Below are positions 1 to 40,014 of a stretch of DNA of 40,014 bases, in pieces. Source of the DNA: Bacteroidetes bacterium RIFCSPLOWO2_12_FULL_35_15 (GTDB lineage: Bacteria > Bacteroidota > Bacteroidia > 2-12-FULL-35-15); assembly GCA_001769385.1 (NCBI GenBank), contig MEPB01000098.1:1-40014 (forward strand), given 5' to 3'. How positions within the stretch are numbered: position 1 is the stretch's first letter; the number at the start of each line of letters is the position of its first letter. The notes below the pieces were generated by a model. It made no database searches, was not told where the DNA came from, and saw nothing but the letters and a program-made list of their open reading frames with translations. Both the position numbers and the translations under genes were made by a program.

Positions 1-44
1 AGCTGCAATCGGGCGATTACTGTAAAAACACTAAGGGGAATACC

Positions 45-1028
45 TTAATTATGGATAAGATTCTTAATTATTGATTTAGTATTGGCTGAATCTACGGGTG
101 TAAGATAAAAATAAGCAAAACGATTCAATAATATTCTTCCTGAATGATCGTCAGTGCAACCGAAAATAATATCACTTGTTTTCAAATGATTAATAGATTT
201 TCTATCATTAATCCAACTTTTTTCTACGGAGATTTTGGTGCCCAATCCAATTTCCTTAATATATTTTTTAAGAACATCTACCTTATATTTACCAACATCC
301 TTCAATTTTGCGCCATGTAACCGGTTAAGGTTCGATTCTTCAATAGTATCTTTATCAATAAGACATAATTCCCCAACCCCCAAACGTGTTAATAACAAAG
401 CGGTTACTGAACCTGTTGCCCCGGCACCAACAATTGATATTTTCAATTTTGATAAATCCTGCACAAGTGAGTTGCCGAATGCCAATTGCTGCCTGTTAAA
501 TGCTTCCGGTGATTTGAAGCTTGAAGTCCTGTCTGGATAATTAATTCTAAAAGATTCCCCAATAATTCTAATTTTGGAAATAGGTTCATGTGATAAATCA
601 GGTTTCCAAACTCTCCCAATCAATGAACCATCGGGCATCATAATAAGACTGGCATGAGGTCTATTGCCCCCATTACGGTTAAATGCTAATTTAAAAAGGT
701 GATGCTCCCCAATATCATCCACTGATGAAAAATGATTAACACCTTTTGGATGATTGTGAATTAATATTACAGCAAAATTTTTAGATTCCGCTTTTGCTAA
801 AACCTTAATAAAATGATTATTGTTCCAGCTTACTTGATAGCACTCAGATGATAGAAGGTCATTCTCAGACAAAATGTGTATCTCTTTTGTAAGCAGCCTA
901 TCTTCATTATCAATAACCAAGGAGCGGCCACAAATAATAAAAGCAACTCGTTCCTTACCATCCTCTTGTAACAGGTGATTTTTAAGATTCGAATAATGTT
1001 CTTCCTGTATAGTGATTGAATATTTCAT
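45..1028 (-). CDS. JAB peptidase / ThiF-type E1 fusion, C-terminally truncated
   Basis: Two-domain protein of 327 aa. Residues about 1-140 form a JAB/MPN (JAMM) metallopeptidase with a complete HxHx7SxxD motif (H91, H93, S101, D104) and a likely catalytic Glu (E26). In this family the domain removes ubiquitin-like proteins. Residues about 180-327 start an E1/ThiF adenylation domain, with GAGATG at 201-206, a DxDxxExSNLNR stretch (D225-R236), and the FGCTDD crossover region near 290. E1 enzymes adenylate the C-terminal Gly of a ubiquitin-like protein. The start overlaps the upstream E2-like gene by ATGA, which supports co-translation. After residue 311 the similarity stops and an unrelated tail leads to a TAA, so the C-terminal part of the E1 fold, where a catalytic Cys would lie, is missing. 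It is probably non-functional as an E1; the JAB half looks intact. Confidence 0.85.
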   Translation of the reverse strand: MKYSITIQEEHYSNLKNHLLQEDGKERVAFIICGRSLVIDNEDRLLTKEIHILSENDLLSSECYQVSWNNNHFIKVLAKAESKNFAVILIHNHPKGVNHFSSVDDIGEHHLFKLAFNRNGGNRPHASLIMMPDGSLIGRVWKPDLSHEPISKIRIIGESFRINYPDRTSSFKSPEAFNRQQLAFGNSLVQDLSKLKISIVGAGATGSVTALLLTRLGVGELCLIDKDTIEESNLNRLHGAKLKDVGKYKVDVLKKYIKEIGLGTKISVEKSWINDRKSINHLKTSDIIFGCTDDHSGRILLNRFAYFYLTPVDSANTKSIIKNLIHN

Positions 1029-1403
1029 GATGCTATTTCAAGAGCTACTTGTACTTTTTTTAAATAAGTATGAATTCCATCCACGCCACTCCTCCATTCA
1101 TTAGCAGGATAATGTCTTGACCATCGTTGCCATTGTTTCCCTTCAAAAAGCACTTTTGTTTGTGTTTGTCTGGCCGGTCTATTTGAAGGAGCCAATAATA
1201 TATCCGGATTGAAATACCACATATCAGGCCTTACTTCAGGATAGCCGTTTGGTAGTATGATTAATAAATCGGATGATTGCAGATTTTCCAGTTGGTAAAA
1301 ACCAGTTTCTTATAATTAAACCATTCCTGTTAGCATCAATTTTTTCTTCAAATTGATAGCCCTTCTCTAATAAATAATCTCTGTCGAATTCAGGTAAAAA
1401 CAT
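1025..1403 (-). pseudogene. E2-like protein (Prok-E2 family E type), frameshifted
   Basis: The ATG at 1403 opens a frame beginning MFLPEFDRDYLLEKGYQFEE that stops early. The next frame carries the rest: an LPNGYP motif, PDMWYFNP, WQRWSRH, then an EWRSGVDGI stretch ending in a helix. Removing one base from the run of five A at 1297-1301 (plus strand) joins the two halves into a protein of about 126 aa resembling the prokaryotic E2 family E fold. The reconstructed protein contains no cysteine at all, so it could not carry a thioester in the usual way. It overlaps the upstream gene by one base (TAATG) and the downstream JAB-E1 gene by ATGA. The frameshift may be a real mutation or a sequencing slip in the homopolymer. 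Confidence 0.75.
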
Positions 1404-1645
1404 TATCCTTCAGTTGTAGTTTTAGCTCCTGTAAAAAAATGTTCTCTACCGGGTTGTGCTAAATCTATTTGTTCGTTATCAGCGATTTCTTTATCCTGAT
1501 TAGGGCCGCTCACTTTAAGCCATACCCCATAATTTGCTGGTGCTGCAACTAAAGCTTTAATTTTTGCTCCTGTAATAAATTGTTCTTCAACCTCAAATGT
1601 TTTTTGATCAATTAGAATTTTGAATTTTTGTTCTGGTTTCGGCAT
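1403..1645 (-). CDS. Ubiquitin-like protein (multiubiquitin-type domain)
   Basis: Protein of 80 aa forming one beta-grasp-like unit: a KFKILIDQKTFEV first hairpin, a central helix region (TGAKIKALV), a VWLKVSG strand, then DNEQIDLAQPGREHFFTG. The pattern (hydrophobic strands, then a PGxxxFxT ending) matches the multiubiquitin-type domain found beside prokaryotic E1, E2 and JAB genes. It ends in Gly, as a protein meant for C-terminal activation would. It is the first gene of a tightly packed three-gene operon with the E2-like and JAB-E1 genes. Only one domain copy is present, whereas many relatives carry several. The context makes it the likely modifier; its targets are unknown. Confidence 0.75.
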   Translation of the reverse strand: MPKPEQKFKILIDQKTFEVEEQFITGAKIKALVAAPANYGVWLKVSGPNQDKEIADNEQIDLAQPGREHFFTGAKTTTEG

Positions 1646-1680
1646 GAGAAATAAATTTTAGTTTAAAAATTATAATACAT

Positions 1681-1688
1681 CAAAGATA
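1681..1688 (-). promoter_or_regulatory. Putative -7 element of the ubiquitin-like operon
   Basis: On the minus strand this reads TATCTTTG, a perfect match to the Bacteroidota TAnnTTTG -7 box. It lies 35 bp upstream of the ATG at 1645, which allows a leader of about 30 nt. No clear -33 TTTG was seen. Confidence 0.45.
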
Positions 1689-2577
1689 TAAAATTAGAGG
1701 CAGTATAATGGAGAGAATTTTAAATGAATGATAATAGGATGAAAAACGTTATTATTAGAGAGGGTGGAAGATTACAGCTTTTTTTACAAGCCTTTGGCAG
1801 TGCGGTTGGCTTTTGAGCGGGTTTGTAAATGTGCTGCAATGTGTGATAGCCAAAACGCCCCGTTTCTTTTTTCATTGGGTGTAAAAATGTGCGGTGGGGT
1901 AATTTCATTTTGAATTGGTGTTAATTGGGAAAAATAAAAATGATCTGTTAAAAGACAATCAAGGACTAAAAACGATAATAGCAGAAAAGGAGAAAAAAAT
2001 TATTTCGCTTCAAAACGGATTATTAAATTGCTCGACAATAAGAAAAGTGGTCATCATTCATATTGACCAACAACCGTTAATTAAATCCTTTCTACCTATA
2101 AACTTAGGGTTAATTTTTTCGATGTTTCATATATCCTTAATTATAAAATATCGTCAATTACCGTTATATCTCGTGTTATAACGGTAAAACATGTTGTTTC
2201 ATGTTATATAACGAACAAAAGATAATTACATCCTTAGGTCATTTAAAGAAATTAGCTTGACCAAATGAATTAAGCGTGTATGTTTTTTCGAATTAAAAAA
2301 TCATGAAAATCACGAAAGATGTTTTATGATTCCAATTGAAAAAAGTCATGCTGCTTTGCGTTTTTCAAAAACGAGTTTACTAATTCGTTTTATAGTGTGA
2401 GTGAAGTTTGTACGTACACAATTTTTTTTGAAAACAGGAAATCGCATCTTAGGACTGAATATGATATTTATATTATTTGCAGAAAAATAGTAAAAATAAA
2501 AAGGGATTTAGAGCCGGTTTATAAGGTATTAAAATATTCAGGGTTAGACAGGTTATAAAAACTATTAGGCTCTTCTT
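1689..2577. other. Gene-poor stretch within the island
   Basis: About 890 bp without a convincing gene. A segment at about 1780-1880 is markedly richer in GC than its surroundings. Short open frames on both strands here have TTG starts or lack family features and are not called. An inverted-repeat cluster lies at 2161-2213. The rest is AT-rich and shows nothing recognisable. Confidence 0.5.
2161..2184. repeat. Inverted repeat CCGTTATA / TATAACGG
   Basis: A perfect 8 bp stem with an 8 bp spacer (CCGTTATA-n8-TATAACGG). It is followed at 2202-2213 by a related GTTATATAACGA. The clustering of GTTATA/TATAAC half-sites could be a protein-binding site, but no function can be assigned. Confidence 0.4.
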
Positions 2578-2671
2578 TTACACAGTTTTCTTCTCCTCCA
2601 GATACAAATGAATGCCATAACATATTAACCCTATCCCTCCAACAATGAAAACCCCAGTGATGACTTTCCCC

Positions 2672-2679
2672 CACGGAAA
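2672..2679. repeat. 8 bp target-site duplication, left copy (CACGGAAA)
   Basis: CACGGAAA directly abuts the left inverted terminal repeat and is repeated exactly at 3645-3652. Eight bases is the usual duplication length of the IS1595 family. Confidence 0.9.
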
Positions 2680-3644
2680 GGCAATGTCCTATTAACAGGT
2701 AGCAATTGGTTTGACTTTATTTGTTATTAGTGCGTTGTAAAGGAATAATTCAAATATTTTTTCTTCTCCTTTAAAATTGTATTTGAAGCAGAACTCATCC
2801 AAATAATTTTGCAAATATTTTCTTGTGATTTTATGATACTGCCCAACAATTCCTCTTTTTACAAGGCTCCAAAAACCTTCAATATTATTTGTATGGTATG
2901 CTCCTCTTACGTATTCGTCTTTTTCATGATTCACAACTTCGTGACCTCGATACTTTTTATTTAATCCGGAATAGGCTCCAAAACCATCGCTGACAATGAC
3001 TGATTTTCTGTCTACTCGATTATTGATAATTGGTTTAAGTGATTTACCATCTGCATGCTCAACAACTTGAGTACTCACCCTTCCTGATCTGGATAACAAT
3101 CCAAACACAGGAACTTTGTGCATTGCGCCAGTGGCTACTTTACCTTGAGTATGCAATGCTTCTCTTACTTTTTTATGTTTGTTCTTTGTTTGACCTCCTA
3201 CATATGTTTCGTCAACTTCAACGATTCCTTTCAGTAGCTTTTTATCCGTATTTTGCATTGCATCACGCAGCCTTTTTTGAACGTACCACGCTGTATCTTT
3301 TGTTACATCTATATGACGGGCCAATTGTCTTGATGATATTCCTTTTTTTGCATGCATTACAAGACTTATGGCAATAAACCATTTTGATAAAGGCAAATTA
3401 GAAGCTTCAAATATAGTTCCTACCAAAACACTGAAGCTTGTATTACAACTGTTGCAATGATGTCGTAATTGTTTCTTCATTGCTGATACCTTATCGGATT
3501 GGCAATATGGGCATACTGGCTTTTCTTGCCATCTTGCTTTCTCCAAGTAGTTGATACAACGCTTTTGTGTATTCAACTTTTTTGTAATTTCTATTAGTTC
3601 CATTTTACAAATATAATAATTCTACCTTATCATAGGACATTGCC
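2680..3644 (-). mobile_element. IS1595-family insertion sequence, 965 bp, complete
   Basis: The element is bounded by inverted terminal repeats. The left end starts GGCAATGTCCTAT; the right end read in reverse is GGCAATGTCCTAT followed by GATAAGGTAG, matching ATTAACAGGTAG imperfectly. Perfect 8 bp direct repeats flank it. It carries one transposase gene filling almost the whole element. The perfect ends and duplications and the intact transposase frame indicate a recent, possibly still active, insertion. Confidence 0.92.
2692..3603 (-). CDS. IS1595-family transposase
   Basis: Protein of 303 aa. The N-terminal zinc ribbon has two Cys pairs (CPYCQSDKV and CNSCNTSF, residues about 31-58), and a helix-turn-helix-like segment follows (GISSRQLARHIDVTKDTAW). 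The catalytic domain is of the ISXO2/DDE_Tnp_IS1595 type: a first Asp in VEVDETYVGG, a second in VSDGFGAY, and a third acidic position in the NNIEGFWS region. It binds the element's terminal repeats and catalyses cut-and-paste transposition. Full length for the family, with no internal stop. The start codon lies 41 bp inside the right end, leaving little room for a promoter, which may be carried in the end itself. Confidence 0.95.
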   Translation of the reverse strand: MELIEITKKLNTQKRCINYLEKARWQEKPVCPYCQSDKVSAMKKQLRHHCNSCNTSFSVLVGTIFEASNLPLSKWFIAISLVMHAKKGISSRQLARHIDVTKDTAWYVQKRLRDAMQNTDKKLLKGIVEVDETYVGGQTKNKHKKVREALHTQGKVATGAMHKVPVFGLLSRSGRVSTQVVEHADGKSLKPIINNRVDRKSVIVSDGFGAYSGLNKKYRGHEVVNHEKDEYVRGAYHTNNIEGFWSLVKRGIVGQYHKITRKYLQNYLDEFCFKYNFKGEEKIFELFLYNALITNKVKPIATC

Positions 3645-3652
3645 CACGGAAA
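3645..3652. repeat. 8 bp target-site duplication, right copy (CACGGAAA)
   Basis: Identical to 2672-2679, directly following the right terminal repeat of the IS1595-family element. Confidence 0.9.
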
Positions 3653-3860
3653 GGGGGGAGTAATTTTCCCCGTTACTGAGGATGAAGAGGATGGTATTGA
3701 TTCTGAAAGCATTATTGGAACCTGGAGAGATGCAGATGCTGGTGCAGGACATATCGGTGTCGGACTAGCTATTGTTTTTGTTTGTGAAGATAGAAGTGTT
3801 CCAATGTTTGCGAATGCCTGTGTTGGAGAAGAAGTTGAAGGTTTTCCTTGTTGAAAAGCT

Positions 3861-4331
3861 TCAAATTCTTTGAAGAGATGAAACATTTTTACTTCTTCGA
3901 AAGCTGAGACCTGTTTGAACATCATGTTGTTTTTTTTCTTTAATTATTCTAAAAGTATCGTCTTTATTGATTAATAAAATATAGTCAAAATATTGGTATC
4001 CTAAACCCTCTTCAATTTTAATTGAAGGTTTTCTTGTTTTTAAGCTAAAATCTACGATCCTAAGTTCTTGTTTAGTCGGGTGAATTATTCCTTTTTCATA
4101 TAATTTTTTCAGACCAAGATAATTGGCTTTGAATTGTTGTGCAAAGAACCTGAGCTGATCATTTTTTGATTTGTTTTTAAGTTGATTTTCTTTGAACCGG
4201 TGTTTATCGCAGCAAAATTTCGCAAGAATATTATCTGTGAAAAATGTAGGAATTGAGCATTGCGTATATTCGCATTGCTTTTCATACCAATCAATATCAT
4301 CAAAGTCAATAGGCTTAACTTTTATCCTCAT
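3861..4331 (-). CDS. Small zinc-finger-like island protein of unknown function
   Basis: Protein of 156 aa, not assigned to a family. Residues about 15-46 contain a Cys/His cluster, CxxxxC followed about 20 residues later by FCCDKHR, resembling a treble-clef zinc-binding finger. After it come a basic helical stretch (RFKENQLKNKSKNDQLRFF) and a mixed alpha/beta C-terminal half. DNA or RNA binding is plausible but is inference. It is transcribed divergently from the MerR-like gene at 4489, so the 157 bp between them probably holds both promoters. Its 3' end overlaps the start of the disrupted membrane-protein gene. Confidence 0.6.
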   Translation of the reverse strand: MRIKVKPIDFDDIDWYEKQCEYTQCSIPTFFTDNILAKFCCDKHRFKENQLKNKSKNDQLRFFAQQFKANYLGLKKLYEKGIIHPTKQELRIVDFSLKTRKPSIKIEEGLGYQYFDYILLINKDDTFRIIKEKKQHDVQTGLSFRRSKNVSSLQRI

Positions 4332-4434
4332 TTTTTTATTTTTTTACTGAAAAACAAATTTTGATCTGAAGCATTTGGATGTGTATCAAGATCATGTTGC
4401 TTCAGCTAATTCATTTATAAATTTTTTTATTATC

Positions 4435-4466
4435 TTTGCAAATATATAAAATATATATTACATTTG
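4435..4466 (+). promoter_or_regulatory. Bacteroidota-type promoter of the MerR-like gene
   Basis: TTTG at 4435-4438 and TACATTTG at 4459-4466 are separated by 20 bp, matching the -33 TTTG / -7 TAnnTTTG pattern of Bacteroidota sigma factors. The -7 box ends 22 bp before the ATG at 4489. Confidence 0.55.
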
Positions 4467-4488
4467 TACGATAAAAACAAAAAAATAT

Positions 4489-5436
4489 ATGAATAGTGAG
4501 AAGTATGAACATTTGGAAGATAATTTAAATAAGGCAGGAACTTCATTAAAAGACATAGAGAGGGTATATCCGAAAATTTGTGAGTCGTTTATCCCCCTTT
4601 CCATAACAGGAGTTTCTCCTCGGACATATTTCTATTGGAAAAAATCCAATTTACTAGCTCCTTCTGCTACGAAAAAAGAAGGAGAGTGGGTCCGTCTAAA
4701 TTTAATTGAATATGTATGGATAAAAATAATCCAGACTATGCGTGATTTTGGTGTCCCGTTCGAAACAATAAAAGAAGCGAAGGTGTTGTTATTTTCAAAT
4801 ACATTAAAAATATTAATTGATGAAAAAGAAGGGTATTTAAATTTTCTTGAGAAGGAAAGTGATATGTCAATTGAAAAAATAAATTCAATAAAAAAATTGG
4901 TTGATTTGCTGACTGAAGACATCTTAAATGTTCCAGAAGAGTATGAAATTTACACAACTCTACTTGGGTCAATCGTGTCTGATCTATTAATAAGAAATGA
5001 TAGGGGGGCAATTATTATTACTAAAAACGCAAGCCGATTTGAAATTGGATATTTTTCATTTAAATCAATGATGGAATTTCAAAAAATAGTTTTCCCTTTA
5101 TTAGAGTTGCCATGTATCCAAATACCCATTAGGAAATTAATTGAAGATTTTTTTGATGATCCTAAAAGTGAAAAATTTGTTGATAGCTTCGAATTATTGA
5201 ATTTAAAAGAGAAAAAGGTAATAGAAGCTATCCGTAAAAAGGATTTTAAGGAAATTATTATTAAACAAGACAGCAAAGAGGAATCAATAATTATAGAAGT
5301 GGAAAAGGATGGAGCAATAATGGATCAAAAGGCGAAGGAAGTCAAACGTATTTTAGGTTTGAACGAATATTCGGAGGTAACAATCAAGTATAGAAACGAC
5401 AAACATTTATATTTTAAAAATAAAACTAGATTATAA
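4489..5436 (+). CDS. MerR-like winged-helix regulator of the island
   Basis: Protein of 315 aa. Residues about 38-100 resemble a MerR-type DNA-binding domain: SPRTYFYWKKSNLLAPS is the helix-turn-helix with the characteristic wing-side hydrophobics, followed by WVRLNLIEYVWIKIIQTMRDFGVPFETIKEAK, the usual second helical pair. The remaining 215 residues are acidic/basic mixed alpha-helical and match no ligand-binding domain I recognise. A C-terminal KEVKRILGLNEYSEVTIKY segment looks like a small alpha/beta module. It sits upstream of the small HTH-like gene and integrase in the same direction, so it may control excision or integration. It has its own promoter. The role is inferred from position. 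Confidence 0.65.
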   Translation: MNSEKYEHLEDNLNKAGTSLKDIERVYPKICESFIPLSITGVSPRTYFYWKKSNLLAPSATKKEGEWVRLNLIEYVWIKIIQTMRDFGVPFETIKEAKVLLFSNTLKILIDEKEGYLNFLEKESDMSIEKINSIKKLVDLLTEDILNVPEEYEIYTTLLGSIVSDLLIRNDRGAIIITKNASRFEIGYFSFKSMMEFQKIVFPLLELPCIQIPIRKLIEDFFDDPKSEKFVDSFELLNLKEKKVIEAIRKKDFKEIIIKQDSKEESIIIEVEKDGAIMDQKAKEVKRILGLNEYSEVTIKYRNDKHLYFKNKTRL

Positions 5437-5519
5437 GTAGTACGACCCGATAATATCGGCTCTGGCGAAAAACAAGCATTTGACCTAAGCACTAGCTCAA
5501 ATGCAATATACTCCGGTAA

Positions 5520-5942
5520 ATGTTAGATTTAATTGAAAAAGAAAGGGATGTTAAAAACATACTATCAGACAAAATAAACATAAAAGATATTATGGCAACA
5601 CTTCATGTTGCTGATGTCAGAGCAGCAATGCGATGGTGCAAAAAAAAAAGTATTTTGGTTTTAAAATTTGGCAAGGAGAGGTATGCTAATCTGATTGATT
5701 TTGAGTTAGCGATTGATAGACCATTTATAGAGTCATTAAAAGTGAAGCACCCTGAAAATTGGAAGGAAATTTATTCAGCCTATAAGAAGAATGATTACAT
5801 TGCAATTACAGAACAAATGTTTCAATCGGAACCAACTATAAAGACGAAATTTGAAGTAAAAGGAGAAGTAGCAAACAGTTTTATAAAAAAAATAAAACAA
5901 AAATTAAAGGAAAATGGACGAAGCAAAATTATTAAAGAATAA
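5520..5942 (+). CDS. Small HTH-like protein upstream of the integrase
   Basis: Protein of 140 aa. Residues about 20-60 (IKDIMATLHVADVRAAMRWC, then KKSILVLKFGKERYANLIDF) look like a helix-turn-helix with a short beta wing, the layout seen in excisionase-type proteins and MerR-like DNA-binding modules. The C-terminus is a Lys-rich helix. The last 29 bp overlap the start of the integrase gene, showing translational coupling. An excisionase (recombination directionality) role is plausible from this coupling but is not shown by a recognised family match. Confidence 0.55.
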   Translation: MLDLIEKERDVKNILSDKINIKDIMATLHVADVRAAMRWCKKKSILVLKFGKERYANLIDFELAIDRPFIESLKVKHPENWKEIYSAYKKNDYIAITEQMFQSEPTIKTKFEVKGEVANSFIKKIKQKLKENGRSKIIKE

Positions 5943-7233
5943 CAAAATCAAAGGGCTTTGTGTTTATTGTACCAAATGTAAAATCAAAGTGGCTGGTAAA
6001 TGTGGTTCTTCCGGAAAAAGAATCGGCTCTTGTACTTATAAGGACAAACATAAATACAAGGTCATTGCTTATATTCCAGGAAGTGATAATGCTGTAAAAA
6101 CAAAGTTGCTTGATACAAGAGATGAAAATGAAGCAATTTTACAAGCTTTTGCATATCGAGCAGAACTTGAAAAATGTAATTATTCAACTAAATTAGTTGC
6201 AACAAAAACAACAGTCCCAAAAACTATATTGGATGCAATGGCTTATTACATTGCATTTTTGAATAATGATACACCTCATGAACAAGAGCACAAGCAACGT
6301 ACAAAAGCGCATTTAGATGAAGTAAGTAGATACTTCAATTACTTTACGGAATATTTACAAACAATGGACATAGATCCGTCTATTTTTCCATTTGAAAAAC
6401 TCGATAAAAATGTTGTTGGTAAATTAAAATCATATCTTCTGAAAACAAGGAACTACGCTCCCAAAACATATAATAAATACATTGGACTTATGAGAGTGTT
6501 TGTAAACTTCTTGGTGGAAGAATTTGATTTCAGAATTAAAAATCCTTTCAAGGGTTTTAAAAGATTGCACTCTGAGATCAATATTAATACTATTTCAAGT
6601 ATAGAATTTCATGCTCTTTTGGAAGTAATCAAACTGGAGAATGGAACACAGATTTATGAAGAACGTAAGTCAAAAAAGAAATATAAAAAGAATCGTTACC
6701 GCCCATGGTTGAAAGATGCTATGTTACTCGCATTATTGACCGGAAGGAGGAGAGAAGAAATTGTAAATATGAAATTTAGCAGGATCCTTGAGAATGAAAC
6801 TGGTGATCCTATTACTATCTGCATCGAAGATTTTAAAGTCAATCGTAGCAATGATTTATCTGCAAAAGAATCTGTAAAAGTAGTTTATGTTCCGGTAATT
6901 TCTCCTCTTAAGAAGTTGTTATTTGAGTTAGGATATAAGGAAAACAAAGGGAAAGAGATATACATTCTTGCTCCTGAAGAAACAATGGAACGCAAAACTA
7001 TGATGAATTTTATTAGCAAATCGTTTTCCCATTACTACAAACAATTGAATACTGGTAAGGATTTAACCTTCTATGACCTTCGAAAAACATATATTTCTCA
7101 TCTATATGCAGCTCATGGTGAGAAGGCGCGTATTATCACGAAACATTCTGGAGAGGAAGTCATGTTGAACCATTATATTGATGAAAAAGTGATTGCTGAA
7201 GTTGCAATGGATTTTGGATTGTTTGGTTTGTAA
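5914..7233 (+). CDS. Tyrosine recombinase (phage-type integrase)
   Basis: Protein of 439 aa. The N-terminal segment has a Cys cluster (CVYCTKC and further Cys up to residue about 41), then an arm-binding-like domain, a SAM-like core-binding domain (about 110-215, ending NKYIGLMRVFVNFLVEEF) and a catalytic domain. Catalytic residues are R279 (TGRRREE), R390 in YDLRKTY, H411 (KHSGEE) and the nucleophile Y421 (NHYID). The usual box II HxxR reads YxxR here (Y387). It catalyses site-specific recombination between the island and its tRNA target. It starts inside the preceding small gene and ends 178 bp before tRNA-Met. The Cys-rich N-terminal extension is unusual for simple integrases and may bind zinc. 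Confidence 0.92.
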   Translation: MDEAKLLKNNKIKGLCVYCTKCKIKVAGKCGSSGKRIGSCTYKDKHKYKVIAYIPGSDNAVKTKLLDTRDENEAILQAFAYRAELEKCNYSTKLVATKTTVPKTILDAMAYYIAFLNNDTPHEQEHKQRTKAHLDEVSRYFNYFTEYLQTMDIDPSIFPFEKLDKNVVGKLKSYLLKTRNYAPKTYNKYIGLMRVFVNFLVEEFDFRIKNPFKGFKRLHSEININTISSIEFHALLEVIKLENGTQIYEERKSKKKYKKNRYRPWLKDAMLLALLTGRRREEIVNMKFSRILENETGDPITICIEDFKVNRSNDLSAKESVKVVYVPVISPLKKLLFELGYKENKGKEIYILAPEETMERKTMMNFISKSFSHYYKQLNTGKDLTFYDLRKTYISHLYAAHGEKARIITKHSGEEVMLNHYIDEKVIAEVAMDFGLFGL

Positions 7234-7318
7234 ACAAATCAAAAGAAAAAAACAAGAATTATTGGGATCATTATTCGAGTCCATTTTATGATAAAAAAAA
7301 ATTAAAATTTTTGAAAAA

Positions 7319-7342
7319 AAACCCGACTCCAAACCCGACTCC
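7319..7342. repeat. 12 bp tandem direct repeat near the attachment side
   Basis: AAACCCGACTCC occurs twice back to back between the integrase stop and the tRNA gene. Short direct repeats in this place are typical of integrase arm-type binding sites; that role is inference. Confidence 0.5.
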
Positions 7343-7381
7343 AAGAGATAAATTTCACCAATTCAAATATTCATAAAAACA

Positions 7382-7406
7382 AAACCCCTTGATTATCAAG
7401 AGGTTT
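7382..7406 (-). terminator. Rho-independent terminator of tRNA-Met
   Basis: On the minus strand, AAACCTCTTGAT and ATCAAGGGGTTT form a 12 bp stem with a single mismatch/wobble and almost no loop spacer, followed by TTTGTTTTT. It begins 6 bp after the tRNA 3' end. Confidence 0.7.
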
Positions 7407-7411
7407 CTGAG

Positions 7412-7485
7412 TAGCGAAAAGGGGAGTTGAACCCCTGACCTCAGGGTTATGAATCCTGCGCTCTAACCATCTGAGCTACCTCGCC
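7412..7485 (-). tRNA. tRNA-Met (CAT anticodon)
   Basis: 74 nt cloverleaf. The acceptor GGCGAGG pairs with TTTCGCT with three G-U pairs; the D arm is GCTC...GAGC, the anticodon loop TTCATAA, and the T arm AGGGG-TTCAACT-CCCCT; the discriminator is A and the 3' CCA is not encoded. The anticodon stem has an A-C mismatch at its last pair. Elongator rather than initiator identity is likely because the three G-C pairs that mark initiators at the base of the anticodon stem are absent. The 3' end faces the integrase, making this gene the island's integration target. Confidence 0.93.
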
Positions 7486-7502
7486 ATTTTTTTTTGAGGG
7501 CG

Positions 7503-7510
7503 CAAATATA
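7503..7510 (-). promoter_or_regulatory. -7 element of tRNA-Met
   Basis: The minus strand reads TATATTTG, a perfect TAnnTTTG box, 18 bp upstream of the tRNA 5' end. Confidence 0.55.
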
Positions 7511-7623
7511 GTGTTTATTTTTTTATTTTTAAAAGCACTTTTAAATAATTTAGTTCTTTACTCTTGTCAGGGATTAATAATTTTTTATATATTGCGAGAG
7601 TTTTGTTTTAAAATGCAAACGAA

Positions 7624-8715
7624 ATGAGCAAGAAACAAATTAAAGCCAAAAAGGTTAATAAAGCTGCGAAACCTACTAAAAACAAGCCTGCTGCTAAAAA
7701 AGCAATGCCTGTGAAGCCAGCGAAAAACGTTAAAAACAAAAAAGTTACCAAAGTGGTTAAAAAAAACATTGTTAAAAAGGTAGCTAAAGCTATTGTGAAG
7801 AAAAAACCAATTATAAAGAAAACTGCTAAGCCTGTCAAAAAGGCTGTTGCAACAAAAACACCTGCGGCTAAGAAACTGAAAGTGGTTAAAAAAATTGCTT
7901 CGAAAAAAGCAATTGCAGTTAAACCAATTATACTTCTTAAAAAGACCCAGGAAATTGAAAAAAAGTCAGTTAAGAAGGAAATAAAAAAAATAATTTCGAA
8001 GCCGGAAAAACCGATTAAAGAAGAGAAGAAAGCCAAAGTATTACTTAAAAAAGTTGAGAAATCAGGGTCAAAAAACGATGACGATGATTTTGATTTTGTT
8101 GAAAAAGTGAAAGTGAAGCCTTCTCGTAAAAAAGGCGGTAGAAAACCTAAAGGTAGTGGGGATGATGATGAACCCGAAATTATTCATGATGAATTGGTTG
8201 AACAGCTTATCAGATCAACAAAAAAATTACGCCAACCTAAAAAACCGAAATTTATCCAAACCTTTACTAATCCAAGAGCTTCGTTAGCTGTTGTTTTAAA
8301 GGATAATAAAAAAAGTGCATTACCTAAAAAAGAACCTAAAGGGAAATATGAATTAGAGTATGTTGCACATACTTCTGCAGGTATTCTTTTCGAGTTTTTA
8401 ACAACTCCTAGTGGTTTGTCTGAATGGTTCGCTGATGATGTGAATATTCAGGATGGAATATTTACTTTTTTCTGGGATGGAAGTGAACAAAAGGCAAGAT
8501 TACTTAGTTTTAAAGAAGAAAAATTTGTTCGTTTTCAGTGGTTTGATAAACCGGATGGAACTTATTTTGAATTTCGCATTGAAAAAGATGAACTTACAGG
8601 TGATATTTCTCTTATAGTGATTGATTTTGCAGATGAAGCTACCGATATGCTTACATCTAAACTTCTTTGGGATAGTCAGGTTACCAAATTGTTACATGTA
8701 ATTGGATCTTACTAA
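7624..8715 (+). CDS. START-like domain protein with Lys-rich histone-H1-like N-terminal tail
   Basis: Protein of 363 aa in three parts. Residues 1-150 are a disordered, histone-H1-like tail with 57 Lys and no Arg, built from KPAAKK/VKK/AKK motifs. Residues about 150-235 contain an acidic patch (NDDDDFDF), an AT-hook-like GGRKPKG (171-177), a second acidic patch and a basic stretch. Residues 241-363 match the Bacteroidetes START-like domain: KYELEYVAHTS, TPSGLSEWFADDV, FTFFWDGSE, VRFQWFD, a final LLWDSQVTKLLHVIGS helix. That domain usually occurs as a stand-alone protein of about 130 aa whose function is not known to me. The tail strongly suggests nucleic-acid binding, so a nucleoid-associated role is inferred. 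The reading frame is continuous from a good ATG. Confidence 0.85.
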   Translation: MSKKQIKAKKVNKAAKPTKNKPAAKKAMPVKPAKNVKNKKVTKVVKKNIVKKVAKAIVKKKPIIKKTAKPVKKAVATKTPAAKKLKVVKKIASKKAIAVKPIILLKKTQEIEKKSVKKEIKKIISKPEKPIKEEKKAKVLLKKVEKSGSKNDDDDFDFVEKVKVKPSRKKGGRKPKGSGDDDEPEIIHDELVEQLIRSTKKLRQPKKPKFIQTFTNPRASLAVVLKDNKKSALPKKEPKGKYELEYVAHTSAGILFEFLTTPSGLSEWFADDVNIQDGIFTFFWDGSEQKARLLSFKEEKFVRFQWFDKPDGTYFEFRIEKDELTGDISLIVIDFADEATDMLTSKLLWDSQVTKLLHVIGSY

Positions 8716-8750
8716 TTATTTTACTTCTCAATTAGATAATACTGCTATTT

Positions 8751-9419
8751 TTGCTGGACAATCTTTTTGATGTGAAAGCTATTTTCAGAAATAATTCGAT
8801 ATTTTTAATCCCGTACCTGATTTTTATCATCTTGGGCGGGATTTTGTTATTTGCTAACTCAAAGACAGATACACATCTGGAATTTAATACCTTTCATTCA
8901 GCTTTTTTTGACATACTTTTCTATTACATTACCTTTTTAGGTGATGGTGTTGCTGCTCTATTAGTTGTGGTCATGCTTATGGCAGTGAAATTCCGATATG
9001 CATTTATTGTTGGGGTTTCAAATATTATTGCATCCTTAATTGCTCAGATATTAAAACATACTTTGTTCGAAGATATGGTTCGCCCCCGCAAATTTTTTGA
9101 AGGAATTCATGACCTTTATTTGGTTCCCGGAGTAGAAAATTATTTATATAATAGTTTCCCTTCCGGACATAGCACATGTGCATTCGCATTATATTTTGCT
9201 CTGTCCATTATTGTAGAAAATAAGATCCTGAAGTTTTTATTTTTTAGTACGGCTTTAATGGTTGGAATCTCAAGAGTATATTTATCACAACATTTTTTTG
9301 AAGATATTTATGCAGGCTCAATCATTGGTGTTTTGATTACCCTGGTCGTTTATCTGGTTAGTACCAAAATAAATAAAAACTGGATGGAGAAATCACTTGT
9401 TTCCCGAACAAAAATATAA
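8751..9419 (+). CDS. PAP2-family membrane phosphatase
   Basis: Protein of 222 aa with about six transmembrane helices. It carries the PAP2 signature: a K...RP motif (KHTLFEDMVRP, with eight rather than six residues between K and RP), PSGH, and SRVYLSQHFFED (SRx5Hx3D). Such enzymes remove phosphates from membrane lipids such as undecaprenyl pyrophosphate, lipid A or phosphatidate. The start is uncertain: the frame opens after a TAG at 8733 and has no early ATG, so TTG at 8751 is the best candidate. The stop overlaps the start of the GT39 gene by one base, so the two are co-translated and probably act on the same polyprenyl- or lipid-A-linked substrate. Confidence 0.88.
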   Translation: MLDNLFDVKAIFRNNSIFLIPYLIFIILGGILLFANSKTDTHLEFNTFHSAFFDILFYYITFLGDGVAALLVVVMLMAVKFRYAFIVGVSNIIASLIAQILKHTLFEDMVRPRKFFEGIHDLYLVPGVENYLYNSFPSGHSTCAFALYFALSIIVENKILKFLFFSTALMVGISRVYLSQHFFEDIYAGSIIGVLITLVVYLVSTKINKNWMEKSLVSRTKI

Positions 9420-11089
9420 TGAGATCAACTGTTTTAAAGTATAATGTTTTAATTGCAACAGCTGCATTAGTGCTTTTTGTTCCTTTTTTGGGTGCGGTTC
9501 ATTTATTTGATTGGGATGAGATAAATTTTGCTGAATGTGCCCGTGAAATGATCGCTACCGGTGATTATTTTTCTGTGAAAATAAATTTTCAGCCTTTTTG
9601 GGAAAAACCTCCCGTTTTTATTTGGATGCAGGCTTTATCAATGACTCTTTTTGGAGTTAATGAGTTTGCCGCTCGTTTTCCGAATGCCATTTGTGGTGTT
9701 ATTTCATTATTGGTATTATTTAATATTGGCAGAAAACTCTATGACGAAAAATTTGGTTTGATCTGGGTGCTGGTTTATGCCGGATCATTTTTGCCGCATT
9801 TTTATTTTAAATCAGGAATCATCGATCCATGGTTCAACTTATTTATTTTTTCCGGGATCTATTTTTTCATTTTATTCAGTAATAATAATTCAGTGAAAAA
9901 TAATGTTAAATCAACCCGGTATTTAATATTTTCTGCTCTGTTGATTGGTTTAGGTGTTTTAACAAAAGGACCGGTTGCATTTCTGATCTTTGCTTTATGT
10001 TTTGGGATCTATTGGATAATAAAACGTTTTCAGCCAATTATAAGTATTAAACAAATTATTATTTATGCAATTGCTTTTCTATCTGTTGCTGGATTGTGGT
10101 TTCTTATGCTGCTATTGACTGGAAATTCATCTATTATAAAAGAATTTTTTTTATACCAGATCCGTTTATTCAATACTCAGGATGCCGGCCATGGAGGACC
10201 TTTTTTCTATCACTGGATTGTTTTGTTAATTGGATGTTTCCCTGTGTCAGTATTTGCATTAAGAGGATTTAAAAAAAATACATTTGATACGCCCTTTCAA
10301 AAACATTATAAATTATGGATGCTTATCTTGTTTTGGGTTGTTCTCCTTTTATTCAGCATTGTAAAAACCAAAATTGTACATTATTCTTCCTTATGTTATT
10401 TTCCATTAAGTTTTTTAGGTGCCTACACTGTTTATAAGTTTATGATATCGGAAATGCAATGGAAAAAATACACAAGCTATTTATTGGGATTCGTTGCAGG
10501 TATCATTGGCCTGACACTAGCGGTATTGCCTCTTATTGATAAATATAAAGAAGATGTTATTGCATCCGGGTTGATCAAAGATAATTTTGCAGTGGAAAAT
10601 TTGAGGGCAACGGTTTATTGGTCGGGTTATGAAAGTTTATTTGGACTTTTCCTGATTGTTGGAGTAGGAGTAATGTTGTTTTTAATAAGTCGAAAAAAGA
10701 TAAAACAGGGAATTATCGGGATTTTCATACTAAGTCTTTTTTCTATCAATCTAACTTCCTGGATCATTGCTCCGCGTATTGAACAATACTCTCAGGGAGC
10801 TGCTATTGAGTTTTATCAGTATCTGCAAGGTAAAGATTGTTATGTGGAAACAATTGGTTTTAAGAGTTATGCGCACTTATTTTATTCAGGGAAAAAAGAG
10901 CAAGCTAATAAGAACTCATATGATATGAATTGGCTTCTGAAAGGCGAAATTGACAAACCCGTTTATTTTGCAGGTAAGATTACTTCTGTTGAAAGTACAA
11001 AAAAAGAAAATCCGGATTTAAAAGAAATATATCGTAAAAATGGTTTTGTATTTTTTAAAAGAGAGCTGAAAGTCGCCCATCAACAGTAG
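9419..11089 (+). CDS. ArnT/PMT-type (GT39/GT83) membrane glycosyltransferase
   Basis: Protein of 556 aa with about 11-12 transmembrane helices and a C-terminal periplasmic domain (about 455-556). The first periplasmic loop has the family motif with acidic residues (LFDWDEINFAECAREM, then FWEKPPVFIWM), the catalytic/metal region of GT-C enzymes that use polyprenyl-phosphate sugars. Relatives such as ArnT add a sugar to lipid A; others glycosylate proteins or lipids. It follows the PAP2 gene with a one-base overlap and ends 9 bp from the convergent cdaA gene. The exact donor and acceptor cannot be read from sequence. Confidence 0.88.
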   Translation: MRSTVLKYNVLIATAALVLFVPFLGAVHLFDWDEINFAECAREMIATGDYFSVKINFQPFWEKPPVFIWMQALSMTLFGVNEFAARFPNAICGVISLLVLFNIGRKLYDEKFGLIWVLVYAGSFLPHFYFKSGIIDPWFNLFIFSGIYFFILFSNNNSVKNNVKSTRYLIFSALLIGLGVLTKGPVAFLIFALCFGIYWIIKRFQPIISIKQIIIYAIAFLSVAGLWFLMLLLTGNSSIIKEFFLYQIRLFNTQDAGHGGPFFYHWIVLLIGCFPVSVFALRGFKKNTFDTPFQKHYKLWMLILFWVVLLLFSIVKTKIVHYSSLCYFPLSFLGAYTVYKFMISEMQWKKYTSYLLGFVAGIIGLTLAVLPLIDKYKEDVIASGLIKDNFAVENLRATVYWSGYESLFGLFLIVGVGVMLFLISRKKIKQGIIGIFILSLFSINLTSWIIAPRIEQYSQGAAIEFYQYLQGKDCYVETIGFKSYAHLFYSGKKEQANKNSYDMNWLLKGEIDKPVYFAGKITSVESTKKENPDLKEIYRKNGFVFFKRELKVAHQQ

Positions 11090-11098
11090 AATTCTTAT

Positions 11099-11902
11099 TT
11101 AGTTTTTATTGAATTCCTTTTCCAACAATTCCCGTAATCGTTCAGGAGTGATGGCATGCTTGAGTTCTCCATCCTGTGAATAAGAAATTTCTCCGGTTTG
11201 TTCCGAAACAACAATAGCAATGGCATCCGTGTTTTCTGTTATACCGACAGCAGCACGGTGACGCATTCCCAGGTGAGCCGGAAAGTCGGAATGTTCGGTA
11301 ACCGGAAGCACACATCGTGCAGCAACAATTATGTTATCAGAAATGATAATTGCACCATCATGCAAAGGTGAGTTTTTATAAAAAATGCTCTCTATCATTC
11401 TTACAGAAACTTTTGCATCAATGGCATCACCAGTATTGGCATAAAATTTCAATTCGTGATTTTTTGTAATTATTATGATTGCTCCGGTTTTGCTTTCACT
11501 CATGTATTTGCAGGCTTTTACAATGGCATTAATATCCAGGTTCTGTGTTTTTTCAACTTGCCATTTAAAATCAAAAAGTCCTTTTCCTAATTTCCCTTTT
11601 GTAAAAAAATCAGAAGTCCCAATGAATAATAGAAAGCGTCTTAATTCGGGTTGAAAAACGATAAGTAAAGCGATGAAACCTACATCAATGAATTTACTCA
11701 GGATGCTTCCAAAAAGCTGCATGTTAAGAGCTTTTACGATCAGCCATAACAAGTAAAAAAGAATAATACCCAGGAAAATATTAATTGCGACAGTCCCTTT
11801 AACTAAATAGTAGATCTGATAGATAAGTGCAGCAACTAATAAAATATCCACTACATCAATCCAGCGGACCTGAATAAATGTAAGTATAAACAAGTTTAAC
11901 AT
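11099..11902 (-). CDS. cdaA: Diadenylate cyclase CdaA (DacA)
   Basis: Protein of 267 aa. Three N-terminal transmembrane helices (about 5-90) are followed by a DAC domain with the DGA motif at 182-184 (SPLHDGAIII) and the RHR motif at 214-216 (GMRHRAAVG), both needed for condensing two ATP into c-di-AMP. Length and layout are those of the CdaA class, the widespread membrane form. In other bacteria c-di-AMP controls potassium and osmolyte uptake and cell-wall homeostasis. It stands alone here, convergent with the GT39 gene. A TATACTTG box ends only 4 bp before the ATG, so the mRNA may be leaderless; the next in-frame Met is at residue 61, inside the membrane domain, so the annotated start is retained. 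Confidence 0.96.
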   Translation of the reverse strand: MLNLFILTFIQVRWIDVVDILLVAALIYQIYYLVKGTVAINIFLGIILFYLLWLIVKALNMQLFGSILSKFIDVGFIALLIVFQPELRRFLLFIGTSDFFTKGKLGKGLFDFKWQVEKTQNLDINAIVKACKYMSESKTGAIIIITKNHELKFYANTGDAIDAKVSVRMIESIFYKNSPLHDGAIIISDNIIVAARCVLPVTEHSDFPAHLGMRHRAAVGITENTDAIAIVVSEQTGEISYSQDGELKHAITPERLRELLEKEFNKN

Positions 11903-12029
11903 ACTGCAAGTATAAGAATTTTAAAATAATATGTGAAGTAATGAATATATAAAAAAATTCATTCTTTTCGTATTTTATTTCTTTTGTTGGATAAGATTTT
12001 TATTTTATAAAAGAAAAAAAATCGGTGTG

Positions 12030-14237
12030 TTATACTCTTATACCAATAACGAGAAGGTCGTCAACTTGCTCCATGTTGCCGCGCCAATCAGTAAACGTGT
12101 TTTCTAATTCTGTTTGCTGCACATTCATTGGTTTGTGTGAAATGGACAATAGAAAAGCTTTGAAGTTTTTACTCATTAATTTTTTCCCTTTCTTGCCACC
12201 AAACTGATCCGCATAACCATCTGTAAAAGTATAAATACAATCTCCTTTTTGAAGTTCAAGCGTTTGTAAGGTAAATGGCTTTAACTCTCCTTGATGCTCA
12301 CCTACAGGGAATTTGTCAGCTTTATATTCAATTATACTATTGTCCCGAATAATGATCAGCGGATTATTTGCAGCAGCAAATTTCAATTTTAAGTTATTAA
12401 AATCAAAGGCGCAAAGTATTGCATCCATTCCATCCCGTGACTTTTCTTTTGTTTCATCCGAATTTAAGGCACTAATAATTTCTTCTCTTACATGATTAAA
12501 AATAAGATCGGGCTGGCTTATCTTTTTTTCATTAACCGTTTCATTTAGTTTTGAAATGTTGAGCAAACTCATAAATGCCCCGGGAACACCATGTCCGGTG
12601 CAATCACAAGTAGCCAGGATAAATGTGTTTGATTCTTTCTTATCTGTTTCTTCAATTTTTGTTGCCCAATAAAAATCTCCGCTAACAATATCTTTAGGTT
12701 TATATAATACAAAATGTTCAGGTAAATTGTTTTTTAATAACGTATCCGATGCTAATAATGCCCTTTGGATACGTTTTGCATAATTAATACTATCTAAAAT
12801 TTCTTTTTGTTTTGCCTCAACAAGATTTTTTTGAGAATTAATAATTTTGTTTTTTTCTTCGAGGCTAATTGTCAGTTTTTGTTTTACTCTGTAATTTCTA
12901 TACACATAATATAAAACTCCAAATGTTAACAATAAAGCTATAATGGTGCTCACTAAAATTAATTGTTGCTTTTGTTTTTCTGTTTTCCTAATAATTTCTT
13001 TTTTCTCTTCTTCTGTTTTTAATTGAAGTTCTTTTTTATCATATTCAAATTTATATTGGCTTTTGATTATTGATTTTTTAGCTGCATCATTATTTAAACT
13101 GTCTTTCATAACTGAAGCTTCGTTTAAATAAGTATAAGCTAAATCATAATTGCCTTTCTGCTTATAAATAGTACTTAATTTTTGGGCCGCATTAAAAATT
13201 AATTGCGGATAGGCGATTTTTTTTGCAAATGAATAGGATGAATCAGCAAAGACCAATGCATTTGCATAGTCTTTTTTTGAAAGGTAGAAAAAAGCGACAT
13301 GATCATACACTTTTGCTTTAACTTCCATATCAGAAGACAATTGAGCATTTGAATAGGCAGTAAAAATATGCTTCCGGTACGAGGTGCTATCATTTATTTT
13401 ATTATAAACATTTGATAATCCCAGGCTTATCAACGCAACTCGGCTGTAATTTTTATTTTTCTGATAAATAGTAATTGCTTTATTAAAATAGTTTATTGCT
13501 TCCTTCGTATTATTTTTATTGTTTTGAATAGTGCCAAGTTGATTGTAAGCATTAGCAATAACTGATTCCTGATTTGTTTTTAAGGCATATACTAAAGCTT
13601 TTTTAAAAAAATCCTCAGCTTTCTCCATGTCATTATTATTAAAATAAATATATCCCAGATTTATATAAATGCTTGTGAGGCCTAAAGGTTGATCCAATGC
13701 TTGAAAAAGTTTTCCTGCCTCTGTATATAGTTCTACACATTTTTCAATGTTACCTTCGTGCTGATAGATATATGCTAAATTATTAAGCATTGTTGCAACA
13801 CCATCATTTGCTCCAATTGATTTATAAATTTCCATTGCTGACGCGTAATATTTTTTTGCACCAACCAGATCATTTTTCAAATACTGATATTCATACCCCA
13901 AATTATTTAAAGATGTGGCATGAAATTGTTTGGAGAGTGTATCGTTTTTGTTTTCGGTAATTTTAAAAAGATAATCATTATAACTTATCCATAAGTATTC
14001 ACTCCTGAGTTGTTCTGAGAAGTCCTTTATAATGCCTAGTTTTAATACCTGATCGTTTGTTTTGTGATAAATAGTCAGCAAAGAATCAACGCGTTTTTTG
14101 TCTGATTCATCAAAAACAAAATCCGATTTTATATCAATTAAATAAAAGGATATATTGTATTTAGTTTGAGCAAGAGAAGGAGTATAATAAGTAATTGATA
14201 GAAGTAGGGTTAAAATAAATAAATTGTATTTTTTCAT
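12030..14237 (-). CDS. TPR sensor with SpoIIE/PP2C-type Ser/Thr phosphatase domain
   Basis: Protein of 735 aa from the ATG at 14237; an earlier TTG at 14246 is less likely because MKKYNLFILTLLLSI begins a clean signal peptide. Residues about 85-390 hold tetratricopeptide repeats (for example LNNLAYIYQHEGNIEKCVEL and YNQLGTIQNNKNNTKEAINY), probably periplasmic. One transmembrane helix lies at about 425-447, then a coiled coil, then a SpoIIE-type phosphatase domain (about 485-735) with Asp/Gly motifs SGDFYWA, CDCTGHGVPGAFMS, FTDGYADQFGG and QVDDLLVIGI. Proteins of this design dephosphorylate anti-sigma or anti-anti-sigma partners in other bacteria. No partner gene is adjacent, so the target is unknown. 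Confidence 0.9.
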   Translation of the reverse strand: MKKYNLFILTLLLSITYYTPSLAQTKYNISFYLIDIKSDFVFDESDKKRVDSLLTIYHKTNDQVLKLGIIKDFSEQLRSEYLWISYNDYLFKITENKNDTLSKQFHATSLNNLGYEYQYLKNDLVGAKKYYASAMEIYKSIGANDGVATMLNNLAYIYQHEGNIEKCVELYTEAGKLFQALDQPLGLTSIYINLGYIYFNNNDMEKAEDFFKKALVYALKTNQESVIANAYNQLGTIQNNKNNTKEAINYFNKAITIYQKNKNYSRVALISLGLSNVYNKINDSTSYRKHIFTAYSNAQLSSDMEVKAKVYDHVAFFYLSKKDYANALVFADSSYSFAKKIAYPQLIFNAAQKLSTIYKQKGNYDLAYTYLNEASVMKDSLNNDAAKKSIIKSQYKFEYDKKELQLKTEEEKKEIIRKTEKQKQQLILVSTIIALLLTFGVLYYVYRNYRVKQKLTISLEEKNKIINSQKNLVEAKQKEILDSINYAKRIQRALLASDTLLKNNLPEHFVLYKPKDIVSGDFYWATKIEETDKKESNTFILATCDCTGHGVPGAFMSLLNISKLNETVNEKKISQPDLIFNHVREEIISALNSDETKEKSRDGMDAILCAFDFNNLKLKFAAANNPLIIIRDNSIIEYKADKFPVGEHQGELKPFTLQTLELQKGDCIYTFTDGYADQFGGKKGKKLMSKNFKAFLLSISHKPMNVQQTELENTFTDWRGNMEQVDDLLVIGIRV

Positions 14238-14445
14238 TGTGATCAATTAAAATTTAATTAAAACATTTGCAATTTATGTTTTCTTTGAGCCAGTATTTAC
14301 TACTATTTTATTGTCTTTAAAATACTCCATATTGTGGCATTGAAAAACACTGATTGATATAAAATTACTGTAAATTGCTATGCATGTTTAAAATCATTTT
14401 GAATTTTTTTGAAAATAAATTTGCAGGATCTAAAAATTAACATTT

Positions 14446-14469
14446 ACTTTGCAGTACAAAGTACTTTTA
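14446..14469 (+). promoter_or_regulatory. Palindromic operator, copy 1
   Basis: ACTTTGCAGTACAAAGTACT followed by TTTA, containing the inverted half-sites ACTTTG-n5-CAAAGT. It lies 13 bp upstream of the ATG at 14482. A near-identical copy precedes the gene at 15616, and an HTH_34 regulator is encoded between them, so this is its likely binding site. Confidence 0.65.
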
Positions 14470-14481
14470 TTACATCTAAAT

Positions 14482-15105
14482 ATGACAGATTCAAAAGACC
14501 ATTTGCAGGCAATAACAGAGATCCGTTCCATGATGGAGCGATCATCACGTTGCATTTCATTATCCGGTTTATCAGGTGTATTTGCCGGAATTTTTGCATT
14601 AATAGGTGCATATCTGGCTTATTTAAAGCTTTTTTCGTTTGGCGAATCTTATAGATTATTAGAAGGCGAATCCTTTGCAGATGTAATAGTTTATTTAGTG
14701 CTGGATGCAGCTTTTGTTTTAGTTGCCTCCTTAACGGTTGGAACTTTATTAACTATTCGTAATTCGAAACGCAAAGGATTAAAAATTTGGGATAATTCGG
14801 CAAAACGGTTAGTGATCAATTTGGCAATTCCTTTGCTTGCAGGGGGTGTGTTTTGTATGGTGCTGTTATATCATTCAATAGTTGGGTTGGTGGCTCCTGC
14901 AACATTAATATTTTATGGTTTGGCATTGGTAAATGCCAGTAAATATACATTTGATGATATTCGTTATTTAGGGTTATGTGAAATTGTATTAGGCTTAGCG
15001 GGCTCATTGTTTATTGGATACGGGTTATTATTCTGGGCAATTGGTTTTGGAGTATTGCACATAGTTTATGGAACGGTGATGTATTTTAAATATGAAAGAA
15101 AATGA
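14482..15105 (+). CDS. Conserved membrane protein with regulator neighbour
   Basis: Protein of 207 aa from the ATG at 14482 (MTDSKDHLQAITEIRSMM). An upstream start at 14449 would lie inside the operator and is rejected. A soluble N-terminal helix is followed by about five to six transmembrane helices (about 30-55, 75-100, 120-140, 145-165, 170-205). I recognise the combination of such a membrane protein with an HTH_34 regulator as common in Bacteroidota but know no function. It is preceded by the palindromic operator and followed 156 bp later by the regulator gene. Confidence 0.75.
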   Translation: MTDSKDHLQAITEIRSMMERSSRCISLSGLSGVFAGIFALIGAYLAYLKLFSFGESYRLLEGESFADVIVYLVLDAAFVLVASLTVGTLLTIRNSKRKGLKIWDNSAKRLVINLAIPLLAGGVFCMVLLYHSIVGLVAPATLIFYGLALVNASKYTFDDIRYLGLCEIVLGLAGSLFIGYGLLFWAIGFGVLHIVYGTVMYFKYERK

Positions 15106-15261
15106 ATTTGAAAATTCAACAATTTATCAACCTGCCCATTAGGCAGGGAGTTTTGAAACAATAAAAACTTTGCGCCTTCGCGTCTTAGTGGCAAAAAAAT
15201 AATAAAAAACAAACACAGATTCGTAAATTCGTAATAATTCGTATTTCGTAGATTAATAGAC
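15106..15261. repeat. Intergenic hairpin and ATTCGTA-type low-complexity repeats
   Basis: CCTGCC-CATTA-GGCAGG at 15131-15147 forms a 6 bp stem and may terminate the preceding gene. At 15219-15250 there are four or five degenerate TTCGTA copies just before the regulator start. Nothing coding is seen. Confidence 0.5.
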
Positions 15262-15558
15262 TTGAAAAATTATATACAACATTTAAATAAAGCTTTTGAA
15301 AATCGCATTCGGTTAGGCATTATGTCTATTCTGATGGTGAATGATTGGGTGGAGTTTAGTTCCCTTAAAGAGACATTAGATATTACTGACGGAAATTTAG
15401 CTTCTCATATTTCAGCCTTGGAAAAATTAGAATACGTGGAAGTAAAAAAACAATTTATCGGTAAAAAACCCAATACCACTTATGCGGTTACTAAGTTGGG
15501 AAAGAAAGCGTTTAATGAACATTTGGATGCCTTGGAAAAATTACTGAAAGGAAGGTAG
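15262..15558 (+). CDS. HTH_34 winged-helix transcriptional regulator
   Basis: Protein of 98 aa, almost entirely one winged-helix domain: LNKAFENRIRLGIMSILMVN, then FSSLKETLDITDGNLASHIS as helix-turn-helix, LEKLEYVEVKKQF as the start of the wing, and TYAVTKLGKKAFNEH closing it. It resembles the HTH_34/MarR-like group of small repressors. The start is TTG at 15262, with no ATG near the N-terminus. It lies between two genes that each carry the ACTTTG-n5-CAAAGT operator, so autogenous-type control of the flanking membrane-protein genes is likely. No effector pocket is evident. Confidence 0.85.
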   Translation: MKNYIQHLNKAFENRIRLGIMSILMVNDWVEFSSLKETLDITDGNLASHISALEKLEYVEVKKQFIGKKPNTTYAVTKLGKKAFNEHLDALEKLLKGR

Positions 15559-15578
15559 CTATATTTTTTTGCTTTTAA

Positions 15579-15602
15579 ACTTTGAAGCACAAAGTACTTT
15601 TA
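15579..15602 (+). promoter_or_regulatory. Palindromic operator, copy 2
   Basis: ACTTTGAAGCACAAAGTACT followed by TTTA, matching copy 1 at 14446-14469 in 22 of 24 positions. It sits 13 bp before the ATG at 15616, the same spacing as copy 1. Confidence 0.65.
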
Positions 15603-15615
15603 AATAAATAAAATT

Positions 15616-16101
15616 ATGAAAACATACACAGAAAAACAAGTAAGATCGAAGATCAGAATTTGGATAATTCTTTTCGTAGTGTTTTTAATACTAAGCGGAA
15701 TCACTGCATTCCCAATAGAAACAGAACTTTCGTTTTTAACAGATCATTCTTCAGCATTTCCTGATATTCTAAGAAATTGGATAACGATTATTTATGATGC
15801 TGTAAAAGAAACGAATTCCAAATTCCCTTATTTATCATACGGAACCGATTGGCTGGCATTTGCTCATATTGTAATTGCAACTGTTTTCATTGGTCCTTTA
15901 ATAGATCCAATTAAAAATGTTTGGGTGATCCAATTTGGAATAATCGCTTGTTTTATGGTTTTTCCTTTGGCATTTATTGCGGGATCCATTCGTCATATTC
16001 CCTTTTATTGGCAGCTGATCGACTGCTCCTTCGGGGTATTGGGGATCATACCACTTTACATCATTTATAAAAATATTCGAATATTAGAAAGCAAAATATA
16101 A
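15616..16101 (+). CDS. Conserved four-helix membrane protein
   Basis: Protein of 161 aa with four predicted transmembrane helices (about 15-35, 75-95, 105-125, 132-150) and a periplasmic loop between the first two (PIETELSFLTDHSSAFPDI). No family name is known to me. It is the first gene after the HTH_34 regulator, has operator copy 2 directly upstream, and is followed by the DUF4173 and 240-aa membrane-protein genes in the same direction, so it probably heads a regulated membrane-protein operon. Confidence 0.75.
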   Translation: MKTYTEKQVRSKIRIWIILFVVFLILSGITAFPIETELSFLTDHSSAFPDILRNWITIIYDAVKETNSKFPYLSYGTDWLAFAHIVIATVFIGPLIDPIKNVWVIQFGIIACFMVFPLAFIAGSIRHIPFYWQLIDCSFGVLGIIPLYIIYKNIRILESKI

Positions 16102-16164
16102 AGTAAGAATAACCGTTTGAATTGTGCATCAAAATAAAAAAAATCTATCTAAAAACTAAGAAAA

Positions 16165-18105
16165 ATGAAAAAAAACGATTGGGCAATAATCATTTCCGTT
16201 ATGTTGTATAGTATTCTATTTTACGATCAAACAGCCGGAATTAATTTTTTAATATTTAATCTTTCTTTAGTTAGTATTTTACTTTATCGAAATAAGGACC
16301 TGATAAAAAACAAAGTCTGGCTGTCCGTTGCATTAGGTGCCATCGCGTCTTCCTTTTTTATTTTTATGTATGGAAGTGCATTGGCGATTTGGGCAAATGT
16401 ATTTTCGCTCCTTATTTTATCGGCTTTAAGTATTAATCCGAAAACATCTTTTCTTACCGGTATATTCTTAACCAGCTGCTCAACAAGCTCTTCATGTGTT
16501 TTTATGTTTATTGATTGGGTCAAACGCAAGAGTTCACAGATTGTCGGAGTATATCACCGTCCTTTTTATGTGAAAATGTTTTTAATAATTATTCCATTTT
16601 TTATTGCGATTCTTTTTTTCTTTTTTTACCAAAGTTCAAATCCCCTTTTTTACGATTTTACAAAAAAAATAAATCTTGATTTTATTTCAATTGGGTGGAT
16701 ACTATTCACTTTAGGAGGCTTGTTATTGCTTTATGGTTTCTTTCACAACCGAGTTTTATCCGGCATTTCCGATAAAGATGAATTAGCTTCTTTAAATCTA
16801 AGTCCAGAAATAGCTTCCCGAAAAAACTTTTTAAATGGACTGTTGCGTATTGACAATGAAAACCTCTCAGGAATTATTTTATTTCTTATGTTGAATAGTC
16901 TTTTGCTAATTGTAAATATCCTGGATGTAAATTATTTTTTATTCGATGGTAAATTGCCAAAAGGCATTAATCATAAAGCATTTGTTCATGATGGAATTGG
17001 AACACTGATTACTTCAATTGTTGTTGCCATCAGCATCATTTTGTTTTATTTTAGAGGAGAATTGAATTATTATAAGCAGAGTAAGTGGCTAAAGATTATG
17101 GCAATATGTTGGATCATCCAAAATGTGTTTATGATATTTTCTACTTCCTATCGTAATAATTTATACATCGAAGAATCGGGTATTTCATACAAAAAAATCG
17201 GAGTATATGTTTACCTTTTTCTTGCTTTGATAGGATTAATCACAACATTATTAAAAGTAGTAAAATTAAAAACAAACTGGTATTTGTTTAGAATGAATGC
17301 TTCGGTTTACTATTATTTTTTGGTTGTTTCTTGTTTTTTTAATTGGGATGTGATCATTACTGACTTTAATATTAAAAAATATACCGACAAACATAAAAAA
17401 CTCGAAAAATATTTATTGCTTGATTTAAGTTATAAAAACCTTCCTCAGCTTCTTACCTTGCCTGATTCAGCTGCCAACAAAGATGATTATAATGCACGCG
17501 ATTACTATAATTTTTCGCGGGGAACTTATTATAATGATTTTAAAACTGGTTTAGCCAAAAAGCTTTACGACTTTATGAAAGGATATGAGCAACTGGAATG
17601 GCAATCATTTTGTTATGAAAAAACGAGGACATACACAGACATTCTTGCAATAAAAGATAAAGTGGAATCACTTGAATTTAAATATAATTATATCCAGACA
17701 TTACAACCCTTGAAAATATTTAATAATTTACGTTCATTGAATATTCAAAATTCGAACCTGACGGATCTCTCTGATTTGAAGTTATTTCCTAAACTCGAAA
17801 AATTAAATCTTAGAGGTTCTCAAATCGATACACTTGTTGAAATGCCTTCATTCAAATCCTTACGGGAACTGGATTTAGGTAATAATAACATTACTGATCT
17901 AACTCCTTTACAGAAATTAAAAAACCTGGAGGTTTTAGATATATCCGGACAGAACAATCGTTTTAAAAATTATGCACCTTTATTAGCATTAAAAAAATTG
18001 AAGGTATTATACATCGGAAAGATCACTCCGGAAGAATTAAAAGAAGTACAACGAACTTTTCCTCATGTAAAAATTGAAGCAAATATTATAACAAATAATT
18101 TTTAA
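16165..18105 (+). CDS. DUF4173 membrane protein with C-terminal leucine-rich repeats
   Basis: Protein of 646 aa. Residues about 1-400 contain some ten transmembrane helices in a DUF4153/DUF4173 pattern; the most characteristic part is FVHDGIGTLI, WIIQNVFMIFSTSYRNNLYI and the following helix pair. After a soluble linker, residues about 515-620 hold leucine-rich repeats (LRSLNIQNSNLTDLSDL, LEKLNLRGSQIDTL, LRELDLGNNNITDLTPL, LEVLDISGQ), probably a protein-interaction face. Function is unknown; DUF4173 genes in Bacteroidota often sit with small winged-helix regulators, as here. It ends 3 bp before the next gene, so the two are co-transcribed. Confidence 0.85.
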   Translation: MKKNDWAIIISVMLYSILFYDQTAGINFLIFNLSLVSILLYRNKDLIKNKVWLSVALGAIASSFFIFMYGSALAIWANVFSLLILSALSINPKTSFLTGIFLTSCSTSSSCVFMFIDWVKRKSSQIVGVYHRPFYVKMFLIIIPFFIAILFFFFYQSSNPLFYDFTKKINLDFISIGWILFTLGGLLLLYGFFHNRVLSGISDKDELASLNLSPEIASRKNFLNGLLRIDNENLSGIILFLMLNSLLLIVNILDVNYFLFDGKLPKGINHKAFVHDGIGTLITSIVVAISIILFYFRGELNYYKQSKWLKIMAICWIIQNVFMIFSTSYRNNLYIEESGISYKKIGVYVYLFLALIGLITTLLKVVKLKTNWYLFRMNASVYYYFLVVSCFFNWDVIITDFNIKKYTDKHKKLEKYLLLDLSYKNLPQLLTLPDSAANKDDYNARDYYNFSRGTYYNDFKTGLAKKLYDFMKGYEQLEWQSFCYEKTRTYTDILAIKDKVESLEFKYNYIQTLQPLKIFNNLRSLNIQNSNLTDLSDLKLFPKLEKLNLRGSQIDTLVEMPSFKSLRELDLGNNNITDLTPLQKLKNLEVLDISGQNNRFKNYAPLLALKKLKVLYIGKITPEELKEVQRTFPHVKIEANIITNNF

Positions 18106-18108
18106 AAG

Positions 18109-18831
18109 ATGAAACCAATATTCAAAACAATAATCTGGCTCACTGTTTTTAGCATAGCCATGGGCTACATGGAATCAGCAGTAGTCGTTTATTTACGAAA
18201 AATCTATTATCCGGGCGGGTTTAAATTTCCTTTGGTGCCTGTCTCACCCGATATTGCTATTACAGAGTTTTTTCGGGAAGTAGCAACTATTATTATGTTG
18301 GTTGGAGTAGGAGTGATGGTCGGAAAAAATACACTTCAGCGTTTTGCTTTTTTTATTTTCAGTTTTGCCATCTGGGATATTTTTTATTATGTGTTTTTAA
18401 AAGTATTACTCAATTGGCCGGGGTCATTATTTGATTGGGATATTTTATTTCTGATTCCTGTTCCCTGGGTTGGGCCTGTTATAGCACCTTGTATTACTTC
18501 TTTAACAATGATCGTACTAACAATGATAATTGTTTATTATCAGGAAAAAGAAACACCTTTTCACATAGCTTTTTTCGAATGGGTACTTTTTATTTTCGGT
18601 AGTATCACTTCTGTTGTTTCGTTCATGTGGGATTATATTATTTATTTATCTCAAGCTGGAAAAGACAAAGCTGTTTGGACATTATCAAGCAATACGGAAA
18701 TGTTTGATGAGGTTAAACATTATATTCCACAACATTTTAATTGGTGGCTATTTGGAATAGGAGAGGGGATGATCCTGTTTGCGATTTTTCTTATGGTAAG
18801 AAGATTGAGAAAAAGTTATGTACCCTTTTAA
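18109..18831 (+). CDS. Conserved polytopic membrane protein
   Basis: Protein of 240 aa with about six transmembrane helices. Conserved-looking features are an early MGYMESAVVVYLRKIYYPGG segment, a VPWVGPVIAP loop between helices, and FNWWLFGIGEG near the end. No family is recognised. It starts 3 bp after the DUF4173 gene and is the last gene of that operon; the following DNA is a large palindrome that could end transcription. Confidence 0.75.
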   Translation: MKPIFKTIIWLTVFSIAMGYMESAVVVYLRKIYYPGGFKFPLVPVSPDIAITEFFREVATIIMLVGVGVMVGKNTLQRFAFFIFSFAIWDIFYYVFLKVLLNWPGSLFDWDILFLIPVPWVGPVIAPCITSLTMIVLTMIIVYYQEKETPFHIAFFEWVLFIFGSITSVVSFMWDYIIYLSQAGKDKAVWTLSSNTEMFDEVKHYIPQHFNWWLFGIGEGMILFAIFLMVRRLRKSYVPF

Positions 18832-18945
18832 AAACCTCACCCCCAACACCTCTCCGAAGGAGAGGAGTGACTACAGTCAGGCACTTTGTGTTTTTAAAGT
18901 TTCGCCACCTCTCCTTCGGAGAGGGGATTAAGGGGTGAGGTTTTT
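18830..18945. repeat. 116 bp nested palindromic repeat
   Basis: AAAAACCTCACCCC (18830-18843) is the exact reverse complement of 18932-18945. Inside lie CCTCTCC-GAA-GGAGAGG (18849-18865) and its reverse complement CCTCTCC-TTC-GGAGAGG (18908-18924). It can fold as one long hairpin or two small ones. Located right after a stop codon, it may terminate transcription, but it also resembles dispersed extragenic palindromes. Confidence 0.7.
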
Positions 18946-19080
18946 ACAGAAAAGAGGGATTTGTCGTACACTCGGAGCTTGAATGTCGGCTTCAACGCAG
19001 AATGTTTCTAGCAATGACGCTTAATTTCATGGCGAGGGAGGAACGACCGAAGCAATCTTTAACTAAAGAAAAAAAAATCT

Positions 19081-20505
19081 ATGAAAGTTAAAATGATATT
19101 GCCTGCACTCACCGAGGCAGAAAGTCCTTTTTGGAGACCAATAAAATATTCACTTTTCCCTCCTTTGGGATTGGCAACATTGGCATCCTATCTTTCTCCT
19201 GATGATGAAATTGATCTGCAGGATCAACATGTGGAAGTGCTTGATCTTACTGATGATCCCGACCTTGTGATCATCCAGGTTTATATTACGAATGCTTACA
19301 GGGCCTATAAAATTGCAGATCATTACAAAAGCAAAGGTGCTTATGTTTTATTAGGCGGCTTGCATGTTACTTCGTTGCCCGAAGAAGCTGCACCACATGC
19401 AGATAGTATTTTTATTGGTCCGGGTGAAGAAACGTTCCCTCAATTTTTAAGAGACTTTAAAAATAAAGTTCCCAAAAAAGTATATCGATCAGGTATCAGA
19501 ACTTTGGATAAAATTCCACCTGTTCGAAGAGATCTTATAAAAAGAAATCGTTATCTGGTGCCTAACTCTATTGTTGTTTCAAGAGGTTGTCCGCATCATT
19601 GCAATTTTTGTTACAAAGATGCTTTTTTTGAAGGAGGGAAATCTTTTTATACACAAGCAGTTGACGATGCATTAACAGAGATCGACAGACTTCCAGGAAG
19701 GCATCTGTATTTTCTGGACGATCATCTTTTAGGCAATGCAAAATTTGCAAGTCAATTGTTTGAAGGAATGAAAGGTATGAATCGGGTTTTTCAGGGTGCT
19801 GCAACTATTGATTCTATTCTTAAAGGTAACCTGATCGAAAAAGCTGCTGAAGCAGGTTTAAGAAGTGTGTTTGTCGGATTCGAAACATTTGATCCTGCAA
19901 ATCTCAAGCAAAGCAATAAAAAACAAAATTTAGAAAAAGATTATGTCAAAGCTGTAAATCGACTTCATTCATTAGGTATTATGATCAACGGAAGTTTTGT
20001 GTTTGGACTTGACGAAGATAATAAAGATGTATTCAGAAGAACTGTTGATTGGGGTGTTAAAAATTCAATAACCACTTCTACTTACCATGTATTAACACCA
20101 TATCCCGGAACTCGGCTTTTCAAAGACATGGAAGAACAAGGACGAATACTTACACGTAATTGGAATCTGTACGATACCCGTAATGTGGTTTACAAAACTA
20201 CCAACCTGACTGCTGATGAGTTAAAGAATGGCTATAATTGGGCGTATAAAGAATTTTACAGCTGGTCAAATATTTTCAGGTCAAGCTTAAATCATGAATC
20301 AAACAAGCATAAACTAAAACATTTATTCTATTCCGGAGGTTGGAAAAAGTTTGAACCTGTTTGGAATTTTTTGATCAAAACAAAAGGCTTGAATAATATG
20401 TTACCTCTTTTAGAATCAATTTTAGCGAAGGTAAATGTAAAAGAAAATAAAAAGGTTTCTGATATGTCTAAAATTTCTGATGATAGCATCTTATTGAATT
20501 ACTAG
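19081..20505 (+). CDS. B12-binding-domain radical SAM protein
   Basis: Protein of 474 aa. Residues about 1-130 form a Rossmann-like cobalamin-binding-type domain (FPPLGLATLASYL, DLVIIQVYIT, GGLHVTSLPEEA, GPGEETFPQFL) without the DxHxxG histidine. The radical SAM barrel has the CxxxCxxC cluster motif at C170, C174, C177 (RGCPHHCNFC) followed by FLDDHLLG, VGFETFD and GSFVFGLD strands. A C-terminal helical extension follows. Relatives carry out methylations or C-C bond changes on lipids, hopanoids, antibiotics or bacteriochlorophyll. The substrate cannot be told here, since the gene stands alone between repeats. Family assignment is firm. Confidence 0.92.
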   Translation: MKVKMILPALTEAESPFWRPIKYSLFPPLGLATLASYLSPDDEIDLQDQHVEVLDLTDDPDLVIIQVYITNAYRAYKIADHYKSKGAYVLLGGLHVTSLPEEAAPHADSIFIGPGEETFPQFLRDFKNKVPKKVYRSGIRTLDKIPPVRRDLIKRNRYLVPNSIVVSRGCPHHCNFCYKDAFFEGGKSFYTQAVDDALTEIDRLPGRHLYFLDDHLLGNAKFASQLFEGMKGMNRVFQGAATIDSILKGNLIEKAAEAGLRSVFVGFETFDPANLKQSNKKQNLEKDYVKAVNRLHSLGIMINGSFVFGLDEDNKDVFRRTVDWGVKNSITTSTYHVLTPYPGTRLFKDMEEQGRILTRNWNLYDTRNVVYKTTNLTADELKNGYNWAYKEFYSWSNIFRSSLNHESNKHKLKHLFYSGGWKKFEPVWNFLIKTKGLNNMLPLLESILAKVNVKENKKVSDMSKISDDSILLNY

Positions 20506-20534
20506 ATATTATTGTCACTTGAACTGATATAAAA

Positions 20535-20820
20535 GTCAATCGAGGGATAATTTTTTTCAAAAAAAGTAATATAAAAATGACGTCTATTTCTTTGCTTGCA
20601 GGACTATGTCCCCCTTTGTCCGAAGGACTCCTTTGGAGAAGGGGGCAGGGGGATGAAATTAAATAATTGAAATGGAGCCAATTATAAAATGCTTCAATGG
20701 CGGTTCGGCCCCTTCGACTTTGCTCAGGATAAACTCCGGGAGAGTATCGAGAAATAGACTGGAAACGCTTGCACACGTTCTCGATACGTTTTTCGAAAAG
20801 AAAAACACTCGAACTGACAA
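20535..20820 (+). repeat. Dispersed repeat of about 282 bp, forward copy
   Basis: The segment from about 20538 to 20819 reappears in reverse complement at 23426-23708. Shared landmarks in order are a GAGGG/ATAATTTTTTTCAAA start, GACGTCTATTTC, a CCCCCTTTGTCCGAAGGACT palindromic core, AAATTAAATAATTGAAAT, CCCCTTCGACTTTGCTCAGG, TTCTCGATA, a short hairpin, and CTCGAACTGACA. It contains no gene; open frames across it are artefacts. Confidence 0.8.
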
Positions 20821-20949
20821 AACGTATAGTAGCGTGTGGGTCAATTCGAGTGCGACAGAATGGAGCGTATCGAGAATGAGCGAGAGAAAAAATAAGTCCA
20901 GACACGTTCTCGATACGTTTTTCGAAAAGAAAAACACTCGAACTGACAA
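20773..20949 (+). repeat. Two 48 bp direct repeats
   Basis: The 48 bp at 20773-20820 recur exactly at 20902-20949. Each contains TTCTCGATACG, the stem GTTTTTC-GAAAA-GAAAAAC and CTCGAACTGACAA. The first copy is the right end of the 282 bp repeat, so the second marks a partial duplication or a second element. Confidence 0.8.
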
Positions 20950-21016
20950 CGCGCAGTGTAAGTAAATAATTTAAACCAAATTGAAACAGGATTCATTTTC
21001 TTATAAAATAAAAACT

Positions 21017-21670
21017 ATGAAAAACAATTTAATTAAAATAATGGCCATCTCTTCCATTATGAGCATACTGTTATTATACTTTCGGATCCAATGGAGCGGG
21101 AATCTTCATTTTGCTTTTCTGGTCTGGAATTTATTTTTAGCATGGATCCCTTTTTTGTGTGCATTGGCATTAACAGAATTACAGAAAGGAGCAAACTCAA
21201 AATATGTATTGCTCCTGCTGTTCTGTCTATGGTTGGTGTTCTTTCCTAACTCACCTTATATTTTAACTGATCTTTTTCATCTTACTCCGAAAGTGGATGT
21301 TCCACTTTGGTTTGATTTGGTATTGATCCTGTCATTTGCATGGAATGGATTGATATTAGGTTATACTTCACTTTTTGAAGTTCATGCTTTCTTAAATAAG
21401 TTTTTTAAAAAAGGAACTGTTTGGTGTTTCATTACCGGCATCATGATCTTATCCGGTTTTGGTATTTATCTGGGACGTTATCCACGTTGGAATACCTGGG
21501 ATATCGTTAATGATCCTATTGATCTGTTTTCAAACATTTTTAATTTGCTGATCCATCCATTAAACAATACGAGAATGGTAGGTGTTACATTTTTCTTTTC
21601 CTTATTTTTGATGGTCAGTTATTTAACCTTATCAATTTTTATTCAACATAAACAAAATGATTCCGAATAA
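21017..21670 (+). CDS. DUF1361 membrane protein
   Basis: Protein of 217 aa from the ATG at 21017 (MKNNLIKIMAISS); a TTG 36 bp earlier is less likely. It has about six transmembrane helices and the DUF1361 signature region: FLVWNLFLAWIPFLCA, FFPNSPYILTDLFHL, then GIYLGRYPRWNTWD. The family is uncharacterised. It overlaps the following dgkA-like gene by 14 bp, so the two form one operon. Confidence 0.85.
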   Translation: MKNNLIKIMAISSIMSILLLYFRIQWSGNLHFAFLVWNLFLAWIPFLCALALTELQKGANSKYVLLLLFCLWLVFFPNSPYILTDLFHLTPKVDVPLWFDLVLILSFAWNGLILGYTSLFEVHAFLNKFFKKGTVWCFITGIMILSGFGIYLGRYPRWNTWDIVNDPIDLFSNIFNLLIHPLNNTRMVGVTFFFSLFLMVSYLTLSIFIQHKQNDSE

Positions 21671-22028
21671 AAAATTTAGCACAAAGGCACGATTCAAAAG
21701 TTTTTATTTTGCTTTCCAGGGATTAAAAGTTTTTTTCAAAACCCAGCACAATGCCTGGATCCATGCTGTTTCAGCTTTGATTGTATTTATTTTTGGATTT
21801 GTTTTTAAAGTTAGCAGCACCGAATGGTGTTGGCTGATCGTTGCTATTTCAATGGTTTTTATTACTGAAATGTTAAATACGGCCATTGAATTTTTATGTG
21901 ATTTTGTTTCACCTGAAATTCATCCTCAGATAAAAAAAGTAAAAGATGTTTCTGCGGCTGCTGTACTGATTGCTTCTTTGGCCGCAGTGGCAATTGGAAT
22001 GATTATTTTTTTACCAAAGATTTTTTAA
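21657..22028 (+). CDS. dgkA: Diacylglycerol/undecaprenol kinase (DgkA family)
   Basis: Protein of 123 aa with three transmembrane helices. The family motif is present: ITEMLNTAIEFLCDFVSPE followed by KKVKDVSAAAVL, containing the Glu, Asn and Asp used for ATP-Mg and lipid binding. It phosphorylates diacylglycerol or undecaprenol at the inner membrane, recycling lipid carriers. It overlaps the DUF1361 gene and is convergent with the PaaK-like gene 7 bp away. Which lipid is used cannot be told from sequence; the undecaprenol-kinase subtype is common outside Proteobacteria. Confidence 0.92.
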   Translation: MIPNKKFSTKARFKSFYFAFQGLKVFFKTQHNAWIHAVSALIVFIFGFVFKVSSTEWCWLIVAISMVFITEMLNTAIEFLCDFVSPEIHPQIKKVKDVSAAAVLIASLAAVAIGMIIFLPKIF

Positions 22029-22035
22029 TTAAATT

Positions 22036-23334
22036 TTATTTTGAATTTCTTCGTTTGTCAATCAATTTGATTGGTTTACGCGTTAAATCTGTGAATAAGG
22101 ATTTGTTTAAAATCTCGGGGTTCTCAAATTTTATTTTGGGTGCCACTCTTAATTTGGCTCTGAAATGATCTTTGATCTTTTCTTCTAAATTTTCGGAAAT
22201 ACTTTTACAGCCAATTTTAATAAGGATCTCATCTGTTCCAATTTCATTGCTGAAAATCTCCACCTGATAATTCGAAACCTCATCCATCGTATCCAAAATA
22301 GTGTACAAGGCACTTGGATAAAGCGTGGTGCCTTTGTATTTTATCATTTGTTTTTTTCTTCCTAAAACAGGGCCAATACGAGGTGTTGTTCTTCCACAAG
22401 CACAGTTTGAATCATCGACTTTACAAATATCGCCTGTTTTAAAACGCAATAAAGGCATACCTTCAACTCCAAGAGTGGTAATTACTAATTCACCGGATTC
22501 TCCTGTTTTAACAGGTTTCCCGTTGTCATCAATAATTTCCATGATCAAAAGTTCGGGTTGCAAATGTCCGCCTTTCCCTTCCGGACATTCAGTAAATGCT
22601 GCTCCCATCTCACTGGAAGCATACGTGGAATATAATTGCAGCTCCCATTTCTCAGCAATTTTTTGTCCCAATGTGTTTAAAGAAAAATCTTCATTTCGTA
22701 ATGGTTCGCCAATACAAATTGCTTTTTTTATCGAACTGTTTTTGAAATCAATTCCATTATTTTCTGCATATTCAATCAATTTCAAAATAAAGGAAGGAAC
22801 ACAAATCAGTACTGTTGGAGAAATCCGTTTGATGGTGTCCCATTGTAATTCCGGAATACCATTGCCAACACGAACTATTCCTGCTCCTAATTTTCGTGCA
22901 CCTAAAAAATACGCAAGTCCGGCCATAAAACGCTTGTCGATAGTGGTCATTAACTGATAAATATCCAGGTTAGTGCCACCGGTAATTTTGAAAGAATTAC
23001 ATTCATTAAAAGCTAAGCGGTCCAGGTCTTTATCGGTAAGTGCTATGGTAACAGGATCACCCATGGTACCTGATGTAGTAACATAATCAATTATTTTTCC
23101 GGGAGGAACACAAATGAAATCGTTATTGAATTCCTGCAGATCTTCTTTTGTTGTAAAAGGAATTTTTTGCAGATCATCAAGCGAATTTATTTCATCAATG
23201 GAAATGTTGTTTTCAGAAAAAAGTTTTTTATAAAATGGAGAATTCGTATTTATATAGTTCAATGCTTTTTTCAATTCTTTTTCCTGAAAAGAATTGATCT
23301 CATTAATGTTCAATGAATGAAGTTGCTCAGGCAT
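22036..23334 (-). CDS. PaaK-like adenylate-forming enzyme (phenylacetate-CoA ligase family)
   Basis: Protein of 432 aa, the usual length for PaaK. The AMP-binding motif is VTTSGTMGDPVTIALT, then YSTYASSEMGAAFTECPEG, GELVITTLGVEGMPLLRFKTGD, and the hinge and C-terminal domain RIGPVLGRKKQMIKYKGTTLYP. A Cys cluster (NCACGRTTPR) is typical of this group. The enzyme activates an aromatic or other carboxylic acid as acyl-adenylate and usually transfers it to CoA. No phenylacetate degradation genes are nearby, so the substrate may differ. It is flanked by the reverse copy of the 282 bp repeat. Confidence 0.88.
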   Translation of the reverse strand: MPEQLHSLNINEINSFQEKELKKALNYINTNSPFYKKLFSENNISIDEINSLDDLQKIPFTTKEDLQEFNNDFICVPPGKIIDYVTTSGTMGDPVTIALTDKDLDRLAFNECNSFKITGGTNLDIYQLMTTIDKRFMAGLAYFLGARKLGAGIVRVGNGIPELQWDTIKRISPTVLICVPSFILKLIEYAENNGIDFKNSSIKKAICIGEPLRNEDFSLNTLGQKIAEKWELQLYSTYASSEMGAAFTECPEGKGGHLQPELLIMEIIDDNGKPVKTGESGELVITTLGVEGMPLLRFKTGDICKVDDSNCACGRTTPRIGPVLGRKKQMIKYKGTTLYPSALYTILDTMDEVSNYQVEIFSNEIGTDEILIKIGCKSISENLEEKIKDHFRAKLRVAPKIKFENPEILNKSLFTDLTRKPIKLIDKRRNSK

Positions 23335-23425
23335 TTGTTTGCTGTTTTTTTAATCCCGAATTTAAATAAAATTCATTATGAGCATGTTTAAATTTTGTTT
23401 GAATTTTTGTTATTGCAATAATGTC

Positions 23426-23708
23426 TGTCAGTTCGAGTAGCTTTCCTTCTTCGGAAGGCATATCGAGAACAATGGGGATTGTTTCGTCCCTCTTCTCGAT
23501 ACGCTCCCGGAGTTTATCCTGAGCAAAGTCGAAGGGGTCGCATTACCATTGACGTATTTTATAATTGGCTCTATTTCAATTATTTAATTTCATCCCCCTG
23601 CCCAACTTCTCTAAAGGAGTCCTTCGGACAAAGGGGGACATAATCCTGTAAGCAATGAAATAGACGTCATTTTATATTGCTTTTTTTGAAAAAAATTACC
23701 CCTCGAAT
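23426..23708 (-). repeat. Dispersed repeat of about 282 bp, reverse copy
   Basis: Reverse complement of the copy at 20538-20819 over its full length, with scattered substitutions. The hairpin near its left end has a different sequence (CCTTC-CGAA-GAAGG) from the forward copy (GTTTTTC-GAAAA-GAAAAAC) yet still pairs. Fills most of the gap between the PaaK-like gene and cphA. Confidence 0.8.
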
Positions 23709-23772
23709 TGACCACGTGCTAAATAGCATTTTAACCAAAGCATTTTTAAAACCCGCTCTTATTAATTCAAAA

Positions 23773-26388
23773 TTATTGTCCTCTTTCCTTATCCAAATAC
23801 GATTCAACAACATCAATAGCATTATCAATTACATCGCTTAATGCGGTAATAAATGTTCCTGGTTTCGCGATGGACAATGCGTGTTTTAACGCTTCAACTT
23901 CCTTCGGAATGTATTCGTAGGATTGTTTTGGATTCACTTCTTTAATACCTTCTACCAATAATTTTACAATGTCATCCGCAAGCCGGCCTCTCAAAAATTT
24001 ATCCTGTCTGATTATAATATGATCAAACATTTGTGCAGAAATTCTTCCCATATCCCGGATGTCTTCATCTCTCCTGTCGCCTGTTCCGGTAATGATTCCA
24101 ATCTTATGTGGAGATTCAATAGTAGATAAGAATTCTTTAATGCCTCTGAAACCATCAGCATTATGGGCGAAATCGATCATTACTTTATATTCCTTGAAAT
24201 CAAAGATATTCATGCGCCCAGGTGTTTGGGCTGCAGAAGGAATAAATGTTTCCAGACTTAATTTAATATCTTCGATGGTAAAGCCATAAACATAAGAAGC
24301 AAGTGTAGCAGCCAAAACATTATATGTCATAAATGTTACTTTGCCACCAAACGTTAATGGAATATGAGATATTTTGTCAACCCTGAATTTCCAGTCTCCT
24401 TTTTTTATGGTGATGTATCCATTCTCGCAGATAGCAGCAATACCACCTGTTTTACAATGTTCAACGATGATAGGATTGTTTTCGTTGATACTGAAATAAG
24501 CTACTTTGCAGTCGGTTGTTTTTGAAATAGCGGCACAATATTCATTGTCTGCATTTAAAACAACATACCCATCACGCTTTACTGCCCTTGCAACAACGCC
24601 TTTAACATTGGCCATGTCTTTTAACGTATTGATATCCGACAAGCCCATGTGATCTTCCTGAATGTTAGTTACAACAGCAACATCACATTTCCCGAATCCC
24701 AAACCGGCACGCAATATACCACCACGAGCGGTTTCTAACACTGCAAATTCAACAGTAGGATCTTTTAAAATAAATTCAGCACTAACAGGGCCTGTTGTAT
24801 CACCTTTGGTTAGCATAGAGTTCTGAACATAGATACCATCAGATGTTGTAAAGCCAACGCGGAACCCATTGTTTTTTACAATGTGTGCAATTAAACGGGT
24901 AGTAGTTGTTTTGCCATTGGTGCCTGTAACGGCTATAATAGGAATTCTGCATGATTTTCCCGGAGGATATAACATATCAATAACAGGAGCGGCAACATTG
25001 CGAGGTAATCCTTTTGCAGGAGCAAGATGCATCCTGAAACCCGGAGCAGCATTTACTTCCAGAACAACACCTCCTGTTGATTCCAGTGGCTCACTTAAGT
25101 TTGTGGCCATAATATCAATACCACAAATATCTAAACCTATTACACGTGAAATACGTTCACAAATAAAAATATTATGTGGATGCACAATGTCAGTTATGTC
25201 GGTAGAAGTGCCTCCGGTACTTAAATTAGCAGTTCCTTTTAAATAACACTTTTCGCCCTTTTTTAAAATTGTTTCAAGAGTATAATTAAGTTTTGCAAGT
25301 TGATCCTGAGTTTCCCGGTCAATGCTAATTTCAGTTAGTACATTTTCATGACCGTAACCTCTTCTCGGATCTTTATTTTCAGTTTCAATTAAAAGTTGAA
25401 TGGTAGAAACGCCATCGCCAATCACATTTGCCGGTTCACGTAAAGCAGCTGCAATAAAACGATTATTGATTACTAATATTCGAAAATCGTATCCCGAAAT
25501 AAATCGTTCAACAATTATTTTGCGGGAGAATTTCTTAGCATGTTCAAATGCAGCTTTTGCTTCATCAAGTGTTTTTACATTGATTGATGCTCCTTTTCCA
25601 TGGTTACCATCCAACGGTTTAAACACCAATGGGAAACCAACTTTCGAAATAACTTCCTCTACTTCCGATTCATAAGCAATACACATTCCTTTCGCAACAG
25701 GTATTGCGGCATCTTCCAGCATACGTTTTGTTTCATCTTTATTACTTGCCAGATCAACTGCAATGGAACTGGTTCTGTCTGTCATGGTAGCACGAAAACG
25801 TACCTGATTTTTTCCATAACCTAATTGCACCAATGATTCTTTATTTAAGCGAATAAAAGGAATATCGCGGGCAACAGCTTCATCAACAATACTTCCGGTA
25901 CTTGGTCCAAAACGTTCCTTTTCACGCATTTGGCGCATTACTTTAATATCTTCATCAAGATCATATGCACTTCCTTCAATTAAGGCTTCTGCGATTTTAA
26001 CAGATGCTTTTGCTGCATATACACCAACTGTTTCTTCCATGTAGGAAAATACAACATTGTACATTCCTTTTGTTCCCGATCCTCTTGTGCGCCCGAATCC
26101 ACATTCCATGCCTGCTAACGTTTGGATCTCCAAGGCGATGTGTTCAATTACATGTCCCATCCAGGTACCATCCTTAACACGCTCAAAAAAACCACCTTCA
26201 TGATCTTTAGAACATCGGTGCTTTAGCATGGAAGGAAATAATTGTGCTAAACGTTCAGCAAAACCATCTATTTTATCCGTTGGACGCTCTTCCAATGCTC
26301 CCAGGTCAAGCTTCATGACAATTAACTTTTTTCTGTAATTAGACCAATAGTTAGGGCCTCTGAGGGTTTTAATTTCAAGTATTTTCAT
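23773..26388 (-). CDS. cphA: Cyanophycin synthetase
   Basis: Protein of 871 aa, full length for CphA. The N-terminal domain (about 1-160) includes GTWMGHVIEHIALEIQTLAG and GFGRTRGSGTKGMYNVVF. The ATP-grasp domain (about 200-470) includes RFRATMTDRTSSIAVDLASN, FKPLDGNHGKGASI and EVNAAPGFRMH. The Mur-ligase-like domain has the P-loop VTGTNGKTTTTRLIAH near 487, ETARGGILRAGLGF, TNIQEDHMG, and a C-terminal IDFAHNADGF/GIITGTGDRRDEDI region. It polymerises Asp and Arg into multi-L-arginyl-poly-L-aspartate, using ATP at two sites. It is divergent from cyanophycinase 199 bp away, so synthesis and breakdown genes form a compact pair. Confidence 0.96.
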   Translation of the reverse strand: MKILEIKTLRGPNYWSNYRKKLIVMKLDLGALEERPTDKIDGFAERLAQLFPSMLKHRCSKDHEGGFFERVKDGTWMGHVIEHIALEIQTLAGMECGFGRTRGSGTKGMYNVVFSYMEETVGVYAAKASVKIAEALIEGSAYDLDEDIKVMRQMREKERFGPSTGSIVDEAVARDIPFIRLNKESLVQLGYGKNQVRFRATMTDRTSSIAVDLASNKDETKRMLEDAAIPVAKGMCIAYESEVEEVISKVGFPLVFKPLDGNHGKGASINVKTLDEAKAAFEHAKKFSRKIIVERFISGYDFRILVINNRFIAAALREPANVIGDGVSTIQLLIETENKDPRRGYGHENVLTEISIDRETQDQLAKLNYTLETILKKGEKCYLKGTANLSTGGTSTDITDIVHPHNIFICERISRVIGLDICGIDIMATNLSEPLESTGGVVLEVNAAPGFRMHLAPAKGLPRNVAAPVIDMLYPPGKSCRIPIIAVTGTNGKTTTTRLIAHIVKNNGFRVGFTTSDGIYVQNSMLTKGDTTGPVSAEFILKDPTVEFAVLETARGGILRAGLGFGKCDVAVVTNIQEDHMGLSDINTLKDMANVKGVVARAVKRDGYVVLNADNEYCAAISKTTDCKVAYFSINENNPIIVEHCKTGGIAAICENGYITIKKGDWKFRVDKISHIPLTFGGKVTFMTYNVLAATLASYVYGFTIEDIKLSLETFIPSAAQTPGRMNIFDFKEYKVMIDFAHNADGFRGIKEFLSTIESPHKIGIITGTGDRRDEDIRDMGRISAQMFDHIIIRQDKFLRGRLADDIVKLLVEGIKEVNPKQSYEYIPKEVEALKHALSIAKPGTFITALSDVIDNAIDVVESYLDKERGQ

Positions 26389-26519
26389 TCGTAAATTTTA
26401 TGATTTTTTATTCCTTTAGCTATTGCTTTCAGGAGGAATTTTCATCAATATAGCCTTTGTTTTTCATATAAATACTATAAATGTTTAAAAAAAATTATAA
26501 TTGGTTAGGCGAAGCGGAA

Positions 26520-26547
26520 TTTGTAAGGGGTATAAACGTTAAATTTG
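26520..26547 (+). promoter_or_regulatory. Candidate promoter of cphB
   Basis: TTTG (26520-26523) and TAAATTTG (26540-26547) resemble the -33 and -7 boxes, with a slightly short spacing of 16 bp. The -7 box ends 40 bp before the cphB ATG. It overlaps the first base pair of a 15 bp tandem repeat. Confidence 0.45.
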
Positions 26548-26575
26548 TGCTCTAATTTATTGTGCTCTAATTTAT
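26546..26575 (+). repeat. 15 bp tandem duplication in the cphB leader
   Basis: TGTGCTCTAATTTAT occurs twice back to back, directly after the putative -7 box and ending 12 bp before the start codon. Confidence 0.75.
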
Positions 26576-26587
26576 TTAAAAAAGAAT

Positions 26588-27463
26588 ATGAATAACCCAA
26601 AGGGAAAATTAGTTATTATTGGTGGTTCTGTTGATAGAGGTAGTTTTTCAGAAAGTCCGGCTGATCTGCAAAGAAATTTAAAGTTCTTCGAAAAAGGAAT
26701 TTTAAAACGTATTACAACCGAATCGGTAAAAAATAAATTATCGAAAATAGAGATCATCACAACAGCATCTAGCATTCCTGAAGAAGTAGGAGGGGAGTAT
26801 ATTAAAGCTTTTGCACAATTGGATGTGTTAAATGTGGATGTGTTAAATATTAAAACACGTGACGAAGCGAATTCTCCTGAAAATTTAGAAAGGTTGAAAA
26901 TTGCTGATGTGGTTGTGTTTACAGGCGGTGATCAATTACGCCTGACATCCATATTTGGCGGTACTACCTTTCATCATTTATTATTGGATAAATATGAAAG
27001 AGAAGATTTTATTATTTCGGGAACATCTGCAGGAGCAGCTGCAAGCTCTAATAATATGATCTACCAGGGAAGTAGCCAGGAAGCATTGTTAAAAGGAGAA
27101 GTGAAAATTACAGGGGGACTTGGTTTTATTAATAATGTAATTATTGATACCCATTTTGTGCAACGCGGACGCATAGGACGTTTATTATATGCCTGTGCAA
27201 GTAATCCAATAAATTTAGGAATTGGTTTGGGGGAAGATACCGGCTTATTGATCACCAATGGGAACAATATGGAAGCAATAGGTTCCGGGCTTATTATGTT
27301 GGTGGATGGAACGCATATGCGCGATACCAGCATCACGGATGTTGAAATGGGAGCGCCTGTTTCCATTGAAAATCTAATTGTTCATGTAATGGCCTTAGGT
27401 GATAACTATGATCTGAAAAATAAAAAACTGACAATACATCATCCAAATGTGGTAACAGATTAA
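26588..27463 (+). CDS. cphB: Cyanophycinase
   Basis: Protein of 291 aa, peptidase S51 type. The catalytic Ser is S147 in the nucleophile elbow SGTSAGAAA, with TGGDQ at 112-116, GGLGFINNVIIDTHF (H189) and QRGRIGRLL following, all characteristic of CphB. It is an intracellular exo-type serine peptidase that releases beta-Asp-Arg dipeptides from cyanophycin. It lies divergent from cphA. No isoaspartyl dipeptidase gene, which would finish breakdown, is seen in this window. No export signal is present. Confidence 0.95.
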   Translation: MNNPKGKLVIIGGSVDRGSFSESPADLQRNLKFFEKGILKRITTESVKNKLSKIEIITTASSIPEEVGGEYIKAFAQLDVLNVDVLNIKTRDEANSPENLERLKIADVVVFTGGDQLRLTSIFGGTTFHHLLLDKYEREDFIISGTSAGAAASSNNMIYQGSSQEALLKGEVKITGGLGFINNVIIDTHFVQRGRIGRLLYACASNPINLGIGLGEDTGLLITNGNNMEAIGSGLIMLVDGTHMRDTSITDVEMGAPVSIENLIVHVMALGDNYDLKNKKLTIHHPNVVTD

Positions 27464-28028
27464 ATTCAGTTTAAAATTCAAAATTACATCCTTTAGTAAT
27501 TCTTAATTCTGAAACGAAGTTTTCCGGAAGTATGCATTAATTGTAACAAATCTCAATTCAATCAGTCGATACATTCTTTTTTCTTTTTGAAGAAAACTAC
27601 TCAATTCAACTAAAACCAATGTTTCATATGAATTATGCCAATTGAAATATAAAATAGGATTCCAATCATCTTCTCCTTTTTTCAAGGAGAGAGTTTGGGT
27701 GAGGTTTTAAAAATGGACTATTTTATATTTCAATTGGTATTAATCAAGGTTCCCCTCTCCTGTGAAGCGATTAAGGCTGAGGTCAAAACAATGAACCTTT
27801 CATATTAAGCATTGGTTAAACACCGAAGAAATGTAAAAATTATTCATTTGGTTTTTTTTAATACTTTTTTTTATATTTTTGATAATTATATTATTAATCG
27901 ATAAAAATAATGAATTCATCTTCTATTAAATACAGTAGGTGGTTTTTGTTTTTATTGAAACAATTGCTTTTTTTCAGAATTCCTGATAAAAAAATATTTA
28001 TTATAGTTATCACATATAATTCAATAAG
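27464..28028. other. Intergenic region with inverted repeats
   Basis: 565 bp without a gene. It contains a perfect 20 bp inverted repeat (27638-27657 and 27718-27737) enclosing a small CTCCTT/AAGGAG hairpin and a GGGTGAGGTTTT segment that resembles the palindrome at 18830-18945. Further right it becomes very AT-rich (27840-28028) and presumably holds the promoter of the giant surface-protein gene; no clear TTTG/TAnnTTTG pair was found. Confidence 0.55.
27638..27737. repeat. 100 bp element bounded by 20 bp perfect inverted repeats
   Basis: CCAATTGAAATATAAAATAG at 27638-27657 is the exact reverse complement of 27718-27737. The 60 bp between them hold another small hairpin, making a MITE-like or attenuator-like fold. 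Confidence 0.75.
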
Positions 28029-31000
28029 ATGAAAAAAATTACAAATCGTATCGCTAAAAAAATTCAAAATTCCCATCTCGGATTCAAACTTCTTTTGAGT
28101 TTTATACTATTATCAGGAAATTTATTGTCCAACAACCTCTATTGGATAAATGGTTCAGGAAATTGGAACGACCCTGCCCATTGGTCATTAACAAGTGGAG
28201 GAGCTGCATGTTCCTGTACTCCAACTGCAGCTTCCAATGTTTTTTTTGATGGCAATTCTTTTACGGCCGCTTCAAAGGCTGTAAACATTAATGTTGCAGC
28301 TTCCTGTGCGAATATGGACTGGACAGGAGCCGTATCAGCCTGCACATTGACAGGGACTTCAACGTTAAATATTTACGGATCACTTACTTTCAATTCTGTA
28401 ATGAATAATAGTTTTACAGGAGTAGTATATTTTAAATCCACTAACGGAACCAATACCATTACTTCTGCAGGAAAATTATTTACTAACGATGTTTATTTTG
28501 ATGGCATCAATGGCGCTTGGACCTTGCAAGATGCGTTGAATACCACAACAGGAGATTTATTCCTTACTAACGGGATCTTAAAAACGAATAATAATAATGT
28601 TACATGTAATACATTCCAATCAAACAACAGTAACGTTCGTGGTCTGCAATTAGGAACTTCCTTATTTACGCTTACAAATTATGCTTATTTTTCAGGATTT
28701 GGCTACGGAGGCTGGCTTTTAGCGGGGAGTAACTATTCGTTGGATGCTGCAACTTCTACCATTAAATTAGCGGCCACCAGTTATGCAGGTCTTTTTACAG
28801 GAAATAACGATACTTATTACAATGTGGTATTTCAGGATCCGTCCACAACCGCAGTCAGTCTTAATGGAGGGAACTTCTATAATTCTGTAATATTTAATGG
28901 GGTTGGATCAACAAATACTACTCAGGCAACTTTCAACACATTAACATTTTTTAAAGATGGAACAATTAACGGAAACTATAATAATTTTCCAACACTTAAC
29001 TTTCCACAAAGTGGAACTATTAGCGGGAATAATAATTCCTTTCCACTGGTTAATTTTACTGCAAACGGAAGTATAGGAGGAACAAATAATTCATTTACAG
29101 AAGTTAAGTTTAATCAAACAGGAACTATCAACAGTGGCAGTCAGAACATTGGCAAAGCAACGTTTTTGCAAAATAGTACAATTAATGGAAATAATTATTT
29201 TGATTCATTATTGTTTACAGTAGGAAAAACATATACACTTGGAAGCAGTTCAACCCAAACTATCAATGAATATATTCTTTCGGATGGGACGTGTAGTCAG
29301 CCTATAGTGCTACTATCTTCTACAGCAGGCACACAGGCAAATATCAGTTCTTCCATCAATAATACTGTAAATTATATTCGTTTTAAGGATATCAATGCAA
29401 CGGGCGGTGGAGTATTCACTGCCAACAATAGCTTAAACCAAGGTAATAATTCAGGTATTATCATCAATTTTCCTACCGGCCAGGACTTATATTGGGTAGG
29501 AGGTTCAGGGAACTGGAATGATCCTGTACATTGGTCGAACACCAGTGGTGGAGCACCCGGACTATGTGTACCTACCCAATGGGATAATGTATTTTTTGAT
29601 GCTAACTCTTTCACTACTTCATCAAAAGCGGTGAATATTAATGTGGTGGCTTATTGCGCAAACATGGACTGGACCGGAGCTACCTCATCCAGTACAATAA
29701 CCGGTTCTTCAGATCTAAACATTTATGGATCGCTTACTTTTAATTCGACCATGAATATTAGTTATAACGGACTATTATATTTTAAGTCAAATAGTGGTGG
29801 TAATTATACCATTACATCGGCCGGTAAAACATTTTCAAATAGTGTATCTATTGATGGTGTAAGTGGTTACTGGACACTTCAGGATGATTTAAATACAACT
29901 TCGGGCGACCTGTTTCTTTCTAATGGAATATTAAATACCAATAATAAAAATATTACCTGCTTTGCTTTCAAATCAAGTAATAATAATATACGTGGAATTA
30001 TTTTAGGTTCTTCGCAGATTACAATCACCGGTTATGATTATTTTTCTGGATTTGGATACGGTGGTTGGTGCCTGGCAGGAAGCAATTATTCCTTAGATGC
30101 AGGTACATCTACTATTAAGTCAACAGCTCCAAACTATGAAGGTCTTTTCGCAGGAAACGCGGACACCTATTATAATGTAGTCTTTCAGGATGCATCTGCA
30201 ACTTCAGTTAGTCTGGTGGGAGGGAACTATTATACTTCCGTGATCTTTAATGGCATTGGAAGTACCAACACCACTCAAGCCTCTTTTAACTCCTTAACAT
30301 TTATGAAAGATGGATCCATAAGCGGTAACAATAATATTTTTCCTGTTCTAAACTTCCCGCAAAATGGAACGATTAGTGGAAGTTACAATTCATTCCAAAA
30401 TGTTTATTTTACTTTAAACGGTACAGTTAGCGGTACAAACAATTCTTTCCCGGTTGTTACATTTATGCAAACAGGAACAATTGGTTCAGGAAGTCAAACC
30501 ATCAGGAAAGCTACTTTTTCCCAAAATGCTACCATTGGCGGCAATAACAACTTTGACACTTTATTGTTTGCTGTAGGGAAAACTTATAGCTTAGGAAGTA
30601 ATACTACTCAAACAATCAATAAATATTTTATCGCAGATGGAACTTGCGGCCAACCACTTTTTCTCTCTTCTTCAATAGCCGGAACACAAGCGAATATTAG
30701 CAGTTCATTAACTAACATCGCAATTAATTATGTTCATATGAAAGATATAAGTGCTACAGGAACCGGATTTATAGCTAATAATAGTACCGATCTGGGTAAC
30801 AATACAGGATGGACAATAAATGCACCCGGCCCGCAAACTTTATATTGGATTGGCGGATCAGGAAACTGGAATGACCCAAACCATTGGTCAAATACCAGCG
30901 GGGGGGCAATTGGTGGATGTATTCCTACCCGGTATGATAATGTAATTTTTGATGACAGTTCATTCACTTCGGCTTCTAAGGCTGTCAATATCAATGTTTC

Positions 31001-34000
31001 TGCATCATGCGAAAGTATGACCTTCACATCAACAGTGGTAACCTCAACAACATTAACAGGTGCTGCCGATCTGAACATTTATGGATCCTTACATTTTGCA
31101 TCAACAATGATCAACAGTTTTACCGGAAAAATTTATTTTAAATCAAATAATGGCGGCAATACCATTTCGCTTGCAACAAAAACACTTTTAAATGATGTTT
31201 ATTTTGAAGGAGTAGATGGAGAATGGATTCTGCAGGATGCTTTTAATACCGGAACTTCAGAAGTTTTTTTAAACAATGGGGTTTTGAATACCAATGGCAG
31301 AAATTTTACATGTAATACCTTTCAATCCAGTAACAACAATGTTCGTGGACTTCTTTTAGGTTCTTCATTAGTAACAGTAAGTAGTTATGCCTATTTTTCA
31401 GGATTCGGTTATGGAGGTTGGTGTCTTGCCGGAACTAATTATTCATTCGATGCCGGTACATCCACTATAAAATTAACGTCTCCAAGCTATCCGGGACTTT
31501 TTTCAGGAAACTATGATACTTACTTTAATGTAATTTTTCAGGATGCCGCTGCAACTAATGTAAGCATGATCGGTGCATACTCTTATAACAACGTAACATT
31601 TAATGGAGTGGGTAATACTACCACGAATGGCGCATCATTCAATTCATTGAACTTTTTAAAAGCAGGAACAATTAATGGAAGCAATAATGCATTTATCAAA
31701 GTTGAATTCCTGGAAAATGGTTCTATTGATGGAAATAATAATTATGATTCCTTAATTTTTACTGCCGGAAATACTTATACTCTTGAAGCTAATAAAACAC
31801 AAACCATTAATAACTATTTCAAAGCAGATGGTGCTCCGGGATCGGTCATCACAATAAGTTCAACTAATTCTACTCCTGCGATCATTAGTAAAGATTTGTG
31901 TATGCTTTGTTGCAGTTATTTGAATTTATCAAATGTAAATGCTGCCGGTGGTGCATCTTTTTATGCAGGAAGCAGCACCGGTACAGGAAATAATACAGGT
32001 TGGAACTTTGCTAATTGTCCTTCATCATCCGTAGGATTAATTATTACAAAAAACAATGTAACCTGCAATGGAGGTAGCGATGGCAGTGCATTGGTACTTG
32101 CAAGTTGCGGTAATTCACCATACACCTATGCCTGGTCCAATGGAGATTCATTAAGTTCCATTTCAAACTTATCTGCCGGAACATATACGTTAACAGTTAC
32201 CGACAATCTGGGAAATTCAAAGATTGATTCAGTAACAATTACTGAACCTGCAATTCTTTCCTCATCATTTACTTTTGCCACAAATGGGTTAACAGCCACC
32301 TGCACGAATACTTCTGCAGGTGCAGCATCCTATTTATGGAAGTTTGGAGATGGTAATTCATCAACACTTCAAAATCCGGTTTATACCTATAATTTTGGAG
32401 GCAACTATACCATTAGCCTTATCTCAACTGGTACCTGTGGCAGTGATACCAGCTATAACAATGTTACGGTTGTTTGTCTTCCTCCGGTGGCATCTTTTAC
32501 AAAAAGCATAAGTGGTTTGATGGTTAATTTTAGTAATACAAGCACTAATTCTGCAAATGTTCTTTGGGATTTTGGTGATGGAACAACTTCTACTTCCTTA
32601 AATGTTACCCATACTTATTTTAACAGTGGTATTTATACGGCCTGTTTAACTATAAATAATGGTTGCGGTACTGCTACAACATGCCAGACAGTATCTGTTA
32701 CCTGTGTGCCTCCGGTAGTTTCTTATTCGTCAAATACCAGTGGTATGACGGTTACTCTTGCGAATACTTCCACAAATGCAGGGGCTTCTCTCTGGAAGTT
32801 TGGAGATGGTCAAACATCAGGTTTAGAAAATCCATCACATGTTTATAATTTCCAGGGTATTTACTACATTGAACTGGTGGTTTCAAATGGTTGCGGCAGT
32901 GATTCTGTCTCTCATTCAGTCGCTCCGACATGCACCATACCGGCTGCTTCGTTTAATTTTAATCCGCAAAGTCTTACTGTTGGATTTGTTTCAACAGCTA
33001 CAAATGCTGCAACGGTCAGATGGAATTTTGGTGATGGAAGTCCGCTTTCCATACTTCCATTCGTAAGTCATACTTATCCTACTACCGGGACATATAGTGT
33101 TTGTCTTACTGCTATAAATGGTTGTGATACAAATAACTTTTGTCAGACAGTTTTTGTTTGTGCTCCACCAGTTGCTCATTTTGTATCATCCTCATCCACA
33201 CTAACAACAACTTTTACAAATACCAGTACCAATGGAACAAATTATTACTGGACATTTGGTGACGCGAATGCTTCTAATTCTATTAGTCCGGTTTACACGT
33301 ATTCAAATTCCGGATTGTTCAACGTATGCTTGACTGCCGCCAATGCTTGCGGTTCAAGTACAGCATGTGAAACGCATACCAATTTTTGTTCGTTATATAC
33401 ACAGCAATCCATTTGCATGGTGACAGTTGATTCTGTATCGACACACACTATAATTTATTGGGAAAAACCTGTAATATCAGGTATTGATAGCTTTTTAATC
33501 TACCGTGAGATAACATTAAATAATTATGCATTGATTGGTTCGATATCTTATGATTCATTAAGTGAGTTCCACGATTATGCAGCTAATCCTAATTCAACTT
33601 CTTATAAATATAAAATAGCATTGAAGGATACCTGCGGTAATGAATCGGTGCTGAGTGAGTATCATAACACAATTCATCTTCAAACATTAGGATCAGGAAA
33701 TTTGCAATGGTCCCTTTATGGAATCGAAAATGCAGGAAATCCGGTGACGTATTACCGTATATATCGTGATGATAATAGTACCGGAAATTTTTCACCAATC
33801 AGTTCTACCATTCCTGGTGGAAATTCTACTTTTACCGATGTTAATTATACTTCTTTTCCAAATGCAAATTACAGGGTTGACGTTGTCTGGGGTATTACTT
33901 GTGATCCAACCCGTGTTTCTGTAAATACAACCCGTTCAAATATTAAGCATCAAACAATATTTGCAGGGATTCAAACAAATGAAAAAACATTCCCGGAAGT

Positions 34001-34238
34001 TAGTATCTATCCAAATCCTGCTACTGAAAGTATGACATTGGAATTTGAACAGGCACCTGAAACAACCAATATAAAAATAATTAATGTGCTTGGTCAGGTA
34101 ATGGAAGAAAATGAATTTTCTCCATCAACAGCAAAAACAGTAAAGGAAATCAATGTAAGTCTTTATTCAAAAGGAATTTACACGGTGGTTGTTGAAAATA
34201 AGGGTGTTAAAAAGTATAAAAAATTAGTGGTGAATTAA
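28029..34238 (+). CDS. Giant T9SS-exported surface protein with 450-aa repeats, SprB repeat and PKD domains
   Basis: Protein of 2069 aa. A signal peptide (about 1-35) is followed by three tandem repeats of about 450 aa starting near residues 37, 487 and 937. Each opens with a YW-GGSGNWNDP-HWS motif and a Cys-containing segment, then Asn/Gly/Thr-rich strands suggesting a beta-helix. Residues about 1335-1405 form an SprB repeat (TKNNVTCNGGSDGSALV to AGTYTLTVTDNLGN). Five PKD domains (about 1410-1790) follow, four with W-FGDG-type cores, then two FN3-like segments (about 1795-1985) and a T9SS type A sorting domain (about 1990-2069, YPNPATESMTLEF to GIYTVVVENKGVKKYKKLVV). It is exported by the type IX system and anchored or released; adhesion or gliding-related roles are plausible but unproven. 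A strong terminator follows the stop. Confidence 0.92.
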   Translation: MKKITNRIAKKIQNSHLGFKLLLSFILLSGNLLSNNLYWINGSGNWNDPAHWSLTSGGAACSCTPTAASNVFFDGNSFTAASKAVNINVAASCANMDWTGAVSACTLTGTSTLNIYGSLTFNSVMNNSFTGVVYFKSTNGTNTITSAGKLFTNDVYFDGINGAWTLQDALNTTTGDLFLTNGILKTNNNNVTCNTFQSNNSNVRGLQLGTSLFTLTNYAYFSGFGYGGWLLAGSNYSLDAATSTIKLAATSYAGLFTGNNDTYYNVVFQDPSTTAVSLNGGNFYNSVIFNGVGSTNTTQATFNTLTFFKDGTINGNYNNFPTLNFPQSGTISGNNNSFPLVNFTANGSIGGTNNSFTEVKFNQTGTINSGSQNIGKATFLQNSTINGNNYFDSLLFTVGKTYTLGSSSTQTINEYILSDGTCSQPIVLLSSTAGTQANISSSINNTVNYIRFKDINATGGGVFTANNSLNQGNNSGIIINFPTGQDLYWVGGSGNWNDPVHWSNTSGGAPGLCVPTQWDNVFFDANSFTTSSKAVNINVVAYCANMDWTGATSSSTITGSSDLNIYGSLTFNSTMNISYNGLLYFKSNSGGNYTITSAGKTFSNSVSIDGVSGYWTLQDDLNTTSGDLFLSNGILNTNNKNITCFAFKSSNNNIRGIILGSSQITITGYDYFSGFGYGGWCLAGSNYSLDAGTSTIKSTAPNYEGLFAGNADTYYNVVFQDASATSVSLVGGNYYTSVIFNGIGSTNTTQASFNSLTFMKDGSISGNNNIFPVLNFPQNGTISGSYNSFQNVYFTLNGTVSGTNNSFPVVTFMQTGTIGSGSQTIRKATFSQNATIGGNNNFDTLLFAVGKTYSLGSNTTQTINKYFIADGTCGQPLFLSSSIAGTQANISSSLTNIAINYVHMKDISATGTGFIANNSTDLGNNTGWTINAPGPQTLYWIGGSGNWNDPNHWSNTSGGAIGGCIPTRYDNVIFDDSSFTSASKAVNINVSASCESMTFTSTVVTSTTLTGAADLNIYGSLHFASTMINSFTGKIYFKSNNGGNTISLATKTLLNDVYFEGVDGEWILQDAFNTGTSEVFLNNGVLNTNGRNFTCNTFQSSNNNVRGLLLGSSLVTVSSYAYFSGFGYGGWCLAGTNYSFDAGTSTIKLTSPSYPGLFSGNYDTYFNVIFQDAAATNVSMIGAYSYNNVTFNGVGNTTTNGASFNSLNFLKAGTINGSNNAFIKVEFLENGSIDGNNNYDSLIFTAGNTYTLEANKTQTINNYFKADGAPGSVITISSTNSTPAIISKDLCMLCCSYLNLSNVNAAGGASFYAGSSTGTGNNTGWNFANCPSSSVGLIITKNNVTCNGGSDGSALVLASCGNSPYTYAWSNGDSLSSISNLSAGTYTLTVTDNLGNSKIDSVTITEPAILSSSFTFATNGLTATCTNTSAGAASYLWKFGDGNSSTLQNPVYTYNFGGNYTISLISTGTCGSDTSYNNVTVVCLPPVASFTKSISGLMVNFSNTSTNSANVLWDFGDGTTSTSLNVTHTYFNSGIYTACLTINNGCGTATTCQTVSVTCVPPVVSYSSNTSGMTVTLANTSTNAGASLWKFGDGQTSGLENPSHVYNFQGIYYIELVVSNGCGSDSVSHSVAPTCTIPAASFNFNPQSLTVGFVSTATNAATVRWNFGDGSPLSILPFVSHTYPTTGTYSVCLTAINGCDTNNFCQTVFVCAPPVAHFVSSSSTLTTTFTNTSTNGTNYYWTFGDANASNSISPVYTYSNSGLFNVCLTAANACGSSTACETHTNFCSLYTQQSICMVTVDSVSTHTIIYWEKPVISGIDSFLIYREITLNNYALIGSISYDSLSEFHDYAANPNSTSYKYKIALKDTCGNESVLSEYHNTIHLQTLGSGNLQWSLYGIENAGNPVTYYRIYRDDNSTGNFSPISSTIPGGNSTFTDVNYTSFPNANYRVDVVWGITCDPTRVSVNTTRSNIKHQTIFAGIQTNEKTFPEVSIYPNPATESMTLEFEQAPETTNIKIINVLGQVMEENEFSPSTAKTVKEINVSLYSKGIYTVVVENKGVKKYKKLVVN

Positions 34239-34265
34239 TTTTATTTAAACAATTTATAAATTCAT

Positions 34266-34300
34266 AAACCGGCCTTTACAAAAAATGTAAAGGCCGGTTT
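34266..34300 (+). terminator. Rho-independent terminator of the giant surface-protein gene
   Basis: A perfect 15 bp stem, AAACCGGCCTTTACA and TGTAAAGGCCGGTTT, with a 5 nt A loop, 27 bp after the stop codon and followed by a T-containing tail. Confidence 0.9.
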
Positions 34301-34302
34301 GT

Positions 34303-35498
34303 TTAATCAAGAAAGGTATGTGTGAATGAGACTTTGGTTGTGATCAGTTTTGAATTATTTATTTTCCGATACAATTTTTAAAAATTCAACATTTGCAGTA
34401 CTTAGCGCTGTCAGGATCCAGAAATCCATCCCGGCTTGTATGGCAGAATTTTTATGCTGCTAGTTAAAACTTTAAAATTTTGCTTGTTCGTAACTTTCAA
34501 TTTTTCGCTGTTATGATGAAAAGTTGAAAAACAATCAAAATCACTTTACTTTCCGTCTGGGACAAAAATATAATGTTATTTGATCTTTACATCATTATTC
34601 TGACTAACCTTTTACACAAAATATGTTTCTGTTTTTTTTGTTTAATTGGTAAATGGTTTGCTCTGTTATGCATTGTTGTGTGCTGGTTATATTGAAATGG
34701 ATTTTGTGAAAATAAAGTATTGTTTTTTTGCAATTTGCTTGTGTTTTGTAAACATATTTTATTCAATTTTTACATCGACAAATGATATTTATTTTAATGA
34801 AATCTACAACTAATAATAAAAAAAATTAACGAAATCCTAAAAGCACTTAGTAAAGAACTACTATTTTACTTCCAGAACGTAGCAAATTTTTATTAAAATT
34901 CGTTATTACATTTTGCTGCATTCTATTATTCATTTATTTTATTCTGTATTGGAATTTTTGCCATGTGAGAATAAATTTCACTAGGAGTTCTCAAGGACCG
35001 AAAAAATTGTCCTCTGAATATACTTCAAAAATATTGATTTTATAAATCATTCTTCAGTTAAGTCGAGAGTTCTGAAATTAGCGATCTTCTATGACTGAGT
35101 CTATGAAATTTTCAGGCTTTCTTGATTATCTTATTGTTGCTTAAAATCAATTCTTTCCTTGAACCAAATCATTCCTCTTCCCTTTTATGAAAAATATCTT
35201 TGTAAAAATAAATTTGTTAAGACTTTTTTTTATGAAAATATTTTTTTGATTAAAAAATTAAACTTGTGATATGAAAAAAATTATAAAACAATTGCTAAGA
35301 AGCCGTTCTTAATCTTGAAGTAAAATATTCTGATTGAATTATTTCATTGATGTTTCGAGTTTAGCAAACAAACATATCATAATTTCATATTGGGGGCAGC
35401 GATTAAAAGAAATACAATGTTTAACTATTACGTACGTAATTTTTTTTTTGATATAAGATGCGGCAGGTATTTTACTGATGATCTTTAAAATATCTGTC
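34303..35498. other. AT-rich gene desert between two giant surface-protein genes
   Basis: About 1.2 kb without a convincing reading frame on either strand. A slightly GC-richer patch at about 34400-34455 could be a decayed remnant. ATTACGTACGTAAT at 35427-35440 is a perfect 14 bp palindrome 58 bp upstream of the next start codon and may be an operator. No RNA gene or promoter pair was recognised. Confidence 0.5.
35427..35440. promoter_or_regulatory. 14 bp perfect palindrome upstream of the second giant gene
   Basis: ATTACGTACGTAAT is self-complementary and lies 58 bp before the ATG at 35499. An operator role is inferred only from symmetry and position. Confidence 0.35.
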
Positions 35499-38400
35499 AT
35501 GAAAGCATTTCTAATTAATCTGATATTAGTACTTACTTTTTTGCAGGGAAATGCGCAATCCTGTGCTGCCAATGCAGGTCCCGATGTTGAGATTTGTTCA
35601 GGAAGCAATACTACTATTGGGAGTCCAGCAGTATATGGCTTGACATATACTTGGTCTCCAATCACAGGGTTAAGCAGCAATATATCTTCTAATCCTATAG
35701 TAACATTAATAAATACAGGAACGACATCAGTTGTATTTTCATATACTCTTACAGTAGCAGATAGTTCGGGATGTATCGCTGTGGATACGTTGAATGTGAC
35801 AGTAAATCCCATTCCAATTATTACTGTTAATTCTCCTTCCATTTGTGTAGGAGAAACTGCAAACTTATCAGCAAGTGGTGCAACAACTTATACATGGAGC
35901 GCAGGTGCTATTTCTACAGGTATTAATACTGCTGATGTAAGTCCTACCAATACAATATCTTATACTGTTACAGGAACTTCATCTGGCTGTTCGGGAACTG
36001 CGTTCGCAACTGTTACTGTGTCTCCTCTTCCAACAATCATAGTTAACTCACCGACTATTTGTGCTGGAGCAACTGCAACATTAACAGCTGCAGGAGGCGC
36101 CACGTATTCCTGGAACACGGGTTCAACAAGTAATCCGATAACAGTCACACCTACCACTACAACATCTTATACTGTTACAGGAACTACATCTGGCTGTTCG
36201 GGAACTGCGTTCGCAACTATTACTGTGACTCCTCTTCCAACAATTACAGTTAATTCACCGAGTATTTGTGCAGGAGCAACTGCAACATTAACAGCTACAG
36301 GAGGCGCCACGTATTCCTGGAACACTGGTTCAATAAGTAATCCGCTAAGCATTATACCTACCACTACAACAACTTATAGTGTGATGGGAACGATATCTGG
36401 CTGTTCGGGAACTGCGGTGGCAACTGTTACTGTGACTCCTCTTCCAACAATTACAGTTAACTCACCGACTATTTGTGCAGGAGCAACTGCAACATTAACA
36501 GCTGCTGGAGGCGCCACGTATTCCTGGAACACGGGTTCAATAAGTAATCCGCTAAGCATTATACCAAGTTCAACAACATCTTATACGGTAACAGGAGCCG
36601 ATGCATCAGGCTGTTCAAATACTGCTATAACAACTGTTACAGTAAAGCCCATCCCTATTATGGCCACTCCTCCAAGCATTATTGTTTGTGATGGTGCCAC
36701 TGTTTTTATTTCAGGCTTTAGTAGCAACATTTCAAGTACTACTTATAACTGGTTAAATTCAAATCCAACGATTGGACTTGGAGGTAGCGGCATTGGGAAT
36801 CTTCCCTCTTTCATTGCTGTCAATGCAAGTCCTTCGCCTAGGACAGGAACTATTACGGTTATCCCGACAGTCAATGGTTGTAGCGGAGCACCTGTTTTTT
36901 TTAATATAACTGTTGCTCCTCGTGGAATAATCACAGTTAACTCTCCTACTATTTGTGCAGGACAAACCGCTACATTAACGGCTTCAGGAGGTGCATCTTA
37001 TTCATGGTCCACAGGTTCTACTTCAAATCCGATAGCTGTTTCACCCGCCATCACAACTTCCTATACGGTTACAGGAACTTCATTTGGCTGTTCAAATACA
37101 GCTATAGCGACTGTGACTGTAGCTCCTGCTCCAAATGTTACGGTAAATTCTCCTACCATTTGTGCAGGACAAACAGCTATATTAACAGCTGCAGGAGGTA
37201 CAACTTATTCCTGGTCGACAGGTTCTACTTCAAATTCGATATCGATCTCACCTGCCAATACAACTTCTTTTACAGTTACAGGAACTGCAGGTAGCTGCTC
37301 AAATACTGCTATAGCAACGGTTACTGTAAATCCGCTTCCAATAATCACAGTTAATTCTCCTACCATTTGTGCCGGAGCAACTGCTATATTAACAGCTTCA
37401 GGAGGTACGACCTATTCATGGTCGACAGGTACTGCTTCAAATCCAATAACGGTTACTCCTGCCGCGACAACCTCTTATTCTGTTACCGGAACTGCTGCAG
37501 GCTGCTCACGAACTGCTGTATCAACGGTTACTGTTGCTCCTGCTTTAAGTATCACAGTAAATTCTAAAAGGATCTGTGCAGGAGAAACTGCGAACTTAAT
37601 AGCAAATGGTGCAACTAGTTATACCTGGAGTGCGGGAGCTAATGCTACAGGCATTAATACAGCTGACGTGTCACCTACCACTACAACTTCTTATACTGTC
37701 ACTGGTTCTTCCGGAGCCTGTTCGGGAACAGCTGTATCAACCGTTACCGTTGACCAAACTATAGTTGTAACTGTAAATTCTTCTTCTATTTGTGCAGGGC
37801 AAACTACTTCATTAATTGCATCTGGAGGGACAAATTATTTATGGTCCACAGGTGCTTCTTCAAATTCTATAACGGTTACTCCCACCACTACTACTTCTTA
37901 TACTGTTATTGGAACTAAATTTAGCTGTTCGGGAACCGCTGTTTCAACTGTTACAGTAATTCCCCTTCCAATAATCACAGTTAATTCTCCTTCTATTTGC
38001 GCGGGCCAAATTGCAACATTAACAGCAGGAGGAGGTACCACCTATTTATGGAGTACAGGATCTACTACTAATCCGATAACAATTACTCCAGGTGCTACCA
38101 CTTCATATACTGTTACAGGAACTAAATCAGGTTGTTCAAACACTGCTAGCGCAAATGTAACTGTAAAGCCAATCCCTGTTATGACAACGCCTCCAAGCAT
38201 TTCAGTTTGTGATGGAGCTATAGTTTCTGTTGCACCTTGGACCAGCAGTCTTCCAGGTACAACTTTCACCTGGATAAATTCAAATACTGCAATTGGACTT
38301 GGAGGCAGTGGCAGTGGGAATCTCCCTTCTTTCAATGCGAACGGTCCAAGTCCTATTCCTCGGACGGGAACTATTACTGTTACACCAACAGCCAATGGTT

Positions 38401-40014
38401 GTTCCGGAACTCCTGTTTCATTTAACATAACTGTTATAAGTCATTCAATTACGGTTAACTCACCTACAATATGTATTGGACAAAGCGTTACTTTGACAGC
38501 CTCTGGAGGCACCACTTATTTATGGAGTACAGGTGCTATAGCTAATTCAATAATAGTTACTCCTGCTACTACAACTTCTTATACAGTAACCGGAACTAAT
38601 GCTGGCTGTCCAGGCACCGCTGTAGCAACTGTTACTGTGGTTCCGTATCCAACAATCACAGTTAATTCCCTAACTATTTGTGCGGGACAAACTGCTACAT
38701 TAACAGCTGCAGGAGGGACAAATTATTTATGGTCAACTGGATCTACCACTAACCCAATAACAGTTACACCTGCGAGTACAACATCTTATACTGTTACAGG
38801 AACTACATCAGGCTGCTCAAAAACCGCTGTGGCGACCGTTACTGTAGCCCCGTTTCCAAACGTTACAGTTAATTCTCCAACTATTTGTGCAGGAGCAACT
38901 ACCTTAACAGCAAGTGGAGGAACAACTTATTTATGGAGTACAGGTGCTACTGCTAATTCGATAACGGTTACACTTGCTGGTACAACTTCTTATACTGTTA
39001 CTGGAACTACATCAGGTTGCTCAAAAACCGCTGTAGCGACTGTTACTGTGAATCCTCTTCCAATAATTACAGTTAACTCTCCGACCGTTTGTTCGGGAGC
39101 AACAGCAATATTAACAGCAGCAGGAGGAACAAGCTATTCCTGGAATACCGGTTCAACAAGTAATCCGCTAAGCGTTACACCAAGTTCAACAACATCTTAT
39201 ACTGTTACAGGAATAGATGCATCAGGTTGCAGTGGAACGGCTATTGCGACTGTTATGGTAAATCCGCTTCCAATTATTACAGTAAATTCTCCAACAATTT
39301 GTACCGGAGCAACAGCAATATTAACAGCAGCAGGAGGAACAAGCTATTCCTGGAATACCGGTTCAACAAGTAATCCGCTAAGCGTTACACCAACAGCAAC
39401 AACATCTTATACGGTAACCGGAACAGATGCATCAGGTTGTTCAAATACTGCGGTGGCGACTGTAACTGTGAATCCACTTCCAACAATTACAGTTAACTCT
39501 CCAACAATTTGTACCGGAGCAACAGCCACCTTAACAGCAAGTGGAGGAACAACGTATTCCTGGAACACCGGTTCAACAAGTAATCCCTTAAGTGTTACTC
39601 CAACAGCAACAACCTCTTATACGGTAACCGGAACAGATGTATCAGGTTGTACTAATACCGCTTTTGCGACTGTTACTGTGAATCCACTTCCAATAATTAC
39701 AGTAAATTCTCCAGCAATTTGTACCGGAGCAACAGCAACATTAACAGCATCAGGAGGCACAAGCTATTCATGGAGTAACGGTGCAACTAGTAATCCAATA
39801 ACAGTTACACCAGTTACTACAACTTCATATACTGTTACAGGAACGGATGCAGCCGGTTGTTCCAATACTGCGGTGGCGACTGTTATAGTGAATCCACTTC
39901 CGATAATTACAGTAAATTCTCCAACAATTTGTACCGGAGCAACAGCCACCTTGACAGCATCAGGAGGAACAACGTATTTATGGAGTACAGGTGCTACTGC
40001 TAATTCGATAACGG
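35499..40014 (+). CDS. Giant exported repeat protein, N-terminal part (runs off the window)
   Basis: Frame open from the ATG at 35499 to the window end, at least 1505 codons. A signal peptide (MKAFLINLILVLTFLQGNAQ) precedes a first domain starting NAGPDVEICSGSNTTIG. Then come about 18 units of 69-70 aa, each running TVNSPTICAGATATLTA, YSWNTGSTSNPITVTP, TTTSYTVTGT, SGCSxTAxATVTV. They resemble Ig/PKD-like beta-sandwich repeats, and each has two Cys that could pair. Unit starts fall near 35817, 36029, 36239, 36446, 36926, 37137, 37342, 37550, 37765, 37972, 38446, 38653, 38860, 39062, 39272, 39482, 39692 and 39902. A different module (about 88 aa, PPSIxVCDGA...GLGGSG-GNLPSF...RTGTITVxPxxNGC) interrupts at about 36655-36915 and 38170-38435. 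A C-terminal T9SS domain is expected beyond the edge. Minus-strand open frames here are shadows of the repeats. Confidence 0.9.
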   Translation, partial: MKAFLINLILVLTFLQGNAQSCAANAGPDVEICSGSNTTIGSPAVYGLTYTWSPITGLSSNISSNPIVTLINTGTTSVVFSYTLTVADSSGCIAVDTLNVTVNPIPIITVNSPSICVGETANLSASGATTYTWSAGAISTGINTADVSPTNTISYTVTGTSSGCSGTAFATVTVSPLPTIIVNSPTICAGATATLTAAGGATYSWNTGSTSNPITVTPTTTTSYTVTGTTSGCSGTAFATITVTPLPTITVNSPSICAGATATLTATGGATYSWNTGSISNPLSIIPTTTTTYSVMGTISGCSGTAVATVTVTPLPTITVNSPTICAGATATLTAAGGATYSWNTGSISNPLSIIPSSTTSYTVTGADASGCSNTAITTVTVKPIPIMATPPSIIVCDGATVFISGFSSNISSTTYNWLNSNPTIGLGGSGIGNLPSFIAVNASPSPRTGTITVIPTVNGCSGAPVFFNITVAPRGIITVNSPTICAGQTATLTASGGASYSWSTGSTSNPIAVSPAITTSYTVTGTSFGCSNTAIATVTVAPAPNVTVNSPTICAGQTAILTAAGGTTYSWSTGSTSNSISISPANTTSFTVTGTAGSCSNTAIATVTVNPLPIITVNSPTICAGATAILTASGGTTYSWSTGTASNPITVTPAATTSYSVTGTAAGCSRTAVSTVTVAPALSITVNSKRICAGETANLIANGATSYTWSAGANATGINTADVSPTTTTSYTVTGSSGACSGTAVSTVTVDQTIVVTVNSSSICAGQTTSLIASGGTNYLWSTGASSNSITVTPTTTTSYTVIGTKFSCSGTAVSTVTVIPLPIITVNSPSICAGQIATLTAGGGTTYLWSTGSTTNPITITPGATTSYTVTGTKSGCSNTASANVTVKPIPVMTTPPSISVCDGAIVSVAPWTSSLPGTTFTWINSNTAIGLGGSGSGNLPSFNANGPSPIPRTGTITVTPTANGCSGTPVSFNITVISHSITVNSPTICIGQSVTLTASGGTTYLWSTGAIANSIIVTPATTTSYTVTGTNAGCPGTAVATVTVVPYPTITVNSLTICAGQTATLTAAGGTNYLWSTGSTTNPITVTPASTTSYTVTGTTSGCSKTAVATVTVAPFPNVTVNSPTICAGATTLTASGGTTYLWSTGATANSITVTLAGTTSYTVTGTTSGCSKTAVATVTVNPLPIITVNSPTVCSGATAILTAAGGTSYSWNTGSTSNPLSVTPSSTTSYTVTGIDASGCSGTAIATVMVNPLPIITVNSPTICTGATAILTAAGGTSYSWNTGSTSNPLSVTPTATTSYTVTGTDASGCSNTAVATVTVNPLPTITVNSPTICTGATATLTASGGTTYSWNTGSTSNPLSVTPTATTSYTVTGTDVSGCTNTAFATVTVNPLPIITVNSPAICTGATATLTASGGTSYSWSNGATSNPITVTPVTTTSYTVTGTDAAGCSNTAVATVIVNPLPIITVNSPTICTGATATLTASGGTTYLWSTGATANSIT
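39062..40014 (+). repeat. Near-identical 210 bp tandem repeats
   Basis: Five consecutive units (starting near 39062, 39272, 39482, 39692, 39902) share a strict 210 bp period and long identical blocks such as CCAACAATTTGTACCGGAGC. Earlier units in the same gene have a 207 bp period and are more divergent. Confidence 0.85.

What the first reader, a model, noticed from the sequence alone, without database searches (positions are those of the whole stretch)
45..1645. Compact ubiquitin-like conjugation operon on a mobile island: UBL, E2-like, JAB-E1 fusion
Three overlapping genes encode a single multiubiquitin-type domain ending in Gly, an E2 family E-like protein and a deubiquitinase-activating-enzyme fusion in one chain. 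Prokaryotic E1/E2/JAB/UBL sets are known from comparative genomics, and relatives (CBASS Cap2/Cap3, Bil) act in phage defence. This combination, with the JAB at the N-terminus of the E1, only one UBL domain and an E2 lacking Cys, sits on an integrase island as a defence cargo would. Here it is broken, but intact relatives could be a distinct system.
Basis: partly seen in the sequence, partly recalled or inferred. Interest (0 to 1): 0.75.

Follow-up and report, generated by a model that had tools for sequence, protein, structure and literature searches.

The report
Decayed bacterial ubiquitin-like (Bub) operon
A broken copy of a bacterial ubiquitin-like protein-tagging operon, of a type predicted in 2006 and since named Bub and studied structurally, sits on a mobile island next to a tRNA gene; the type is known and this copy is a recent wreck.

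Summary
The three genes are really there (minus strand, 45-1645): a single-domain ubiquitin-like protein ending in Gly (Multi_ubiq, E 3.9e-14), an E2-family-E protein (Prok-E2_E) and a JAB-ThiF fusion. The E2 is split by a 5-nt deletion relative to four relatives; the JAB-E1 keeps about 312 of 462 residues, then meets unrelated sequence at the contig end. The gene set is not new: it is operon type 6e of Iyer et al. 2006, and the best PDB matches are Citrobacter BubCD and BubB of the Bub pathway. Of 83 related loci, all have the E1, 82 DUF6527 (the fourth gene, not seen here), 79 the E2, 78 a UBL; the E2 has no conserved Cys. The mobile island is: integrase beside tRNA-Met, a 48-bp repeat of the tRNA 3' end on contig C62, and an end motif at only these two places. 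Flanks of 36 relatives match more PADLOC families than 36 control stretches. Protection against phage by Bub is undemonstrated according to an EMBO J 2026 paper (passages).

The parts
1403..1645 (-). Ubiquitin-like protein (BubA-like, single Multi_ubiq domain, C-terminal Gly80); reading frame intact
   Evidence: PF14452 E 3.9e-14; predicted beta-grasp, mean pLDDT 82, best Foldseek match bacterial multi-ubiquitin protein 8u38 E 1.3e-6; Gly80 the same in 18 of 18 aligned (window plus 17 of the 23 single-domain loci), last residue in 15 of 18
1236..1403 (-). E2-like protein (BubB-like), N-terminal piece before the frameshift
   Evidence: PF14462 E 5.1e-5, under its cut-off; 5-nt deletion relative to L005-L008
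1025..1222 (-). E2-like protein (BubB-like), C-terminal piece with the WSRH motif, in another frame
   Evidence: PF14462 E 3e-19
45..1028 (-). JAB-E1 (BubCD-like) chain, homologous to residue about 312 of 462; JAMM residues and E1 nucleotide-site residues present
   Evidence: ThiF E 2.1e-33; Citrobacter BubCD E 4.6e-37 over residues 7-314; truncation; residues
1..92 (.). Sequence unlike the rest of E1 in L005-L008, at the very start of contig C98; origin unknown (inserted element, rearrangement or assembly fault)
   Evidence: single match in the own genome
2692..3603 (-). IS1595-family transposase; element bounded by inverted repeats 2680-2702/3622-3644 and, read by eye, an 8-bp CACGGAAA repeat
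   Evidence: DDE_Tnp_IS1595 E 1.3e-40; inverted repeat I1, 87% complementary; sequence
5914..7233 (+). Tyrosine integrase of the island
   Evidence: Phage_int_SAM_5 E 2.8e-5; Phage_integrase E 6.1e-5, under its cut-off
7318..7343 (+). 26-bp end motif, identical copy on contig C62 inside the other island end
7411..7458 (-). 48-bp attachment-site repeat = 3' part of tRNA-Met, exact copy on contig C62
7411..7485 (-). tRNA-Met (CAT), integration site

Best explanation
The operon is a recently decayed member of the Bub (type 6e) family of bacterial ubiquitin-like conjugation operons, carried by an integrase island inserted in a tRNA-Met gene. In the intact form the E1 half of the JAB-E1 chain adenylates the C-terminal Gly of the UBL. 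The Cys-less E2-like protein, which keeps an E2 fold and an invariant Ser-Arg-His, binds the E1 and helps pass the UBL to a target. The JAB half removes UBL from targets or trims tails, and the DUF6527 Zn-finger-like protein completes the machine, perhaps choosing targets. Shown here: family membership by sequence and fold, operon layout, conserved and lost residues, decay, island ends. Inferred: adenylation, transfer, deconjugation, the role of DUF6527. Recalled only: that the pathway runs without E1 and E2 catalytic cysteines, probably through oxyester intermediates (Ye et al. 2026; paper not held, nothing of it read). In this genome, as assembled, the operon cannot work.
For: Iyer 2006 type 6e text matches feature by feature. 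PDB: BubCD E 4.6e-37 with the window protein, BubB E 5.5e-26 with the E2 profile, BubB Z 20.4, rmsd 1.3 over 122 residues with the predicted fold of the L005 E2, bacterial multi-ubiquitin proteins for the UBL. Of 83 loci, 82 have DUF6527, 79 the E2 and 78 a UBL beside the E1. JAMM residues E 79/79, H 80/81, H 80/81, S 81/81, D 81/81 of sequences reaching those columns, window included. E2: no column with Cys in more than 21 of 79; D62, S97, R98, H99 in 79 of 79. Plasmid pSYSX of Synechocystis, an organism Iyer names for the Zn-finger gene, carries HTH, ImmA/IrrE, multiubiquitin, E2/UBC, ThiF and DUF6527 genes in a row. Decay: deletion and truncation; dN/dS of window pairs 0.125 and 0.074 (UBL), 0.057 and 0.082 (E1), like the L005-L006 pair (0.094, 0.091), so the damage is recent. 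Island.
Against: The primary Bub papers could not be read, so the family's definition is taken from passages of the EMBO J paper and PDB titles. A DUF6527 relative (L010) had no PDB match, so its role and its Bub letter are not established here. The truncation lies at a contig end, so part of it could be an assembly artefact, and the 5-nt deletion could not be checked against reads. The DUF6527 gene was not found in this genome.
Confidence: 0.93

Rival explanations
1. A distinct, undescribed ubiquitin-like system, defined by N-terminal JAB on E1, one UBL and a Cys-less E2.
For: Single-UBL operons are a sizeable part of the set: 23 of 78 loci with a UBL show one detected domain (my profile may miss weak domains). 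The window and its four closest relatives share a UBL tail ending exactly in Gly.
Against: Iyer 2006 already lists one to three UBL repeats, JAB at the N-terminus of E1, an inactive E2 and a Zn-finger gene. The L005 E1 aligns with Citrobacter BubCD over residues 5-416 of 462 and the E2 profile with BubB over 4-122 of 126.
Confidence: 0.05
2. A functional anti-phage system in this host.
For: Flanks of relatives: 408 ORFs from 36 loci matched 73, 36 and 83 PADLOC families in three batches; 332 ORFs from 36 control stretches of the same contigs matched 16, 3 and 4 (against 66, 67, 72). capP matched 21 flanking ORFs (6, 9, 6) and no control ORF.
Against: This copy is broken. Bub had not been shown to protect against phage in the EMBO J paper. 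capP and capH are regulators of such operons, so not independent neighbours; several loci are near-duplicates; several families can match one ORF, so family counts are not gene counts; control places were picked by hand.
Confidence: 0.02
3. A sulfur-carrier or cofactor pathway (ThiS/MoaD with ThiF/MoeB) rather than protein conjugation.
For: The E1 part belongs to the ThiF family.
Against: The operon has an E2-fold partner and a JAMM domain; Iyer notes the absence of JAB proteins from the thiamine and molybdopterin pathways (passage). The three other ThiF-like matches in the genome are only 26-32% identical over the ThiF part.
Confidence: 0.02

Closest known systems
Bub (bacterial ubiquitination-like) operons; solved Citrobacter BubCD (9ea4, 9ea5, 9eav), BubB (9eae, 9eav), BubA fragment (9ea8)
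   Same: JAB-E1 in one chain, Cys-less E2-like partner of the same fold (Z 20.4), multi-ubiquitin-type UBL; in relatives, CapH/CapP-type genes upstream
   Different: This copy is broken; single UBL domain with Gly already terminal; DUF6527 not found here; E2 of L005 about 30% identical to BubB
Operon type 6e of Iyer, Burroughs and Aravind 2006 (PMC1779556)
   Same: JAB-E1 order, one to three UBLs, inactive E2; relatives also carry a DUF6527 gene, which I take for the C-x3-C ... H-x2-C protein of that paper
   Different: Bacteroidota are not named in the type 6e passage; DUF6527 not found in this genome
Bil (BilABCD)
   Same: UBL, E1, E2 and JAB in one operon
   Different: A separate JAB (BilC) and a two-domain BilA there (passage in PMC11354881); here JAB is fused to E1 and there is one UBL domain. 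That BilB has a catalytic Cys is recalled
CBASS Cap2/Cap3
   Same: E1-like and JAB-like domains
   Different: No CD-NTase among the window ORFs scanned; the L005 E1 matches Cap2 weakly and only over the ThiF part (E 2.5e-5)

Membership tests
Bub / type 6e | JAB domain fused N-terminally to a ThiF/E1 domain | tested here: met
   JAMM residues complete, Prok-JAB score just under its cut-off
Bub / type 6e | One to three multi-ubiquitin-type beta-grasp domains with a terminal Gly | tested here: met
Bub / type 6e | E2/RWD-like fold protein without conserved Cys | tested here: met
   Prok-E2_E; fold of the intact L005 homologue; no conserved Cys. The window gene itself is frameshifted
Bub / type 6e | Zn-finger protein with C-x3-C ... 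H-x2-C (DUF6527); named by Iyer as also encoded by this type | tested here: inconclusive
   Not found in the genome (no positive control), but the operon is cut at a contig end before this gene could follow; present in 82 of 83 relatives
Bub / type 6e | CapW, CapH+CapP or CapK+CapS regulator upstream (frequent, not defining: 219 of 544 for the first two together and 59 of 544, EMBO J paper passages) | tested here: inconclusive
   None recognised among the window ORFs scanned (small ORFs at 1720-2558 not scanned; a MerR-like protein lies at 4489-5436). Relatives: Peptidase_M78 in 23 of 132 upstream ORFs scanned
Bub | UBL conjugation in a biochemical assay | not testable with these tools
   -
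Bil | Separate JAB protein and two-domain BilA | tested here: not met
   JAB fused to E1 and one UBL domain
CBASS type II | CD-NTase gene beside Cap2/Cap3 | tested here: inconclusive
   None among the window ORFs scanned, but the contig ends inside the E1 gene

The most novel reading that the evidence does not exclude
The single-UBL operons of Bacteroidota and relatives (window, L005-L008, L010, L086) are a separate Bub subtype: one UBL with an already mature Gly end, so no processing and no tandem-domain filament, a relay that must use the invariant Ser-Arg-His of the E2 in place of Cys, and control by something other than CapH/CapP, spread by tRNA-targeted integrase islands.
Probability: 0.12. 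Interest if true: 0.4.

Novelty: new member of a known kind. Interest (0 to 1): 0.17.

Why it matters
It adds a Bacteroidota-like member with a minimal, single-UBL layout to the Bub family and shows one dying on a mobile island. Close relatives with open frames (L005-L008: UBL 80-90% identical; JAB-E1 69-86% over its first 312 residues) are compact material for testing what Bub does, which is still open.

Tried and rejected
Distinct-system reading: rejected on the 2006 description and the PDB matches. Spacing argument that E2 Ser97 replaces the catalytic Cys: the Ser-to-Trp spacing varies (6 in 65, 8 in 10, 9 in 3, 5 in 1 of 79), so I do not claim it; no residue-level superposition was possible. 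Empty-site test: 23 of 30 loci around the gene right of the island, the own locus included, hold a tRNA-Met in their short flanks, but the mlaD-like gene beyond the C62 repeat gave no tblastn match in those 30 loci, so no empty site was shown and the C62 end rests on the two repeats alone. Inserted element at bases 1-92: no second copy in the genome. Other Bub copy or missing pieces in the genome: none found. Phage records: no match to the L005 E1 at E 1e-10. Eukaryotic E2s by sequence profile: none; BubB was the only E2 listed and the other rows were chance-level. DUF6527: 0 papers in the held library, which says nothing about papers not held. The other paper searches led, on Bub by name, only to PMC13373217 and PMC12687455 in the listings shown. 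Left out before counts: L083 (E1 piece under 200 aa) from the E1 columns; five long upstream ORFs from alignment A1 (132 of 137 scanned); the PADLOC comparison used 36 of the 83 loci, chosen because their contigs were long enough for a control stretch, and hand-picked control places.

Full report
What is there. On the minus strand of the window, bases 1645 down to 45, three overlapping genes run toward the contig start, away from an integrase. Pfam names them Multi_ubiq (80 aa, E 3.9e-14), Prok-E2_E (two pieces, E 5.1e-5 and 3e-19) and Prok-JAB plus ThiF (E 7e-5, just under its cut-off, and 2.1e-33). The window is bases 1-40014 of contig C98 of a 5.39 Mb, 110-contig genome.

What is broken. 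Aligned with four relatives (L005-L008), the E2 lacks 5 nt near its middle, which splits the frame. The JAB-E1 follows its relatives to residue about 312, then bases 92-1 are unlike them. In L005-L008 the chain is 462 aa and a further gene follows at once, in L005 named DUF6527 by Pfam. Neither the E1 C-terminal part nor DUF6527 was found elsewhere in the genome (no positive control there). Window-to-relative dN/dS (UBL 0.125 and 0.074, E1 0.057 and 0.082) is like that between L005 and L006 (0.094 and 0.091), so selection held until recently.

What family it is. Iyer et al. 2006 (section 14 read; other passages) describe a fifth operon type, row 6e: E1 mostly with JAB fused at the N-terminus, a protein of one to three Ub-like repeats, an E2/RWD-like domain lacking the cysteine, and a protein with C-x3-C-x(35-38)-H-x2-C. 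This is the same set. Solved structures agree. Citrobacter BubCD matches the window protein at E 4.6e-37. BubB matches the E2 profile at E 5.5e-26 and the predicted fold of the L005 E2 (pLDDT 91) with Z 20.4, rmsd 1.3 over 122 residues, against Z 9.7 for the next entry, a eukaryotic E2. The window UBL is predicted as a beta-grasp (pLDDT 82), nearest to bacterial multi-ubiquitin proteins 8u38, 9d5b, 9cd2 and 9d59, and next to them the BubA fragment 9ea8. The EMBO J 2026 paper PMC13373217 (passages) names the family Bub, counts 544 operons, and says protection against phage has not been demonstrated; a 2025 review, PMC12687455 (passage), says bacterial UBL systems, Bil and Bub among them, appear to act mainly in phage defence. 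Ye et al. 2026 and Gong et al. 2025, cited there, are not held. What I say of a cysteine-free, oxyester mechanism is recalled, not read. The mutant D104A named in the PDB titles lies in or next to the JAMM motif by chain numbering; the exact residue was not resolved.

Relatives. A scan of GTDB species genomes gave 80 loci (81 found), and three more came from related genomes (L086-L088). With profiles built from these loci, all 83 have the E1, 82 DUF6527 (not found in L049), 79 the E2 and 78 a UBL; the five loci lacking UBL or E2 start within about 160 bases of a contig end. One UBL domain is detected in 23 of 78, two in 54, and one locus (L062) is unclear. In the column counts the JAMM residues are nearly invariant; the E2 has no conserved Cys (best column 21 of 79; 16 of 79 have none at all) but D62, Q94, S97, R98, H99, W105, R106 and D110 in 79 of 79; E1 has C290 in all 83 rows (82 relatives and the window) and Cys at 343, 346, 439 and 442 in 80 of 82, 75 of 82, 79 of 81 and 79 of 82. 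In plasmid records, 120 match the L005 E1 at E 1e-20, of which 58 are predicted conjugative, 22 mobilizable and 40 non-mobilizable; phage records: none at 1e-10. In the genus, 2 of 36 genomes (own included, some of them incomplete) have matches that span JAB and E1, and G002 has two.

Island. An integrase (5914-7233) lies beside tRNA-Met (7411-7485). The last 48 bp of that tRNA recur exactly on contig C62 (1095-1142 of L132), where no tRNA gene is found. A 26-bp motif just inside both repeats is identical, and its 21-bp core occurs nowhere else in the genome with up to one mismatch. So C98 and C62 very likely hold the two ends of one element. An empty site could not be shown.

Defence context. 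Flanking ORFs of 36 loci (408 ORFs, 101,578 aa) matched 73, 36 and 83 PADLOC families at E 1e-10 in three batches. Stretches from the same contigs (332 ORFs, 90,066 aa, 36 stretches) matched 16, 3 and 4. Only 25 families per test batch are shown, several families can match one ORF, some loci are near-duplicates, and the controls were picked by hand, so this is a tendency and not a statistic. capP matched 21 flanking ORFs and no control ORF. In 132 of 137 upstream ORFs, Peptidase_M78 matched 23 and HTH_3 17, which fits the CapH+CapP control named in the EMBO J paper. In the window no such gene was recognised among the ORFs scanned.

Verdict. Its value is as a pointer to minimal Bacteroidota-like relatives with open frames.

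Noticed in passing
L132 (contig C62 of the own genome) 1-662, other end of the island: C-terminal part of a reverse transcriptase (RVT_1 E 4.3e-9) with a GLPIGNLTSQ stretch that, from recall, resembles diversity-generating retroelement enzymes; cut by the contig start. BLAST against the window showed no template or variable repeat.
   Followed up: partly
window 2680-3644: Complete-looking IS1595-family element with inverted repeats and, by eye, an 8-bp target duplication.
   Followed up: partly
window 7318-7343 and L132 995-1020: 26-bp tandem motif at both island ends, a candidate integrase arm site; its 21-bp core occurs at only these two places in the genome.
   Followed up: yes
G002 (same genus), contigs C44 and C6: Two Bub-type JAB-E1 genes in one genome, 56% and 38% identical to the window protein.
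   Followed up: no
L008: Record titled Clostridiales, but its JAB-E1 is 69% identical to this copy; the label may be wrong or the operon recently transferred.
   Followed up: no
window 23773-26388 (-): Cyanophycin synthetase-like protein (Cyanophycin_syn, RimK, Mur ligase domains).
   Followed up: no
E1 alignment: Two of 82 E1 sequences have Ser at position 343 (L087, from its sequence, seems to be one) and six have Thr at 346, so the Cys pairs are not universal.
   Followed up: no
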